Source: Sedimentibacter sp. zth1 (lineage in GTDB: Bacteria; Bacillota; Clostridia; Tissierellales; Sedimentibacteraceae). From it: a stretch of 64,000 nucleotides of DNA. How positions within the stretch are numbered: the first letter of the stretch is position 1; every line of letters starts with the position of its first letter. The stretch lies in assembly GCF_017352195.1 (NCBI RefSeq), contig NZ_CP071445.1:2170001-2234000 (forward strand), given 5' to 3'. Below, one piece after another: positions 1-64,000 of this stretch. Position numbers and translations under genes: made by a program. Below the pieces are notes generated by a model that was not told the origin of the DNA, searched no databases, and saw only the letters and a list, made by a program, of their open reading frames with translations.

Positions 1-276
1 TTTTACATACCCGCACATTCGATACTCTGGAAAAGTAGCTACATGAGAAACGCCTCCCATGTTTTTGATAACTCCTCTAACCAATTGTTTAAAAGTATAA
101 TTTCTAATCATAGAAACTAATTTGTCATCATCGAACATACCTAATATTTCATCAGGTGTATAAAATGCTAATGAATCTTTTGCAGGCACGCCATCTGTCC
201 AATGGCGGCCTGTACAATATGTATGTAATTTATATACCTGTTCTAAATCTCTATCTTCTATTTTTCTTATATTCAA
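1..276 (-). CDS. Eis-like GNAT acetyltransferase, N-terminal part (cut by window edge)
   Basis: Only the first 92 codons are in the window; the gene runs off the left edge. Translation from a TTG start gives MNIRKIEDRDLEQVYKLHTY and later GGVSHVATFPEYRMCGYVK, which matches the acetyl-CoA-binding motif of Eis-type GNAT proteins (usual form GGIAGVATxPEYRRxGxxR). The TTG is chosen because AAGGAG lies six bases upstream and no ATG is near. Family members acetylate amines, including aminoglycosides in some species; the substrate here is unknown. It is the most downstream visible member of a run of GNAT genes on the same strand. Confidence 0.75.
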   Translation of the reverse strand, partial: MNIRKIEDRDLEQVYKLHTYCTGRHWTDGVPAKDSLAFYTPDEILGMFDDDKLVSMIRNYTFKQLVRGVIKNMGGVSHVATFPEYRMCGYVK

Positions 277-308
277 ATTTTTCTCCTTGATTTATATAAC
301 CATCTTCA

Positions 309-1781
309 TTACAATTTCATTTTTAATTGCATTCCTTCTTCATATACTAAATCTTCTTTAAATCCAACACTTTTATATAAATTTTGAGCAGCAATATTAA
401 ATCGATTTACACCAATTGTTAGTTCTTTAGCTCCTTGTTTTTTAAAATATTCCACTCCCCATTTTAACATGATTTTTCCAAATCCACGTCCCTGATATCG
501 TTTATCAATTAGCACAATAGAGAAATAAAATTCCTGTTTTTTCTTATTTGCTTGCAAAAGCATCATTCCTACCGGTCTATTTCCTTCTACTTCAATAAAA
601 AGCTTATGGTCATTTTTATATGCATAAGCAATCGCAATAGTTTCCTTGGCGTCACATACAAACTCATATTGTTCTTTTGCTATTTCAAGATTTAGTGCCT
701 CATACCAATTTTTCTTGCTATAGGGAACTATACGGGTATTTTTAGGATATGTAAAAAAAGAATTTATTTCATCTCGCATTTCTTTACGAAAATATGTCCA
801 AGTACCATTTATATTTTTTGAAATTAATTCTGAATTAGTCAAATGCATATAGCATAAATTAGTTTCCCTGTTAAAATATAAAGATGCACTATTTCCTAAT
901 AGCCCAAAACCTAAACAGCAAACTGTACCATTAACCAATTCAAATCCAAGTCCAATATTTTCTTCATTAAATGTTAATGCTTTTTTCCAAGCTTTACTTG
1001 ATAAAAGTCTTCCTTCACATAATGCTAACAGTAATTTTTCCATATCTGCAAATGTTGTAGTAAATAAATCAGTTGATGTTTCATCTATTGGCACATACAG
1101 CAGCTCATTGTTTCTAAATTTACAATAATCTTTAGTATTAACATTTCTACCTTGCTTTGTTTGAAACATTTGAAGAGGTTCAAATATATACTTCATTTCA
1201 AAATCTAAAAGCTTCATTTCAGAAACACGTTCTATTATCTCCTTGCAAAATACAATGTTACTTGTAGAAAAATCAACCTTTTTCGTTCCTGGCTCATATT
1301 CAAGGTCTTCTTTACCTATAATTTCAAATACATCCTCAAAAGAATAACCATAAGTTGATTGCTTTTTCTCTTTTACTTCACGAGTACGCTCATCCAGTTG
1401 GTTATGTATCTCATCTTCTTTTAATTTAGGCATAATAACTCCATAGAAATAATCGCGCAACCCTGATTCTCCTAATATAAGATCCTTTATTTTTATTTTA
1501 TGCGCATGAACATATTCAGGTATGTACTTTTCTATAGTATCGGTTAGCATTATTTTTTTCATATCTGTTAGTAACAATAATGAAAGTGTTAACAATATTT
1601 GTGATGTTCCACTAAACAAATATGTAGATTGTTCGCTTATTAATTCACCCGTCTCACGGTTTGCTAATCCAAAGCAATCCCTATATAAACATTTCCCTTC
1701 ATGATATATAGAAACACAACCCGATGTATCCCACTTTTTTGATAAACTCTTTATATTAAAATTATTTTTTTCTATTTTCAT
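309..1781 (-). CDS. Beta-lactamase-like domain fused to GNAT acetyltransferase; hydrolase site degenerate
   Basis: The product is 490 aa from the ATG preceded by GGAG at eight bases; a GTG three codons upstream overlaps that ribosome site and is less likely. Residues 1-340 resemble the serine beta-lactamase/class C-like family in layout: a G-T-S-Q stretch (58-61) sits where SxxK should be, ESGLRDY (105-111) stands for the HTSGL motif, and F-S-T (171-173) stands for YxN. So the nucleophile Ser, the Lys, the Tyr and the Asn all appear replaced. Residues 345-490 are a GNAT domain with the pyrophosphate loop RYQGRGFGK from about 428 and the late NLYKSVGF motif. I infer a catalytically dead hydrolase fold, perhaps for ligand binding, driving or guiding an active acetyltransferase. 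The substrate is unknown. Confidence 0.75.
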   Translation of the reverse strand: MKIEKNNFNIKSLSKKWDTSGCVSIYHEGKCLYRDCFGLANRETGELISEQSTYLFSGTSQILLTLSLLLLTDMKKIMLTDTIEKYIPEYVHAHKIKIKDLILGESGLRDYFYGVIMPKLKEDEIHNQLDERTREVKEKKQSTYGYSFEDVFEIIGKEDLEYEPGTKKVDFSTSNIVFCKEIIERVSEMKLLDFEMKYIFEPLQMFQTKQGRNVNTKDYCKFRNNELLYVPIDETSTDLFTTTFADMEKLLLALCEGRLLSSKAWKKALTFNEENIGLGFELVNGTVCCLGFGLLGNSASLYFNRETNLCYMHLTNSELISKNINGTWTYFRKEMRDEINSFFTYPKNTRIVPYSKKNWYEALNLEIAKEQYEFVCDAKETIAIAYAYKNDHKLFIEVEGNRPVGMMLLQANKKKQEFYFSIVLIDKRYQGRGFGKIMLKWGVEYFKKQGAKELTIGVNRFNIAAQNLYKSVGFKEDLVYEEGMQLKMKL

Positions 1782-1802
1782 TTTTATCACTCCAAATTTT
1801 AT

Positions 1803-2621
1803 TTATTTTTTAGCACAAACTGTAAACCATTGTGGTAGTGCTGCTAATGGATTTTTAGTCCAATCGTAATATTCATCAATTTCTTCCCTAGTCATATTTA
1901 CTCTTTCTTTCTTATAAAACCAAAAGTGACCTTTATCTTTTTCGTCATGCATTTCCTCCAGACGTTTAATTGATAAACCAGAATTAGATACTGCATTTAA
2001 GATATCCTGTAAACGCCAATGGAATTCAACACCATCATCAAATGGTCCTGTCATCTCATATGGTTTTTGTATAACAATGTTTTTATCTTTTGGTCTTCCA
2101 TCTTCATATGCAAAAGGACGTGTAAAAGGATGAATTTCATAGTTTATATACACTCCGTCTTTTTTTAGAATACGATAAATGTTTTTATACATTGAATTCA
2201 AGTCATTTATCCAAACATGTACACCTTCAGAAGTATAAACAAAATCAAATTGGTTTGATTCAATTTCATCAAGTTTCATTGTGTCCTGTGCAATAAATTT
2301 AATATTTAAGTTATTTTTCTCTGCTATTTTTTTAGCATGCTCAAGCTGTTTTTCACAAATATCACCTGATGTTACATTGGCACCCATTGCTGCTAAAGCT
2401 AAAACAGCACGATTATCACCACTTGAAGGCACACAAATATTTATATCTTTTAAATTTGGTATTGCGTTTTTTATTACTTCCCACGTTTTATTATGAAATA
2501 CAGATACTGGATTCGTTAAAATTTCTCTTATTACTTCATTAGTTCGATAACTCATATACCAATCCGAATCAGAAATATCGTTCCATTCATTTATTACTTT
2601 AACTATTCTTTTATCTTCCAT
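1803..2621 (-). CDS. Class I SAM-dependent methyltransferase
   Basis: A 272-aa Rossmann-type methyltransferase. Motif I is ICVPSSGDNRAVLAL at about residues 62-76, with the SAM-binding acidic residue following in NVTSGDICEKQ, and motif II/III in FDFVYTSEGVHVW. The VPSSGDN form of motif I is typical of a Firmicute family of small-molecule methyltransferases whose substrate is undetermined. It ends 21 bases before the GNAT fusion, so the two are probably co-transcribed. A decayed copy of its C-terminus lies about 3.3 kb away at 5873-5938. Confidence 0.8.
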   Translation of the reverse strand: MEDKRIVKVINEWNDISDSDWYMSYRTNEVIREILTNPVSVFHNKTWEVIKNAIPNLKDINICVPSSGDNRAVLALAAMGANVTSGDICEKQLEHAKKIAEKNNLNIKFIAQDTMKLDEIESNQFDFVYTSEGVHVWINDLNSMYKNIYRILKKDGVYINYEIHPFTRPFAYEDGRPKDKNIVIQKPYEMTGPFDDGVEFHWRLQDILNAVSNSGLSIKRLEEMHDEKDKGHFWFYKKERVNMTREEIDEYYDWTKNPLAALPQWFTVCAKK

Positions 2622-2719
2622 GTCTATTAACCTTCTATTAAGTAAAATTCAAATTTCACATCTTGGAGAAGTTCAAATTCTACGAAAATCCTTCCATTAT
2701 TATTTTTTTACTACTAAGA

Positions 2720-3634
2720 CTATAATTTATTTTTACAAAATTTATCCCACTTCATTAACCAATCATATTGTCTATTTATAAAATTCTCGTCAACACAATC
2801 TAATCCTTGGCTTTCTATAATAGTTGCTTGAATATCAAAATGCCTAATTGCAATAAAATCAAATACAGATTTTATCTCTCTATCACTCAATGAATAAAAA
2901 CGATTATATCCATTTAAAAAACGCTCTAGCATCCTATTCGTTTCATCAAATCCTATTTCAAAATTTCTATCATTCAAAGAAAAATAATCTGTCATATCAC
3001 ATACAGTTGCTATATCATATGTAGGATATGCCATTGCCGCAGCATCAAAATCAAATAAATTAATTATTTGCCTATCATCTATAAGCATATTACCGACATG
3101 TAGATCTCCATGACAAAATCCTAATGGTAAATTATTTACTCGCCGCCATAAATCTCTCCCATGCTGTTGAAAAGCTCCTCTATCTTTATAATTCATCTGA
3201 TCTAATATCTTAATATATCTATTAATAAAAAATTCATTATCATGACGGAACAATATATTTTTATACTGTGACATAATAAACCGCATTTTGCCTGTCATTT
3301 CACCTATTTCTACAATAAGATCCCCTTTATTAGGTTCTATCCCGTCTATATATTTATATAAAACACCTACTCGATTTTCATTTTCCGAAATAAAATACTT
3401 ATTTCCATCAAATGTATCTGTTATTTTCGCAACAGGAAACCCGTTTTGATATAGATAATGCATTATATCAACCGACTGTATCGCTTGATTAAAAAAATTT
3501 TTCCTAAATAATTTTAATATGTATCTTTGGTTATTTCTATCTACAAAATATACTTGCCCTATCATATCTCGAATCAATTTAATATTATCAAATAAACAAT
3601 TATATTTTTGTTGTAACTCTTCTTTTATATCCAT
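2720..3634 (-). CDS. APH-family phosphotransferase / kinase
   Basis: The 304-aa protein has a eukaryotic-like kinase fold of the aminoglycoside phosphotransferase/choline kinase family. Visible landmarks are the beta-3 lysine in YILKLFRK (about 41), the catalytic loop FCHGDLHVGN (173-182) and the metal-binding NLFDFDAA (192-198). It begins 15 bases after the ABC-F gene and has its own AAGGA site, so the two form one operon with the antibiotic-protection gene first. Family members phosphorylate aminoglycosides, macrolides, homoserine or choline; the substrate cannot be read from the sequence. Gene order makes a drug or stress-related metabolite plausible, which is inference. Confidence 0.8.
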   Translation of the reverse strand: MDIKEELQQKYNCLFDNIKLIRDMIGQVYFVDRNNQRYILKLFRKNFFNQAIQSVDIMHYLYQNGFPVAKITDTFDGNKYFISENENRVGVLYKYIDGIEPNKGDLIVEIGEMTGKMRFIMSQYKNILFRHDNEFFINRYIKILDQMNYKDRGAFQQHGRDLWRRVNNLPLGFCHGDLHVGNMLIDDRQIINLFDFDAAAMAYPTYDIATVCDMTDYFSLNDRNFEIGFDETNRMLERFLNGYNRFYSLSDREIKSVFDFIAIRHFDIQATIIESQGLDCVDENFINRQYDWLMKWDKFCKNKL

Positions 3635-3649
3635 TTATTTTTCCTTGTA

Positions 3650-5248
3650 TTATTTATCTAGCATTACTGTCCTATTTGCGATACTATGACCAAAATTTTC
3701 ATCATGTTCTACAAAAACTAATGTAGGCTTATATATTAATATTGCTTTTTCTAATTGTTCTTTAAAATATGTATCCATATAATTGAGTGGCTCGTCCAAT
3801 AATAGCAAATCATTGTCAGTCGCTAAAGATCTAGCAATATCAATTTTTCTTATTTCTCCACTACTATAAGCTTCAATAGGCTTTTCAAATTTCTGTAATT
3901 TAATATCTAAACACTTACATATATTTAAAAACCTATTTTTAAAGTGTAATGTGCTATGATTATTATCATCAATAAGCTTGTTAATAAGTCCTTTTTTCCA
4001 CAATGGTTCTTGATAGCTTTGTGAAATTTTTATATCTTCTTGAAATCTAAGACAATCAGAATATATTTCACCTGTGATGAGTTTAAGTAGCGTACTTTTT
4101 CCAGTACCATTTTTACCACGAAGCCAAATTATATCGCCATGTCTAATTTGCAATGAAAATTTATTTAAAATCAATTTATTTGAATAACCAAAGGATAATT
4201 TTTCAATAGTCACTAAAACATCATCCTCTAATGCATTCTGACTTATAGATAAATCTGAAACTTCCTCATAGTTTTTAAGCAAATTTTTCTTTTCTTCGAT
4301 ATTTTTTTGAATTGTTCGTTCAGAAGATTTGGCTTGGCGCATAAGCTTTGCAACACCAGCATCATTTCCTCTACCACTATTACAACCATACGGTCTAAAC
4401 AAATTTTTTTGTTTATTGGCAACATTTGCCCACTTTCTATTTGCAACTGCATTTTTTTCTAATGATTTTATTTCTCTTTCCAATCTTTCTTTTGTTTTAA
4501 ACTCAAACAATTCTGATTTACTTTTATTTTCAATCCATGTGGAGTAGTTTCCTTTTTCAATTGTTATATCTGATTTATTGATTGAAATTATATGATCAAC
4601 AACATCATCAACAAACTCACAATCATGTGATACCAAAATAAATCCTTTTTTATGATTAAGGTAGTTTTGTACCACTTGTTTTCCTTCAATATCTAGATGG
4701 TTTGTAGGTTCATCCAGCAAAACAAACGAATTTTTCCTTAAGAATAGTGATATAATTAACATTTTAGTTTTTTCTCCACCTGATAATGTATCAAAATCTT
4801 GTTCTAAAAGACTCTCTGATAAATTCATCAAGTGAAATTCTTTTTTTATTCTTATTTCAATGTTAAAACCATCAGCATAAGCATAATTGTCAAAAATCTT
4901 TTGGTACTCTCCAAACCTTTTTTCGTCATTAGATTTAATTATGTCATCCATCACGTCTTCCATGGTCTTAAGTAATCCAATATTCTCTTTTATAACATCA
5001 AGCGTCTTAATATATTTGGTGATTTGAGAATAAGGGAAATATTCGATATTTATATCCTTAGAGATATGACCTTTGTCAGGCTCTAGTTCTCCACTTATAA
5101 GCTTTAATAAAGTTGTTTTACCTCTTCCATTACGTCCAATTAAGCCTAATTTCCAATTAGTATCAATTGAAATATTTATATTATTAAAAATTGGTTGATA
5201 ATATTCTTTAAAACTATAACTTAATTCATTTATTGCTATTTTCGACAT
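3650..5248 (-). CDS. ABC-F ribosomal protection protein, Lsa/CplR-type
   Basis: A 532-aa soluble twin-ABC ATPase without membrane segments. The first domain has Walker A GRNGRGKTT (38-46), signature LSGGEK (155-160) and LLDEPTNHLD. An interdomain linker of roughly 120 residues rich in Lys/Arg follows, then a second domain with GKNGTGKST, signature YSSGEIRKIDIA and LLLLDEPLNYMD. The opening segment WKLGLIGRNGRGKTTLLKL and the YFPYSQ stretch match the Lsa/CplR branch of ABC-F proteins, which rescue ribosomes from lincosamides, pleuromutilins and streptogramin A. The start has a perfect AGGAGG site that is partly sequestered by the upstream leader region, so expression is probably induced by ribosome stalling. 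Spectrum is inferred from family only. Confidence 0.85.
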   Translation of the reverse strand: MSKIAINELSYSFKEYYQPIFNNINISIDTNWKLGLIGRNGRGKTTLLKLISGELEPDKGHISKDINIEYFPYSQITKYIKTLDVIKENIGLLKTMEDVMDDIIKSNDEKRFGEYQKIFDNYAYADGFNIEIRIKKEFHLMNLSESLLEQDFDTLSGGEKTKMLIISLFLRKNSFVLLDEPTNHLDIEGKQVVQNYLNHKKGFILVSHDCEFVDDVVDHIISINKSDITIEKGNYSTWIENKSKSELFEFKTKERLEREIKSLEKNAVANRKWANVANKQKNLFRPYGCNSGRGNDAGVAKLMRQAKSSERTIQKNIEEKKNLLKNYEEVSDLSISQNALEDDVLVTIEKLSFGYSNKLILNKFSLQIRHGDIIWLRGKNGTGKSTLLKLITGEIYSDCLRFQEDIKISQSYQEPLWKKGLINKLIDDNNHSTLHFKNRFLNICKCLDIKLQKFEKPIEAYSSGEIRKIDIARSLATDNDLLLLDEPLNYMDTYFKEQLEKAILIYKPTLVFVEHDENFGHSIANRTVMLDK

Positions 5249-5250
5249 AG

Positions 5251-5310
5251 ATAGCCTCCTAATATTTATACCTAGCTATCTAGAAAAATGTCATTTCCAT
5301 GCTAGGCTAT
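5251..5310 (-). promoter_or_regulatory. Translational attenuator ahead of the ABC-F gene
   Basis: Between the leader peptide and the ABC-F start, two mutually exclusive pairings can be drawn in the mRNA. The segment AUAGCCU (5304-5310) is complementary to AGGCUAU (5251-5257), which contains part of the ABC-F Shine-Dalgarno sequence; alternatively the overlapping CCUAGC (5301-5306) pairs with GCUAGG (5271-5276), leaving the Shine-Dalgarno free. This is the architecture expected of antibiotic-induced translational attenuation. The pairings are seen directly; the regulatory role is inferred. Confidence 0.6.
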
Positions 5311-5352
5311 TTACTTTTTATAACCTGCAAATACTCTTAATTTAATAAACAT
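5311..5352 (-). CDS. 13-aa leader peptide upstream of ABC-F gene
   Basis: The short ORF encodes MFIKLRVFAGYKK and is preceded by GAGAGGAAG seven or so bases from the ATG, a good ribosome site. It ends 62 bases before the ABC-F start. Short leader peptides precede many inducible ABC-F and Erm resistance genes, where drug-stalled ribosomes on the leader change mRNA folding. Position, ribosome site and the alternative pairings directly downstream support a regulatory peptide rather than a chance ORF. Confidence 0.65.
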   Translation of the reverse strand: MFIKLRVFAGYKK

Positions 5353-5402
5353 ATGTACTTCCTCTCTCTTCTTTAATATTTTGTATAAACTTCTCTTTCC
5401 TC

Positions 5403-5837
5403 TTACAATGCAAGTTTCATCACAATTTCGCCATCTTCTATTTCACCTGTTGGAACAAACCCAAGACTTTCATATAGATGTTTTGCAACTACATTCTCTG
5501 GTACATAGTCTAAAAAGACATTATCAAATTTATTTGATGCTTTAATTAAATTAATTGCACATTCCATAGCTTTTCTTCCGTAGCCTTTACCTTGATGTTT
5601 TAATGCTATCATAAAACGCCAAACACCAGCCTCACGCTCTTTTTCGTCCCAATCAAGCATCATAAATCCAATTACTTCATCATCATTATATATAGCAAAT
5701 GGTCTCGCTTCTTCATAAAAAACCCATGCTTGTGCTAATGAATAAACATTTGGAGCAACAAAATGTTGATCATCTGGCATTTTTATTTCTAATACTTTTC
5801 TATAATTATCTTCATTTACTTTTTTTAATGTTATCAT
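5403..5837 (-). CDS. GNAT acetyltransferase, spermine/spermidine acetyltransferase-like
   Basis: A 144-aa single-domain GNAT protein. I place the start at the ATG of MITLKKVNEDN because GAGAGG precedes it by seven bases; a longer reading would start on a TTG inside that site. The acetyl-CoA loop is HQGKGYGRKAM and the C-terminal part is VAKHLYESLGFVPTGEIEDGE, ending MKLAL. The WRFMI and GEIEDGEIVM segments resemble BltD/PaiA-type polyamine acetyltransferases. The substrate is therefore a guess (polyamine or amine). It is the last gene of the four-GNAT run at 5.4-8.2 kb. Confidence 0.75.
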   Translation of the reverse strand: MITLKKVNEDNYRKVLEIKMPDDQHFVAPNVYSLAQAWVFYEEARPFAIYNDDEVIGFMMLDWDEKEREAGVWRFMIALKHQGKGYGRKAMECAINLIKASNKFDNVFLDYVPENVVAKHLYESLGFVPTGEIEDGEIVMKLAL

Positions 5838-5872
5838 TTTTATACCTCTCAATAAAAACTATTATTTGATAT

Positions 5873-5938
5873 TTCAAACTGTAAACCATCATGGTAATAC
5901 TGCCAATAACTTTTTAGTCCAATCATAATCATTCAGAT
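5873..5938 (-). pseudogene. Decayed C-terminal fragment of a SAM methyltransferase
   Basis: Read on the minus strand this segment gives YDWTKKLLAVLP-stop-WFTV-stop. It matches the end of the intact methyltransferase at 1803-2621 (YDWTKNPLAALPQWFTVCAKK) at both nucleotide and protein level, with the Gln codon changed to TGA and the reading frame ended early. No upstream part of the gene remains, only this tail. It indicates a past duplication and deletion in the block. Confidence 0.75.
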
Positions 5939-5956
5939 ATTTTTCTTAAATAGTTA

Positions 5957-6388
5957 TTAGTCAATGCTCCATGTTAGCAAATTTCCAAGTGGTATTTCAA
6001 AACCTAAGCTTTTGTACATATTAACATCAGTATCCGCGCATCCAACCCATAAGGATTCTATTTTCTGAGCCTTGCAATCTAAAAAAACAAAATCAGTTAG
6101 CATTCTTGCAATACCTTTTTTTCTATACTCTGGCATAACATAAAAATCCTCAAATATACCACTTCTAGCAAAATTAAAGGTGGAATATGTTATACAAATA
6201 GAGCACATAGCAACTAGCCTGTCTTCTTCCCTTGCAGTATAGAAGCTAATTAGTTTATTTTTTATAGCGCTTTTAAGCTTTATAAATTCATCATCATTAG
6301 GACTACTCTCTCCAATAGATTTTTTATATTCACTTAATAATATTTTTAATTGTCTAAAATCTTTTATATCAAACTTCTGTATATTCAC
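5957..6388 (-). CDS. GNAT acetyltransferase
   Basis: A 143-aa GNAT protein starting on GTG with GGAGG six bases upstream. The acetyl-CoA-binding loop is PEYRKKGIARMLTDF, preceded by the beta-4 strand FEDFYVM, and the C-terminal YKSLGFEIP motif is present. The close spacing to the next upstream GNAT gene (12 bases) points to one transcript. Substrate unknown. Confidence 0.75.
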   Translation of the reverse strand: MNIQKFDIKDFRQLKILLSEYKKSIGESSPNDDEFIKLKSAIKNKLISFYTAREEDRLVAMCSICITYSTFNFARSGIFEDFYVMPEYRKKGIARMLTDFVFLDCKAQKIESLWVGCADTDVNMYKSLGFEIPLGNLLTWSID

Positions 6389-6400
6389 AAAATTCCTCCA

Positions 6401-7147
6401 TTATTTACACTTTCTAGATGATGCTTCAGCCCAGAATGGGAAAAATCCTGAATTTATAGCTACGTTTTTTGAGTAGTTATGTGACTCTGATGTACCGTAA
6501 AATGGTACTATACCTCTACTTAATATTTCATCCTTTAGTAAAGAAACAAGGTTTGCTGCAATACCTCTACCTCTATATTCAGGTATAACATCAATGCCTA
6601 TTTGCCACATTGTTTTACTATCAGCACTTGCACCAGCCATACCCATAATTTTATTTCCATCCATAGCAGCTACTGCCAAAACATCAGGATGAATTTCACT
6701 AAATTCAAATGCTTGACCAAATCTTTCATCGTCTTTAAATTGAAGAATCTCATCTTTTTCAAACCATTTAATATTTAGTTTACTACTTACTTTTGGAAAA
6801 TTTGGATTTGGTATATAGTAATGACGTGTATTATGTATTTCTTGACCATACTCCATCAGCTTTTGATCAACTCTTTTTAAAGCATAATATGAAAAAATCC
6901 ACTCACCATCATAATTATTGAATTTTTCTTTTATCCAAGGCATAATCAAACTATCTCCTGAAAATATAGCAAGATTATTTATAGCCAAAATCTTAAGAAA
7001 ATCTTTGTTTTTACGATAAACTCTTCTTCCTTCAATAAGCTCATTTGATGTAAATATATTTTTTTTGCTTTTTAGTTCTTCTTCCCTAAAGTTGTAATCA
7101 AGTGCTAACTGTTTATTTACTATATTTTTTATATCTTTAATTTTCAT
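6401..7147 (-). CDS. GNAT acetyltransferase with long N-terminal region
   Basis: A 248-aa protein. The C-terminal 120 residues form a GNAT domain: MWQIGIDVIPEYRGRGIAAN is the strand and pyrophosphate loop, then SHNYSKNVAINSGFFPFWAE. The N-terminal 130 residues lack obvious motifs and are rich in aromatic and charged residues (GEWIFSYYALKRVDQKL). This layout resembles the GNAT_acetyltran family that includes zwittermicin-resistance-like proteins, but I hold that assignment loosely. Its ribosome site GGAAGGAAG is about a dozen bases from the ATG, so translation may be modest. Confidence 0.7.
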   Translation of the reverse strand: MKIKDIKNIVNKQLALDYNFREEELKSKKNIFTSNELIEGRRVYRKNKDFLKILAINNLAIFSGDSLIMPWIKEKFNNYDGEWIFSYYALKRVDQKLMEYGQEIHNTRHYYIPNPNFPKVSSKLNIKWFEKDEILQFKDDERFGQAFEFSEIHPDVLAVAAMDGNKIMGMAGASADSKTMWQIGIDVIPEYRGRGIAANLVSLLKDEILSRGIVPFYGTSESHNYSKNVAINSGFFPFWAEASSRKCK

Positions 7148-7274
7148 TTTGTGCTATACTTCCTTCCTAAAAATTGAATATATAATGTTCTGTTTCATAA
7201 TTAACTAAATTATTCATAACATTAATCTTTCCATTCTATGATTTTTGTATATATTTTATTTTTACGTATAGATT

Positions 7275-8168
7275 CTATTCTTTATATTCATTTTCACAAT
7301 AAAATGAGGTAACCCTAAATCCATTTTTAAGATATAGCTTCTGAGCCTTATAATTTATTTTATATGTACAAAGATTACACTCATCGTAATTTTTATTAAT
7401 AAACATATATTTAAGGCAATAATTTAATATAATATTCCCATACCCCTTGCCTTTATATTTTGACAGTACAGCTATATGATCTATGTAATTGCCATTCAAC
7501 GTATATAATCCTATAAGATTATCACTCTTCCACAACGCACCAAACTCTCCTCTGATATCAAATTCTTTCAACCAAGGTATATGTTCATCACCTATTGTTG
7601 TTTTCTCATTGCACATCTCTGATTGTTCTCTAAATGCATCTTCAAGTAAATCTAAATAATTTCTGCCATACCTATCTTCAAATTTTCTAAACTCTAAACT
7701 TTCTTCCATCTTAAAATTCATTAAATCAGCTATTTTTTGTTCAGAGCTTTTTAAACTAAATTCAAAGCCATAACCATAATCACTTTGCACAAATCCGTAG
7801 TTTCTAAAGTAATTAATTATCACTGTATTATAACCATTTACGTTTAGATATAACTCCTTACTTTCTTTTGAATTTATTGCACTTTTTATAGCTTGATGAA
7901 TATATTTTATCGCTTCAAAGTTGCAAACATCTTTTTCAAAAGAAATCTGTACAGAAATATAATCTTTGTCTTCTATAATTGTCATTACACCAACATTACT
8001 TTCTTTAGTAAATAAAAAACAACATTTTAATAATTTTTCATTCACTGCTTTTTTAAATAAGCTTGCAGCTGAACTGTTAATTTTCCTGACAAAAGTACAT
8101 ACAATTTCAGTTTGTTCTTCTGTCATATTATTAATATTTAATTTTTCAAGTTTTAAACAACTGTTCAT
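7275..8168 (-). CDS. Tandem GNAT-fold acetyltransferase
   Basis: The product is 297 aa if it starts at the ATG of MNSCLKLEKLN, which follows GGAGG by 11 bases; an in-frame TTG lies within that site. The C-terminal half is a clear GNAT domain (IDHIAVLSKYKGKGYGNIIL and QKLYLKNGFRV). The N-terminal half repeats the fold in weaker form (AINSKESKELYLNVNGYNTVIINYFRNYGF), giving a two-domain protein in which only the second half keeps a G-x-G-x-G loop. It is the first of four GNAT genes reading leftward. Substrate unknown. Confidence 0.75.
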   Translation of the reverse strand: MNSCLKLEKLNINNMTEEQTEIVCTFVRKINSSAASLFKKAVNEKLLKCCFLFTKESNVGVMTIIEDKDYISVQISFEKDVCNFEAIKYIHQAIKSAINSKESKELYLNVNGYNTVIINYFRNYGFVQSDYGYGFEFSLKSSEQKIADLMNFKMEESLEFRKFEDRYGRNYLDLLEDAFREQSEMCNEKTTIGDEHIPWLKEFDIRGEFGALWKSDNLIGLYTLNGNYIDHIAVLSKYKGKGYGNIILNYCLKYMFINKNYDECNLCTYKINYKAQKLYLKNGFRVTSFYCENEYKE

Positions 8169-8214
8169 TTGACACTGTTCCTCCAAGATTGAATATATGT
8201 TCGGTTATAATTTT

Positions 8215-8238
8215 GGGGACAAAAGAAATTTTTGCCCC
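8215..8238. terminator. GGGG-CAAAA hairpin after small ORF
   Basis: Ten and nine base arms (GGGGACAAAA and TTTTGCCCC) with one bulged base surround a five-base loop. It lies just beyond the stop of the 40-aa ORF and ahead of the GNAT gene. It could end the exporter/small-ORF transcript, although the T-run after it is poor. Confidence 0.4.
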
Positions 8239-8255
8239 ACTTTATATTATATTGT

Positions 8256-8378
8256 TTATAAATATGAACCTTGTCTGTCTCTTTTTATTCCTTCTACTTT
8301 ATCTAAATATTCTTCTATCTGTTTCATATCATATATTTTTTTATCTATTCTATTTGATTTTCTAAATAATTTTTTCAA
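8256..8378 (-). CDS. Small basic protein, 40 aa, unknown
   Basis: The ORF begins MKKLFRKSNRIDKKIYDMKQ on a TTG with AGGAGG eight bases upstream, and ends GIKRDRQGSYL. It is strongly basic, without membrane segment or cysteines, and has no family I recognise. It lies directly downstream of the heterodimeric ABC exporter and touches a 13-codon ORF whose stop codon immediately precedes its start. The strong ribosome site and consistent codon use support it being real; its role is unknown. Confidence 0.5.
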   Translation of the reverse strand: MKKLFRKSNRIDKKIYDMKQIEEYLDKVEGIKRDRQGSYL

Positions 8379-8420
8379 CTAAATTCCTCCTTTTATGTCA
8401 TACTTATAATTTAACTTCAT
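8379..8420 (-). CDS. 13-aa mini-ORF coupled to the small basic protein
   Basis: The ORF reads MKLNYKYDIKGGI and has AGGTAGGAA upstream of its ATG. Its TAG stop is followed at once by the TTG start of the 40-aa ORF, and the ribosome site of that ORF lies inside it. This suggests translational coupling, or simply a fortuitous short frame. Confidence 0.35.
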   Translation of the reverse strand: MKLNYKYDIKGGI

Positions 8421-8456
8421 AAATTCCTACCTCATGAAGCCTATAACATATTTTTT

Positions 8457-10286
8457 TTATTTTAAAACCTCATTAGTTTTTTCTTCTTCAAACTGTTTAG
8501 TATATAAGTCATAATAATGACCTTTTGCGCGTATTAACTCTTTGTGATTTCCCTGCTCAATAATTTTTCCATCCTTTACAACTAATATTAAATCTGCTGT
8601 TTTAATGGTGGAAAGTCTATGTGCAATTATAAATGAAGTTCTTTCATTCAATATATTGTTGATAGCATCCTGAATTAACTGCTCAGTCTGAGTATCAATA
8701 CTTGAAGTTGCTTCATCAAGTACAAATATTTTTGGATCAGCTATTATTGCTCTTGCAAATGAAACAAGCTGTTTTTCACCGGTTGAAAGATTATCACCGT
8801 TTTCCCCTACGTCGCTGTCATAACCTTTATCAAGCTTAGCAACTACTTTATCTGCTGATACTGACTTCGCAGCTCTTTCAATTTCTTCATCTGTCGCATC
8901 TAATTTACCATATCTAATGTTTTCTTTAACAGAACCTGAAAACAAGTGTGGTGTTTGAAGTACATATCCTATATTGCTGTGCAACCACAATTGACTTCTC
9001 TGTTTATAATCAACACCATCAATCAGTATTTGACCACTAGTTGGTTCAAAAAATCTACAAGCAAGATTAACGAGTGTACTTTTACCTGCTCCTGTCTCCC
9101 CAACTATTGCAATATTAGTTCCAGCAGGTATTTTTAAGCTAAAGTTCTTTAGTACTTCCTCATTTCCATCCGGATATTTAAAAGTAACATTCTTAAACTC
9201 AATTTCGCCCTTTATATCTTCCCAATTTTCTCTTTTTGGTTCAAAGTTATCTCCATATTTAGCTATAACTTCCTCTGTATCGGTTATAAGTGGTTTTTGT
9301 TCAATCAAATCTGATACTCTTTCGATGTTTGCCTGTAAAGAAATAAACTCTGCAAATATACTTGCTAACTGTCGAATTGGCTCGAAAATTCCTATAGAAT
9401 ATGCTAAAAATGCTGATAATTTTCCTATTTCAAACTTACCAACCAATGCTAAATTTCCACCCTTTTCCAAAACTATAGCACTTGCCAATGTACCAGCAAA
9501 TATTATAATTGGAATAAATACAGCATTTAATCTTGCCATCTTAATACTACTATTATAAAGTTTATTTGTTGTTTGTTTAAATTCCAATAAGTTTTTATCT
9601 TCTATAACAAGTGTTTTACTTGTTTTAGCTCCAGTTATTCCTTCATTAAAATCACCAGTCATTATTGCATTAGTTTTTCTTATTGAACGATTTGCACCTA
9701 ACAACTTGCCTTGAAAATAAACTGTTGCAATAGCCATAATAGGTATAATCAAAATAACTAATAAAGCTAATTTATAGTTTAGTATAAACATTACTACAAA
9801 AACACCTATAACATAAACAGCTGACCAAAACAAGTCTGTTATGCCCCAAGCAATCATATCTCCAATTTTTCCTGTATCACTTAGCACCCTACTTATTAAA
9901 TGTCCAACAGGATTTTGATTATAATATGACAATGAAAGTGTTTGTAGTTTATTAAAAACAGCTTTTTTTAAATCATATGACATTTTCATTTCAACTCTCA
10001 TTGACAGTTTTGTAAATCCAAATACTGAAATTACCTGTATTAATAAAGCGGTAAAGTAAAGTCCTGTAAAGACTCTTATACCATTAAGTGTACCCTTTTC
10101 TATCAAATTATCTACTACATAACTTTGAAATAACGGCAATATTATATCTACTAATGCCATAAGCATCATTAGTAATATAACTCCAATAATTTTATATTTA
10201 TAAGGGGTCACAAATGATTTTAATTTTAACCATACCTTAATATCGAATGACTGTTTCTTTTCTTCTTGATCTTCGTAACTTGACAT
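8457..10286 (-). CDS. Heterodimeric ABC exporter subunit with consensus-site Walker B
   Basis: A 609-aa half-transporter: six membrane segments in the first 320 residues, then an ATPase domain with Walker A GETGAGKST, signature LSTGEKQ, Walker B IFVLDEAT with the catalytic Glu, and the H-loop IIAHRLST. The signature departs from LSGGQ. The partner gene starts 11 bases upstream and has the complementary deviation, which is the pattern of BmrCD/LmrCD-type heterodimeric multidrug exporters with one degenerate and one competent ATP site. It probably exports drugs or lipophilic peptides at the cell membrane. Expression likely follows the leader/attenuator upstream of the partner gene. Confidence 0.85.
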   Translation of the reverse strand: MSSYEDQEEKKQSFDIKVWLKLKSFVTPYKYKIIGVILLMMLMALVDIILPLFQSYVVDNLIEKGTLNGIRVFTGLYFTALLIQVISVFGFTKLSMRVEMKMSYDLKKAVFNKLQTLSLSYYNQNPVGHLISRVLSDTGKIGDMIAWGITDLFWSAVYVIGVFVVMFILNYKLALLVILIIPIMAIATVYFQGKLLGANRSIRKTNAIMTGDFNEGITGAKTSKTLVIEDKNLLEFKQTTNKLYNSSIKMARLNAVFIPIIIFAGTLASAIVLEKGGNLALVGKFEIGKLSAFLAYSIGIFEPIRQLASIFAEFISLQANIERVSDLIEQKPLITDTEEVIAKYGDNFEPKRENWEDIKGEIEFKNVTFKYPDGNEEVLKNFSLKIPAGTNIAIVGETGAGKSTLVNLACRFFEPTSGQILIDGVDYKQRSQLWLHSNIGYVLQTPHLFSGSVKENIRYGKLDATDEEIERAAKSVSADKVVAKLDKGYDSDVGENGDNLSTGEKQLVSFARAIIADPKIFVLDEATSSIDTQTEQLIQDAINNILNERTSFIIAHRLSTIKTADLILVVKDGKIIEQGNHKELIRAKGHYYDLYTKQFEEEKTNEVLK

Positions 10287-10297
10287 ACTGTCACCTC

Positions 10298-12109
10298 CTA
10301 TATTTCAACGTCTGATGTGTTCATTTGAACATTGTATATATTTTTATATATACCATCTCTGCTTATTAACTCTTCATGTGTTCCCATATCTACAATTTTA
10401 CCCTTATCTAGCACCATAATTTTGTCTGCTTGCATAAGTGTTGTAATTCTATGTGATATAAGAATTGTAGTTGCATCTTTTCTGTTATTTTTTAGAGCGT
10501 GTCTAATCTTAGCATCTGTTTCTGAGTCTACTGCTGACAACGAATCATCAAATACCATTATTGGTGCATTTTGCATAAGCATTCTAGCTATAGCAACACG
10601 TTGTTTTTGACCACCAGATAATGTAACTCCTCTTTCACCTACAAGTGTATCATAACCATTTGAAAATCCTTCAATGGCATCGTGTACACATGCAACATTT
10701 GCAACTTTTTTTACTGAATTTATATCTAATTTCGTATCTTGTATAGAAATATTATCTTTAATTGACTTAGAATATAAAAATGGCTCTTGTAACACCATAC
10801 CAATATTTTTTCTTAAATGGCTAAGCTTGATATCCTTAATATTAATATTACCTATTGTAATATTGCCATTTTCTTCTTCTACATCATAAAGTCTGCTTAA
10901 CAAGTGCATAATTGTTGATTTTCCAGAACCTGTTCCTCCAAGTATTGCGAATGTTTTACCTGCTTCTATTTTAAAACTTATATCATTAATTATTGAATTG
11001 TTTTCACTATATTTAAATGTTACATTCTTAAACTCAATGTCTTTTCCTTTAAAATCAGGAGTTAATGCGTTTTCATCCTCAAACTCTTCTTCTTCATTTA
11101 AAATTTCAGATATTCTTTTAAGTGAAACCTTTGTTTTACTCATCTCTGATAATACTCTTCCAAATGCTCTTATTGGCCATACTAACATTGAATTGTAATA
11201 AACAAATGCCAAAAATTCTCCTAATGTTATATTGCCATGTACCGCTTCAACTGTACCACATACAATTATTGTTAAAACCTGTAATCCTGAGAACAAGTCA
11301 CCAGATGCCCAGTAAAATGAAAGTCTGTGACCTAGCTTTATCCATAAGTCCGTAAATGCTCCGTTTTTTTCATCGAATTTATCAACTTCATATTTTTCTC
11401 TACCAAATGCTCTTACAACTCTAACACCCGTCAAATTTTCTTGTGCTACTGCATATAACTGTCCATCAGCCTCATCAGCATCTTTAAATCTCTTTGAAAT
11501 TATTCCATAAAATACACCATTGTACAATGCTACTACCGGCACAAACACTAAAGCAATCAATGATAGTTTAACATTCATTGAAAACATTAATATGAGTGCT
11601 ATTATAATTAGCATTGTTATTCTGAATAATTCAGCTAACTGTGACGCAATAAATCTTCTAACTAATTCAACATCCTGTGTAGCTCTTTGTATTGTATCAC
11701 CTGTTTGGTTTTTAGAGTGCCAGCTAAACGGCAACTTTTGAATATGGTCATACAAATGGTTTCTAAGTTTTTTTATTAATCCCTCTGAACCTTTCGCTAT
11801 TGAAACTTTGTTTGTGTAATCACATACACAAGTAATCAATGATAAACCAACAATAACTAGTGCTGGGATCCATAAATTTTGTCTTAATGTTTCTACACCA
11901 CCAATATTGTTAATCATATTAACAAAAATTTGTGGTAAACTTATTGGTTCATTTTTTATAACTGAATCGACGGTAACTTTTATAACCTGCGGAGTTGTAA
12001 AATTTACAAATACTCTTATTATAATTGCAACAGCTGCAAATATAAAATATCTCTTTAATCCTTTAGTGTATGGCATAATTAAATTAAAACCACTATTTTT
12101 CTTTTTCAT
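10298..12109 (-). CDS. Heterodimeric ABC exporter subunit with degenerate Walker B
   Basis: The product is 603 aa starting at MKKKNSGFNL, chosen because AGAGGTGA precedes that ATG; the frame is open 37 codons further but that part overlaps the attenuator. Six membrane segments are followed by an ATPase domain with Walker A GGTGSGKST, canonical signature LSGGQKQR, and Walker B MVFDDSLS, where Asp replaces the catalytic Glu. Together with the LSTGE signature of the second subunit this makes one degenerate ATP site per dimer, as in BmrC/BmrD. First gene of the exporter operon. Confidence 0.85.
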   Translation of the reverse strand: MKKKNSGFNLIMPYTKGLKRYFIFAAVAIIIRVFVNFTTPQVIKVTVDSVIKNEPISLPQIFVNMINNIGGVETLRQNLWIPALVIVGLSLITCVCDYTNKVSIAKGSEGLIKKLRNHLYDHIQKLPFSWHSKNQTGDTIQRATQDVELVRRFIASQLAELFRITMLIIIALILMFSMNVKLSLIALVFVPVVALYNGVFYGIISKRFKDADEADGQLYAVAQENLTGVRVVRAFGREKYEVDKFDEKNGAFTDLWIKLGHRLSFYWASGDLFSGLQVLTIIVCGTVEAVHGNITLGEFLAFVYYNSMLVWPIRAFGRVLSEMSKTKVSLKRISEILNEEEEFEDENALTPDFKGKDIEFKNVTFKYSENNSIINDISFKIEAGKTFAILGGTGSGKSTIMHLLSRLYDVEEENGNITIGNINIKDIKLSHLRKNIGMVLQEPFLYSKSIKDNISIQDTKLDINSVKKVANVACVHDAIEGFSNGYDTLVGERGVTLSGGQKQRVAIARMLMQNAPIMVFDDSLSAVDSETDAKIRHALKNNRKDATTILISHRITTLMQADKIMVLDKGKIVDMGTHEELISRDGIYKNIYNVQMNTSDVEI

Positions 12110-12180
12110 GTAATCACCTCTTCGTCCCATAATTATTATGATTTTATTGAAATATATATTTAAATGATTATTTTTGCGCA

Positions 12181-12228
12181 ATAAAAAATCCAGACGTAAT
12201 TTGCTATAAAGCTCATACAATCTGGATT
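12181..12228 (-). terminator. Intrinsic terminator/attenuator between leader ORF and exporter operon
   Basis: Arms AATCCAGA (12221-12228) and TCTGGATT (12187-12194) are followed on the minus strand by a run of T. The hairpin lies after the 42-aa leader ORF and about 70 bases before the first exporter gene, so it must be read through for exporter expression. This is the classic position of a transcription attenuator. Confidence 0.75.
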
Positions 12229-12274
12229 ACTTTTATAATTAAGTTTTAAAAACTTTTTAGAACATAGATTTACA

Positions 12275-12403
12275 TTATTCTATATCCCTATATAAAAGGC
12301 AAAAAGACAAACTATTATAACTAAATTTCATAATATTAATTTTATTATTACAATTCAAATTTTCTTCATTTCTTAACTTATTGATTTTAACTATAGTGCT
12401 CAT
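12275..12403 (-). CDS. 42-aa leader peptide of the ABC exporter operon (BmrB-like)
   Basis: The ORF starts MSTIVKINKLRNEENLNCNN with AAGGAGGTG seven bases before the ATG, one of the strongest ribosome sites in the window, and ends CLLYRDIE. It lies in the untranslated leader of the exporter operon and is followed by an intrinsic terminator, then the exporter genes. In Bacillus subtilis the bmrCD exporter is controlled in this way by the leader peptide BmrB: drug-slowed translation of the leader allows read-through. The arrangement is the same; sequence similarity to BmrB was not tested. Confidence 0.65.
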   Translation of the reverse strand: MSTIVKINKLRNEENLNCNNKINIMKFSYNSLSFCLLYRDIE

Positions 12404-12452
12404 CTTTTCACCTCCTTAATTTTCTATTTTTTATTTTATATATCTCAACGTT

Positions 12453-12481
12453 CTTATAATACCACAATTTATTATATGCAA
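12453..12481 (-). promoter_or_regulatory. Candidate promoter of the exporter operon
   Basis: On the minus strand TTGCAT and TATAAG are spaced by 17 bases and lie 50 bases upstream of the leader ORF. The -10 box is imperfect, so this is a moderate call. Confidence 0.45.
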
Positions 12482-12553
12482 ATATTACAATTATATTACA
12501 TAATATGTTATAAATAAAAAATTATTGATAAATAAAGGCTTAAATTGTTTTTT

Positions 12554-12568
12554 GTAAATTTAATTTAC
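12554..12568. promoter_or_regulatory. Perfect palindrome upstream of XRE promoter (candidate operator 1)
   Basis: GTAAATTTAATTTAC is a perfect 15-base palindrome eight bases upstream of the -35 box of the divergent XRE regulator. A related site lies 60 bases away beyond the -10 box. Binding by the XRE protein is inferred. Confidence 0.45.
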
Positions 12569-12575
12569 TACTTAA

Positions 12576-12604
12576 TTGACTTTAAATTATTCCAATGATA
12601 TAAT
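12576..12604 (+). promoter_or_regulatory. Sigma-A promoter of the XRE-TPR regulator
   Basis: TTGACT and TATAAT are separated by 17 bases and lie 38 bases before the start codon. Both boxes are near consensus. Confidence 0.75.
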
Positions 12605-12613
12605 ATTAATATA

Positions 12614-12630
12614 AGTAAAATTTATTTACT
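12614..12630. promoter_or_regulatory. Near-palindrome downstream of XRE promoter (candidate operator 2)
   Basis: AGTAAAATTTATTTACT carries six-base inverted arms and resembles operator 1 (GTAAA...TTTAC). It covers the expected transcription start of the regulator, a position suited to autorepression. Confidence 0.4.
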
Positions 12631-12641
12631 ATGAGGTGTAT

Positions 12642-13568
12642 ATGATAAATAATAATTTAGGTAAAAGACTAAAACAGGCTCGACTTGAACTTAAAATGAC
12701 ACAAAAAGACTTAGCTGGTGACTTTATCACAAGAAATATGCTAAGCCAGATTGAAAACGGTGTTGCTAACCCTTCAATTAAAACAATTGAATATTTGTCA
12801 AAAACACTAAAAAAGCCAATTTCTTATTTTATAGAGCCTAATTATGTTGAAAACAACACTGATAACACTAATAAAGAATTGATTGACATCGCTTTTAAAA
12901 TGTATAGAAACAAAAAATATGATAAGTGCAAAGAATCTTTAGATAAGTTTTTCAAATGCGGATATGATCAAACCAATACAACTTATGAATTATCTCTGTT
13001 GTATTGGTCTTGTAATATTAATTTAGGAATTATTAAGTTTAATGAAAATAAAATCTTAGAATCTAAATCTTTGATTTTAAATGCCTATAAATATGAGCCT
13101 AAAATTATGATTCTTGATAACGCATTAAAGGCAGAATCTCTAATGGTAATGTCGAAAATATATTTAGCATTAAATAACATCGAAAAAGCAAAAGAAATGT
13201 TTGATAGCTACACATCTATTATAAATAACCATATAAACAAAGATGATGAGTTTTTTATTAAGTGTGAGCTACTTTTAAAAAGTAACAATATGATTGAATG
13301 TAAAAAATATTTGGAATTAGAGTCATCTTTTAAAATTAAGGAAACACAAAAGTATAATTTTATTATGGGTGTAGTATATTATGAAAACAAAGAATATAAC
13401 CTTGCGATAGAATATTTTACAAAATCAATTGACTTAAATAAAGGTTTATATACTAAAGATACGGATCTGATTTATAAGCATATAGCTGATTGCTATTCAA
13501 ATTTACAGCAATATGACAAAGCATATGAATTTATGAATAAAATTTATCAAAATAAAACTCGAATGTAA
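12642..13568 (+). CDS. XRE-family transcriptional regulator with TPR-like C-terminus
   Basis: 308 aa starting at the ATG after GAGGTG. Residues 5-65 are a helix-turn-helix (RLKQARLELKMTQKDLAGDFITRNMLSQIENG is the HTH region, 8-40), followed by SIKTIEYLSKTLKKPISYF. From about 85 to the end the protein is alpha-helical with TPR-like repeats (for example YNFIMGVVYYENKEYNLAIEYFTKSI and IADCYSNLQQYDKAYEF). Such HTH-TPR proteins often sense peptides or act as pleiotropic regulators. Divergent orientation to the exporter leader suggests it may control both directions; two palindromes near its promoter fit this. Function is inferred. Confidence 0.8.
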   Translation: MINNNLGKRLKQARLELKMTQKDLAGDFITRNMLSQIENGVANPSIKTIEYLSKTLKKPISYFIEPNYVENNTDNTNKELIDIAFKMYRNKKYDKCKESLDKFFKCGYDQTNTTYELSLLYWSCNINLGIIKFNENKILESKSLILNAYKYEPKIMILDNALKAESLMVMSKIYLALNNIEKAKEMFDSYTSIINNHINKDDEFFIKCELLLKSNNMIECKKYLELESSFKIKETQKYNFIMGVVYYENKEYNLAIEYFTKSIDLNKGLYTKDTDLIYKHIADCYSNLQQYDKAYEFMNKIYQNKTRM

Positions 13569-13602
13569 AACACAGTATAGACATTGTCTCTACTGTGTTT
13601 TA
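13566..13602. terminator. Bidirectional terminator between XRE gene and dap operon
   Basis: Eleven-base arms AAAACACAGTA and TACTGTGTTTT with a 13-base loop lie between two converging genes. The A- and T-runs on each side let it serve both strands; the last codons of the aminotransferase fall inside it. Confidence 0.8.
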
Positions 13603-14792
13603 CAATTTATTAAAGATTTTTCAAATTTTTCTAAAAATAATTCTATTTCTTCAATTGTAATATTTAATGGAGGAAGTAATCTAATTATATTTTTTGATGT
13701 TACATTTAACAAAAGTTGATTTCTAAACGCATCTTCTTTGATTACATTTGCATATTCTCCTACATTTATACCAATCATTAAACCTTTTCCGCTTATACTT
13801 TTTATTATATATGAATATTTTGATTTTAAATTGTTTAATTTATTTATTATATATTTTGATTTGTAATTAATATTGTCGATAAAACCATCCTTTAGTAGCA
13901 TTGACAGAACATTATTTCCGCATGTAGCACTTACCGGATTTGGAGCAAAGGTAGAGCCGTGTTCTCCCACTTTTAAAATATTCTCACACTTTTCTCCAAT
14001 AAGTAAAGCACCTATTGGCAATCCTGCCCCCAAAGATTTTGCAATAGTTACAGCATCAGGTACTATATCATAATTTTCATAAGCAAATAGTTTACCAGTT
14101 CTTCCTAGTCCTGTTTGAATTTCATCTATTATTATTAAATAATTGTACTTTTTTTGATATTCTACAATACATTGTAAAAATTCACTTGTTATTTCTACTA
14201 TTCCACCTTCACCTTGAATTAACTCAATAAATATGGCACATATATTTTCATTAACTATTTCTTTAAATAGATTAACATTATTAAACTCAAAATGTTTTAC
14301 ATTAGGCAATAAAGGTTCAAAATTATTTTGATATTTTTTTTGCCCCGTTAATGAAAGGCTACCCATAGTCCTTCCATGAAATGAATTAAACGCTGACAAT
14401 ATTATATTTTTATTTTCAGATATATTATGACCATATTTTAAACAAAGCTTTATTGCCGCTTCGTTGGACTCGGTTCCAGAGTTAGTAAAAAAAACTTTTT
14501 TTGCAAATGAATTTTGTACTAAAGTTTTAGCTAAATCTATTGCTGTTTCAGAATAAAAATAATTTGATAAATGCAAATAATTATTTACTTGAAACTGTAT
14601 TGCATTTTTTATAACACTATTTTTTCCTCCAAAATTATTAACACCTATCCCACTAAACATATCTAGGTATTTATTATTATTATTGTCTATTAAAAAACTA
14701 CCTTCAGAGTATTTTACATATAGATTCATTCTATCATAAGTATTTGAAATATATTTTTTATCATTATTTTTTAATTCTATAAAATCTGTCAT
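13590..14792 (-). CDS. Class III PLP aminotransferase, ArgD-like, in dap operon
   Basis: A 400-aa fold-type I aminotransferase of the acetylornithine/ornithine group. Landmarks: FFTNSGTESNEAAIKL (substrate/PLP phosphate), FNSFHGRTMGSLSLTGQ, the PLP Asp in IIIDEIQTGLGRTG, and the Schiff-base Lys in TIAKSLGAGLPIGA. It is the last gene of dapA-dapB-dapH and its ATG touches the dapH stop (TAAATG). The likely role is the N-acetyl-LL-2,6-diaminopimelate aminotransferase step of the acetylase pathway; ArgD-type enzymes are known to act on both acetylornithine and succinyl-DAP. No arginine genes are nearby. Exact substrate is inferred. Confidence 0.8.
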   Translation of the reverse strand: MTDFIELKNNDKKYISNTYDRMNLYVKYSEGSFLIDNNNNKYLDMFSGIGVNNFGGKNSVIKNAIQFQVNNYLHLSNYFYSETAIDLAKTLVQNSFAKKVFFTNSGTESNEAAIKLCLKYGHNISENKNIILSAFNSFHGRTMGSLSLTGQKKYQNNFEPLLPNVKHFEFNNVNLFKEIVNENICAIFIELIQGEGGIVEITSEFLQCIVEYQKKYNYLIIIDEIQTGLGRTGKLFAYENYDIVPDAVTIAKSLGAGLPIGALLIGEKCENILKVGEHGSTFAPNPVSATCGNNVLSMLLKDGFIDNINYKSKYIINKLNNLKSKYSYIIKSISGKGLMIGINVGEYANVIKEDAFRNQLLLNVTSKNIIRLLPPLNITIEEIELFLEKFEKSLINCKTQ

Positions 14793-15518
14793 TTAAATTC
14801 TCCTTAAATCGTCTACTATTGTTGTTTTTCCTTTTTCTATCCTATCCCGTTCTTTAATTTTTTTTGCAGGAATACCTGTTACAACAGAATTTTCAGCAAC
14901 ATCCTTTGTTACAACAGCTCCTGCACCTACCACAGCACCTTTGCAAACTTTTATTCCTTCTAAAATTACTGCATTAGCACCAATCAATACATTATCTTCT
15001 ATAATTACTGGCGTTTTGCTTGGTGGTTCTAATACTCCTGCCACAACTGCACCTGCTCCAACATGAACATACTCTCCTATAATTGCCCTTGCGCCAATAA
15101 CACAATTCATATCAAGCATTGTTCCCTTTCCTATAATTGCGCCAATATTAACAACTGCACCCATCATTACTATAACATCATCATTTATTGTTACACCTTG
15201 CCTAATGATTGCACCTGGTTCTATTCTAGCATTTAGGTTTTTAATATCTAACATAGGTATTGCTGAATTTCTTGAGCTATTTTCTATATAGTAATTATTG
15301 ATATAATTCTTGTTTTTCTTAAGTATTTGATGTGCATCACTATTTTGACCAAACGCTATAGCAATATGTTTAGATTTAAATGACTCCATACCTAAAAAAT
15401 CAATTTTTCTTATTTTACCCTCTACATACATCTTTACAACTGTAGATTTTTTTGAGTTTCTAATGTAATTAATAATTTCATTAGAATTTTCAAAATTTAA
15501 ATTGTCCAAACCCTTCAC
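14793..15518 (-). CDS. dapH: Tetrahydrodipicolinate N-acetyltransferase
   Basis: 241 aa with the DapH N-terminal domain (residues 1-85) followed by a left-handed beta helix of hexapeptide repeats: [56 protein letters not shown] and later [23 protein letters not shown]. The [11 protein letters not shown] and [11 protein letters not shown] segments are typical of DapD/DapH acetyltransferases, which acetylate tetrahydrodipicolinate using acetyl-CoA. It commits the pathway to the acetylase branch. Ends adjacent to the aminotransferase and begins four bases after dapB. Confidence 0.9.
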
Positions 15519-15522
15519 CTCT

Positions 15523-16290
15523 TTAAATACTCCTATCTAATAAGTCATCTACAATAAAGTAACCATTATGTTTACCTTGTATTAGTCTTACAGCACTTAT
15601 AGCACCTTCAGCAAATATTTTTTTTGATAAGGTTATATGCTCAACCTTAATTACATCTCCTTCTCCTGCAAATATAGCCAAATGATTTCCTAACATATTG
15701 CCTGCCCTAATACTGTGTATACCAATATCACTATTTTTTCTAGTAGCAATAACATTTCTGTTATAGATATAATTAGGGTTGTAATTAATATTATTTTCTA
15801 TAACCTTCTTAATCATTTTTGCAGTTCCGCTCGGAGCATCTACTTTCTTATTACCGTGACTTTCTATAATTTCTATATCATAGTTACTTGATAGTAACTT
15901 CACAGCATATTCTAAAATATTTAGAGTTAAGCTTACACCAACAGATAGGTTTGAACTCCTAAACACAGGTATCTTTTTTGAAAACTCAAATATTTTTTCT
16001 TCCTCTTCCATGCTATATCCTGTTGTAGCAAGAACTAGACCTATTTTGTTTTTAATACCATAATTTAATATATCATCTATTAGACATCTGTTTGAAAAAT
16101 CAATTATAACATTAGCTTTTTCCTTAATACTTAAAAAATTATCATATAAAGGAAAGCTACTATTACTATACTTACTTTTGTTTCTACATACTCCAGCTAC
16201 AATATTAATATCAGATATAGTTTTAATATAATTCACCAGTTCTTGACCCATTGTTCCTGTGCATCCAGACAATATAACACTTATATTCAC
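15523..16290 (-). CDS. dapB: 4-hydroxy-tetrahydrodipicolinate reductase
   Basis: 255 aa. The N-terminal nucleotide-binding loop is [11 protein letters not shown], the catalytic region is [17 protein letters not shown] (His/Lys and substrate-binding site), and the hinge segment [11 protein letters not shown] is present. It reduces the DapA product with NAD(P)H. The start is GTG and overlaps the dapA TAG stop by one base (TAGTG), with no strong ribosome site of its own, so translation is probably coupled to dapA. Confidence 0.92.
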
Positions 16291-17174
16291 TACAGATAAC
16301 CCAACCCTATTTTTTTCATTTCTTTCTTTAGTATCTCAATATTTTTTATACTCATATCGCACAACGGCAATCTAAGCTCACCAACATCTTTACCAAGTAG
16401 ATTTAAACAGGTTTTAACAGGAATAGGATTAGTTTCAACAAATAAAACATTTATAAAATTTAAAAGTTCTAGTTGTATACGTTTAGATTCATTTATATTA
16501 CCTTCTAAATATGTTTTTACAATATTATGTGTTTCAAAAGGAAATATATTAGATACTACAGAAATAACGCCTTTCCCCCCCAATGAAAGTACTGGAACAA
16601 TCACGTCATCATTTCCTGAATAAATTAAAAAATCATCATCTACCTTACTTGCTATATCTGCAACGTATGATATATTTCCACTTGCCTCTTTTATTCCAGC
16701 TATGTTTTTGTGATGTGATAGTTCAACAACTGATTCTGCACTAATATGAAAACCAGTTCTTGAAGGAACATTATATATAATTATTGGTATATTAATCCTG
16801 TCCGCTATATATGTATAATGTTTTACAGCACCAACCTGTGTTGTTTTGTTGTAATATGGTGTAACAATTAATAATGCATCTGCATTATTTTCTTCAGCAT
16901 ACCTACTCATTTTTAAGCAATGATTAGTATTATTGCTACCTGTACCAACAATTACTGGTATTCTATTATTTATTCTTTTCACTGAGTGTTTTATTAAATC
17001 TTTATGTTCTTCTTCTGAAAGAGTAGATGCCTCTCCTGTAGTACCTGCTATAACCAATGCATCAATATGTTTCCTAATTTGCCACTCTATTAGGCCATCT
17101 AATTTATCATAGTTTATAGCCCCATTTTTAAAAGGTGTCACCAAAGCAGTTGCTGCTCCTGTAAATAAACTCAT
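16290..17174 (-). CDS. dapA: 4-hydroxy-tetrahydrodipicolinate synthase
   Basis: 294-aa TIM-barrel aldolase. Seen are GTTGEASTLSEEEH (44-57), the catalytic Tyr in YNVPSRTG (134-141) and the Schiff-base Lys 162 in GIKEASGN. It condenses pyruvate with aspartate semialdehyde in the first committed step to DAP and lysine. AGGGGGT precedes the ATG. It leads the operon dapA-dapB-dapH-aminotransferase; dapF, lysA and an acetyl-DAP deacetylase are not in the window. The leader is only about 100 bases and I see no lysine riboswitch. Confidence 0.93.
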   Translation of the reverse strand: MSLFTGAATALVTPFKNGAINYDKLDGLIEWQIRKHIDALVIAGTTGEASTLSEEEHKDLIKHSVKRINNRIPVIVGTGSNNTNHCLKMSRYAEENNADALLIVTPYYNKTTQVGAVKHYTYIADRINIPIIIYNVPSRTGFHISAESVVELSHHKNIAGIKEASGNISYVADIASKVDDDFLIYSGNDDVIVPVLSLGGKGVISVVSNIFPFETHNIVKTYLEGNINESKRIQLELLNFINVLFVETNPIPVKTCLNLLGKDVGELRLPLCDMSIKNIEILKKEMKKIGLGYL

Positions 17175-17270
17175 AAACTTACCCCCTTGAATAGTCTTAT
17201 ACTACATTGTATTCACAAATAAAAATAAAATTATATTTTGCCAAAAAAAAACAATATGTTTAAAATAATA

Positions 17271-17299
17271 TTGCATATAAAGTTTAAATAATATATAAT
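17271..17299 (+). promoter_or_regulatory. Sigma-A promoter of the HD-GYP gene
   Basis: TTGCAT and TATAAT spaced by 17 bases, 38 bases before the start codon. Confidence 0.65.
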
Positions 17300-17336
17300 T
17301 TATTGTAGGTGCAATTAAATTTATAGGAGTGTAACT

Positions 17337-18446
17337 ATGTTATTTATACCTACTGAACTATTAAAACCAAATATGATAATTGCAAGAGACATAAATTTGA
17401 CTATTACTGATCAGTTCAGTTTGCCTCTTTTGAGAAAAGGACAAGTTCTTAATGATCTTTTTATTAAAAAGATTAAATTTCATAACATTGCAGGTGTTTA
17501 TATAGATAATGATATTGCAAAGGATATTATTGTAAATGATATTATAAGCGAGAAGTTAAAAATCACCGTTTTGCGTGACATAAAGAAAAATTTTAATCTA
17601 TTTAAAAAAAATAGAGGGGAAGTAAATACACATATAGTTGATAATATATCAAAAATTGCAAAGAGTTTAGTTCTTGATATTTTATCGAATGACGAAATAT
17701 TAATTAATCTTATAGATTTAAAGAACTATGATGATTACACATACAGACACTCACTATGTGTTGCAATTTTAAGCATAACAACTGGTATTAGTTTGCAACT
17801 AAACGAACATATGTTAACAGAAATAGGCATATGTGCACTTTTACACGATATAGGTAAAATGACTATACCAATAGAAATTATTAATAAACCAGATTTATTA
17901 TCTCCGCAAGAATATGATACTGTAAAACAACACCCAATTATTGCAGTAGAGAAATTAAAGAAACTCTCTTTTGTATCTCAAGCAGTACTAGATGGAATAT
18001 TAACTCACCATGAAAAGTTTGATGGTACAGGCTATCCTTACGGATTAAAGGGTGATGAGATACCTTTATACGGCAAAATTCTTGCTATTGCAGACGTTTA
18101 CGACGCATTAACATCCACTAGGTCATATCGAAGAGCTTGCTTCCCTAATGAAGCAATAGAGTATGTTATGGGCTGTGCAGATGTACATTTTGATTATAAT
18201 ATATTGAAGGCTTTCTTGAAAAATATTGCAGCTTACCCTGTTGGTACATTTGTATCCTTAAGCAATGGACAAATAGCTATAGTTGTTAAAAATCTTCAGG
18301 TAAATCCTCTTAGACCAATTATAAGAATTATATATGCTGATGGAACAACTAGCAAAAACATAAATTTATCATATGATCTAGATCATATGAATATTACTAT
18401 AGTTAGCATGGGATATGAAAACCCTGGTTTTAGCTATTCACAATAA
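17337..18446 (+). CDS. HD-GYP domain protein, predicted c-di-GMP phosphodiesterase
   Basis: 369 aa. An N-terminal segment (1-110) of the kind common in clostridial HD-GYP proteins precedes the catalytic domain: YRHSLCVAILS, LLHDIGKMTIP, the QHP motif, and the signature HHEKFDGTGYPYGLKGDEIP followed by ADVYDALTS. All expected metal ligands are present, so it should be an active metal-dependent phosphodiesterase that linearises cyclic di-GMP. No membrane segments. It is a single-gene unit with its own promoter, and it may counterbalance the GGDEF proteins at 20.2 and 45.1 kb. Confidence 0.88.
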   Translation: MLFIPTELLKPNMIIARDINLTITDQFSLPLLRKGQVLNDLFIKKIKFHNIAGVYIDNDIAKDIIVNDIISEKLKITVLRDIKKNFNLFKKNRGEVNTHIVDNISKIAKSLVLDILSNDEILINLIDLKNYDDYTYRHSLCVAILSITTGISLQLNEHMLTEIGICALLHDIGKMTIPIEIINKPDLLSPQEYDTVKQHPIIAVEKLKKLSFVSQAVLDGILTHHEKFDGTGYPYGLKGDEIPLYGKILAIADVYDALTSTRSYRRACFPNEAIEYVMGCADVHFDYNILKAFLKNIAAYPVGTFVSLSNGQIAIVVKNLQVNPLRPIIRIIYADGTTSKNINLSYDLDHMNITIVSMGYENPGFSYSQ

Positions 18447-18453
18447 AAACTAT

Positions 18454-18481
18454 TTGCTTTTTTATAAAACTTTGATATAAT
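18454..18481 (+). promoter_or_regulatory. Promoter of tRNA-Ser
   Basis: TTGCTT and TATAAT separated by 16 bases; the -10 box ends 12 bases before the tRNA. Confidence 0.65.
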
Positions 18482-18493
18482 AACATAATTACT

Positions 18494-18584
18494 GGACAGG
18501 TACTCAAGTGGTTGAAGAGGCATGCTTGGAAAGCTTGTAGGATACAATTGTGTCGCGAAGGTTCGAATCCTTTCCTGTCCGCCA
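18494..18584 (+). tRNA. tRNA-Ser (anticodon GGA)
   Basis: A 91-base class II tRNA with encoded CCA. The acceptor stem GGACAGG pairs with CCTGTCC; the D-arm contains CTCAAGTGGTTGAAGAGG; the anticodon loop TTGGAAA gives GGA; a long variable arm typical of tRNA-Ser (GGATACAATTGTGTC region) and the T-arm GGTTCGAATCC follow. The anticodon stem CATGC/GCTTG has one T-T mismatch at its third pair, otherwise the cloverleaf is regular. Confidence 0.95.
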
Positions 18585-18604
18585 ATTTTTTTAGCGCATA
18601 AGCG

Positions 18605-19042
18605 TTATTTTTTTTCTACTTTTTTATGAAGTTTTGTTAACAATAAACTTACCAATGCAATTGCTATTGCCATAGCACCAATATTGAATATTGTTCTTAT
18701 TCCCAAATATATTGCCTGATCTATATCGTTTTGAACAAACTTAAGCATTGTCTCATACAAACCTATTCCAGGCACTATAGGAACAACTGCTGGAAAAATA
18801 AAAATTGTTGCAGGCATCTTAATTTTTCTAGCACAAATTTCTCCTAACAAAGATATTACAAGTGTTCCTAGAAAAAAACCAAATAACTCATAATTATTAT
18901 TTACACATATAATGTATATTAAATAACCTATGTCTGCTATCAAAGCAGAAAAAACTAAGCTTTTTCTTGGTGCTTGCATAACTAATGCAAAAAACCAAGT
19001 CGCTATAAAACAATATATTAAATCTAAAAATAAGTCTAACAT
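18605..19042 (-). CDS. ThrE-type exporter, small subunit (YjjB-like)
   Basis: 145 aa with four to five membrane segments and no signal peptide. The C-terminal ThrE half is recognisable from ATIFIFPAVVPIVPGIGLYETM. It follows the larger ThrE-half gene by 21 bases, so the two proteins together rebuild the fused threonine/serine exporter seen in actinobacteria (or the YjjPB exporter of Escherichia coli). Substrate could be threonine, serine or a small dicarboxylate; family alone does not decide. Confidence 0.8.
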   Translation of the reverse strand: MLDLFLDLIYCFIATWFFALVMQAPRKSLVFSALIADIGYLIYIICVNNNYELFGFFLGTLVISLLGEICARKIKMPATIFIFPAVVPIVPGIGLYETMLKFVQNDIDQAIYLGIRTIFNIGAMAIAIALVSLLLTKLHKKVEKK

Positions 19043-19063
19043 TTTTATATACCTCTTCTTATA

Positions 19064-19840
19064 TTATATAATTCCAATTGAAAACGAAAGTGATAATACA
19101 ATACCAGCTCCTGCACCTAATGCAGTTGCAACTAAAATAGCTTCTGTTCCTCTAACAACACCAGATAACAAATCACCACTCATAGTATCTCTAATTGCAT
19201 TGGTCATCGCAAGTCCTGGCAACAATGGCATTATTCCACCTATTATAATAATATTATAATCTCCTTTGCCAATTATAGAAGTAGCTATAATTGCAAATAC
19301 CGATATAATTGCTGAACCAAAGAATCCAACAAAAAATTTATGAGCATCAGTACTTCCAAGTTTCGTTGAAATAAACTGAACAATAAGCCCTGATAAAAAT
19401 GCTAATATAAATTCTATTGGCCCGCCTTTGAATAACAATGTAAAAAATGCTGCTGCTATACCTTCATAAGTTCTGTAAAATTTACCTTTCCTTATATTTA
19501 CCTCGCTTTTCAACTCCTTTAATTTTATCAATGCTTCATCTAAATTTATTTCCCTATTTGTTATCATTCTTGAAATAGTATTGACTTCATTTAATTTGTA
19601 TAAATTGATAGATCTATTTTTTATTCTTCTAATAATTGTTCTTTCGCCATCATTTTCAGTAGCTATAGTTATATGTGCACCAGTTGGTGTAACACTAGAA
19701 TCTATTTCAAATTCATTAAACGCTTTTCCTATTATATCAAGTGTATTTTCTACCCTATAAGCCTCCGCACCACTTTCCATCATAATTTGAGTCATTAATT
19801 TCAAAACTTTTAACAGTTTATCAATATTTACTGTTGACAT
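19064..19840 (-). CDS. ThrE-type exporter, large subunit (YjjP-like, DUF1212)
   Basis: 258 aa. The N-terminal cytosolic part has the family motif GAEAYRVENTLDIIGKAF and SSVTPTGAHITI; four or five membrane segments follow, with GGIMPLLPGLAMTNAIRDTMSGD, a signature loop of the DUF1212/ThrE family. Encoded first in a two-gene operon with its small partner. Predicted inner-membrane efflux of threonine/serine-like solutes, by homology. Confidence 0.82.
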   Translation of the reverse strand: MSTVNIDKLLKVLKLMTQIMMESGAEAYRVENTLDIIGKAFNEFEIDSSVTPTGAHITIATENDGERTIIRRIKNRSINLYKLNEVNTISRMITNREINLDEALIKLKELKSEVNIRKGKFYRTYEGIAAAFFTLLFKGGPIEFILAFLSGLIVQFISTKLGSTDAHKFFVGFFGSAIISVFAIIATSIIGKGDYNIIIIGGIMPLLPGLAMTNAIRDTMSGDLLSGVVRGTEAILVATALGAGAGIVLSLSFSIGII

Positions 19841-19908
19841 AATTATTCACCTCTACAAACTTTTTTCCTATTTAACTTATATTTTATACTTATTAGGCAA
19901 TATTAATA

Positions 19909-19937
19909 TTGATTTATTATTTTAAAACATATATAAT
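19909..19937 (+). promoter_or_regulatory. Promoter of the DUF1858 gene
   Basis: TTGATT and TATAAT spaced by 17 bases, 46 bases before the start codon. Confidence 0.65.
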
Positions 19938-19983
19938 TTTTATAGGCATGTTTATGTCTAATTATAATTTAGGAGGATTTAAA

Positions 19984-20169
19984 ATGGCAGTAACAAAAGA
20001 TTCACTTATTGGTGAAGTTATACAAGAAAATCCAAATGCCGTGGAAATTTTAATGTCTTTTGGTCTTGGTTGCGTAGGTTGCCCAAGTGCACAAATGGAA
20101 TCATTGGAAGAAGCAGCAATGGTTCATGGCGTTAATGTTGATAATATGATTGAAGCATTAAATAAATAA
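19984..20169 (+). CDS. DUF1858 small protein
   Basis: 61 aa, start fixed by TAGGAGGATTTAAA before the ATG of MAVTKDSLIGEVIQENPN. The conserved core FGLGCVGCPSAQMESLEEAA contains a CxxC pair expected to bind a metal or act in redox. DUF1858 occurs alone or fused to hybrid-cluster and cupin-type proteins in anaerobes; its function is not established. Own promoter and terminator, so it is a monocistronic unit. Confidence 0.85.
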   Translation: MAVTKDSLIGEVIQENPNAVEILMSFGLGCVGCPSAQMESLEEAAMVHGVNVDNMIEALNK

Positions 20170-20181
20170 TTATATAAAATA

Positions 20182-20216
20182 AAAAGAGCTTTTAATATAT
20201 TGTTATAAGCTCTTTT
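20182..20216. terminator. Bidirectional terminator
   Basis: AAAAGAGCTT and AAGCTCTTTT with a 15-base loop end the DUF1858 gene on the plus strand and the diguanylate cyclase gene on the minus strand. Confidence 0.8.
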
Positions 20217-21582
20217 ATTTTAACATAACTTTAGCCTTATACATTTCTATGTCGGCTCTTTTTAATAATTCCTTAAATTCCATTCCATCATCTCTAAATG
20301 TTGCTATACCATAGCAAAACGAACAAGTTATACTGCAATTAGACATAGATATATACTCTTCTTTCATTTCACTTAATATGTTATCTAAACTATCTTTAAT
20401 ATTGTTTATTGACTTATCATAATAAACGCTTACAAATTCATCTCCGCCTATCCTAGCTACTACATCATTTTTATCTGAAATGCTAAAAAATTTGTCTGCC
20501 ACATGCTTTAAAACATTATCTCCACAAAGGTGCCCATATTTGTCATTTATTATTTTTAAGTGATTAACATCAATTAAAACTAAATTCAACGTTTTATTAT
20601 ATAAAACTGCATTGCTTTTTAAAACATTAAATTGTTTTTCAAGAAACATTCTATTATACAATTTAGTTAAATAATCATGATTAGCATAAAAAATTTGATC
20701 ACTGTATAATAAATAATTTGATATCGCAATTTCAATACTTGATTTTAAAAATTTCATCAATCTTACATCATCTTTATCAAAAGAATTGATTTTAACAGAA
20801 TCTATACAAATCATACCATAAATATTATCCTTTATGATTATAGGTGAAATCAAGCTAGACTTGATATATTGTTTTCTACCATAGCATGTTTCTATAGGAT
20901 AAAAATCGACTATCTTTGATAAATCACTAATATTTTTAACATCATTCATTTTACCATTTGTTGATCTGTACAAAAAAGTTTCTTCTTGTTTTATAGAAAA
21001 TTTTTTTATTTTTTCTTCATAACCAATATGAGCAACAACTTCAAACTCACTATCTTTCTTTATCATAATTGTACCAATACAATTATTGTTAAATGTCTTT
21101 AATGCTGTTTCAAGCGTCAAATTATATATATCATTAATATCATTAAATTTAACTATGTTTTCCGTAATTTTAAGCATTAAATTTCTTACATTTGTCATTG
21201 ATATTAGTTGGTTTTTAGTTATTACATTTTCTGTTACATCTGCAAATTGCATAAGCAAACAATTTTTATCATTAAAAATTACAGGCTTAATTAAAACATT
21301 AGCATATAACAATTTTCCCTTATTATTTCTTATAGAAACTTCATTTTTACTAAAGTTTTTATTTTTATCAAATAAATTTTTAATCTGCTCCATTAAAATT
21401 TCATCATTAAATAATTCATCAATATACAGTTCAGATATATTTTTAAAACAACTATATGTGCTAATAAAAATTTTATTTGCAAACAAAATTTTCTCTTTAT
21501 TAAAAATTATAATTGGAGCAAGTATTAAATTATTAAAGGTTTTAAAATCTTCACCCGTTATAACTAAAGTTTTATTATTCAT
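20215..21582 (-). CDS. PAS-GAF-GGDEF diguanylate cyclase
   Basis: 455 aa, cytosolic. Residues 15-125 look like a PAS domain, 135-285 like a GAF domain (SSLISPIIIKDNIYGMICIDSV), and 295-455 form a GGDEF domain with ANHDYLTKLYNRMFLEKQF, LVLIDVNHLKIINDKYGH and the intact active site RIGGDEFVSVYY. The inhibitory I-site appears absent, because the position preceding the active loop reads D-K-N-D instead of RxxD. It should make cyclic di-GMP in response to a small-molecule or redox cue. Start supported by AGGAG. Confidence 0.87.
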   Translation of the reverse strand: MNNKTLVITGEDFKTFNNLILAPIIIFNKEKILFANKIFISTYSCFKNISELYIDELFNDEILMEQIKNLFDKNKNFSKNEVSIRNNKGKLLYANVLIKPVIFNDKNCLLMQFADVTENVITKNQLISMTNVRNLMLKITENIVKFNDINDIYNLTLETALKTFNNNCIGTIMIKKDSEFEVVAHIGYEEKIKKFSIKQEETFLYRSTNGKMNDVKNISDLSKIVDFYPIETCYGRKQYIKSSLISPIIIKDNIYGMICIDSVKINSFDKDDVRLMKFLKSSIEIAISNYLLYSDQIFYANHDYLTKLYNRMFLEKQFNVLKSNAVLYNKTLNLVLIDVNHLKIINDKYGHLCGDNVLKHVADKFFSISDKNDVVARIGGDEFVSVYYDKSINNIKDSLDNILSEMKEEYISMSNCSITCSFCYGIATFRDDGMEFKELLKRADIEMYKAKVMLK

Positions 21583-21693
21583 GCTTAACTCCTAATATTT
21601 ACATTTGTATAATTTTAACATAATTATATAATTTACAATAATTTCAAATAATAATATTAATTTATAATAAAATTTATATTTTATAATTAAAAA

Positions 21694-21723
21694 GCTATTG
21701 CAAACAATCTAGTTTACAATAGC
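21694..21723 (-). terminator. Terminator of the Sec-glutaredoxin gene
   Basis: A 12-base stem (GCTATTGTAAAC against GTTTGCAATAGC, one G-T pair) with a six-base loop is followed on the minus strand by TTTTTAATT. It starts eight bases after the glutaredoxin stop. Confidence 0.8.
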
Positions 21724-21730
21724 CCCCTAA

Positions 21731-21958
21731 TTACCCTAATAAAGTTTCTAATTTATCTCTGTCAAAACCTTCTACTACTTCATCATCAACATATATAATA
21801 GGAACTCCCATAAACCCTAATGACATAAGTTCTTTTCTTGAATTCATATCAGTTGAAACATTTTTTTCTTCAAATTCAACTTCTTTTTCTGCCAAATAGT
21901 CCTTAGCAGTATGACAATGCGGTCAAGTATTACTTGTGTAAATTTTTACTTTCTTCAT
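21731..21958 (-). CDS. Glutaredoxin-like selenoprotein (in-frame UGA read as Sec)
   Basis: A 75-codon gene interrupted by one TGA at 21923-21925 (codon 12). Reading it as selenocysteine gives [20 protein letters not shown], with U-P-H-C in place of the CPxC redox motif of NrdH/glutaredoxin proteins. The rest follows the fold: [36 protein letters not shown], including the cis-Pro in GVP and the GFD segment (split here: [10 protein letters not shown] and [11 protein letters not shown]). AAGGAG precedes the ATG by six bases and a strong terminator follows the final TAA. A hairpin suited to SECIS lies 13 bases after the TGA. Coding potential continues undisturbed past the TGA, which argues against a pseudogene. 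Likely a thiol-disulfide/selenenylsulfide reductase or reductant for a cytosolic enzyme. The Sec machinery is not in this window. Confidence 0.88.
21889..21909 (-). promoter_or_regulatory. Candidate bacterial SECIS element
   Basis: Thirteen bases after the in-frame UGA the mRNA can fold CUGCUAA with UUGGCAG (seven pairs, one G-U) around the loop GGACUAU. Distance to the UGA, stem length and a G at the start of a small loop fit bacterial SECIS elements recognised by SelB. Confidence 0.65.
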
Positions 21959-22189
21959 AATTTTCTCCTTGTTCTATTTTGATTATTTTTTCTTAATTTC
22001 TAATTATTATTTGTATAGTTTTTTTCTTAATATATATTTTTTTTCATATATTAACATTTATTATACTATATTACTATATTTTATTACTTTATTCAATGCT
22101 ATTATTTTAATTCATGCACATATTGTTTTCATTAGAATATTATGCATATATATGTTTGTATTTTTATTTTAATGAAAGGACTTGATTTA

Positions 22190-23065
22190 ATGAAAGATTG
22201 TACAGTAAAAATTACATTTCCAAAAAAAGTATTAAAAGGTGCAGGACTTAAAAAAACTTCATTTTTACCTTCATGGATATATAATATTAAAATATCAATA
22301 AAAAATAATAGTGAATATTTTAAAATATGCTCTTTTAACTCTACGTTTGCAAACGGAATTACATATCTAAATAATTTAAGTGTTAATGGACCAGATTATG
22401 ATATAATTAATTTTTTAAAATTTGTTGAACCAAACTTAAAAGTAGGTAATGATAATCTTATTGTTTTTGCTAATAATTTCAAACTATCACCTCTTTCAGA
22501 AAATATAATAACATTTGATATAGCCATTAATAACAACTATACATCTAGCTCTATAGAAAATTCAGGCGCAAAAATATCTCACAAAACAACTTTAAATATT
22601 AACACTTATTTACTAAACGACGGAAATATTTATTCTGATAACATTAGCACTGAAGCAATGGATTATTTAATTGAAGTGAATTCTGATACTGATAAACTTA
22701 AAATAAATGAAAAGTCTAAAATATATATTAATTGCAAGGCAGGACAATATGACTCAATTAGGAAGGTATACTTGAAGTGTTCACTAGATAGTGGGTTTGA
22801 TTATTTAACTGGTACCACAAATATAGAACCAAAAAACTTATATCTTTCAAACAACAGAACAATATTAAAGTGGTTCTTTGACATTGTTAATCAAGGTGAA
22901 TGCAAAAAAATTGGTTTTAAAGTTATGTCTAAAAGCAAATACAAAGATGAAAGCACTGTAAAAATCGGAGATAACCTTATCAATAGCATAAATTCAAACG
23001 GAGTAAATAACTCTACATATACACAATGTCCTGATACATGTAGACAAGGTTTTTTTATTGTATAG
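22190..23065 (+). CDS. Unknown protein with beta-rich repeat-like architecture
   Basis: 291 aa from the ATG preceded by GAAAGGA; no signal peptide or membrane segment. The composition (Asn, Ile, Ser, Thr, Lys) and alternating strands in IKISIKNNSEYFKICSFNS and KSKIYINCKAGQYDSIRKVYLKCSLDSG resemble DUF11/CARDB-type beta-sandwich domains in coat or surface proteins, but I cannot assign a family. The C-terminus YTQCPDTCRQGFFIV has a CxxxC pair. Single gene with its own terminator. A spore-coat or surface role is a guess. Confidence 0.7.
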   Translation: MKDCTVKITFPKKVLKGAGLKKTSFLPSWIYNIKISIKNNSEYFKICSFNSTFANGITYLNNLSVNGPDYDIINFLKFVEPNLKVGNDNLIVFANNFKLSPLSENIITFDIAINNNYTSSSIENSGAKISHKTTLNINTYLLNDGNIYSDNISTEAMDYLIEVNSDTDKLKINEKSKIYINCKAGQYDSIRKVYLKCSLDSGFDYLTGTTNIEPKNLYLSNNRTILKWFFDIVNQGECKKIGFKVMSKSKYKDESTVKIGDNLINSINSNGVNNSTYTQCPDTCRQGFFIV

Positions 23066-23085
23066 AATACACTCCTTTATATTTT

Positions 23086-23113
23086 AAAAGCACTTTTTAT
23101 AAGTGCTTTTTTT
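23086..23113 (+). terminator. Intrinsic terminator
   Basis: AAAAGCACTT and AAGTGCTTTT around a short loop, followed by further T; it ends the gene at 22190-23065. Confidence 0.85.
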
Positions 23114-23169
23114 CTATGTATATTTTTTTTAATATTTGCAATATTTATTGTTATAATAATAATAATTGT

Positions 23170-23198
23170 TTGCTATATTTATATATATTAACTATAAT
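23170..23198 (+). promoter_or_regulatory. Promoter of the AI-2E-family gene
   Basis: TTGCTA and TATAAT spaced by 17 bases, 28 bases before the start. Confidence 0.6.
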
Positions 23199-23225
23199 TA
23201 AACTATATATTATAGCAATGAAAGG

Positions 23226-24338
23226 ATGATTAAAATTAAAAAGAATTACTTAAAAATGGTACCTATATTTATATTGTTTGTTTTAATATTCAAGTTTATA
23301 TATAACAATAACGGATTTAGTTCATTTATGAAAATATGCATTCCAATATTTACAGGTGTTTTTTTTGCTATTGTTTTAAATCCACTGCTGAATTTTACGC
23401 AAACAAAACTAAAAATAAAATCAAGAGGTATTGCGATTGCACTTACATATTTGATTTTTTTAGTAATTATATTATTATTAATTACTATGATTGTTCCTGG
23501 TATAACAAGTAGCATAGCAGACTTTTTATCAGACTTTCCGGATTTATTGAAGCAATTTAGTGAATATATCATTGATTTTGCGAACAATTCTTTTATTGAT
23601 GGCAATACTGATATAAATAAATGGTTTGAACAAACAGTATTAACTGTATCGCAAAAGCTTTATAACTTTGCCTCATCAATGCTTAACACAGCAATAATAA
23701 GTGCTATATCAATTATATCTACAACATGGAATATATTATTATCATTATTTATATCTATATATATACTTTATGATAAAGAATATTTTGAAAATTTATTTTA
23801 TAGAACGTGTCATAGCTTATTCGAGAAAAAAAATGCAGATGAAATTGTACATTTAGGCTATAATTTTTACAGTAACGTAACAAATTTTATTGCAGGCAAG
23901 CTTATAGATTCGCTTATAATAGGTGCAATTGCATATATTGTTTCTGCATACCTAATTAAAGCACATTACCCATTGCTTATAAGCGTAATGCTCGGTATAA
24001 CAAATATGATACCTTACTTTGGTCCTTTCATTGGTGGTATACCAGCAGTCATAATAACATTATTATTTGATCCTATCAAAGGATTTTGGATGATTATTTT
24101 TATAATTATTCTACAGCAATTTGATGGTTGGTTCTTAGGACCTAAAATTTTAGGCATAAAACTTGAACTTAAACCAGTTTGGATTATTATATCTATAATT
24201 ATTGGTGGAGGATTATTTGGACCTATAGGAATGTTTCTAGCAACCCCTATTGCAGCATTAGTAAAAACTATTTTAGAAGGATACATTACTCTAAAACTTA
24301 AGGACAAAGAAATAACATTGCCTCATCAAAAAAAATAG
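23226..24338 (+). CDS. AI-2E family (PerM/YtvI-like) membrane permease
   Basis: 370 aa with about eight membrane segments. Family marks include the initial TM pair, the long amphipathic stretch IADFLSDFPDLLKQF (about 100-115), the conserved ISVMLGITNMIPYFGPFIGG, and GGGLFGPIGMFLATPIAAL near the end. The group contains AI-2 exporter TqsA, Na+/H+ exchangers and YtvI/SpoVV-like proteins; the substrate is not decided by homology, and export of a sporulation metabolite is possible in a spore former. The GAAAGG site touches the ATG, so the true start could lie a few codons downstream. Confidence 0.8.
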   Translation: MIKIKKNYLKMVPIFILFVLIFKFIYNNNGFSSFMKICIPIFTGVFFAIVLNPLLNFTQTKLKIKSRGIAIALTYLIFLVIILLLITMIVPGITSSIADFLSDFPDLLKQFSEYIIDFANNSFIDGNTDINKWFEQTVLTVSQKLYNFASSMLNTAIISAISIISTTWNILLSLFISIYILYDKEYFENLFYRTCHSLFEKKNADEIVHLGYNFYSNVTNFIAGKLIDSLIIGAIAYIVSAYLIKAHYPLLISVMLGITNMIPYFGPFIGGIPAVIITLLFDPIKGFWMIIFIIILQQFDGWFLGPKILGIKLELKPVWIIISIIIGGGLFGPIGMFLATPIAALVKTILEGYITLKLKDKEITLPHQKK

Positions 24339-24376
24339 TGAAAAAACCGCATTTTGTGCACAATTGTTTATAACTT

Positions 24377-24437
24377 TGTTGATAACCCGTAAAAACATGG
24401 CATTTATTGTGGATAACGCAGAAAAAGTTATCCACAA
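24377..24437. promoter_or_regulatory. Cluster of DnaA-box-like sequences with an 11-bp inverted repeat
   Basis: The 122-base gap ahead of the radical SAM gene holds TGTTGATAA (24377-24385, one mismatch to the complement of TTATCCACA), TGTGGATAA (24408-24416, perfect complement) and TTATCCACA (24428-24436, perfect). The last two lie in a perfect inverted repeat TTGTGGATAAC-N9-GTTATCCACAA (24407-24437). A TTGTGCACAA palindrome sits just upstream. This could bind DnaA, regulate the next gene, or act as a hairpin terminator for the upstream permease gene. Confidence 0.55.
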
Positions 24438-24460
24438 TTTATTTATAAGTAGGTGAACCG

Positions 24461-25393
24461 ATGGATTGGAATTGTAAAAATTATCATACTTTAGATTTTG
24501 AATTAAAAAAATATTTTGGCGAAAAAGCTATAAAATTATCAATAAATGGGGGTTTTACTTGTCCTAATAGAGACGGTTCAATTAATACCTGTGGTTGTAT
24601 TTTTTGCAGTGAAAAAGGCTCCGGTGATTTTGCAGGAAATGTTGATAACTCTATTAACAATCAAATCAACGAACAGATAAAGTTTCTAAGTAATAAATGG
24701 AAGTCGAACACGTATATAGCATACTTCCAAAGCTTTACCAATACATATGATAGTGTTATTAATCTAGAAAAAAAATATACTCAGGCACTAAATTGTCCTA
24801 ATATAAAGGGGTTAGCCATAGCAACCAGACCTGATTGTATAAATGAAAACATTGCTAAGCTTTTATCAAGTTATAATGATAGAACTTATCTATGGGTTGA
24901 ACTCGGTTTGCAAACTATCCACAAAAATTCCTCAGATTTTATCAGAAGGGGATATGACTTGGATGTATTTAACAATGCTATAAGTATGTTAAAGAAGTAC
25001 AATATAAGAGTTGTTGTACATTTAATTTTAGGTTTACCCAATGAAAGTAATCATGATATTTTGGAAAGTGTACAATACGTATGTACCAAAGGTATATGGG
25101 GTATTAAGCTTCATCTACTGCACGTTTTAAAAAATACTGATTTAGCTAATTATTATTATGAAAATAACATGAAATTATATACACAAGAAGAATATATTAA
25201 TCTTGTGTGTGACTGTATTGAAATAATGCCTCAAGATGTAGTTATACATAGGCTTACAGGCGATGGGAAACGAAGTGAATTAATAGCTCCTGAATGGAGT
25301 TTGCATAAATTAAAAGTCCTATCTGCAATAGACATTGAGCTTAGAAAAAGAAACAGTTACCAAGGATTGAAATTTAACCAAGAACAAAAATAA
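24461..25393 (+). CDS. Radical SAM protein, TIGR01212 family (YhcC-like)
   Basis: 310 aa. The N-terminal iron-sulfur region GGFTCPNRDGSINTCGCIFC followed by SEKGSGDFAG is the TIGR01212 signature with a three-Cys cluster motif; a further Cys is present. Then come AYFQSFTNTY, ATRPDCIN and WVELGLQTIHKNSSDFIRRGYD, all conserved in the family. It should be a [4Fe-4S] SAM-radical enzyme; the reaction is unestablished, although structure-based work on relatives points to RNA or metabolite modification. Upstream DNA has DnaA-box-like repeats. Confidence 0.88.
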   Translation: MDWNCKNYHTLDFELKKYFGEKAIKLSINGGFTCPNRDGSINTCGCIFCSEKGSGDFAGNVDNSINNQINEQIKFLSNKWKSNTYIAYFQSFTNTYDSVINLEKKYTQALNCPNIKGLAIATRPDCINENIAKLLSSYNDRTYLWVELGLQTIHKNSSDFIRRGYDLDVFNNAISMLKKYNIRVVVHLILGLPNESNHDILESVQYVCTKGIWGIKLHLLHVLKNTDLANYYYENNMKLYTQEEYINLVCDCIEIMPQDVVIHRLTGDGKRSELIAPEWSLHKLKVLSAIDIELRKRNSYQGLKFNQEQK

Positions 25394-25486
25394 TATAATT
25401 TGTAATTCTAATGTAACAATAAATCTTTATATCTATATTATAATTTACTTATAGATATATAAAATTATATAGATTTGGGTGAAATT

Positions 25487-27802
25487 ATGAAAAAACTGGT
25501 TATCACTACATTACTTATTGTTTTATTACTATTAACATTTAGTAGTAAAGCATACTCAATAGATTTTAGTGATATTAATAATAAAGACTATTCTGAAATG
25601 TTAAACATACTATCTTCATATAAAATTTTAAATGGTTACACTGATGGTACATTTAGACCAGGTAATTGCATTACTCGTGCTGAAGCTGCTAAAATAGCAG
25701 TCATGTTAACTGGTTACGAAAATATCTCTTTTGGCATGACATCAAATTTCTCAGATATGCAAGGTCACTGGGCAGAAAGATATGTTGAAATAACAAATGT
25801 ACTTGGTATTGTTAAAGGTTATGAAGATAATACTTTTAAACCAAATCAATATGTTACTTTTGAAGAAGCTGTAACTATAATTATAAGGGTACTAGGATAC
25901 AATGACGAAGTTGTTGGAAATAATTATCCTGATAATTATCTTAATTTAGCAAAAAAATTAAATCTATTAGAAAATATTTCTAATCCAAGCAAATATATGA
26001 CAAGAGAAAGTATGTCCTTTTTAGTATATAACTCTTTGAATTGCCATACTGTAAATATAAAAAATAGTAATATCATATATAATAGTAAGCTACTGTTAAA
26101 TAATTTAGGTAGAAAAGAAACTAGACAAATAACTGATACTTACGTATTGGAACATTCAGAAATTTATTTAGCTAAATATTTGATGAATATATTTGATATA
26201 TATTATGATAATAATGACAACATAGTTTTGATAAACAATCCAGTATACACAACTATCACAGGATATATCAAATCATCATTACCATCAAATTTAATTTTTT
26301 TAAGCGATAAATATGGAAATTCTAAACTTTATAATTTGAATGATGTTCCAATAGTTTATAATAATATTAAAAGCTATGTAAATAATGAGGATTTAAAAAA
26401 TTCAAATGCACGATTTTTGATTTCTGATTCATCAGAAATAGTTGCAGCTGTTATAGAAAAACCTACTGATATCAAAATAATCAGTAACAACGAATTATAC
26501 AAGAATAGTGAAGACATTTTTGCTGGAAAGTATCTTCCTAAAAAAGATAACAAAATTTTATTTGAAAATATAAGAGTTACTGGAGCAGCAGATAATTTAT
26601 ATGACATTAAAACTAACGATGTAGTTTACTTTTATGAAACTAAGGAATCTAACTATAATAAAAGCACAGTAAGTATGGAGGTTATTAGGAATAACATAAC
26701 TAATATATTTAATGGTACTGAATATAAAGGGTACGATGAATATTACAATATTGGTGATATTAAATATAAATTAAACGCTAATGCCAATATAAAAGAACAG
26801 CCCTCTATTGGCGATTCAGTTAAAGCCATACTAGATAAAGATAATTCAATCTTGCAACTTGAAGTTATGAGGTATGTTCAAGAGCCTAAAAAATATGCAT
26901 TGGTTTTGGGAGTCAATCAAGGTACAAATGCCTTGCCAACAGTAAATATATTAAAACATGATGGAACTACTAAAACCTATACACTTAAAGAAAATAGCGG
27001 TGTCGTAATAAAGGCAAGCAATAATAATTCATATATTTATAATACAAGTATTTCTAAAAATGATTTCATAAGATATGATTTACTTAATACATCAACTATT
27101 AAAGTTGTAAAAAAAGAATCTAGCGTTAATATTGTTGGTGAGTATAACCCAAAAGTAAATACAGTTTCAAGCGTAGGATATAAAATTAATTCTTTATCAA
27201 CAATTATGATTTATGGTGAACCATTTAGACAAATCAATCTTGAAAATTTAGGTAACCATTTAGAAGGCAGAGCTGTATTAAAAAACAATGTAATTCAAAT
27301 GCTTATACTAAATAAAAATGTTATAACTGAAGTTGACAAAGAAATTCCCGTTGAAAAACCAATCGTTACAACATATACAGGCCAAGTTTATGGTGCAATA
27401 GATAGTATAAGTAACAACAATTCAACATTAGGTCTTTATAATTACTCATTGTCTTTCAATATTCATAAAGACTTAAATGACAGTATAAACAGTTATAAGA
27501 ACCAGTTTGTGAGATTTAAAGTTATAAACAGTGTAGTTACGGAAATTGAAGCATATAAACCTGAAATAACAAAAAGTAAAGTAACTGCTATTTACAAAAA
27601 TCAGTTACAGATAGATGGAATTTCTTTAGTTGAATATTCTGATAATGTAATGGTATACATTTGTTCTCAAGATGCATTAGGAGAATATATATCTTTTAAA
27701 AACGCATCCTTAAGTGATGTTAAAATAAATTCAACAGTACAATTTTATGTAACCGATAACAAATATAATGGTGTTGTTAATGTAATAGTTATTTATAATT
27801 AA
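25487..27802 (+). CDS. Secreted SLH-domain surface protein
   Basis: 771 aa from the ATG after GGGTGAAATT. A signal peptide (KKLVITTLLIVLLLLTFSS..AYS) is followed by three S-layer homology repeats at about 25-165: YKILNGYTDGTFRPGNCITR, LGIVKGYEDNTFKPNQYVTF and a weaker third. These anchor proteins to pyruvylated secondary wall polymers. The remaining 600 residues are beta-rich repeats of a form seen in clostridial S-layer-type proteins, without catalytic motifs (for example YTGQVYGAIDSISNNNSTLG and RYVQEPKKYALVLGV). Predicted cell-surface or sporulation-related structural protein. A strong terminator follows. Confidence 0.82.
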   Translation: MKKLVITTLLIVLLLLTFSSKAYSIDFSDINNKDYSEMLNILSSYKILNGYTDGTFRPGNCITRAEAAKIAVMLTGYENISFGMTSNFSDMQGHWAERYVEITNVLGIVKGYEDNTFKPNQYVTFEEAVTIIIRVLGYNDEVVGNNYPDNYLNLAKKLNLLENISNPSKYMTRESMSFLVYNSLNCHTVNIKNSNIIYNSKLLLNNLGRKETRQITDTYVLEHSEIYLAKYLMNIFDIYYDNNDNIVLINNPVYTTITGYIKSSLPSNLIFLSDKYGNSKLYNLNDVPIVYNNIKSYVNNEDLKNSNARFLISDSSEIVAAVIEKPTDIKIISNNELYKNSEDIFAGKYLPKKDNKILFENIRVTGAADNLYDIKTNDVVYFYETKESNYNKSTVSMEVIRNNITNIFNGTEYKGYDEYYNIGDIKYKLNANANIKEQPSIGDSVKAILDKDNSILQLEVMRYVQEPKKYALVLGVNQGTNALPTVNILKHDGTTKTYTLKENSGVVIKASNNNSYIYNTSISKNDFIRYDLLNTSTIKVVKKESSVNIVGEYNPKVNTVSSVGYKINSLSTIMIYGEPFRQINLENLGNHLEGRAVLKNNVIQMLILNKNVITEVDKEIPVEKPIVTTYTGQVYGAIDSISNNNSTLGLYNYSLSFNIHKDLNDSINSYKNQFVRFKVINSVVTEIEAYKPEITKSKVTAIYKNQLQIDGISLVEYSDNVMVYICSQDALGEYISFKNASLSDVKINSTVQFYVTDNKYNGVVNVIVIYN

Positions 27803-27814
27803 TAAAACAACTTT

Positions 27815-27866
27815 AAAAAATGGCTGTTGCATTAGTGATCAGAAATCGCAGTGCAACAGCCCCTTT
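27815..27866. terminator. Bidirectional terminator
   Basis: GGCTGTTGCA and TGCAACAGCC with a 20-base loop, flanked by A- and T-runs, between the SLH gene and the downstream SleC-like gene on the minus strand. Confidence 0.85.
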
Positions 27867-27869
27867 ATT

Positions 27870-29231
27870 TTAAACTTCCAAATTTTCATAGAGTTGTGCT
27901 ATTTGACCCCATGTAGCAGGTCCAATAAGCCCTGTATCTATTCCTAAATATTCTCTTTGTATAGCTCTAACAGCTTCTTCGGTTTGTTCATCAAATATAC
28001 CTGTTACAGTTACTTTAGGTATAGAAGGATAGTATTGGGAAATTTTTTCTAAGTAAGTTTGCATTAACGTCACACTTTTATCTCCCATGCCTTTTGATAG
28101 TAAATATCCTGGATAAATAGTTTTGTTTTTAAAACACCCTTCTGGTATTTCAGAATAAATTTTTTTATAAGTTTTATCTAATGTTGCCAATGTCTGTATA
28201 CCAACTACACCATCTACAATTATATTAAATTTTTTTTCAATTGCTTTTACAGCTTCTGTAGTTTCTGGTCCAAAGTAACTTGTCAATTCTATCAATGGAA
28301 TATCACCGTAGTAACATGCTATTGCACGTACATAATATTGTATTAATCTTACCCAAATGCCAGAATCACCTTCTTGCCAAGAAATAGCGAAAGAACTTTC
28401 TATTTCTTCAGGCTCAATACCCTCCGATATAAGTTCACTTACTCCTTTCACGGCATTATATATATATTTTATTTTATACCATGTTGCACTTCCTATAATT
28501 CCATCCTGTGTTAAGTTAAATGCCTTTTGAAAAGCTTTTACTGCATCCTCTGTATCCTTTCTAAAAATTCCATCAGGATTTTCTATTTTGGGAATCGCTG
28601 GATAATTTTCTCTAATTCTGTTTAATTCCCGTTGCATAATGAAAACATCTCGCCCAAAGCTACCTAATCGCAATGGATATAATGGGTAAGATTCAAAATT
28701 GGCATTTATAGGAACGTCTGTAACAATATCAATATCTTCACCATAGTAATATTTTAAAATATCATATGGTGAGTAACCACTTTCTGCTAGAGTTACTGTC
28801 TCCCACTGTAATAAGCCGTCACAAGTTACATTCACTCCATCGCAATAAGAAGCAGCAATTGGTTCTATTTTACCCTGTCGTACAATATAACTATTAAAAA
28901 TTTCATCAACAATTTTAGATATATTTTCAAAAATATCTCTTCCTGGCACAAAAGATTGGTCAAATTGTGTTGAATTTGTTATGTCAAAATCATATCCGCG
29001 AATACGATATTGTTCTGTAAAGATTCTGTTTAATGCAAAAGTTATTTGAGCATAAATATTTGCCCTAACTGCACTTTCAGGCCAGGTAGGATAAATTTCA
29101 CTAGATGCAACATTTTTAATATACTCTGGAAAGGAAACAATCACATTTTCAGCAGGTTCATCGGGTTTTCCTAGGTGAACTGATATACTTTCTGGAATAA
29201 ACGGAACGTCAGGTCGACTAATTATAACCAT
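27870..29231 (-). CDS. SleC-like spore cortex-lytic enzyme, copy A (without pro-domain partner)
   Basis: 453 aa starting at MVIISRPDVPFIPESISVHL, after GTGGTGAT. The first 200 residues match the SpoIID-like catalytic domain of SleC (YIKNVASSEIYPTWPESAV, GYDFDITNSTQFDQSF, YCDGVNVTCDGLLQW), which is a lytic transglycosylase that opens spore cortex peptidoglycan during germination. Two or three PG_binding_1 repeats follow (LRLGSFGRDVFIMQRELN, EGDSGIWVRLIQYYVRA, KGMGDKSVTLMQTYLEK). It is the same length as copy B at 29548-30909 and largely identical. The upstream SleC pro-region gene is reduced here to a relic (29245-29384), so this copy may be unregulated or non-functional. Confidence 0.83.
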   Translation of the reverse strand: MVIISRPDVPFIPESISVHLGKPDEPAENVIVSFPEYIKNVASSEIYPTWPESAVRANIYAQITFALNRIFTEQYRIRGYDFDITNSTQFDQSFVPGRDIFENISKIVDEIFNSYIVRQGKIEPIAASYCDGVNVTCDGLLQWETVTLAESGYSPYDILKYYYGEDIDIVTDVPINANFESYPLYPLRLGSFGRDVFIMQRELNRIRENYPAIPKIENPDGIFRKDTEDAVKAFQKAFNLTQDGIIGSATWYKIKYIYNAVKGVSELISEGIEPEEIESSFAISWQEGDSGIWVRLIQYYVRAIACYYGDIPLIELTSYFGPETTEAVKAIEKKFNIIVDGVVGIQTLATLDKTYKKIYSEIPEGCFKNKTIYPGYLLSKGMGDKSVTLMQTYLEKISQYYPSIPKVTVTGIFDEQTEEAVRAIQREYLGIDTGLIGPATWGQIAQLYENLEV

Positions 29232-29244
29232 TTTATCACCACTC

Positions 29245-29384
29245 TTAACATAATATTTTTGGATCTTGTTTATGAATCGTATTAATATCATCTATTGTAC
29301 TAAGTAATAAGTTGATTATCTACATAGATGTAATATTCTCAAACACACTTATATTAGATATATTTGGTCTTTCAACATGGTCAT
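29245..29384 (-). pseudogene. Relic of the SleC pro-domain gene ahead of copy A
   Basis: Reads NISVFENITSM-stop-IINLLLS, matching DISVFENITSMQSINLLPN at the end of the intact pro-domain gene (30914-31357). A TAG sits at 29320-29322 and a TAA at 29245-29247; the first two thirds of the gene are missing. Nucleotide similarity to the intact copy is evident on both sides. Confidence 0.75.
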
Positions 29385-29499
29385 TATAACTTATGTCTAT
29401 CAGTTTGCCTAAGTTATTATATGCATAATTTTGAAATGGAATGACTTAAATAATTAAAATAAATGCAAAGATTAATGAAATACATATAAAATAGAAGAT

Positions 29500-29538
29500 A
29501 AAAAAAGACTGCTACACTAATTTCTAAATGAAACAGCA
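29500..29538 (-). terminator. Terminator of SleC-like copy B
   Basis: CTGTTTCA pairs with TGTAGCAG (one mismatch, one G-T) around a 12-base loop, followed on the minus strand by a seven-base T-run. Confidence 0.65.
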
Positions 29539-29547
29539 ACTTAATTT

Positions 29548-30909
29548 TTACACTTCTAAATTTTCATATAGTTCTGCTATTTTACTCCATGTAGCAGGTC
29601 CAATAAGCCCTGTATCTATTCCTAAATATTCTCTTTGTATCGCTCTAGCCGCAGCTTCAGTTTGTTCATCAAATATACCTGTAACACTTACTTTAGGTAT
29701 AAACGGATAGTATTGATAAATTTTTTCTAAATAAGTTTGCATCAACGTCACATTTTTATCCCCCATGCCTTTTGATAGTAAATATCCTGGGTAGATAGTT
29801 TTGTTCTTAAAACAACCTTCTGATATTTCTGAATAAATTTTTCTATAAATTTTGTCTAGTACTGCCCATGTTTGTATACCAACTACACCGTCTATAATTA
29901 TATCAAATTTTGTTTGAAGTGCCTTGACGGCTTCTGTAGTTTCTGGTCCAAAGTAACTTGTCAATTCTATCATTGGGATATCTCCGTAATAACATGCAAT
30001 CGCACGTACATAGTATTGTATTAATCTAACCCAAATGCCAGAATCACCTTCTTGCCAAGAAATAACGAAAGGACTTTCTATTTCTTCAGGCTCAATACCC
30101 TCTGAAATAAGTTCACCTAACCCTTTCACAGCATTATATATATATTTTATTTTATACCATGTTGCACTCCCAATAACTCCATCCTGCGTTAAGTCAAATG
30201 CTTTTTGAAAAGCTTTTACTGCATCCTCTGTGTCTTTTCTAAAAATTCCATCAGGATTTTCTATTTTAGGAATTGCTGGATAATTTTCTCTAATTCTGTT
30301 TAATTCTTGTTGTATGATGAAAACATCTCTCCCAAAACTACCTAATCGTAATGGATATAAAGGATAAGATTCAAAATTTGCATTAACAGGAACATCCGTA
30401 ACAAGGTCTATATCTTCACCATAGTAATATTTTAAAATGTCATATGGAGAGTAACCATCTTCTGCTAGAGTTACTGTCTCCCACTGTAATAAGCCGTCAC
30501 AATCAACATTCACTCCATCGCAATAAGAAGCAGCAATTGGTTCTATTTTACCTTGGCGTACAATATAACTATTAAAAATTTCATCAACAACTTCAGATAT
30601 ATTTTCAAAAATATCTCTTCCAGGCACAAAAGATTGATCAAATTGTGTTGAATTTGTAATGTCAAAATCATATCCGAGGTTTCTATAGCGTTCTGTAAAA
30701 ATTCTGTTTAATGCGAAAGTTATTTGAGCATAAATATTTGCTCTAATTGCACTTTCAGGCCAAGTAGGATAAATTTCACTAGATGCAACATTTTTAATAT
30801 AAGCTGGAAACGAAACAGTCACATTTTCAGCAGGTTCATCTGGCTTTCCTAGATGAACTGTTACATTTTCTGGAATAAACGGAACATCAGGGCGACTAAT
30901 TATAACCAT
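29548..30909 (-). CDS. SleC-like spore cortex-lytic enzyme, copy B
   Basis: 453 aa starting MVIISRPDVPFIPENVTVHL, preceded by GTGGTGAAGAA. It holds the SleC SpoIID-type lytic transglycosylase region (YIKNVASSEIYPTWPESAI, DFDITNSTQFDQSFVPGR) and PG_binding_1 repeats. SleC proteins in Clostridium are single chains with an N-terminal pro-sequence cleaved by Csp proteases; here the pro-region is a separate gene (30914-31357) ending four bases upstream. The two would have to associate, or the TGA boundary be bypassed, to mimic a normal pro-enzyme. Function in cortex hydrolysis at germination is inferred from family. Confidence 0.83.
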   Translation of the reverse strand: MVIISRPDVPFIPENVTVHLGKPDEPAENVTVSFPAYIKNVASSEIYPTWPESAIRANIYAQITFALNRIFTERYRNLGYDFDITNSTQFDQSFVPGRDIFENISEVVDEIFNSYIVRQGKIEPIAASYCDGVNVDCDGLLQWETVTLAEDGYSPYDILKYYYGEDIDLVTDVPVNANFESYPLYPLRLGSFGRDVFIIQQELNRIRENYPAIPKIENPDGIFRKDTEDAVKAFQKAFDLTQDGVIGSATWYKIKYIYNAVKGLGELISEGIEPEEIESPFVISWQEGDSGIWVRLIQYYVRAIACYYGDIPMIELTSYFGPETTEAVKALQTKFDIIIDGVVGIQTWAVLDKIYRKIYSEISEGCFKNKTIYPGYLLSKGMGDKNVTLMQTYLEKIYQYYPFIPKVSVTGIFDEQTEAAARAIQREYLGIDTGLIGPATWSKIAELYENLEV

Positions 30910-30913
30910 TTCT

Positions 30914-31357
30914 TCACCACATTCCACATAAGCTTTGTTGATCTCGTTTATTATTTGCATTTGTATTTTCCATCGTATTAGGTAATAAATTGATTGACTG
31001 CATAGATGTAATATTCTCAAATACACTTATATCAAACACATCTTTTGAAAAAAAATTTGGTGCTTCAATACAAGCATTGTATTCCGAATATATCTTGGGG
31101 TTTCCAGGTGTTGTTGAAAGTTTGCCACTAACTGTTGGTAAAGGTAAAGGATCTGTTTTTCCATCGATATCAGTCGTTAAAACTTTAGAAACATAATATT
31201 CATCCCCTATTAATTTACTAACAGTTACTTTTGCATTAGTAACTGGCTGTATGCCATAAATCGGTGAATCATGGTATACCTGAAATGTGATATATCCAGT
31301 TTTGGGATTTTCAGTTAAATATATTTCCAACATTTCTTGAAAGTTAGCATAACTCAT
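30914..31357 (-). CDS. SleC-type pro-region as a separate protein
   Basis: 147 aa, starting at MSYANFQEMLEIYLTENPKT after AAGGAGG. The fold is a carboxypeptidase-regulatory-like beta sandwich (TGYITFQVYHDSPIYGIQPV, AKVTVSKLIG, LTTDIDGKTDPLPLP), then DVFDISVFENITSMQSINLLPN. This sequence and order match the N-terminal pre-pro region of clostridial SleC, directly ahead of its catalytic part. The TGA stop lies at a ribosome site for the next gene (GGTGAAG), which implies coupled translation. A fused SleC would need a change of frame at this point, so either it evolved into two subunits or frameshifting occurs. Confidence 0.75.
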   Translation of the reverse strand: MSYANFQEMLEIYLTENPKTGYITFQVYHDSPIYGIQPVTNAKVTVSKLIGDEYYVSKVLTTDIDGKTDPLPLPTVSGKLSTTPGNPKIYSEYNACIEAPNFFSKDVFDISVFENITSMQSINLLPNTMENTNANNKRDQQSLCGMW

Positions 31358-31569
31358 TAAATTCCTCCTTATAAAGATAATAAAACTTAAAAAATCTAAG
31401 AACTTCAATCACAAAAATTAATTGGTACTATGATTTGATTTTTACATTTGATTTCATATAATATTTATATAAAATAAAATGTAGTATGTTTATTAGTTTA
31501 CTTAAGTAATTATATGCATAATTTAGAAATGGAATGACTAAAATAATTAAAACAACCGCAATTAAACCC

Positions 31570-32421
31570 CTATTTTATAGTTTTTGTTAAAAAAACTTTT
31601 TTATACTTTTTAGACAATTCATTAGAAGCATTTATAGCATCATCACTACTATTATAAAATGCATAAACACTTGAACCGCTTCCAGTCATCAATGAAGAAA
31701 CTGCTCCATATTTATTTAGTGCGTCTTTTATTGTAATAATTTCAGGAAACAACTTTATAGACACAAACTCTAAGGTGTTTGCAACAGAATTGCACGTATT
31801 TAAATAATCTTCTTTTTCAATATACTCTAAAATTTTATTATCACTATACATATTATAATTGTCACACCTTACATTTTTATATGCAAGTGGTGTTGATATG
31901 CTGAAATCAGGCTTTACAATAACTATATATTTCCATTTAAAAGGCGCTAGCTCTGTTATCTTTTCACCTATACCTTCGCATAAACATGTCCCTCCAACAA
32001 TACAAAATGGAACATCAGCACCAATTTGTATTCCAATATCACACATATCTTGCAAACTCATGTTTAAGTTCCAGAGTTTGTTTAATCCTTTTATCACACA
32101 GGCTGCATTGCTACTTCCACCTGCAAGTCCAGCTTCAGTAGGAATAACTTTATTTATATCAATTCTAGCATGATTTTTTATATTATATTTTTTCTTTAAT
32201 AGCATTACTGCTTTGTAACATGTATTTTTATCATTCAATGGTATATCATAATCATTACAATTTATTATAATATTATCATTGCAGCTTTCAATTTTAATTT
32301 CATCATGTAACTCTAATTCTTGCATTACCGTTTTTATATTGTGATATCCATTTTCCATTTTATTTACAATATCAAGAAATAAATTTATTTTTGCATAAGA
32401 TTTTAAAATAACTTTCTCCAA
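31570..32421 (-). CDS. ispE: 4-diphosphocytidyl-2-C-methyl-D-erythritol kinase
   Basis: 283 aa of the GHMP kinase family. Start set at TTG with GGAGG five bases upstream (an earlier TTG lies inside that site). Conserved: KSYAKINLFLDI, the ATP-binding PTEAGLAGGSSNAA and the C-terminal MTGSGSSVYAFY. It phosphorylates the 2-hydroxyl of CDP-ME in the MEP isoprenoid pathway, so this organism makes isoprenoids by that route. It follows the DUF1893 gene closely and runs toward the SleC locus. Confidence 0.92.
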   Translation of the reverse strand: MEKVILKSYAKINLFLDIVNKMENGYHNIKTVMQELELHDEIKIESCNDNIIINCNDYDIPLNDKNTCYKAVMLLKKKYNIKNHARIDINKVIPTEAGLAGGSSNAACVIKGLNKLWNLNMSLQDMCDIGIQIGADVPFCIVGGTCLCEGIGEKITELAPFKWKYIVIVKPDFSISTPLAYKNVRCDNYNMYSDNKILEYIEKEDYLNTCNSVANTLEFVSIKLFPEIITIKDALNKYGAVSSLMTGSGSSVYAFYNSSDDAINASNELSKKYKKVFLTKTIK

Positions 32422-32446
32422 CTCGTCCTCCAACTACTATAAAGAT

Positions 32447-32875
32447 TTAAATATCTCCAATTTTTATTAAAAATGCTTCAATATTTTCCATAAGCTTTTC
32501 AAAGCTTGTTTCGTTCTTTGCAATTTTTTCAACAGGACACATATCTGTTTTATCTCTATTTTTTATATAATCTATAACCTCTATTGCAGTAACTAAAATA
32601 CCCTCATTCTCCAATATTAACTTAGCTTTTTTAGTTATTATGTCGCAATAAAGTTCCTTGATTTTAGCTTCTTGATAAATCCATGCTGCTGCCTTTCCAA
32701 CCACTCTATCTGCACAATAACACCCATTCATTTTCTCTCCTAAAGTCCTGAACGCAAAAAACAGAGGCTTAATTCCTGAATCATCACTTTTGTATATTAC
32801 ACTATCATTTTTGACAATTACTATTTTCTTATTTTCAATATATAATGTTTCTCTTGCTAATTTATTATTATTCAT
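32447..32875 (-). CDS. DUF1893 domain protein
   Basis: 142 aa. The sequence NKKIVIVKNDSVIYKSDDSG, GCYCADRVVGKAAAWIY and the helix LILENEGILVTAIEVIDYI correspond to the DUF1893 family, whose structures (TM1506) have a deaminase-like fold but lack the full zinc site. A conserved Cys-x-Cys and Asp-Arg-Val-Val-Gly-Lys-Ala-Ala segment is present. Function is not established. It likely shares a transcript with ispE. Confidence 0.8.
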   Translation of the reverse strand: MNNNKLARETLYIENKKIVIVKNDSVIYKSDDSGIKPLFFAFRTLGEKMNGCYCADRVVGKAAAWIYQEAKIKELYCDIITKKAKLILENEGILVTAIEVIDYIKNRDKTDMCPVEKIAKNETSFEKLMENIEAFLIKIGDI

Positions 32876-33104
32876 ACTTTTATCCTTTTACTAAAATAAT
32901 TTATTTTTTAAAAATATTTAGATTAGTATCTCCTTATTTCAACAAAACTTGCATTTTTATATTATTCTATAATTTTCTATTTTGCAAGCATTTTTTGAAA
33001 TTATGGCAATTCATTGATATTTAATATTTATATTTTGTTGTTTTCTTATTAGCTACTATTTGTTATAATTATATAAAGTAAAAAAATTCTATAAGGAATA
33101 TAAA

Positions 33105-33935
33105 TTGAAGAAATTATTTAAATTTTTAGTAACTGTTATATCTTTAGCTATACTTGTGTATACTTATTCAAGGTATATTGAACCAAAATTTATAAAAATT
33201 AATAAACAAATTGTATCTTCTACATATGTTAGTAATGCTTTACTTGGTAAAAAAGTGGTCCAGTTTTCAGATACTCATATATCTGAGTATTTTGGTATAG
33301 AAGAATTAAGGAATATTGTAAATAAAATTAATTTGTTAAATCCTGATATTATTTTGTTCACAGGTGATTTAATTGATAACTACAATAAATATAATATTGA
33401 ACCAACTGAAATTTCTAATGTACTTAGTAAATTGAATGCAACTTATGGTAAATTTTGTGTATACGGAAATCACGATTATGGTGGAGGAGCTGTGTCTATA
33501 TATAAAGAAATTATGAATGATGCTGGCTTTTATTTGCTCATAAACAATACTATCAAATTAGACGAACTTAATTTAACTATAACAGGTTTAGATGATGCTA
33601 TTTTTGGTTATCCAAATCTTGATAGCTTACATAAATATATTGAAGAGAACAACTATAATATAATTATTTGTCATGAACCTGATATTATCGACAATATAGA
33701 AAATTATAACTATGACATAGCTATAGCTGGTCATAGCCATGGTGAGCAAATAAATATACCATTTTTAGATGATTATATTCTTCCTCCCCTTGCTAAAAAC
33801 TATGTTAGAGGTATGTACAACTTGAATACACCTAGGAATGGCAAAATATATGTTAATAAAGGTATAGGTACAACAAAATATCCTTTGAGACTTTTTGCTA
33901 GACCTGAAATCACTATATTTGAATTTACAGAATAG
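33105..33935 (+). CDS. Membrane-anchored metallophosphoesterase (YkuE/YaeI-like)
   Basis: 276 aa from TTG with AAGGAA upstream. An N-terminal membrane anchor (FKFLVTVISLAILVYTYSRY) precedes a calcineurin-like domain with all metal motifs: QFSDTHIS, FTGDLIDN, YGNHDYGGG, ICHEPD and IAGHSHGEQ. The order and the anchor match YkuE/YaeI phosphatases that act outside the membrane or on lipid/UDP-linked substrates. Substrate not known. The next gene starts 25 bases after and is probably co-transcribed. Confidence 0.85.
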   Translation: MKKLFKFLVTVISLAILVYTYSRYIEPKFIKINKQIVSSTYVSNALLGKKVVQFSDTHISEYFGIEELRNIVNKINLLNPDIILFTGDLIDNYNKYNIEPTEISNVLSKLNATYGKFCVYGNHDYGGGAVSIYKEIMNDAGFYLLINNTIKLDELNLTITGLDDAIFGYPNLDSLHKYIEENNYNIIICHEPDIIDNIENYNYDIAIAGHSHGEQINIPFLDDYILPPLAKNYVRGMYNLNTPRNGKIYVNKGIGTTKYPLRLFARPEITIFEFTE

Positions 33936-33960
33936 TTTACATTAAACAAAAGGAGTTCAA

Positions 33961-34785
33961 ATGAAAAAAAATAAGAAAGTTAGTCTAACAAGAAAACTTA
34001 GTAATCATATTAAAGAACACAAAAAACTTTTTGCTATATATGTAGTATTGCGTATACTTGTAGTAGAAACTATGATATTCCAATTTTTTAATGGTAATTA
34101 TGAAAACGTATTTTTATGCCTACTAACATTGTTTTTATTTACAATACCAAGCTTTATAGAAGTAAACTTTCATATAGATGTTCCAGATACTTTGGAAGTT
34201 ATAGTACTTTTGTTTATTTTTTCTGCCGAAATACTTGGTGAAATTAGGGAATACTATATAGCTTTTCCATTTTGGGATACTATGCTACATACTATTAATG
34301 GATTTTTAGCAGCAGCCATTGGATTTTCTTTGGTTGACTTATTAAACAGACATGATAAATTTTCTTTTAAGCTTTCACCTATATATTTGGCTATTTGTGC
34401 ATTCTGTTTTTCTATGACTATAGGAGTCCTATGGGAATTTTTTGAATTTGGAATGGATTTTTTATTTAAAACAGATATGCAAAAAGACACTGTTCTAAAT
34501 TGTATATCAACTGTTTCACTTCATCCTAATGGCAAAAATATTCCTATCATCATTGACAATATAAAAAGTGTAACTATAAATGGTAAAGACTTAGGTCTAA
34601 GTGGCTATTTGGATATAGGTCTTATAGACACTATGAAAGACCTGTTCGTAAACTTTATTGGTGCTATTGTATTCTCTTTTATAGGTTATTTTTATATTAA
34701 AAAACGTGGTGAAGGAAAAGTAGCAAAACGCTTTATACCAAAGTATATGGATATTGAAGAAGATGTAGATAGTGAAAATACATAA
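33961..34785 (+). CDS. Multi-spanning membrane protein, conserved in clostridia (YjdF/DUF2238-like)
   Basis: 274 aa with six or so membrane segments and short cytosolic tails. Residues WDTMLHTINGFLAAAIGFSLVD and VLWEFFEFGMDFL, followed by DTMKDLFVNFIGAIVFSFIGY, recall the DUF2238/YjdF family pattern of His, Glu and Asp residues in membrane segments. I hold this assignment loosely. An unusual polar insert (SVTINGKDLGLSGYLDIG) precedes the last segments. Role unknown. Confidence 0.65.
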   Translation: MKKNKKVSLTRKLSNHIKEHKKLFAIYVVLRILVVETMIFQFFNGNYENVFLCLLTLFLFTIPSFIEVNFHIDVPDTLEVIVLLFIFSAEILGEIREYYIAFPFWDTMLHTINGFLAAAIGFSLVDLLNRHDKFSFKLSPIYLAICAFCFSMTIGVLWEFFEFGMDFLFKTDMQKDTVLNCISTVSLHPNGKNIPIIIDNIKSVTINGKDLGLSGYLDIGLIDTMKDLFVNFIGAIVFSFIGYFYIKKRGEGKVAKRFIPKYMDIEEDVDSENT

Positions 34786-34790
34786 AAACA

Positions 34791-34836
34791 GAGCTATTGC
34801 TCTACTAAAATTACTGTTTTAGTATGGCAATAACTC
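34791..34836. terminator. Long hairpin between convergent genes
   Basis: GAGCTATTGC and GCAATAACTC (one mismatch) enclose a second inverted repeat TACTAAAA/TTTTAGTA. It separates the membrane protein gene from sdaAA; a long T-run is lacking, so termination is less certain. Confidence 0.5.
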
Positions 34837-34857
34837 CGACTATTTTATAGATTTATT

Positions 34858-35727
34858 CTAATTAATACCATGTATTTTTTTTGCTATATTACGCCCTGTA
34901 GAAGTTGCAGCAATACCGCCCATTGCTGTTTCTTTTAAGTTCGTATTCATCAAACGACCTACGCTTGACATAGCTTCAACTGTTTCGTCAAAATCTACTA
35001 CGCTTTTTATACCTGAAAGAGCAAGTTCTGCTGAAGTCATTGCATTTACAGCACCTGACGAATTTCTCTTTGAACAAGGTGACTCTACTAATCCTGCTAT
35101 TGGATCACAAATTAAACCCATAACATTTTTGAGAGCTATAGAAGCTGCTACAAAACACATTTGAGGAGTTCCACCTGCCATTTCAACAAGAGCTGCCGCT
35201 GCCATTGCAGCTGCAGAGCCACACTCTGCTTGACATCCTCCTTCGGCACCTGAAACGGTCGCATTTTGTATTATTATTTTACCTATACCAGAAGCTACTA
35301 ACAGACCTTTTATCATCATATCATCATCACATCCAATCTGCTCTGCACCAGTTATAATAGTAGCAGGTATTATACCACTTGATCCAGCAGTTGGAGCTGC
35401 ACATATTCTTCCCATAGAAGCATTATGCTCTGCACCCGCTAATGCTCTTACCATAGCTTTATTTATAGATTCACCACAAATTGTTTTTTTGCTATTCAAG
35501 TATGCGTCTAATTTTTTTGCTTCTCCACCTATTATTCCGCCCATTGTTTTTTGCTCTTCAAAATCACTAATAGATTTTTTCATAACATCAAGTACATTTT
35601 TCATATTTTTTAAAATACTTTCTTTACTTTCACCAGTACAATCTATTTCATCATTCAGAACAACTGCCGATATAGGAAGATTTTTTTTTGTACACTCATC
35701 TAATAATTCTTTTGCGTTATTATACAT
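34858..35727 (-). CDS. sdaAA: L-serine dehydratase, iron-sulfur-dependent, alpha subunit
   Basis: 289 aa from the ATG after GTGGTGAAG (the frame is open a little further). It has the SDH alpha features: AGAEHNASMGRICAAPTAGSSGIIPA, AEGGCQAECGSAAAMAAAALVEMAGG and LICDPIAGLVESPC; the cysteines are the expected [4Fe-4S] ligands (segments each read as part of the family pattern). With SdaAB it converts serine to pyruvate and ammonia, an important route in amino-acid-fermenting clostridia. Overlaps the beta-subunit gene by eight bases. Confidence 0.93.
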   Translation of the reverse strand: MYNNAKELLDECTKKNLPISAVVLNDEIDCTGESKESILKNMKNVLDVMKKSISDFEEQKTMGGIIGGEAKKLDAYLNSKKTICGESINKAMVRALAGAEHNASMGRICAAPTAGSSGIIPATIITGAEQIGCDDDMMIKGLLVASGIGKIIIQNATVSGAEGGCQAECGSAAAMAAAALVEMAGGTPQMCFVAASIALKNVMGLICDPIAGLVESPCSKRNSSGAVNAMTSAELALSGIKSVVDFDETVEAMSSVGRLMNTNLKETAMGGIAATSTGRNIAKKIHGIN

Positions 35728-36412
35728 CGTCTTCACCACTTCTTTCCTTGTTTATAACTATAACAGATTTCATTGGATCTAATTCCTTTATCATATCGAT
35801 CACACTATTATTTGGAATACTATCTACCTCTATAATCATAGAAGCATCTTTTGCACCAGAATTTCTTAACACATTCATATTTGCAATATTTATTCTATTA
35901 TGTGCAAGTATACCTGAAACCTCGCTAATTATACCTCTCTTATCCAAGTGGTTAGTAATAATAGTGCTATATTCTCCTGTAAATTTAACCTCAAATCCAT
36001 TGATATCAGTTATCATAACGGAACCTCCACCTATAGATGAACCTGTAACCTCTGTTATTTTTCCATTTATATCTTCTATCATAAATTTAACAGTATTAGG
36101 GTGTACTAAACCCAAATCAGTTAAAATAAACTCATATTTTAATCCCTGCTCACTTGCAATATTTATTGCATCTCTAAGCCTTTCATCGTCAGGCTCATAT
36201 CCCAAAATACCTGCAATTAAAGCTCTATCTGTTCCGTGGCCTTTGTATGTTTTAGCAAACGAACCATGTAAATAAAATCTTACTTTTTTAATTTTTCCAT
36301 TGCATATATCTCTTGCTAGCTTTCCAAGCCTTGCAGCACCCGCTGTATGAGAACTTGATGGTCCTATCATCACAGGACCTAATACTTCAAAAATACTGTT
36401 TACTTTTTTCAT
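35720..36412 (-). CDS. sdaAB: L-serine dehydratase, iron-sulfur-dependent, beta subunit
   Basis: 230 aa. N-terminal SDH beta domain with VMIGPSSSHTAGAARLGK and a C-terminal ACT-like regulatory domain (about 150-225: YSTIITNHLDKRGIISEVSG). It precedes sdaAA in the operon and their ends overlap, so translation is coupled. The ACT domain may sense serine. Confidence 0.93.
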   Translation of the reverse strand: MKKVNSIFEVLGPVMIGPSSSHTAGAARLGKLARDICNGKIKKVRFYLHGSFAKTYKGHGTDRALIAGILGYEPDDERLRDAINIASEQGLKYEFILTDLGLVHPNTVKFMIEDINGKITEVTGSSIGGGSVMITDINGFEVKFTGEYSTIITNHLDKRGIISEVSGILAHNRINIANMNVLRNSGAKDASMIIEVDSIPNNSVIDMIKELDPMKSVIVINKERSGEDDV

Positions 36413-36533
36413 AATGTCATCCTTCTTTTATTAATTCTATTGCTATAATATTAAAGTTTAATCAAATTGTAAAGAAAAACTTATTATTTTATTTAAATAT
36501 ATTTATTATTAGTATATGTATTTATATAAACAA

Positions 36534-36563
36534 TAAAAAAATCCCTGTTTTTATAAAACAGAG
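36534..36563 (-). terminator. Terminator of glyA
   Basis: CTCTGTTTT and AAAACAGGG pair around a short loop, with T7 following on the minus strand, 16 bases past the glyA stop. Confidence 0.8.
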
Positions 36564-36579
36564 ACTTTCTTATTATTTA

Positions 36580-37803
36580 TTAATGAAATTTTTTAGTTAA
36601 TTCTAATACTCTACCTTTAAGTATTTCTGGTTTTTCTTTTTTACAAATAGCTTTATCCATAATATCGGCTAATTCTATCATTTCTGCTTTTCTCATACCT
36701 TTTGTTGTTACAGCAGGAGTTCCTATTCTTAGTCCACTAGTAATAAATGGTGATTGTGGATCGAATGGAATTGTATTTTTATTAGTAGTTATATTTATTT
36801 CATCTAATAGTTTTTCTGCTTCTTTTCCAGTTATATCTTTGTTTCTTAAATCTAATAGAATTAAGTGATTATCTGTACCACCTGAAACTAATCTAAATCC
36901 TTTTTCTGTTAGAGCTTGTGCTAATACATTTGCATTTTCAACTATAACTTTTTGATATTCTTTAAATTCAGGTTGTAATGCTTCTTGGAAGCATACTGCC
37001 TTTGCTGCTATTATATGCTCTAATGGACCACCTTGTATTCCTGGGAATATAGCTTTATCTAATTTCTTAGCAAATTGCTCTTTGCAAAGTATAGCTCCAC
37101 CTCTTGGTCCTCTTAATGTCTTATGTGTAGTAGTTGTTACAAAATCTGCATATTCTACTGGATTTGCATGTAAGCCTGCTGCAACCAATCCTGCAATATG
37201 AGCCATATCTACCATAAAATAAGCTCCAACTTCATCAGCAATTTCTCTAAATGCTTTGAAATCTATTGCTCTTGGATAAGCACTTGCTCCAGCAATTATT
37301 AACTTAGGTTGTTCTTTTTTAGCTATTTCTCTAACTTCATCATAGTCAATTCTTTCGGTGTCTTTATTTACTCCATATGATGCAATATTAAAGTATTTAC
37401 CTGACATGTTTACTGGTGAACCATGTGTTAAGTGACCACCATGAGATAAATTCATACCTAATATTTTATCACCAGGCATTAAAACTGAAAAGTAAACTCC
37501 AAAGTTTGCATTTGATCCTGAATGAGGTTGTACATTTGCATGATCAGCATGAAATAATTCTTTCATTCTATCTCTTGCTAAATTTTCAACTTTATCTACA
37601 AACTGGCATCCTCCATAATATCTTTTTCCAGGATAACCTTCAGCATATTTGTTAGTCAAATGACTACCCATAGCTTCTAATACTCTTTCTGACACAAAGT
37701 TCTCTGATGCAATTAGTTCAATGTTATTTTGTTGTCTTTCTTTTTCTTCCATCATAGCACTATAAAGGGCGCCATCAAATTCTTTAATTAAATCAAAATT
37801 CAT
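36580..37803 (-). CDS. glyA: Serine hydroxymethyltransferase
   Basis: 407 aa starting at [10 protein letters not shown], chosen for AAAGGAG upstream. PLP and folate motifs are intact: [56 protein letters not shown] and the Schiff-base Lys in [13 protein letters not shown]. It interconverts serine and glycine and loads one-carbon units on tetrahydrofolate. In this neighbourhood serine can be cleaved to pyruvate (SdaAB/SdaAA) or converted to glycine. Confidence 0.95.
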
Positions 37804-37886
37804 TGTTTTCTCCTTTGCTAAAAAAAATATTAATAATTTATACAAATATGTTAATTTTTTAATAAATTATTCATTAATATTATAAA

Positions 37887-39023
37887 CTAAATATACTTTC
37901 TTGGCAACCTAATTGATAAAGTTGATTCTACTTCATATGAAATAGTATCTCTAATATTAGCTACGTCTTCAATAGTTAATGCTCCATCGCTACCGTTTCC
38001 GTAAATTATTACCTCATCACCAACTTGAGGATTATCAACATTTGTTAAATCTATCATAAACTGATCCATACAAATTCTTCCTATTAATAAACACTTCTTT
38101 CCTTTTACAATAACATAAAAGTTGTTGGATAAACTTCTAGAAAATCCATCTGCGTATCCAAGTGGAATAGTTCCTACTACTGTTTTATCTCTTGCCTTGA
38201 ATGTATGTCCATAGCTAACACCACTATTTGGGGGAATAGATTTAACATTAGATAATAATGCTTTAAGTGTTATACATGGATCTATTTTTAATTTTGATTT
38301 ATCAACATCATCTGAAGGATAAAAACCCGATAGTATTATACCTGGTCTAACCATATCAAAGTAATACTCTGGTAAATCAATAATTGTGGCACTGTTTCCA
38401 GCATGTTTTATAGGAATATCAACACCTTTTTCTTCTAACAGTTTAGCAAAACGTATAAATTCCTTTGCCTGCATATGTGTTGTTGATTTATCCTTTCCGT
38501 CAGCTATTACAAAGTGAGTAAACATACCTTGTATAAAAATATTAGGAAAATCATAAATTTTCTTTATAACTTCTGCATTTTCATTAGTAGGCATAAGGCC
38601 TAATCTATTCATTCCTGTTTCTACTTTAATGTGTATTTTTGCTTTTTTATTAAGTTTTCTAGCTATCTTATCTAATACTACAGCTTGCTCATATGAAAAT
38701 ATAGTAAGAGTAATATTATTATTTATTGCATCATCAAAATAACATTCTGGAGTATATCCTAAAATTAATATTTCAGTTTCTTTAATTCTTTCTCTTAGTT
38801 CCATAGCCTCAGATATTACGGCCACCGCTAACATGTCAACTCCACTAATAACATAATTTTTAGACAATTCAACTGATCCCATTCCATAACTGTTTGCTTT
38901 TACAACTGCACATATTTTTGTCACATTGTTACTTTTTCTAACTAGATTTTTAATCTGCTCAAAATTATTGACAGCTTTTTGAATATCAACCTCAACCCAA
39001 GCAGACCTAATTTTGTTATTCAT
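37887..39023 (-). CDS. alr: Alanine racemase
   Basis: 378 aa starting after TTTGGAGGTTATAAT. The PLP Lys is in CAVVKANSYGMGS, the PLP-binding/catalytic region is SYGHTFKARDKTVVGTIPLG and the second-monomer Tyr region, and the GRICMDQFMIDLT motif is present. It makes D-alanine for the wall precursor D-Ala-D-X that murF and the ligase genes downstream (42.5-45 kb) use. It is not fused to a membrane domain like VanT. Confidence 0.93.
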   Translation of the reverse strand: MNNKIRSAWVEVDIQKAVNNFEQIKNLVRKSNNVTKICAVVKANSYGMGSVELSKNYVISGVDMLAVAVISEAMELRERIKETEILILGYTPECYFDDAINNNITLTIFSYEQAVVLDKIARKLNKKAKIHIKVETGMNRLGLMPTNENAEVIKKIYDFPNIFIQGMFTHFVIADGKDKSTTHMQAKEFIRFAKLLEEKGVDIPIKHAGNSATIIDLPEYYFDMVRPGIILSGFYPSDDVDKSKLKIDPCITLKALLSNVKSIPPNSGVSYGHTFKARDKTVVGTIPLGYADGFSRSLSNNFYVIVKGKKCLLIGRICMDQFMIDLTNVDNPQVGDEVIIYGNGSDGALTIEDVANIRDTISYEVESTLSIRLPRKYI

Positions 39024-39439
39024 ATTATAACCTCCAAAGTTTAACAACTTCATATATGTTCAAAATATATGTTTTAGTTTAGAAATCATTAAAGTTTAAT
39101 TTAAATTATATACAGATTATAGCAAATACATATTAAACATTCAATTTTTTTTTTACATATTTTGTAATATATTTTGTTTCTTTATTGTATTTGCAATTTT
39201 ATATTATGATACTACAAATTTTAACTTAAAATATAGGAAACTTAATCAAGTACTTGCTATATATTTACAATAACCAATAGAATATAATTACATAACTGTT
39301 GACAATTTACATTACAGCGATATAATAAGTTTAAATCAAACATACAAATCGTTCATGCAATTTTTGAGTATAAGACAATTAATCTCCTAAATTTAATAAA
39401 AATGCACAACGAGTAATCTTATAAAAAGGTGGTTTTATT
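39024..39439. other. Divergent intergenic region
   Basis: A 416-base A+T-rich gap between alr and the hydrolase. It has a strong plus-strand promoter at 39299-39326 and a leader of about 105 bases with only tiny ORFs lacking ribosome sites. I see no RNA gene, riboswitch or repeat. Confidence 0.6.
39299..39326 (+). promoter_or_regulatory. Consensus promoter of the alpha/beta hydrolase gene
   Basis: TTGACA and TATAAT, both perfect, with a 16-base spacer, 113 bases before the start. Confidence 0.8.
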
Positions 39440-40324
39440 ATGGAAGAAATCAAACTAAAATTGAGGGACGGCAAACACGTTTTTGTTCAATATTGGGATA
39501 GTAATTGTAAAAATACAATACTATTTCTACACGGTGGGCCAGGACAAGGATGTTGGGACTTTGAATATTCTGCTCAAAAATTATCACGTAATTTCAATAT
39601 TATATCATTTGACCAAAGAGGCGTACTTCGTTCAGATGCAATTTCAGAAAATGACAATTTTTCATCTGAAGATTTAATAGATGATATTGAAGACATTCGT
39701 CAACACTTCAATTTAAAGAATATTATTCTTATTGGACATTCATACGGAGGTCAATTAATTTTGCGATATGCAGTAAAATATCCTAAAAATATTAGTAGAA
39801 TAATTTATGTTTGCCCATCATTAAACATTAAATTTTCTTTTGAAAATGTATATTCAATAAGTTATAATTTGTTAATAAAACAAGGTAAACATGATATCGC
39901 AACATCATTGCAAAATATTATAAATAATAACAGTGCATCTGATTACATAGATCATTTTCTTGACATACCACAAGACATACGAGAAAAAGTATATTATGAT
40001 TCAGAGTTACCACAAAAAGTGGAACAAGTAATATCTAAAAATGAAATTGAGAAAGGAAATTGGTCAAAAGGCAGCATTCAACAAGCTAAGATCCTTAAAG
40101 AACCAGAATTTAAGTATAATTATTTGCCGTTGTTGGATAAAATAAAGATACCTTCATTATTAGTTCTTGGTGAATACGACCCTATAAGTTGTAAAAAACA
40201 TCAAAAAATATTTTTAGAAAAAGCATATAAAGCAGAAATTCTTGAAATTAAAAACTGCGGACACATGCCATATTCATACAATCCTGATGAATTTGTAGAT
40301 GGTGTATGCAAATACCTACTATAA
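39440..40324 (+). CDS. Alpha/beta hydrolase, proline iminopeptidase-like
   Basis: 294 aa. The oxyanion motif HGGPGQG (31-37) and ISFDQRGVLRSD match the proline-iminopeptidase group. The nucleophile is Ser 101 in IGHSYGGQ; the acid lies in LVLGEYDPIS and the His in NCGHMPYSY. Cytosolic, no signal peptide. Could be an aminopeptidase or an esterase for a small substrate. It has its own promoter and a strong terminator. Confidence 0.82.
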   Translation: MEEIKLKLRDGKHVFVQYWDSNCKNTILFLHGGPGQGCWDFEYSAQKLSRNFNIISFDQRGVLRSDAISENDNFSSEDLIDDIEDIRQHFNLKNIILIGHSYGGQLILRYAVKYPKNISRIIYVCPSLNIKFSFENVYSISYNLLIKQGKHDIATSLQNIINNNSASDYIDHFLDIPQDIREKVYYDSELPQKVEQVISKNEIEKGNWSKGSIQQAKILKEPEFKYNYLPLLDKIKIPSLLVLGEYDPISCKKHQKIFLEKAYKAEILEIKNCGHMPYSYNPDEFVDGVCKYLL

Positions 40325-40330
40325 ACAATA

Positions 40331-40364
40331 AAAAATTCAAGCTACGTTATAGCTTGAATTTTTT
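40331..40364. terminator. Bidirectional terminator
   Basis: AATTCAAGCTA and TAGCTTGAATT arms with flanking A- and T-runs, between convergent genes. Confidence 0.85.
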
Positions 40365-41046
40365 AAATTAACTTAAAATCTTTAAATAATATAAAATGTT
40401 CACCATATTTAATCATATAACCAAAACTAAACGTTATATCAATTACCAAAATTATTAAAATTAAGCTAGTAATTTTTTTTAAGCTTATATATGATATAGT
40501 ATCAACTTTTTCTTTTAATTTAGGATACACAAATGTCATAAACAATGTAGCCATAAGACCCCAATAAATAGAAAATCTAGGTGTTACAAATCCAAACAAA
40601 TTGTATTTCATATTAGTATAATCCCATAATCTTACACCACAATATTTTTCTATAATTAAACCAATAATTAACTCAATTAATGTTGTTAAAATTGTTGCAC
40701 AAATAAAATATAATACATAAGTTATGATTTGTGATATATAATACTTAAATTTCGTTTTATTGCTATTTATTTTACAAGATAAGCTATTCCAATATGATGT
40801 TTCGGGTGTTTTTAAAATCAATTTAATAATCACAAAAGCCACGCCGTATATAGGGCAAATTGGCATAACCAACAATCCTCTATCTGTAAAACCAACATAG
40901 GTTACCCCATATAAAGTTTCAACAATCCATCCTAACATGGAAGTCGCAAAAAACAACAAAAACAGCTTGCAAATTCTAATACTCATTGATTCTTCTATAC
41001 AACTATCATATATATGACTTTCCTTATCCTCAGATTTTACAAACAT
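40363..41046 (-). CDS. CmpB-like ABC-transporter permease family membrane protein
   Basis: 227 aa with five to six membrane segments. The hallmark is SMLGWIVETLYGVTYVGFTDRGLLVMPICPIYG, which I quote here by parts as GWIVETLYG, NRG-like TDRG and PICPIYG; these match PF06541. The family is called a putative ABC permease but its function is unproven. A GGAGG-like site lies about ten bases before the ATG. Confidence 0.75.
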   Translation of the reverse strand: MFVKSEDKESHIYDSCIEESMSIRICKLFLLFFATSMLGWIVETLYGVTYVGFTDRGLLVMPICPIYGVAFVIIKLILKTPETSYWNSLSCKINSNKTKFKYYISQIITYVLYFICATILTTLIELIIGLIIEKYCGVRLWDYTNMKYNLFGFVTPRFSIYWGLMATLFMTFVYPKLKEKVDTISYISLKKITSLILIILVIDITFSFGYMIKYGEHFILFKDFKLI

Positions 41047-41128
41047 AAGTCTACATCCTCCATGTTAACAAAATAACATACATATAATAACATTTTTATA
41101 TATTTTTTTCAAGTTTTGGACATAATAT

Positions 41129-41698
41129 TTAATTTAAAATTAATGTTTCTGTAATAATTTTATCCATCTTTATATCATGTTCTTCTGCAGGGACTTCATT
41201 TAAAACTTGAAAATCATATGCTAATGCAATTGATTTAGCATCTTCCCTTTTATTAACTAATAATTTGTCATAATATCCCTTACCAAAGCCTACTCTGTTT
41301 CTATTTTTATCAAACACTACACCTGGAATTATGATTAAATCTATGCTTTTAACATCAAATGGATTTTTAATCATATCTATTTTAGGTTCTAAATAGCCAT
41401 ATTTACAATAAACTAAATCTTTCATATCAGAAATTTTTACAGGTATAATAACCACATCTTCCATATCTGTATATGGTATAATAACCTCTTTACCTTCCGA
41501 GAACATTTCTTCAATAAGGATTTTAGTATTTACTTCATTTTTAAAATCCATATAAACCATGATAGTTTTACTATTATTATATTCTGATGTTGTTTTTAGT
41601 TTACTAATTATTTTAGCACTTTTTTGTACTGCCTCTTCTACACTTAAATTCTTTCTAATATTTAATATTTCTTTACGTATTTCACTTTTAGTTTTCAT
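41129..41698 (-). CDS. 5-formyltetrahydrofolate cyclo-ligase
   Basis: 189 aa. Family motifs: the N-terminal IRKEILNIRKNLS, YMDFKNEVNT, LEPKIDM and the signature RVGFGKGYYDKLL. It returns 5-formyl-THF to 5,10-methenyl-THF using ATP, which is linked to one-carbon flow from GlyA. It follows the M50 protease gene by 16 bases. Confidence 0.9.
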   Translation of the reverse strand: MKTKSEIRKEILNIRKNLSVEEAVQKSAKIISKLKTTSEYNNSKTIMVYMDFKNEVNTKILIEEMFSEGKEVIIPYTDMEDVVIIPVKISDMKDLVYCKYGYLEPKIDMIKNPFDVKSIDLIIIPGVVFDKNRNRVGFGKGYYDKLLVNKREDAKSIALAYDFQVLNEVPAEEHDIKMDKIITETLILN

Positions 41699-41714
41699 AT
41701 TTCACACCTTTAAA

Positions 41715-42371
41715 TTATACAAATAAATTTACAATCATCAATACAATTTTCATTATAAATGAGTATAATCCACTCACAATTGGTCCTAATACAATACTTG
41801 TTAGATTAAGTATTATAGCTAACATTAAAAATAGTCTTAATTTATCAGCATGTGCATAATAAAAATTCCATACTTTTGGTCCACATATATTTCCCAATAC
41901 ATGGTGCCCATCTAGTGGTGGAATTGGTATTAAGTTAAATACCATAAGAACTAGGTTAATTGATACAGTTCCTTGTATCATTGTAATTATAATATCAAAA
42001 ACTTGACTTGAAACAATAGTTCCTTTAAATATTAATAGTGAAATTATACCCAATATTAACGCAAAAACAAATGCAATAATTAAATTCATCAATGGACCGG
42101 CTAACGCAACAAGTGTATCATCTCTCCTTGGCTTTTTAAATGAGCGAGAATCAACTTGAACAGGCTTTGCCCAACCAAATCCAACAAACATCAATAAAAT
42201 AAATCCTATAGGATCTATGTGCTTTAATGGATCAAGTGTTAATCTTCCTCTGAATTTTTGTGATTCATCTCCAAGCTTATATGCAACAAAGGCATGAGCA
42301 AACTCATGAAACGATAATGCTATCAATATACCTGGCAAAATCATTAATTTTTGTATGATAAAATCAGTCAT
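41715..42371 (-). CDS. M50-family membrane metalloprotease
   Basis: 218 aa with five membrane segments. The zinc site is SFHEFAHAFVAYKLGD (HExxH) and the third ligand is in FNLIPIPPLDGHHVLG, which is the NPDG-like motif. The lack of a PDZ domain and the small size match the SpoIVFB/YwhC-like branch of site-2 proteases. Substrate unknown. Confidence 0.85.
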   Translation of the reverse strand: MTDFIIQKLMILPGILIALSFHEFAHAFVAYKLGDESQKFRGRLTLDPLKHIDPIGFILLMFVGFGWAKPVQVDSRSFKKPRRDDTLVALAGPLMNLIIAFVFALILGIISLLIFKGTIVSSQVFDIIITMIQGTVSINLVLMVFNLIPIPPLDGHHVLGNICGPKVWNFYYAHADKLRLFLMLAIILNLTSIVLGPIVSGLYSFIMKIVLMIVNLFV

Positions 42372-42565
42372 TGAATCCTCCTAATTTATATTTACTATCA
42401 TATTATACAAATATTCTTAATGTTTAATTAATAAATATTTTATTTAACAAAAATATATACTTTACCTTATTATTGTATAGTGATATTATATAAGTTGCAA
42501 GGAAAAACTAATATTATATAATCAAAGATTTCTAAAATAATCTTTGAATTACAGGAGATAAACAT

Positions 42566-43942
42566 ATGATTACAAAAAATTTAGAAACAATAGCTTCTAT
42601 GCTAAATGTTTCTGTTTTAGATAATAAATTTATTGATGTTATGGTGTCTGGTATTTGTATAGATTCAAGAAAAGTTAAACAAGGAAATTTATTTATACCT
42701 ATAGTTGGTGCTAATCAAAATGGACATAAATATGTAAATAACGCAATTGAGAACAAAGCAGTTGCTACACTTTGGAATAAGGATGAACCAAATCCTCCAA
42801 CTAACATCGGAGTAATCTTAGTTGACGATACGCTGGTTGCAATGCAACAACTTGCCACTACATATAGAAGTCAGTTAAAAACAAGTATAATTGGAGTAGC
42901 TGGAAGCAACGGCAAGACATCTACAAAAGATATACTCGCCGGCATGCTTTCAACGAAATTTAAAACACAAAAAACAATGGGCAATCACAATAATGAATTG
43001 GGTGTTCCAATAACACTTTTAAACTTATATGATGATTGTGAAGTTGCAGTAGTTGAAATGGGTATGGAAAAGAAAGGTGAACTATTATTTTTAAAGGATA
43101 TGGTAAAGCCTGATCATGCTATATTAACAAATGTAGGCTTAGCTCATTTGGAAAATTTTGATTCTTTAGAAGAGCTAGCTGAAGCGAAGGCTGAAATAGC
43201 TGATTGTATAAATGATAATGGATTATTTATTTATAATGGTGATGATAAACTCATAAATAATGCACTTGAAAACAAACAACTAAACAAAACGCTAAAAATT
43301 AAAACATTTGGTTTTAATGATAAAAATAATATTTACTATAAAAACATAAAACAAAGCGAAACAGGTATTACTTTTGAAACTGATGGAGAGGTAAAAGATA
43401 GTTTTGGTATTAATATGTTAGGTAAACATCAAGCTTTAAATGCAATAGCTGCAATGTTAGCAGCTAAGGAATATAAATTAACAACTACACAAATAAAAGA
43501 CGGGCTTAATAATATTGAAAAAACAGGCTTAAGAAATGAATTATTAAAAGTAAATAAATGTACAATATTAAATGATACTTATAAATCTAATCCAAATAGC
43601 GTATTGGCAGCGTTAGATACCTTTGAAGAAATTAAATCACCAGTGAAAGTTGTTGTTTTAGGTGATATGCTTGGTTTAGGTAAAAAAGAAGAAGAACTAC
43701 ACTATGAAATAGGCTCTAAACTCTCTAATTATACTGTAGATGAATTAGTAACTTATGGTGAGTTAGGAAAGTTTATTGCAAACGGAGCAAAAAACATAGT
43801 AAAAAATATAAAATCTTTTGACGATAAAAACTTAATGACTAATTATCTAAGCAAATATTTAAATATTGACAGTTCAATGGTTATTAAAGCATCAAGGAGC
43901 TTAGAATTAGACGAAGTTGTAGATAAATTAAAATCTTTATAA
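42566..43942 (+). CDS. murF: UDP-N-acetylmuramoyl-tripeptide:D-alanyl-D-alanine ligase
   Basis: 458 aa Mur ligase: the ATP loop VAGSNGKTSTKDIL, the TMGNHNNELGVPITLL segment, VVEMGMEKKGEL, and DTYKSNPNSVLAAL late in the domain. It adds the D-Ala-D-X dipeptide to the UDP-MurNAc-tripeptide. It is followed after 13 bases by the dipeptide ligase gene, so dipeptide synthesis and attachment are coexpressed. Cytosolic. Confidence 0.92.
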   Translation: MITKNLETIASMLNVSVLDNKFIDVMVSGICIDSRKVKQGNLFIPIVGANQNGHKYVNNAIENKAVATLWNKDEPNPPTNIGVILVDDTLVAMQQLATTYRSQLKTSIIGVAGSNGKTSTKDILAGMLSTKFKTQKTMGNHNNELGVPITLLNLYDDCEVAVVEMGMEKKGELLFLKDMVKPDHAILTNVGLAHLENFDSLEELAEAKAEIADCINDNGLFIYNGDDKLINNALENKQLNKTLKIKTFGFNDKNNIYYKNIKQSETGITFETDGEVKDSFGINMLGKHQALNAIAAMLAAKEYKLTTTQIKDGLNNIEKTGLRNELLKVNKCTILNDTYKSNPNSVLAALDTFEEIKSPVKVVVLGDMLGLGKKEEELHYEIGSKLSNYTVDELVTYGELGKFIANGAKNIVKNIKSFDDKNLMTNYLSKYLNIDSSMVIKASRSLELDEVVDKLKSL

Positions 43943-43955
43943 AGGTGGCATTTTT

Positions 43956-45020
43956 ATGAAAAAAACTAAATTAGCTGTGATTTTTGGTGGTAAATCAAGC
44001 GAATACTTGATATCATTACATTCAGCAGCATCAGCAATTAAAAACATTCCAAATGACAAGTTTGATGTAACATTAATAGGTATAACAAGTGAAGGCAAAT
44101 GGCTATACTTCCCAGGAAGTATTGAAGAAATAGATAACAACACATGGTTTGAAAATCCTAACTGTTGTGAAATGATTTTAAGTCCTGATGCAGTATTAAA
44201 AGGATTTATAAAATTAAATAATGATAAAACATTTGATAAAGTTGAAATAGACTGTGTATTTCCTATTTTACACGGTAAACACGGAGAAGATGGAACAATA
44301 CAAGGTTTATGTGAATTATATGGCATTCCCTTCGTAGGATGCGACATGCTTTCATCAGCTCTTTGTATGGATAAAGAATTTACTCATATAGTTTGTAATA
44401 GTAAAAATATAAAAATGGCACCTTACATGGCTGTCGTTAACGAAAAAAACTTAGACTTAAAAGATACATATAAAAAAGTTTTAGAAAACCTATCATTACC
44501 TATATTTATAAAACCTGCGAATGCTGGTTCTTCTTATGGAATAAGCAAAATAAGGAACTATGATGAATTTGAAAAAGGTATGAATTTTGCTTTTGATCAT
44601 GATAGAAAGGTTATTTTAGAATCAACAATAGAAGGCTTCGAAATAGGCTGTGCTGTTCTTGGAAATGGAGAAATTTTAATTGGTGAAGTTGATGAAATTG
44701 AAATGTATAAAGATTTCTTTGACTATAATGAAAAATATCACTCAACTACATCAAAAATACATTGTCCTGCTCGTATAAGTGATGAGTTAAAGCTAGAAGC
44801 AAAAGAAACCGCAAAATGCATATATAAAGCTTTAGAATGTAGTGGAATGGCCAGAATTGATATGTTCTTAACTCCTACTAATGAAATCATTCTAAACGAA
44901 GTTAATACTATACCAGGACTTACTAGTGTAAGTAGATATCCATCTATGGTTAAGGTTGGATTAAATATGGGATATACAGAGTTAATAATAGAGCTTGTTA
45001 ACTTAGCAATGAATAGATAA
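43956..45020 (+). CDS. D-alanine--D-X ligase, VanG-type (D-Ala-D-Ala or D-Ala-D-Ser)
   Basis: 354 aa ATP-grasp ligase. The N-terminus VIFGGKSSEYLISLHSA, the segment CDMLSSALCMDKEFTH, KPANAGSSYGISK and NEVNTIPGLTSVSRYP are all family marks. The omega-loop reads FFDYNEKYHSTTSKIHCPAR, in the style of VanG/VanC D-Ala-D-Ser ligases (EKYxxxxSKI) rather than the EAKYxxG form of ordinary Ddl. This suggests that it may join D-Ala to D-Ser or that it is a Ddl of the VanG branch. I see no VanXY or VanT here, so an acquired resistance cluster is not shown. Confidence 0.82.
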   Translation: MKKTKLAVIFGGKSSEYLISLHSAASAIKNIPNDKFDVTLIGITSEGKWLYFPGSIEEIDNNTWFENPNCCEMILSPDAVLKGFIKLNNDKTFDKVEIDCVFPILHGKHGEDGTIQGLCELYGIPFVGCDMLSSALCMDKEFTHIVCNSKNIKMAPYMAVVNEKNLDLKDTYKKVLENLSLPIFIKPANAGSSYGISKIRNYDEFEKGMNFAFDHDRKVILESTIEGFEIGCAVLGNGEILIGEVDEIEMYKDFFDYNEKYHSTTSKIHCPARISDELKLEAKETAKCIYKALECSGMARIDMFLTPTNEIILNEVNTIPGLTSVSRYPSMVKVGLNMGYTELIIELVNLAMNR

Positions 45021-45027
45021 TATTTTT

Positions 45028-45066
45028 TAAAGCGTTCTAATTATAATAATTAGAACGCTTTTTTTA
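45028..45066 (+). terminator. Terminator of the murF-ligase operon
   Basis: AAAGCGTTCTAATT and AATTAGAACGCTTT with a short loop and T-run. It may serve the converging gene as well. Confidence 0.88.
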
Positions 45067-45876
45067 CTAAAAGCCACTTAATGTTTTATCTCTATTTATT
45101 GATTCATTTAATTTTTCAAATAATTCATCGTATTTTAAACAAGTTTTATCAAGCTTTATGCATCCTACTCTCATAGATAAAGGAGTTTGAAAATTTTTAT
45201 ATTCTATAAGTTTTTCATTTTGAGAAACTATACTTTTAGCTAATTCTTTAGCTTTTTCAATATTATCGTAACCTGTTACCAATGTGAATTCATCTCCACC
45301 TATTCTGAACAAAATCATTTGTTCTGTAGATTTTTCATCTATTCTTCTCAAGGCTTCAATAATAGCTTTATCTCCTAACTCTCTGCTTATGTTATTTATT
45401 AAGTCCATACCTTTGATATCAAATAATAAAATATATGTGCCCTTTTTTAATTTTAATTCTTCATACAACTGTGTAATATCAAATTTTTTACATGGCATAT
45501 CAACCATACCTCCATTATAATTAAACTCTAACTTAGGAAAAAGACATGTGAATTTCCACTTTTCTCTATAAACTGAAGGAGTTTCTCTCCATACTTTAGA
45601 AAATGCCCTCGTAAAAACTTCCGGTGATTTGTATTGATACTTCAAAGAAATATTCAAAATACTCTCGTTTGTTTCAACAAGTTCTTTTGCAGCATATGTT
45701 AATCTTCTTTTGGTTATATACTCTTTTAAACTTATATTAAATACATATTTAAAAACCTTTTGTAAATTTGATAATGAACAAAAACATTTTTTGGCTATGT
45801 TTTTTTGTATTATTTCATTACAAAGATTATCTTCTATGTAGTTAATAGCATCTGTGAGAATATAAAAATTTTTCAA
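45067..45876 (-). CDS. AraC-type DNA-binding domain fused to GGDEF domain
   Basis: 269 aa. Residues 5-105 form an AraC/XylS double helix-turn-helix (KNIAKKCFCSLSNLQKVFKY, ESILNISLKYQYKSPEVFTR, AFSKVWRETPSVYREK). Residues 140-269 form a GGDEF domain with ILLFDIKGMDLINNISRELGD and an intact LFRIGGDEFTLVTG loop. There is no membrane part or separate sensor domain. A DNA-binding regulator joined to a diguanylate cyclase domain could couple transcription to c-di-GMP, or the GGDEF part may act as a nucleotide sensor. Target genes are unknown. Confidence 0.8.
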   Translation of the reverse strand: MKNFYILTDAINYIEDNLCNEIIQKNIAKKCFCSLSNLQKVFKYVFNISLKEYITKRRLTYAAKELVETNESILNISLKYQYKSPEVFTRAFSKVWRETPSVYREKWKFTCLFPKLEFNYNGGMVDMPCKKFDITQLYEELKLKKGTYILLFDIKGMDLINNISRELGDKAIIEALRRIDEKSTEQMILFRIGGDEFTLVTGYDNIEKAKELAKSIVSQNEKLIEYKNFQTPLSMRVGCIKLDKTCLKYDELFEKLNESINRDKTLSGF

Positions 45877-45960
45877 TATTTACTCCTCCAATTATTTCAA
45901 ATAACGTTATTATAATTATAATAACATCTATATATAAATACGTCTTGATTATTTGAGTAA

Positions 45961-45997
45961 AAAAACAATAAAAGATTTGACCTTTTAAATCAAATCT
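45961..45997 (-). terminator. Terminator of the DUF2804 gene
   Basis: AGATTTGA and TCAAATCT around nine bases, with TTTATTG then a T-run on the minus strand, just after the DUF2804 stop. Confidence 0.8.
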
Positions 45998-46004
45998 CTC
46001 TTTT

Positions 46005-47018
46005 TTATTTATTATGCTTTAATACAAATCCGGTAAATTCTTGTATGTTTAAAATAGTACCATCATTCATTATAATTTCGCCATTAAATGTTCCAAATAC
46101 CATGTGTTTATTTAATAACCTATCTTCATCAAAACAATCAATGTTTGGTTTAAAAACTAAGTTTACTGTTTTTTCTTCATTATTTAATATCCAAGAATTA
46201 TTCATATTACTTTTTATATGTTTCTTTTTTAAAATTAATTCTACTTTTGATAGCTTGTGTATATATCCATCATAAAAAATTGCATTTTCTATATCTTTAT
46301 CATTATTCTTAATATCACAACCTATATTAAAACCAAATAACTTTCCATCTATATATCCTGATGCAGTAAAATTGTAATAATTATTATTTGAATAATTTAC
46401 ACCTCTGCTCCAATGCAAAGTAGCACAAGAATTATCTGGTTTAAGTATGTATTCTTTATTTTGAAATCTTACTATGCCATGGGCCTTCATACAATTAATA
46501 TTGTTTTTTATCACAAAGAGTTTTTCATTATTTTTCACTGTTTCTGTTGTTACTACAAATTCACTTGGTTCTTCAATAACCGATATATCTGCATCTATTG
46601 GTTTATCATTATGAAAATCATCTAAGTGGCATAATATTCTTCTAGAATTTCCTGTGTTTTTTATAATTATTGTATAATTTTTTTCTTTGACGTTTATGTC
46701 ACCTTCATTTGGAGATAATGGCATTTGAACTTCATTTTTAGAGTTTGTCCTTTTTAATTCAATCTTCCTTATCCATGGATTCGCTAAATCTATTAATGCA
46801 ACTGAATCTATACCCGTTTTTGAAATATTAGAAACTGATATTATAAAGGCATAGAAGTGATTATATACCACATATAAATCTTCTTCCTTTAATTTAGACT
46901 TACTTATTTTACAGCTATCCTTGTTGTAGTCAAAATTAAAGTCTTTAAAAAAGCCAATTTTAGTTAATTCACCATTATTATTGATAAGTTTTTCCCTTTG
47001 CAATACGTCATCCTGCAT
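46005..47018 (-). CDS. DUF2804 domain protein
   Basis: 337 aa starting at MQDDVLQREKL behind GGGGG. The pattern ATLHWSRGVNYSNNNYYNFT, FGFNIGCDIKNN, ENAIFYDGYIHKLSKVEL and HMVFGTFNGEI is that of DUF2804, a beta-rich family probably with a lipocalin-like fold whose function is not known. No signal peptide. Monocistronic. Confidence 0.75.
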   Translation of the reverse strand: MQDDVLQREKLINNNGELTKIGFFKDFNFDYNKDSCKISKSKLKEEDLYVVYNHFYAFIISVSNISKTGIDSVALIDLANPWIRKIELKRTNSKNEVQMPLSPNEGDINVKEKNYTIIIKNTGNSRRILCHLDDFHNDKPIDADISVIEEPSEFVVTTETVKNNEKLFVIKNNINCMKAHGIVRFQNKEYILKPDNSCATLHWSRGVNYSNNNYYNFTASGYIDGKLFGFNIGCDIKNNDKDIENAIFYDGYIHKLSKVELILKKKHIKSNMNNSWILNNEEKTVNLVFKPNIDCFDEDRLLNKHMVFGTFNGEIIMNDGTILNIQEFTGFVLKHNK

Positions 47019-47222
47019 AGCACTACCCCCATTTATAAACAATTTGTTAACTTATATAAAGTATAAAATAATTATATATATAAATCAAGTGATTAAAATA
47101 TTTATTTATATTCTATAAACTTATAAGTTCTTATTCAAAACATAAGCCCGATTGTTCTAATGATTTTTAATTTTCATATATTATAATACCAGATATGTTC
47201 AACAAGTAAAGGAGAAACCTAA

Positions 47223-48761
47223 ATGAAAAACAATATAATTACAGGTACTATAATTCTTACTATAGCAACAGTTTTTATTCGCCTTATGGGTTTTATTTTC
47301 CGAATATACCTAGCTAATACTATTGGTGCCGAAGGTATTGGTTTATATCAACTTATTTTGTCCTTCTATATACTTACTATTACTCTAGCAACTTCAGGAA
47401 TAAGCATAGCTGTATCAAGAATAACTGCAGAAGAAATAGCTAAAAACAAATTGCAAAATGTTAGTAAAACATTAAAAGTGTCTATAATAATATGCCTAAT
47501 AAGTAGTGGTATATCAACTTTAATACTATTATTTGGAGCGAAAACTGTCAGCATATATGTCATTAAGGATATAAGAGCTATCTATCCATTAATTTATCTT
47601 GCTCCCAGTTTACCATTTTTAGCATTTTCATCTTGTTTTAGAGGTTACTTTTTTGCTACAAAAAATGTTTCTAAACCTTCAAGTGCACAATTTTTAGAGC
47701 AAATTATTAGAATATTTGTAACCATTAGTTTGTTAAAAAATATTGATACTAGTGATATTGCTAAAGCTTGTAGTACTGCTACTATTGGTATGACTGTTGG
47801 AGAAATTATTTCATTTTTTTATATATATTTTTTATATTTATTCGACAAAAAATATAAAGCAAAGTCAAAGAATTGTGATAAGCTACTGGGTAGAATTTTA
47901 ACCATTAGTATTCCTGTAGCAGGTACATCTTATCTAAATTCTGTTTTACGCCTATTAGAAAATGCCTTGATTCCAATTAAACTAATTCAGTACGGAATGA
48001 CTTACTCTTCTGCAATTAGCATATATGGAATTTTAAAGGGAATGGTATTACCCGTTTTATTTTTTCCGACATCTTTTTTAACATCTCTTGCTACTATGCT
48101 ATTACCGTCTATTTCAAGCGCAAATGCAAAGAAAAACAATGCTCATATAACTAAAACTGTCTCTAAGGTGCTCCACTTTACACTTACTATAGGCCTTTTT
48201 TTAGTAGGAATATTTGTTGTATTTTCTTTTCAAATTGGAAACATATTATATCATAATAATAAAGTTGGACTTTTACTAAAAACATTATCTTTTATATGCC
48301 CATTTATGTACACAAATATGATTTCTATTACTATATTAAATGCTTTAGGTCACCAACTTAGTTCATTTAAAATAAATATTCTAGAATCTATTATTAAAAT
48401 TACTGTCATACTTTTGTTTATGCCTACTTATGGATTTAATGCTTATTTATTTGTATTATTATTTACAACAGTATTAAATACAATATTATATTTGTATAAG
48501 CTATTGAAAGTATCATATATTATATTTGATATTTCTAATTGGATTATAAAGCCAACTATGTCCGCATTAATTTCCGGGATCATAAGTAAAATAATATATA
48601 CTTCTTTACTAAATTTTATTTTTTCACCTGTTGTAGCACTTTTATTGTCTATATTTTGTTTATTTATCACATATTTTGCATTTCTTATTGCATTTAAAAG
48701 TATTTCTATTCAAGATATAAATTTATTTTTATCCTCACTAAAAAGAAATAAACAAAATTAA
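47223..48761 (+). CDS. spoVB: Stage V sporulation protein B / MOP-family flippase
   Basis: 512 aa, 13-14 membrane segments, no charged soluble domain. The start IITGTIILTIATVFIRLMGF, then RIYLANTIGAEGIGLYQL and LATSGISIAVSRITAE are the SpoVB pattern in the MOP/MATE-like superfamily. SpoVB is needed for spore cortex synthesis, presumably by moving lipid-linked precursor across the forespore membrane. Related YtgP/MurJ-type flippases cannot be excluded by sequence alone. Confidence 0.85.
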   Translation: MKNNIITGTIILTIATVFIRLMGFIFRIYLANTIGAEGIGLYQLILSFYILTITLATSGISIAVSRITAEEIAKNKLQNVSKTLKVSIIICLISSGISTLILLFGAKTVSIYVIKDIRAIYPLIYLAPSLPFLAFSSCFRGYFFATKNVSKPSSAQFLEQIIRIFVTISLLKNIDTSDIAKACSTATIGMTVGEIISFFYIYFLYLFDKKYKAKSKNCDKLLGRILTISIPVAGTSYLNSVLRLLENALIPIKLIQYGMTYSSAISIYGILKGMVLPVLFFPTSFLTSLATMLLPSISSANAKKNNAHITKTVSKVLHFTLTIGLFLVGIFVVFSFQIGNILYHNNKVGLLLKTLSFICPFMYTNMISITILNALGHQLSSFKINILESIIKITVILLFMPTYGFNAYLFVLLFTTVLNTILYLYKLLKVSYIIFDISNWIIKPTMSALISGIISKIIYTSLLNFIFSPVVALLLSIFCLFITYFAFLIAFKSISIQDINLFLSSLKRNKQN

Positions 48762-48835
48762 GGCAAAATTAATATTTTGTGATATACTATATATTAATTA
48801 ATTAATAATTTTTAACGTAAAAGGTAGGGACTTAA

Positions 48836-49228
48836 ATGAATTGGTTTAGAAACTTTTTTATAGGCAGATACGGTATTGACCAACTAAATATTACATTACT
48901 TATTTTTTCTATTGTTTTAACTTTTTTATCAAGTGTAACTCATTTTAAATTATTACTTACAATTTCTTATATACCTTTAATTTATTGTATTTTTAGAATG
49001 TTTTCTAAAAACAGTAGTGCTAGGATTCGAGAAAATCAGGTATTTAACAAATATTTTAATCCTATATATTCATGGTGCAAAAATGAAATTAGAGTTATCT
49101 TTGGTACAAAAACACATAAATATTTTAGATGCCCCAACTGTAAACAAACAGTTAGAGTTCCAAAGGGAGTAGGCAAAGTGAATGTTATTTGCCCTAAGTG
49201 TAAAACTAAATTTACTAAAATTACGTAA
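48836..49228 (+). CDS. Small membrane protein with C-terminal zinc ribbon
   Basis: 130 aa. Two membrane segments (LNITLLIFSIVLTFLSSVTH and LLLTISYIPLIYCIF) are followed by a basic linker and a zinc ribbon with RCPNCKQTVRVPKGVGKVNV and ICPKCKTKF. Proteins of this kind are widespread in clostridia without known function. It has AGGTAGGGA as ribosome site. Confidence 0.78.
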   Translation: MNWFRNFFIGRYGIDQLNITLLIFSIVLTFLSSVTHFKLLLTISYIPLIYCIFRMFSKNSSARIRENQVFNKYFNPIYSWCKNEIRVIFGTKTHKYFRCPNCKQTVRVPKGVGKVNVICPKCKTKFTKIT

Positions 49229-49230
49229 TA

Positions 49231-49272
49231 AAAAAATCCAACAGAATATAAAATATTTTGTTGGATTTTTTT
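49231..49272. terminator. Bidirectional terminator
   Basis: AAAAAATCCAACA and TGTTGGATTTTTT-type arms between converging genes, with flanking A- and T-runs (one mismatch in the arm). Confidence 0.85.
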
Positions 49273-49273
49273 A

Positions 49274-50407
49274 TTATATATCTCTTTTTGTATTGTAGGT
49301 ATTTTCGAGAACAGTCCAATTTTGTGGAAATGGATTCATTATATTCCAGTAAAATACTCCTCCCAAATCATACTTATCCACTAATTCAAGCTTTGAATTA
49401 ATACTCCTTGCATCCTCGAACCAAACCTCATGTTGGTCTTCATTCTCATCGTAATATCTAAAATAAGGGGATTGTGCTTTTTCGTCAAATTCAATTTCAG
49501 CTCCATATTTTTTAGCTATTTCAATAGCCTCTGTATTAGATATAACCTTGGCACGAGTTTCTGGCTTAAACGGTATATTCCAATCATATCCGTAGTTTGG
49601 AATTCCTAAAATAATTTTTTCATTCTCAATTTGAGTAATTGCATAATCTAAAACTTTTTCAATTTTATCTATTGGAGCTACTGCCATTGGCTCTCCAGCA
49701 ATATATCCCCACTCGTATGTCATAAGTAAAACATTATCCACAATATCCCCAACTGTAGCATAATCGTGTGCTTCATAAAGTATACCTTTTTGTTCACTGC
49801 TTTCCTTAGGAGCTAATGCTGCAGTCAGTATATATCCCTCTGAACGCAAAACTGTAGCTAATTTATTTAGAAAATTTTCATACTCTTCTTCGTCTTCAGG
49901 ATATATGTATTCAAAATCTACATCTACGCCTCCATATCCTTTTTCCTTGACGACATTCAAAATATTTTGTATAACAATATCTTGAAGTTCTTCATTATTT
50001 AGTATATTACTTAATTTTTCACTATTGAATTCATCATTTTCATCAAGATTAGTAATTACCATAATTGGTACAGTATCAAAATTTACTGCACTTTTTATTA
50101 AATATTCATCATCTAAATTTGACAACGAACCATCAGAATTAATTGTATAACTAAAATTATATAAAGCTGTTAAATATGGCAATGCTGATGCTAATGCATT
50201 ATCATTAATATTTGGATATGCATAACCAAAAACGTTTATTGATTCCTTATTTTCATTTTTTTCTTTATCAATTATTAAAACTTGGCCTATTATTAATTCA
50301 TTTGGATTTATAAGCCCATTATCCTTTATAATTTCTAATGGTTTTACACAATATATTTTAGATAATTTGTAAACTGTGTCACCAGGTCTTACAACATGAA
50401 AAATCAT
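49274..50407 (-). CDS. LysM-GH18 spore glycosyl hydrolase (SleL/YaaH-like)
   Basis: 377 aa, no signal peptide. One LysM domain (HVVRPGDTVYKLSKIYCVKP, up to about 47) is followed by a GH18 domain with catalytic GGVDVDFEYIYPED (DxxDxDxE at about 158-165), LLMTYEWGYIAGEP and the C-terminal GGVFYWNIMNPFP. This matches SleL/YaaH, which cleaves cortical fragments during germination as an N-acetylglucosaminidase. The gene starts 14 bases after the giant DUF445-like gene, so the two may be co-regulated during sporulation. Function by homology. Confidence 0.85.
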   Translation of the reverse strand: MIFHVVRPGDTVYKLSKIYCVKPLEIIKDNGLINPNELIIGQVLIIDKEKNENKESINVFGYAYPNINDNALASALPYLTALYNFSYTINSDGSLSNLDDEYLIKSAVNFDTVPIMVITNLDENDEFNSEKLSNILNNEELQDIVIQNILNVVKEKGYGGVDVDFEYIYPEDEEEYENFLNKLATVLRSEGYILTAALAPKESSEQKGILYEAHDYATVGDIVDNVLLMTYEWGYIAGEPMAVAPIDKIEKVLDYAITQIENEKIILGIPNYGYDWNIPFKPETRAKVISNTEAIEIAKKYGAEIEFDEKAQSPYFRYYDENEDQHEVWFEDARSINSKLELVDKYDLGGVFYWNIMNPFPQNWTVLENTYNTKRDI

Positions 50408-50421
50408 AGCTATCCCTCCTA

Positions 50422-53400
50422 CTAGTTAATTATATTAACTAGGGATAAAAAGATACCAATGTATTTATTTATTCCATAACTAGCTCCATAAAGAGCTGAA
50501 GAAATTGTACTTTTTTTAGTTATTTTATCAAATATCTTAAATAATTCTTTATATTTTTTTGAATCTATATTTAAGATTTCTGTTTGTATAAGTTTACTCA
50601 CATCTATACTCTTAAATATTTCAGGTAAATCTTTTTCTAAATCTATTATCAACCCATCTACTATTTGAGCTACAAAATACTCTATAATATCTTTCGGAAT
50701 ACAATTAGCAATATTTTCTTTAAAATCATTATGTAAAATTTTAATATATAATTCATCTAAATAACTTTTGAATTTTTCGCTATTTATGTATTTATCATAA
50801 ATAAGATTTGTGCTCTTTTTAAACTCTTTCATGTCTATGATTGTATCAATATAGTCTATATCTTCAAGATATTCGTAACAACAATTTAAAAAACTCTTTA
50901 CTCCTAAGTATACTAAATCATTTTTATTTATAATATTTCTCATATTTTCATTAAATATATTTGAGCTTTCTGTAGGCAATTTTTTAAATAAATTATTTAA
51001 TGTTAATGTATCTAAAATTTGATTTATAATAATATTCAATAACGGGCTACACTTACTTGCAATAACATGTTTATTTTCCATTACATTTAAATATATAAAT
51101 TTATTTATATAATTTATTTCACTACTGTATTGCATAAACATATTGTTTACACTATCAAGACTAAATAATTTTAATACATCTCTTAAATTTATATTAATTG
51201 CACCTTGATTAAGCTCGTTAAAAAATATGAATGATTTGTTTTTTATAATACATTTGCTATCATTGTCAAACATCATTGCATTTAATTCATTTGAAATTAT
51301 ATTTTTATCTATAGAAATATCTAAATTGCTCAGTTCTACATCATATATATCATTTAAAAAATCTTTTGATATATCATAAAACTGTTCAAAATTATTTCTA
51401 ATAAAATTCGGCATTTTTAAATTTATTATGTCTAGTAGGACATTATGAAATAACTTCTCTCCTTCCATAGAGTTAAATGTAGCTTTTTCTCTTATACTTA
51501 AACTACTCAATAATTTAGCCCTTACTTTAACTTCTATGTCATTTTCTACATTTTCTTTTAAATAATGCTCGAAGCTACTAATTATATCTCTAAAATATTT
51601 ATACATCATACCATTTAATATAACTTTGGATTTTCTACCTAAAACACTTGATAGCAATGTACTTTTCATCATTTCACCGTTTAGAATACTGTGTATTTTT
51701 TCTGTACACCTTTCAACTCTATCTTTATCAAAAAATCCAGTATACACATTATTAAATATATCCATTTGAATTTTATCAAGCTCTTTAGTAGAAATGATAT
51801 CTACAATTGGTCTATTTATATTCTCAATATAATTTTTTTCATACATTTTAGCAGCAGATTTTAATAATGATGTGTCTGTTAAAAAACTAAAAATACTAGA
51901 AAAACTATCGTTAAAATATTTATTTGCATCCTTTTTTATATTTTTCATAAATTCTTTTGGTATACAATTATATAATTTCAATTCTGATTTAAAATATTTT
52001 TCAATATAGTTAAGCAAAATTTTCAAAGTGTTTTCATTTTTAGTTAATTTTTCAGAAATATAATCCATAGTATCCCTATTTAATATATGTTTTATAGGTA
52101 TATTAGAAGTATCTTTAACTAAGCTTTGAATAATTTGTTCCTTATCATTTGAAAGAAAACTAATTGTTTTATCAGTTGCTGTTTTAGATAAATATTTATC
52201 ATTGCCTAAAATTAAATTGAAAATTCTATCATAATTATTATTAGTTATTGACTCATATATACTTTTTTTTATTTCTACACTTTCTCTTTTTACGGTATTG
52301 CCTATTTCTTTTTTATTAACTTTACTGTTTTTTATAATATCTAATATATATTCAGCAAAATTATGTTTTTTTTGCAATAAGTAATCTTCTGTTAAATTTC
52401 TAAATATAGGTATTTTTTTTAAAATACTGTTTTCTACATGTGCTTTTGGCAACAAACCATGAACAAGTCCATTTGTTGCAACACCTATTAATGAGCAAGT
52501 TATTATGCCTTGCCATGATACTGTATTAGAAATTAGTGACTGATTAAATATATTATAATTTATCAAAGATGTACCAGCGCCTAAAGTAGCCCCAAATATT
52601 GCGCTTGTATTTCTATTTGAGCTATTGTTTAATAAACTAACATCTTCCAAAAATCTAACAAAATTTTCATCTTCTAAATTATTAAGATAGCTTTTTATAC
52701 TAATTGTAAAATACTTGACTATAATTGACGATATACTATTACCCACAATATCTTTTATAAATGAGCTTGTAGTTGACTGTACATCTGGTGCATTATTAAT
52801 AAAATCAATAATTTCACTAATATTTTTGTTACCAATATTATCTATTGCATTTATATTATTTTTATTTAAATTTTGGTTAACTTTCTGTCCCTTATTAATG
52901 GATATTGAGTTTTTGGAATTACCAAAAATATCAACCAATGCATCTATATTTTTATTATTTATACTTTTTTTGAAATTATTAACTAATGCATACTTAATGT
53001 TATTTTTATGTTTTTTTATGTCATCAATTATAACTTGCATAAAGCTATCCATAAAATCTTGTATTGTACTTTTAGTAAATACTTGTCCTATAGTCTGGTT
53101 AAATTTATTGAATAGTTTTCCTGTACTATTAGATATAAGACTTTTTATAAAACTTTTAGAATAAAATGTATTGCTCTCAATAAAATCTATATACACATAT
53201 TTAAAGCTATTTGATATTAAATTTTCTATATCAATACTTATAGTTTCTCCCATAGATTTATTTAACATAGTATCTACTATATTAAAAATAAAATCTTTTT
53301 CGTCTTTTATAAATTTTTTAGCAATATTATAAAACATATCTTTATTTATAATGTTCTTTTCTTCTAAAAGATCAATTATGTTATTAACACTAACTTTCTT

Positions 53401-54621
53401 TAAATAATCATCAATTTCTTCACAAATAAAATTAACTATTTTATCAACATTGTCATTGTTATCATTTACAAACTCTATAAACAACTTACTTATTGATTTT
53501 TGACCATATCTTACATCTTTAAAATATTTTTTTATAGATAATCCCATTTTTTTATTTATTTCATTATTGCCTGTTATATTTTCATTTACCGCTTCATCAA
53601 TTAGAGCATTTATTTTTACATTGTTATTATAAAGCCACTTTGTACATGAATAACCAACATTATTTATTTTTTTATTTACATATTTTTTTATAGTAACTCC
53701 ATAGCTTTTATTAACTAAATCGTATAAGTTTATATTTTTAATTTTAATGTATTGTATAATATCATAGTATAAATTTTCAAAAAACAAACAAGCCATATCT
53801 GTATCTAAATATTTTTGTAAATAGTTTATTGTTTTTTTGTGTATTTCTTCATCAGTTAAATTTAAATATTTTCTTAATGGCTTTTTAAATATATTTTGCT
53901 TTATTTTTTCAAAAATACCATTAGCATTGGATAAAGACAAAATATCTTTACAATATGTATCAATTTCATCAATTATATTATTTTTTAATGAATTAATGTA
54001 CTCGTCTGTACCTTCTTCAGTATTTAACTTAATTCTATTTATTAATTCTTTTGGTATTACATCACAAATTTTATAATTACAAATAGCATCAGAGATATCT
54101 GATGCTATTTGTTCACAATAATTTGTATTATTCAATGTTAATATTATATTTTCAATTATTTTACTACATATTTCTTCAAGTTGATTGTCATTTATGACAT
54201 CCGATATTTTTGTGTTTGATGAGATATAACTAACTAAATCATTCATATTATTTAGTATTATGTTATTTAAAATATCTTTATTATAAAAAAACAAATCATA
54301 AAACACAGGTAAATCCTTTAATCTTAAATCTTTAATTTCAGAAAATAAATATTTTTCTAAAAAATCTTTAGCAAATATTTTAAATTCACTTTCAAAATCA
54401 TTATCTACCATATTCAAGGATATTTTTTCTGAATTAAATATGTTCTTTTCCATTAAACTAGATATATTTTTTATAAATTCAATTTTAGAGGTTTGAATTT
54501 CTCCCCCTATTTTAAATTTATTAAACAATGAATATTGCTTATACATTCTATTATTTAAATGTTTGTTTGTAAAATAACCAGTTGCTCCACATATAAAAGT
54601 ATCTATTAAAATATCGTACAT
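50422..54621 (-). CDS. Giant DUF445-related helical protein with two membrane regions
   Basis: 1399 aa, highly helical and rich in Asn, Ile and Lys. Near the N-terminus GATGYFTNKHLNNRMYKQYS looks like the membrane and TN motif of DUF445 proteins, and at about residue 712 a second region SLIGVATNGLVHGLLPKAHV repeats it, so the protein appears to be two DUF445-like halves of about 700 residues. The C-terminus ends in a further hydrophobic stretch (GINKYIGIFLSLVNI). Recurrent IPKE segments (DVIPKELINRIK, NCIPKEFMKNIK, NCIPKDIIEYF) divide the helical arms. Ordinary DUF445 proteins are about 400 aa, so this is much enlarged. Role unknown; co-transcription with the SleL-like gene suggests sporulation or envelope biology. 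Confidence 0.7.
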   Translation of the reverse strand: MYDILIDTFICGATGYFTNKHLNNRMYKQYSLFNKFKIGGEIQTSKIEFIKNISSLMEKNIFNSEKISLNMVDNDFESEFKIFAKDFLEKYLFSEIKDLRLKDLPVFYDLFFYNKDILNNIILNNMNDLVSYISSNTKISDVINDNQLEEICSKIIENIILTLNNTNYCEQIASDISDAICNYKICDVIPKELINRIKLNTEEGTDEYINSLKNNIIDEIDTYCKDILSLSNANGIFEKIKQNIFKKPLRKYLNLTDEEIHKKTINYLQKYLDTDMACLFFENLYYDIIQYIKIKNINLYDLVNKSYGVTIKKYVNKKINNVGYSCTKWLYNNNVKINALIDEAVNENITGNNEINKKMGLSIKKYFKDVRYGQKSISKLFIEFVNDNNDNVDKIVNFICEEIDDYLKKVSVNNIIDLLEEKNIINKDMFYNIAKKFIKDEKDFIFNIVDTMLNKSMGETISIDIENLISNSFKYVYIDFIESNTFYSKSFIKSLISNSTGKLFNKFNQTIGQVFTKSTIQDFMDSFMQVIIDDIKKHKNNIKYALVNNFKKSINNKNIDALVDIFGNSKNSISINKGQKVNQNLNKNNINAIDNIGNKNISEIIDFINNAPDVQSTTSSFIKDIVGNSISSIIVKYFTISIKSYLNNLEDENFVRFLEDVSLLNNSSNRNTSAIFGATLGAGTSLINYNIFNQSLISNTVSWQGIITCSLIGVATNGLVHGLLPKAHVENSILKKIPIFRNLTEDYLLQKKHNFAEYILDIIKNSKVNKKEIGNTVKRESVEIKKSIYESITNNNYDRIFNLILGNDKYLSKTATDKTISFLSNDKEQIIQSLVKDTSNIPIKHILNRDTMDYISEKLTKNENTLKILLNYIEKYFKSELKLYNCIPKEFMKNIKKDANKYFNDSFSSIFSFLTDTSLLKSAAKMYEKNYIENINRPIVDIISTKELDKIQMDIFNNVYTGFFDKDRVERCTEKIHSILNGEMMKSTLLSSVLGRKSKVILNGMMYKYFRDIISSFEHYLKENVENDIEVKVRAKLLSSLSIREKATFNSMEGEKLFHNVLLDIINLKMPNFIRNNFEQFYDISKDFLNDIYDVELSNLDISIDKNIISNELNAMMFDNDSKCIIKNKSFIFFNELNQGAININLRDVLKLFSLDSVNNMFMQYSSEINYINKFIYLNVMENKHVIASKCSPLLNIIINQILDTLTLNNLFKKLPTESSNIFNENMRNIINKNDLVYLGVKSFLNCCYEYLEDIDYIDTIIDMKEFKKSTNLIYDKYINSEKFKSYLDELYIKILHNDFKENIANCIPKDIIEYFVAQIVDGLIIDLEKDLPEIFKSIDVSKLIQTEILNIDSKKYKELFKIFDKITKKSTISSALYGASYGINKYIGIFLSLVNIIN

Positions 54622-54678
54622 TTTACAATCCTCTGTTTTTTTATAATATATTATAACATTTTTGTAAAAAAATTTGTA

Positions 54679-54882
54679 TTATTTTATTATATCATAACCA
54701 ACTTCTATAATTGTATTTTCTAATATACTACTTTCTACATATTTATTAAGTGTAACTTTTGCTTCCTTTGTTTCTAAATTAACGCTAACTTTTTCAACTC
54801 CATCCACAGCACTCAATGCTTTTTCAACTCTTGATGAACAGTGTCCACAGCTCATTCCACCAACTAATATTATTTTTTCCAT
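54679..54882 (-). CDS. Predicted CopZ-like chaperone from internal start of copA
   Basis: Within the 3' end of copA an in-frame ATG at 54882 follows AAGGAG by eight bases. Translation from there gives a 67-aa HMA protein, MEKIILVGGMSCGHCSSRVE and onward to VGYDIIK, with the metal-binding CGHC. It is the same length as free CopZ chaperones. So one transcript may yield both the full ATPase (with a C-terminal HMA domain) and a soluble copper chaperone. The initiation site is seen; production of the short form is inferred. Confidence 0.55.
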   Translation of the reverse strand: MEKIILVGGMSCGHCSSRVEKALSAVDGVEKVSVNLETKEAKVTLNKYVESSILENTIIEVGYDIIK

Positions 54883-57201
54883 AGTCATTTCTCCTTGTGT
54901 ATTTTTAACTTTATTATTTAATTTATTTGAATATTTGAACTTTGGTTTAAAAAATTTAAGTCTTAATGCATTTGAAACTACACAAACACTACTTAAACTC
55001 ATTGCACCTCCCGCTAGCATTGGATTTAATTTTAATCCAAATGCTATATACAATACACCCGCAGCTATTGGAATTCCAATTATATTGTATATAAACGCCC
55101 AAAATAAATTTTCTTTAATGTTAATTATTACTGATTTACTAAGCTGTATAGCCTTTACTGCATCCATTAAATCACTTTTAACCAATATAATATCTGCTGA
55201 TTCTATTGCTACATCAGTCCCAGCTCCTATTGCAATACCAACGTTTGCTCTAACTAAAGCAGGCGCATCATTTATACCATCACCAACCATTGCAACGCTT
55301 TTGCCTGAATCTTGTAACTTTCTTACTTGAAGTTCTTTTTCCTGTGGCAAAACGTCTGAAATAACTTCATTAACATCTATTTGTTTAGCAATAGCATTTG
55401 CAGTTAATTTATTATCCCCTGTTAGCATTACTACATTTATACCCATGTTTTTTAATTCTAATATTGCTTGTTTACTTGTAGGTTTTATAACATCTGCAAC
55501 AGCTATGATACCTAAAATTTCCTTTTCGTCACAAACTGCCATTGGAGTTCTTCCCTCTTGAGATAGCCCTCTACTTATACTATCAAACTCACCTGTTTTT
55601 ATACCTGTTTGCTCAACCAACTTCATATTTCCTATAAAAAATGTCTGATTGTTTATTTTTGCTTCTAACCCTAGTCCATGCAATGCTGTAAACTCTTGAA
55701 TTTCTGTGAGTTCAATTTTGTTATCTTTTGCACAATTTACAATAGCATCCGCTAGTGGATGTTCAGACTTTTTCTCTATTGATGCTGCAAGCTGTAAAAG
55801 CTTATCTTTGTGTAATTTTGTAAATATATCTGTCACTACTGGTTTACCCATAGTTATTGTACCTGTTTTATCTAAAACTATTGTATCTATACTATGAGCT
55901 ATTTCTAATGCCTCAGCTGATTTAATTAGTATTCCATTTTCTGCTCCTTTACCTGTACCAACCATTATAGCTGTTGGAGTTGCAAGTCCTAAAGCACAAG
56001 GACATGAAATTACAAGTACTGATATACCTATTGTCAACGCAAACTCAAATGAATAACCTAGTATTAACCAACTAATTGTTGCTATAAAAGCTATTGCTAT
56101 AACTACCGGTACAAATACTCTGCTTATTTTATCAGCAAGCTTTGATATAGGAGCTTTAGAAGCACTTGCTTCTTCTACTAATTTTATTATTTGTGATAGT
56201 ACAGTATCATTTCCAACTTTAGTTGCTTTAAATTTTATATAACCAGATTTATTTATACTCGCACCAATTACATTATCATTAATTGATTTTTCAACTGGTA
56301 TGCTTTCTCCAGTAAGCATTGATTCATCAATTGATGTCTTTCCCTCAATTATAACGCCATCGGAAGGAACACTTTGACCTGGTTTTACTATTATTTCGTC
56401 ACCAACAACCAAATCTTCAACAAGAATTTCTATTTCTTTACCATCTTTTATAACAGTAGCTTTTTTTGGTGATAAATTGATAAGTTTCTTTATAGCATCC
56501 GAAGTTTTTCCTTTTGCTCTTGCTTCAAAATATTTTCCTAGCGTTATTAATGTTAATACAACTGCCGCAGACTCAAAGTACAAATCCATAGCATAAGTCA
56601 TAACTACATCTAAATCATTTCTTCCAAAAGCATATCCAATTTTATATATTGCATAGACTCCATAAAGCAAAGCAGCTGATGTTCCTATTGCAATTAAAGA
56701 ATCCATATTAGGTGATTTTTTTATAAGTGTTTTAAATCCAACTCTATAATACTTATTGTTAATCATCACAACTGGTATACATAATATGAATTGTGTAAAA
56801 GCAAATATTAGAGCATTTTCAGTTCCCATAAATATAGCTGGTAGCGGCCAATTCATCATATGACCCATTGATAAATAAAATAAAGGAATAGAAAATATAA
56901 ATGAAATAATTAATCTTTTCTTCATTTCTTTTAATTCATTTTTTGAAACATTACTTTCTTTTTTTTCTAAAGTGTTTTGCTTTATTGAATCTAGTGTGTA
57001 TGCATCATATCCTGCATTTTCTACAGCATTTATAATATCTTCATTTTTAACTTTAGTTTCATCATATTTTACACTCATACTATTTGTTAATAGATTTACG
57101 TTAACATCCTCAACACCATTAATTTTTTTGACACCTCTATCAACAGCAGCTGAACAAGCTGAACAAGTCATACCTTTCAGATTAAATTTTTGTGATTTCA
57201 T
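54679..57201 (-). CDS. copA: Copper-translocating P-type ATPase with N- and C-terminal HMA domains
   Basis: 840 aa from the ATG after GAGGAAGT. An N-terminal HMA domain has MTCSACSA (Cys 13/16). The P1B core shows the metal-transport CPC in ISCPCALGLATPT, phosphorylation site VLDKTGTIT, TGES in SMLTGESIPVEKS, the ATP-binding HP dipeptide in KKSEHPLADAI and VAMVGDGINDAPAL. A C-terminal HMA domain with SCGHCSSRVE (Cys 785/788) is fused after a short linker. Usual CopA proteins end shortly after the core, so this is CopA with CopZ joined, and an internal start allows a separate CopZ. Predicted Cu+ export across the membrane. The upstream region has TACA-N4-TGTA at 57238-57249, a loose match to copper-repressor boxes. 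Confidence 0.92.
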   Translation of the reverse strand: MKSQKFNLKGMTCSACSAAVDRGVKKINGVEDVNVNLLTNSMSVKYDETKVKNEDIINAVENAGYDAYTLDSIKQNTLEKKESNVSKNELKEMKKRLIISFIFSIPLFYLSMGHMMNWPLPAIFMGTENALIFAFTQFILCIPVVMINNKYYRVGFKTLIKKSPNMDSLIAIGTSAALLYGVYAIYKIGYAFGRNDLDVVMTYAMDLYFESAAVVLTLITLGKYFEARAKGKTSDAIKKLINLSPKKATVIKDGKEIEILVEDLVVGDEIIVKPGQSVPSDGVIIEGKTSIDESMLTGESIPVEKSINDNVIGASINKSGYIKFKATKVGNDTVLSQIIKLVEEASASKAPISKLADKISRVFVPVVIAIAFIATISWLILGYSFEFALTIGISVLVISCPCALGLATPTAIMVGTGKGAENGILIKSAEALEIAHSIDTIVLDKTGTITMGKPVVTDIFTKLHKDKLLQLAASIEKKSEHPLADAIVNCAKDNKIELTEIQEFTALHGLGLEAKINNQTFFIGNMKLVEQTGIKTGEFDSISRGLSQEGRTPMAVCDEKEILGIIAVADVIKPTSKQAILELKNMGINVVMLTGDNKLTANAIAKQIDVNEVISDVLPQEKELQVRKLQDSGKSVAMVGDGINDAPALVRANVGIAIGAGTDVAIESADIILVKSDLMDAVKAIQLSKSVIINIKENLFWAFIYNIIGIPIAAGVLYIAFGLKLNPMLAGGAMSLSSVCVVSNALRLKFFKPKFKYSNKLNNKVKNTQGEMTMEKIILVGGMSCGHCSSRVEKALSAVDGVEKVSVNLETKEAKVTLNKYVESSILENTIIEVGYDIIK

Positions 57202-57379
57202 ACTTCCTCTTTTCATATAATATAATATATTTTAGTATACAACACTGTAGATAGTTTAAAAAAACATATACTATACTATTTGGTTTTTATTGCTAATTAA
57301 AATTTTACATGATATAATCAATACTTACAGTAACTTTGTTACCAAAATTTTTTATCTTTTAGAAAGTGGGGTGTTTTGT

Positions 57380-58642
57380 ATGTCTAATAAAACAAATAAA
57401 TTATGGACTAAAAATTTTTCAATTATAACTATTGGTTCTATTATTTCAATGCTTGGCAACTCTGTTTCAGGATTTGCTATAGGATTAATGGTTTTAGATT
57501 ACACAAATTCAACATTTTTATTTGCACTTTTTATGGTTATATATAATCTACCAAAAGTTGCAGCGCCTTTGTTTGCTGGTCCTTATGTAGACAGATTTTC
57601 CAGAAAAAAAGTTATATATACGTTAGATTTCATGTCAGCAGCACTTTATATAATATTATTTTTCTTTATTACTAGCGGAGCATTTAATTATATAATACTT
57701 TTGTTCTTAACTTTAATTGTTGGCACTATTGATGGAATTTATGCTGTTGCATATGAAAGTTTATACCCTAATTTAATTACAGAGGGAAATTATTCTAAAG
57801 CTTATTCTATTTCAAGCATGATATATCCACTTGCAGCTTTTATGGTTCCAATAGCATCAATAATTTATAACAAATTTGGTACACCAGCTCCTTTATTTTT
57901 ATTTAATGCTTTCACATTTTTAATAGCAGCTTGCTTTGAAACAAAAATTGATTATTGTGAACAACATTTAGTAACTAATAAAATTGAAAAATTTAATTTT
58001 AAGCAATATAAATTAGATTTTAAGGAGTCTTTGAAATATATAGGTCAAGAAAAAGGGTTACTTACTATTACCGCATACTTCTGTTTGACTATGTTTGCTT
58101 CAAGTGGTTCTGGAACTTTGTTTTTACCATTCTTTAAGAATAATCCAGATCTTTTTTCAAATATACCAATAGACGTTGTAACATTATTTAGTATTATCAC
58201 ATGTTTTGGTGTGTTTGGTAGATTAGTTGGAGCATTAATTCATTATAAATTTAAATACCCAACTAATAAAAAATTTGCTATAGCAATTAGTGTATATACA
58301 ATTATAGCAATATTAGAAGCTACACAATTATATTTTCCAATAGTTTTGATGGCAATAAGTTTCTTCTTAGTTGGTATACTAGGTGTTACTTCCTTTAATA
58401 TCAGAATATCTGCCACTCAATCATACATACCTGATACTATTAGGGGAAGGTTTAATGGTGTATTTCAAATGCTATGTACTTTAGGTAGTATAGTCGGTCA
58501 ATTATTAGCAGGTGCTCTAGGAGAATTTATAAACGAACGTATTGTTATAATTATTTTTATGTGCATAAATATGCTTGGTGTAATTTTTATAATGTACCGT
58601 GGAAAAGAACATGTAAAAAAAATATATAATAGAAATGTATAG
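57380..58642 (+). CDS. MFS transporter
   Basis: 420 aa with 12 membrane segments. Start at MSNKTNKLWTKNFS, after GTGGGGTG. FVGPYVDRFSRKKVIY-like loop 2 (GPYVDRFSRKKV) and the equivalent repeat are characteristic, and the LGNSVSGFAIGLMVLDYT first segment recalls macrolide/tetracycline-type efflux MFS proteins. It may export a drug or metabolite; substrate unproven. Confidence 0.82.
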   Translation: MSNKTNKLWTKNFSIITIGSIISMLGNSVSGFAIGLMVLDYTNSTFLFALFMVIYNLPKVAAPLFAGPYVDRFSRKKVIYTLDFMSAALYIILFFFITSGAFNYIILLFLTLIVGTIDGIYAVAYESLYPNLITEGNYSKAYSISSMIYPLAAFMVPIASIIYNKFGTPAPLFLFNAFTFLIAACFETKIDYCEQHLVTNKIEKFNFKQYKLDFKESLKYIGQEKGLLTITAYFCLTMFASSGSGTLFLPFFKNNPDLFSNIPIDVVTLFSIITCFGVFGRLVGALIHYKFKYPTNKKFAIAISVYTIIAILEATQLYFPIVLMAISFFLVGILGVTSFNIRISATQSYIPDTIRGRFNGVFQMLCTLGSIVGQLLAGALGEFINERIVIIIFMCINMLGVIFIMYRGKEHVKKIYNRNV

Positions 58643-58679
58643 TTAATTTAACATAATATTTAACTTTGAATATATTACT

Positions 58680-58712
58680 AAAATGGTGATTTTATTATTT
58701 CACCATTTTTTT
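58680..58712 (+). terminator. Terminator of the MFS gene
   Basis: AAATGGTGA and TCACCATTT around ten bases, followed by T-run. Confidence 0.85.
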
Positions 58713-58770
58713 GTTGTTTATTTATTTATAACATGTTATTATTATTACAAAAATTTTGAAAGGTTTTTGT

Positions 58771-60054
58771 ATGCAATTAAATAACATTGTAGAAAAAAAA
58801 ATTGGTAGAAATAACGCTTTACTTATATTATCTGTTTTTCCTGTATCAATATTGTTGTGTTGTATAATATTGTGGATTTTAGATAGTCAAATTAATTATA
58901 AAACAATTTTAACCGGTTTAGCTAACATAATTTTTACTCCAACAATATTAATTACAGACTTTTTAGAAGTTGGGGGAATAAGTTCAGCAATGATTAATGC
59001 CGCCCTTATAGGTTTTTTAAATCTTTTTTTTCTTAAAAAGTGTAAACTAAAAATAAACGGATTATTAATTGCTGCTTTCTTAACCGTTTTTGGATTTTCA
59101 TTTTTTGGAATAAATATTTATAATATTATTCCCATTTATGTTGGTGGTTTTTTATATAGCAAATATCAGAATATCAAATTTAAAAGCATAATTTTATCAG
59201 TTATTTTAGGAACTGGTCTTTCTCCTGTTATAAGCCAAATAAGCTTTTCTGGAATTATGCCAATGTACTTTAGTATTCCACTTGGTATATTGTCAGGTAT
59301 ATTTATAGGATTTGTTATTGTACCTCTTGCAAGCCACATGCTAAGATTTCATGATGGATACAATATATATAATATTGGGTTCACAGCCGGTATTTTAGGA
59401 ACAGTACTAACTAGTTTTTTAAGAAGTTTAAATATAGAAATTGTTAGTGTTAATATTTTATATAAGCAAAAAAACTATGTATTATTTTTAGTTCTCTTGT
59501 TGCAATTTATATTTCTAATAATTGTAGGATTCATTATCAATAAAAAATCTATTATTAACTATAAAAAAATATTAAAGTATAAAGGAAGAATAGTTACTGA
59601 TTTTACTTTCTTGGTTGGTTATGGAACTACATTTTTAAATATGGGAATATTGGGAATTTTAAGCCTAACTTTTGTATATATTACTGGTGGAATTATTAAT
59701 GGTCCTGTTATAGCAGCAATATTTTCTGTTGCTGGATTTGGTGCATTTGGTAAACATCTTGCAAACTGCTTACCAATATGTTTAGGTACACTTTTATGGG
59801 CCTATCTTCTAAAATTTGATATCAGCTCTACTAGTGTAATAATTACTGTTCTTTTTTCTACCACTATTGCTCCTGTTGCTGGTACTTTTGGTCCTTTGAT
59901 AGGTATTTTAGCTGGTGTATTGCACTTTACAATAGCATCAAATATAGGTATAATACATGGTGGTTTGAATTTATATAATAATGGATTTGCAGGTGGACTT
60001 GTAGCTGGATTTTTGGTACCAATAATTGAAGCATTCAAAAGGGGTGAAAAATAA
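58771..60054 (+). CDS. DUF1576 membrane protein
   Basis: 427 aa with 10-12 membrane segments; start at MQLNNIVEKKIGRNNALL with AAAGG upstream. Family marks include LRFHDGYNIYNIGFTAGILG and, in the second half, VYITGGIINGPVIAAIFSVA and HGGLNLYNNGFAGGLVAG; the repeated HDGYN/HGGLNLYNNG motif indicates an inverted-repeat membrane fold. Function undetermined. The stop overlaps the next start (TAATG). Confidence 0.8.
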   Translation: MQLNNIVEKKIGRNNALLILSVFPVSILLCCIILWILDSQINYKTILTGLANIIFTPTILITDFLEVGGISSAMINAALIGFLNLFFLKKCKLKINGLLIAAFLTVFGFSFFGINIYNIIPIYVGGFLYSKYQNIKFKSIILSVILGTGLSPVISQISFSGIMPMYFSIPLGILSGIFIGFVIVPLASHMLRFHDGYNIYNIGFTAGILGTVLTSFLRSLNIEIVSVNILYKQKNYVLFLVLLLQFIFLIIVGFIINKKSIINYKKILKYKGRIVTDFTFLVGYGTTFLNMGILGILSLTFVYITGGIINGPVIAAIFSVAGFGAFGKHLANCLPICLGTLLWAYLLKFDISSTSVIITVLFSTTIAPVAGTFGPLIGILAGVLHFTIASNIGIIHGGLNLYNNGFAGGLVAGFLVPIIEAFKRGEK

Positions 60055-60398
60055 TGCATAATGAAATTCAAAAAACAACAAAAATAATTGATGAATTTAT
60101 GGCTTTATTTATAAAAAAAGGTTGCAATGAAATTGATATGAAGCTAAAAAAAGAAATAGAAACAACTAAAATATTTTTAGTTGTTCATGATACTAATCTA
60201 TCAAATAATGAAATAAATAATCTAAACGAGTTGTTAAATATTCAACGCCAATATGAAGTAGAGGAATACTATTGGGAATTAATGGGTGAAACCAGTAATG
60301 AAGATGAATTATTCCTAATTGGTTCTATGATTGATAAAGCAGTTATAGAAAAAAAGAAGAACAATCTTTATATAGAAATTACAAGAAAAATAAAATAA
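60054..60398 (+). CDS. Small protein coupled to the DUF1576 gene
   Basis: 114 aa, no membrane segment, mostly helical with acidic C-terminal half (YYWELMGETSNEDELFLIGS). Its ATG overlaps the DUF1576 stop by one base, so translation is coupled. I know no family for it; a cytosolic partner of the membrane protein is the simplest guess. Confidence 0.65.
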   Translation: MHNEIQKTTKIIDEFMALFIKKGCNEIDMKLKKEIETTKIFLVVHDTNLSNNEINNLNELLNIQRQYEVEEYYWELMGETSNEDELFLIGSMIDKAVIEKKKNNLYIEITRKIK

Positions 60399-60399
60399 C

Positions 60400-60432
60400 A
60401 GTTTATCAAAACAATAAACTATTATTTTATTT
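60400..60432 (+). terminator. Terminator between convergent genes
   Basis: AGTTTAT and ATAAACT with a seven-base loop followed by ATTATTTTATTTTT. Confidence 0.7.
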
Positions 60433-60883
60433 TTAAAATTCTTAATTCTTTAAAGAATGTTTTAAGCATACTTTTGCATTCTTCTCCACACACTCCAATA
60501 TCTACTTCTATTTGGTGATTCAGAGACTTATTGTTGGTTATATTCATAACAGTCCCACAGCTACCTGTTTTCTCATCTCTTGTACCAATGACAAGTCTTC
60601 CTACTCTTGCATTAACAAGTGCTCCAGCACACATCGGACAAGGCTCTAAAGTTACGTACATTGTACAACCTGGCAACCTCCATCCACCGAGTGTTGTGCA
60701 TGCTTCTTTTATAGCTATAATTTCTGCATGCAAAGTTGCATCTTTTTGAGTTTCTTTTGTATTAAATCCCCTACCAATTACTTTATTATCTTTTACAATA
60801 ACAGCTCCAATTGGTATTTCCATCAATTCTTTCGCCTTTAAAGCTTCTCGAATTGCCTCCTGCATAAAAAAAATATCGTTCAC
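60422..60883 (-). CDS. tadA: tRNA adenosine(34) deaminase
   Basis: 153 aa from GTG with GAGGTAG upstream. The zinc site is LHAEIIAIKEAC and LEPCPMCAGALVNARVGRLV; PIGAVIVKDNKVIGRG is also typical. It makes inosine at position 34 of tRNA-Arg(ACG). It is 11 bases behind the ABC permease gene and likely shares its transcript, which is an odd grouping. Confidence 0.92.
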   Translation of the reverse strand: MNDIFFMQEAIREALKAKELMEIPIGAVIVKDNKVIGRGFNTKETQKDATLHAEIIAIKEACTTLGGWRLPGCTMYVTLEPCPMCAGALVNARVGRLVIGTRDEKTGSCGTVMNITNNKSLNHQIEVDIGVCGEECKSMLKTFFKELRILKIK

Positions 60884-60894
60884 TTCTACCTCTT

Positions 60895-62655
60895 TTAAAT
60901 TTCTTTTTTATCTAAGCTATTTATGTAATTAAGTGTATTAACCATTAAATTATTTATTTGTATTTGACGGTAAAATGATTTGTCTGTATTCTCAAATTCC
61001 ATAAAATATTGTTCTCTTACTTTATTATTTTCATATTGTGTACTATCAAATACGAAATTACCATTATAGGATCTAAATACATTCCTATTAATAAAATAAT
61101 TATCTACATTTTCTAAACATTTTATATAATCACTCATATAACATTTACTAAATTGTTCGTAATTAAAATTTAAAAGTTCATATTCTGCATTTTTAAAATA
61201 CATTTTAACACTATTAAACTCAGCATTGTTTATTATATCTTTATCTACAAAAATTTTATATTTTTCAATGTAATATTCTTTAGTTCTTAATAAGCTAATA
61301 ATAATTTCTTTTGATTTTTCATTTTTTAGTAAATAATCTAAATCTATTTCATAATATCTTTTTATGCTAGTTCCATTTTTTAAATAATAAATAAAATACA
61401 AATCCATATATCCTTCATTATTTTCATTAATTAAAAAATCATGAAAATTAATTATTTTTTGTATAGAATCACTTTGATCTAGCAAAATTACATCCTTATG
61501 TTTTTTAACTTTATCTAAAGTTTGATTATATATATCAACTGTTTTTCTATTTGTACTTTCAAATATATTATTTTCAACATGTAGACTGTTTCCTATATAT
61601 ACTGCCGCTATATCCTCTTTATTAGGTATAAACTCCGACTTTTGCTTAACTATACCACTAAAGGTACACATCAGTATAACAATTGTTAAAATAAAGGGCA
61701 CAAAGACCTTAACAGCACCTTTGAAAAATTTAAAGCTTTTATTTAATATAGAAATGAAAACATAGTATGTTAGTGTTGATAATGTAATTAGTGTTATATT
61801 TAATGTTAAAAAACTTTGATCTGGAATAACTACACTAAATAGCATTGGTGTAATAAGTGAAACAAAAAGAGCTAAAAAATATTTATATCCTTTTAACACA
61901 ATATTTTGTCCTGTGTACTCATTTTTTCTTCTTCTAACAGCTATATAAATAAAACTATAAGCAATTATACTAGTTATAGCAATTCTCATATAATAGGTAA
62001 CTAAAAAAATACTTTCTGAACTTATATTTAAAAAATATATCTTGTCTAAATGCATTATTTTTTCTATAATTTCTTCAATAATAATAATAATGTTTATACC
62101 TTTAACTGAAGTATTAATTATATTAAATATAAATAACAGAACAAAACTAAAAATTAATGGAATAAAATAATTAAATACACTAGTTAAAACTGCAACTATA
62201 GTATTTCCAGTAATCACACTAGATAATGCAATGAAAAATATATAGATTAATGTCCAAGAAAATGGTTTTAAAACAACATCTAAAACTTTTTCACTAAAAC
62301 TTAAAAAATCAAGCTTACCAATTAATGTGCAAGAAACTGAAGATATAACTAAAATTGAAACAAAAGAGATTATACAAAATGCTATATTTACTAAAATTTT
62401 AGTATTTACTATATTCATTAAACTTACAGGTTTGGATAAATAATATGCAACTTTATTTTTCCTGTGCAAAAACGAAAAATCTCCAAATGTACTTATAATA
62501 ACAATTACTAATGAAATTAAAATAGATATAATTGCAAAGATATCATAATACATTTTAAACAAAAACGATAACATTATTGAAAATACAAAGCATATAACAA
62601 TGTTTAGTAAATACCAAGTTTTCTTTTCTTTTAAATAATATAAAAACATACTCAT
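60895..62655 (-). CDS. ABC transporter permease with large extracytoplasmic domain
   Basis: 586 aa. Six to seven membrane segments lie in the first 340 residues (for example IVICFVFSIMLSFLFKMYYD and SIIAYSFIYIAVRRRKN), followed by a hydrophilic region of about 230 residues beyond the last segment (ILMCTFSGIVKQ then soluble). No family motifs beyond ABC-2-like topology; the YLSKPVSLMNIVNTK segment fits ABC-2 permeases. Overlaps the ATPase gene by one base (TAATG). Confidence 0.75.
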   Translation of the reverse strand: MSMFLYYLKEKKTWYLLNIVICFVFSIMLSFLFKMYYDIFAIISILISLVIVIISTFGDFSFLHRKNKVAYYLSKPVSLMNIVNTKILVNIAFCIISFVSILVISSVSCTLIGKLDFLSFSEKVLDVVLKPFSWTLIYIFFIALSSVITGNTIVAVLTSVFNYFIPLIFSFVLLFIFNIINTSVKGINIIIIIEEIIEKIMHLDKIYFLNISSESIFLVTYYMRIAITSIIAYSFIYIAVRRRKNEYTGQNIVLKGYKYFLALFVSLITPMLFSVVIPDQSFLTLNITLITLSTLTYYVFISILNKSFKFFKGAVKVFVPFILTIVILMCTFSGIVKQKSEFIPNKEDIAAVYIGNSLHVENNIFESTNRKTVDIYNQTLDKVKKHKDVILLDQSDSIQKIINFHDFLINENNEGYMDLYFIYYLKNGTSIKRYYEIDLDYLLKNEKSKEIIISLLRTKEYYIEKYKIFVDKDIINNAEFNSVKMYFKNAEYELLNFNYEQFSKCYMSDYIKCLENVDNYFINRNVFRSYNGNFVFDSTQYENNKVREQYFMEFENTDKSFYRQIQINNLMVNTLNYINSLDKKEI

Positions 62656-63590
62656 TATTTACCCTCCTCAAAATCTGTGGTAATACTCTTATACACTTCG
62701 TTTCCATATCCATGTTCAGTTAATTCTGTCACAAATACTTCTTCCAAATTCATTTGTAATTCTTCAAAAAGTATAATTTTATAATTCTTTGATATAAAAT
62801 CTTTTAATTCTTCAACATTTCCTTTAAGAGTATATATATTTATACTTCCTATTTTCATTTCCTTCATAATACCACACTTCTGTTTACATTCATCTGTTAA
62901 AATAAATTCTCTATCTACTGCAAATTGAACTCTTTTTACGCTTAGCTTTATATCCTCTAAAGATTTTTCCATAATTATTTTACCTTCATGCATTATACCA
63001 ACTTTATTGCATATATTATCTAATTCTTTCAAGTCATGTGAAGACACTATTATAGTTGTTTTGTTTTCTAACACCTCACGTATTAAAACATCCCAAAACT
63101 TTCTTTTCACAACTGCATCTAACCCATCAACTATTTCATCAAGTAAAAGTACCTGCGGATTTGTAGATATTGCCAATATAAATGCTGCCTGCTTTTTTTG
63201 TCCCTTTGACATTTTATTCAAAGATTTGTTGGCATCAATATTAAAAAAATTTATTAAACTATTAAATTTTTCTTTTGATATGTTTGTATAAAACAATTTT
63301 TCATAATTATATAGCTTATTTAGACTAATATTGCTTGAAAAATATAGATTATCTTGTACATAGTAGAATTTTTCTAAATCAGTTTTATTTTTACCTAACA
63401 GGTGGTCATTAAAAAAAATTTCACCACTATCTGCTTTATATATATTTATTATATGTTTTAAAAGAGTAGTTTTTCCACAACCATTTGAACCTACTAAACC
63501 ATAAATTTCACCACAATTAGCTGTTAGATTTATGCCATCCAATATCTTTTGATTATCAATTATTTTATGTAAATCTTTTATAGCTAACAT
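62655..63590 (-). CDS. ABC transporter ATPase
   Basis: 311 aa. Walker A GSNGCGKTT, signature MSKGQKKQAAF and Walker B VLLLDEIVDGLD followed by the H-loop SSHD (IIVSSHDLKELD). The LSGGQ is replaced by MSKGQ, as is common in YtrB/EcsA-like drug or antimicrobial-peptide transporters. It lies between a GntR gene and its permease. Confidence 0.87.
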   Translation of the reverse strand: MLAIKDLHKIIDNQKILDGINLTANCGEIYGLVGSNGCGKTTLLKHIINIYKADSGEIFFNDHLLGKNKTDLEKFYYVQDNLYFSSNISLNKLYNYEKLFYTNISKEKFNSLINFFNIDANKSLNKMSKGQKKQAAFILAISTNPQVLLLDEIVDGLDAVVKRKFWDVLIREVLENKTTIIVSSHDLKELDNICNKVGIMHEGKIIMEKSLEDIKLSVKRVQFAVDREFILTDECKQKCGIMKEMKIGSINIYTLKGNVEELKDFISKNYKIILFEELQMNLEEVFVTELTEHGYGNEVYKSITTDFEEGK

Positions 63591-63599
63591 ATAACCTCC

Positions 63600-63965
63600 T
63601 TATAAAGTATCTAAAATTTCACTTACTAATTTTATAATTTGGGATTTTTCTATCGATAATTTATTTAAACTTTCCAATATAATTTTTAATTCTTCACTTT
63701 TCTTAGCCATATATGCACTAACAATTTCATCATTACCCTTAACAAAATTACCTTTCCCTTTAACAGTACATATATAATTACCACTTTCCAATGCTTTATA
63801 CGCCTTTTGTATTGTATTAGGATTAACCTTTGTTAATGTAGCCAATTCTCTAACAGATGGCAACTTATCATTAGGTTTTAGCGCTTTATTAAGTATTAGT
63901 TTTATAAATTCATCATAAATTTGCTCGTAAATAGGTTTATTACTATTATAGTTAATATTAATCAA
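63600..63965 (-). CDS. GntR-family (YtrA-like) transcriptional regulator
   Basis: 121 aa from TTG with AAGGGGG eight bases upstream. A winged-helix domain with PIYEQIYDEFIKLIL, DKLPSVRELATLTKVNPNTI and QKAYKALESGNYICTVKGKG is followed by a short helical tail. This is the YtrA subgroup that usually represses the adjacent ABC operon and responds to cell-wall drugs. It leads the operon GntR-ATPase-permease-tadA. The palindrome-like GTGTACTAATAC at the window edge might be part of its operator. Confidence 0.87.
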   Translation of the reverse strand: MININYNSNKPIYEQIYDEFIKLILNKALKPNDKLPSVRELATLTKVNPNTIQKAYKALESGNYICTVKGKGNFVKGNDEIVSAYMAKKSEELKIILESLNKLSIEKSQIIKLVSEILDTL

Positions 63966-64000
63966 TCATACAACCCCCTTGAAATTAAGTGTACTAATAC

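Follow-up and report, generated by a model that had tools for sequence, protein, structure and literature searches.

A short glutaredoxin gene on the minus strand of the Sedimentibacter sp. zth1 genome is interrupted by a single in-frame TGA at its active site. The question raised by this locus is whether the codon is read as selenocysteine (Sec) or is the mark of a broken gene. The stretch of DNA that was analysed, called here the window, has a length of 64,000 nucleotides (contig NZ_CP071445.1, positions 2,170,001 to 2,234,000) and belongs to a single-contig genome of 3.13 Mb with a completeness of 98.8%. Judged by comparison of homologous sequences, the UGA in the window glutaredoxin very probably encodes Sec.

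Gene structure and family assignment

The features of the locus and of the selenocysteine system are collected in Table 1. The glutaredoxin gene begins with ATG at 21956-21958 and ends with TAA at 21731-21733, and the TGA is its sole internal stop codon. Read-through translation gives an active site of the form T-UGA-P-H-C. The original prediction, made from the letters of the sequence, placed the TGA at the first active-site Cys of a frame that is otherwise undisrupted down to the TAA, has a ribosome site and a terminator, and contains a seven-pair hairpin that starts 13 bases after the UGA. All of these points stand.

Table 1. Location of the features discussed in the text (the first five in positions of the window, the last four in positions of the contig)
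Feature	Location	Strand	Basis
Putative Sec-glutaredoxin coding region, 75 residues and TAA	21731-21958	minus	Read-through translation; PF00462 and TIGR02196 profile scores
In-frame UGA, probable Sec codon 12, first residue of UPHC site	21923-21925	minus	Alignment column of 112 distinct homologous rows
Ribosome binding site AAGGAG, six bases 5' of ATG	21965-21970	minus	Direct reading
SECIS-like hairpin, loop GACUA at 21897-21901	21889-21909	minus	-7.5 kcal/mol; kept in relatives L088, L090, L073
Terminator-like hairpin, starts inside stop codon	21684-21733	minus	Folding: -24.9 kcal/mol, z -8.13
tRNA-Sec (selC)	within 1213061-1218503		63.4 bits (gathering 47), anticodon UCA
selB	within 1213061-1218503		401.6 bits, over curated cut-off
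selA	within 1213061-1218503		615.4 bits, over curated cut-off
selD	within 1213061-1218503		390.2 bits, over curated cut-off

The terminator-like hairpin consists of 22 pairs, with the U run forming its outer G-U part, and its stability was reached by none of 200 shuffles. A simple terminator scan listed nothing at the gene, although folding gives this strong hairpin. The promoter scan returned 7 sites against 7.1 expected, and no promoter is therefore claimed. The gene is apparently transcribed alone. A match to SNORD111, obtained with Rfam at a permissive threshold in the section 21500-22300, was rejected as a chance match (E 0.68, with 20.9 bits where the gathering score is 46).

It had been expected that a standard gene caller would miss or truncate this gene. 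Under the ordinary code no open reading frame of at least 60 amino acids is indeed listed for it, so that small Sec genes are expected to be missed or shortened in annotation. The glutaredoxin gene was the only candidate returned by a read-through scan of the window, which called for an ATG start, at least 60 amino acids, at most two TGA codons and less than 35% overlap with open reading frames of at least 100 amino acids. Elsewhere in the window, two large and highly similar proteins are encoded in tandem on the minus strand (27870-29291 and 29548-31026), which may be peptidoglycan-binding-repeat proteins.

In the profile searches the U of the window protein was entered as C. The protein is a member of Glutaredoxin PF00462 with 63.4 bits, over the cut-off of 22.9. 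Among the NCBIfam models YruB TIGR02196 scores best, at 83.6 bits where the cut-off is 88.55, and two relatives also fall under this value (83.6 bits for the UGA form L021 and 87.2 bits for the Cys form L049). The scores for NrdH-redoxin TIGR02194 (62.3 bits against 85.75) and for NF041212 (51.4 bits against 66) are likewise below the respective cut-offs.

The active-site codon in homologues

Homologous rows were collected by aligning every frame to the window protein with a score of at least 110, and rows with identical 210 bases were merged; they cover loci L020-L095 and L097-L126, with one row or more per locus. In this alignment of 112 distinct rows, codon 12 is TGT in 56, TGC in 29 and TGA in 27, with no other codon; the TGA regions were fetched deliberately, so that 27/112 is no prevalence, and the rows are related by descent, so that the counts are not independent. 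The residue aligned with the UGA is thus either Cys (85 rows) or the UGA itself, in agreement with its predicted place at the first active-site Cys.

At a limit of E 1e-8, 23 of the 27 genomes of the family have a homologue, as do at least 237 of the 249 genomes of the order. With L088 as the query and a limit of 1e-20, matches were found in 28 of 391 genomes of the class sample. The window genome has a single glutaredoxin match at E 1e-8, and its genus is represented by this one genome in the comparison. One relative, from a different genus of the family, has the UGA at the same codon and is 70% identical to the window protein. In the order, selA scores over the cut-off in all 17 genomes with a confirmed UGA form, compared with 163 of 249 genomes overall; the UGA genomes number at least 17 among the matches listed, and the nine UGA rows that come from named records or from beyond the order do not enter the tally.

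The original prediction had named random disruptions in close relatives as the sign of a decaying pseudogene. In the section after the UGA, the window gene was compared with 25 other UGA forms, giving pN values of 0.19-0.47 and pS values of 0.50-0.91; pN is below pS in 25 of 25 comparisons, with pS near saturation. The rows used were motif-extracted, the duplicate loci L062, L075, L084 and L087 and seven more were left out, and a spurious antisense row at L111, the one TGA row in that set that lacked a hairpin, was dropped by eye. By this measure, purifying selection seems to act on the UGA homologues past the codon, and they do not resemble debris.

A second type of Sec-glutaredoxin, with a UPYC site, occurs among relatives in the same family (L045, L046, L047 and L048 with UGA, L043 with Cys). 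Proteins of this type have a C-terminal tail with two Cys pairs, and the tail presumably resembles a zinc ribbon. The NCBIfam match of L046 is limited to the glutaredoxin part.

The SECIS-like hairpin

The hairpin of the window gene, CUGCUAAG-GACUA-UUUGGCAG, begins exactly 13 nt 3' of the UGA. It has 7 pairs with the loop GGACUAU, or 8 pairs with the loop GACUA if the closing G-U pair is counted. The bacterial SECIS model, as set out in the legend of Fig. 2A of PMC13188914, has a loop of 3-9 nt, a stem of 4-16 pairs, a G in loop positions 1-2 located 16-37 nt from the UGA, and an energy limit of <= -7.5. The window hairpin fits this model with a loop of 5, a stem of 8 and a loop-initial G after 21 nt, and its energy of -7.5 kcal/mol is exactly at the limit.

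A stretch of 46 nt containing the hairpin has a fold z of -2.48, and 4 of 200 shuffles were equally stable. The chance background was assessed in 12 neighbouring genes. Of their 4197 in-frame codon positions, 988 are followed by some hairpin of the model shape, 71 by one at <= -5 and none by one at <= -7.5. Synonymous recodings of the window peptide reached the hairpin energy in 163 of 2000 cases (179 of 2000 in a repeat run), and for the window gene taken alone this test is weak. Of 17 UGA forms, 12 had their energy attained in fewer than 100 of the 2000 recodings and the remaining five (L020, L046, L047, L073 and L076) in at least 100. Codon frequencies from ten window genes were applied to all rows in this test; the rows were motif-extracted, and the duplicate loci L062, L075, L084 and L087 were left out.

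Under the SECIS constraints minus energy, every one of the 27 UGA forms has a hairpin, but only 10 of the 85 Cys forms have one. The numbers fall to 20 and 1 with a threshold of -5 kcal/mol, to 12 and 0 with one of -7 kcal/mol, and to 9 and 0 at the model limit of -7.5 by a contiguous-stem reckoning. The Fisher value of 5e-18 for the association of hairpin and UGA overstates the case because the rows are related.

The UGA forms L088 and L090 share the hairpin of the window gene at the same place, and so does L073, minus the outermost pair. Among these four sequences two hairpin pairs are changed on both sides; this covariation was equalled by 37 of 500 shuffles and is therefore suggestive only. 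A different hairpin, located about 10 nt further on and built on UACCUUUCGGAGAAAGGUA or its variants, is found in L021, L074 and L076-L083. The SECIS-like element is thus placed at differing positions within one family. Two Cys rows, L085 and L086, also have hairpins at the distal place (GUAUCUUUCGGAAAAAGGUAU in L086), and it is possible that these are relics of a lost SECIS.

The selenocysteine machinery

If UGA is decoded as Sec, the genome should carry selA, selB, selC and selD, as was originally predicted, and all four are present. They form one block of the contig, in which a response-regulator-like open reading frame separates the tRNA-Sec from selB. The selD gene has one in-frame TGA of its own, in the motif GUAAK, and a hairpin that fits the model follows it at -7.9 kcal/mol. 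The gene for glycine reductase selenoprotein A, grdA, is present with one in-frame TGA. No hairpin was found after the TGA of grdA, a known kind of selenoprotein, by the rule used here; this is in line with the remark in PMC13188914 that some SECIS elements depart from the model. In the section 366883-368667 of the contig (L127, L096), 432 bases separate the end of a thioredoxin reductase gene from the grdA match that comes after it, and the two look as if they belong to a glycine reductase gene cluster.

Alternative explanations

The UGA might have arisen by a random nonsense mutation in a Cys glutaredoxin that has since become a decaying pseudogene. Cys is found at this codon in 85 of the 112 homologues, one base change converts TGT or TGC to TGA, and the hairpin energy alone is not rare for the window peptide, as the 163 of 2000 recodings indicate. 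However, the same TGA occurs in 27 distinct sequences, each with a hairpin, and these span a second genus of the family as well as further families in the order and in the class. A second lesion is absent, while the start, ribosome site, stop and terminator are intact; pN remains below pS after the UGA in every one of the 25 comparisons, and the Sec system is present in the genome. Decay of the gene is very improbable in the light of these observations. An error of sequencing or assembly at one base is more improbable yet: the comparison includes a single genome of the genus, so that the base stands by itself within the genus, but the same TGA is found in independent assemblies, and beside it lies a SECIS-like hairpin that is absent from 75 of the 85 Cys rows.

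The UGA might also serve solely as a regulated stop, or specify another amino acid by near-cognate read-through. It is well known that termination competes with Sec insertion at the UGA of selenoprotein genes, and this gives the proposal some ground. It has very little chance of being correct, however, as the codon occupies the position of the catalytic Cys, a tRNA-Sec with a UCA anticodon and SelB are present, and the hairpin accompanies the TGA across species. The UGA is considered below as a Sec codon.

Exchange of selenocysteine and cysteine

The glutaredoxin family has seen repeated exchange between Sec and Cys. The best tree, with 76 rows, requires 14 changes of the Sec/Cys label (12-15 over the bootstrap trees), and at least five changes are forced by well-supported branches; the tree is weak, being made from the earlier rows (26 UGA, 50 Cys) of short proteins with few columns, and only the number of changes is used. 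L067 (Cys, TGT) and L073 (UGA), from one genus, share 190 of the 210 bases that surround the codon. The Cys form L067 retains the SECIS-like hairpin of L073, as it should if the switch was recent. PMC1794560 describes remnants of SECIS-like hairpins in Cys forms.

In several genomes, among the matches listed, a Cys copy adjoins a Sec copy. Sec- and Cys-glutaredoxin genes lie close together at L074, L075, L076, L080, L082 and L083, and at L078 and L079 there are three copies each. The proximity of these genes suggests duplication followed by Sec/Cys specialisation. With close Sec and Cys forms that have or lack the hairpin, this family makes the origin and loss of SECIS traceable. If true, the moving SECIS and the repeated exchange of Sec and Cys would constitute a natural experiment on these events.

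Proposed function

The gene product would be a small dithiol glutaredoxin in which the catalytic first cysteine is replaced by selenocysteine. By analogy with the known bacterial Sec system, the parts of which are present in the genome, SelA and the selenophosphate made by SelD would turn Ser-tRNA-Sec into Sec-tRNA-Sec; SelB would bind this molecule and the hairpin 13 nt past the UGA and deliver Sec at codon 12. The selenolate may then attack an oxidised thiol of a client protein, with Cys15 resolving the bond. This second step is modelled on the fold and on glutaredoxin-1 (Grx1) of Clostridium oremlandii, which we take to be the same organism as Alkaliphilus oremlandii.

The final step is a guess, to which we give slightly less than an even chance: the oxidised form would be reduced by the thioredoxin reductase system and not by glutathione, because a thioredoxin reductase is present and glutamate-cysteine ligase PF04262 has no match in the window genome (0/1). 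The control search with PF04262 matched 2 of 14 genomes, and the search covered this one profile among the routes to glutathione, which also include PF04107 and uptake. MsrA was considered as a client of the window glutaredoxin and rejected, as PF01625 has no match in the window genome (0/1), while the same search matches 12 of 14 control genomes. In view of the lack of PF01625 and PF04262 matches and the presence of thioredoxin reductase, the product would be a thiol-disulphide reductase that acts through a selenolate, with a chemistry modelled on that of relatives, and the thioredoxin system may recycle it. The host would gain a redox protein whose client is probably other than that proposed for C. 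oremlandii.

A wider proposal is that the Sec-glutaredoxin works without glutathione and MsrA as the only glutaredoxin of its type (E 1e-8) in a genome with glycine reductase selenoprotein A, that it is recycled by thioredoxin reductase, and that within its family the SECIS shifted by about 10 nt amid the repeated exchange of Sec and Cys. Taken as a whole, this proposal is speculative and rather doubtful.

Comparison with known selenoproteins

The nearest solved structures by sequence are PDB 7c10 (102 bits, residues 2-75, CPHC site) and 7c12 (98 bits). These entries, together with 7c13, are probably those of C. oremlandii Grx1, because they have CPHC and CPHS chains and a C16S mutant is described; 7c10 would then be the dithiol form and 7c12 the C16S form. 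PMC7642778 describes Grx1 as a native selenoprotein, giving its active site as U(or C)PXC and its selenocysteine as catalytic. According to the same paper, MsrA of that organism, of which Grx1 is the proposed reductant, is also a native selenoprotein. Based on sequence similarity, Grx1 appears to be the nearest characterised relative of the window protein. The two differ in that Grx1 is proposed to reduce its own MsrA, whereas the window genome has no PF01625 match to this protein.

The UXX-star or distant Grx-like selenoproteins (NF041212, NF041114) are, like the window protein, glutaredoxin-like with Sec or Cys at the same place. However, that family has a UxxT site, while the window protein keeps the second active-site Cys (UPHC). 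A table of PMC9312934 assigns its distant Grx-like protein 1 to the YruB model TIGR02196, and the window protein too scores best with that model.

No paper on the window gene was found in the open-access literature, in titles and the beginnings of abstracts, for selenoproteins or glutaredoxins of Sedimentibacter, Tissierella or Peptoniphilaceae. The family itself is well established. Ten Sec-glutaredoxin sequences were reported in the Sargasso Sea set (PMC1088965), so the family has been described since 2005, and Sec-glutaredoxin (Grx, PF00462, UxxC) is placed under the experimentally verified kinds in tables of PMC13188914 and PMC9312934. The original prediction was right that such proteins occur in clostridia, as Grx1 of C. 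oremlandii (PMC7642778) and the two Sec-glutaredoxins of Alkaliphilus metalliredigenes (PMC1794560) demonstrate, but the surprise that it implied was too high. We found no essential difference between the window protein and the prokaryotic Sec-glutaredoxin family. The window gene is very probably one more Sec-glutaredoxin, of a kind already known in clostridia and in one case studied in structure.
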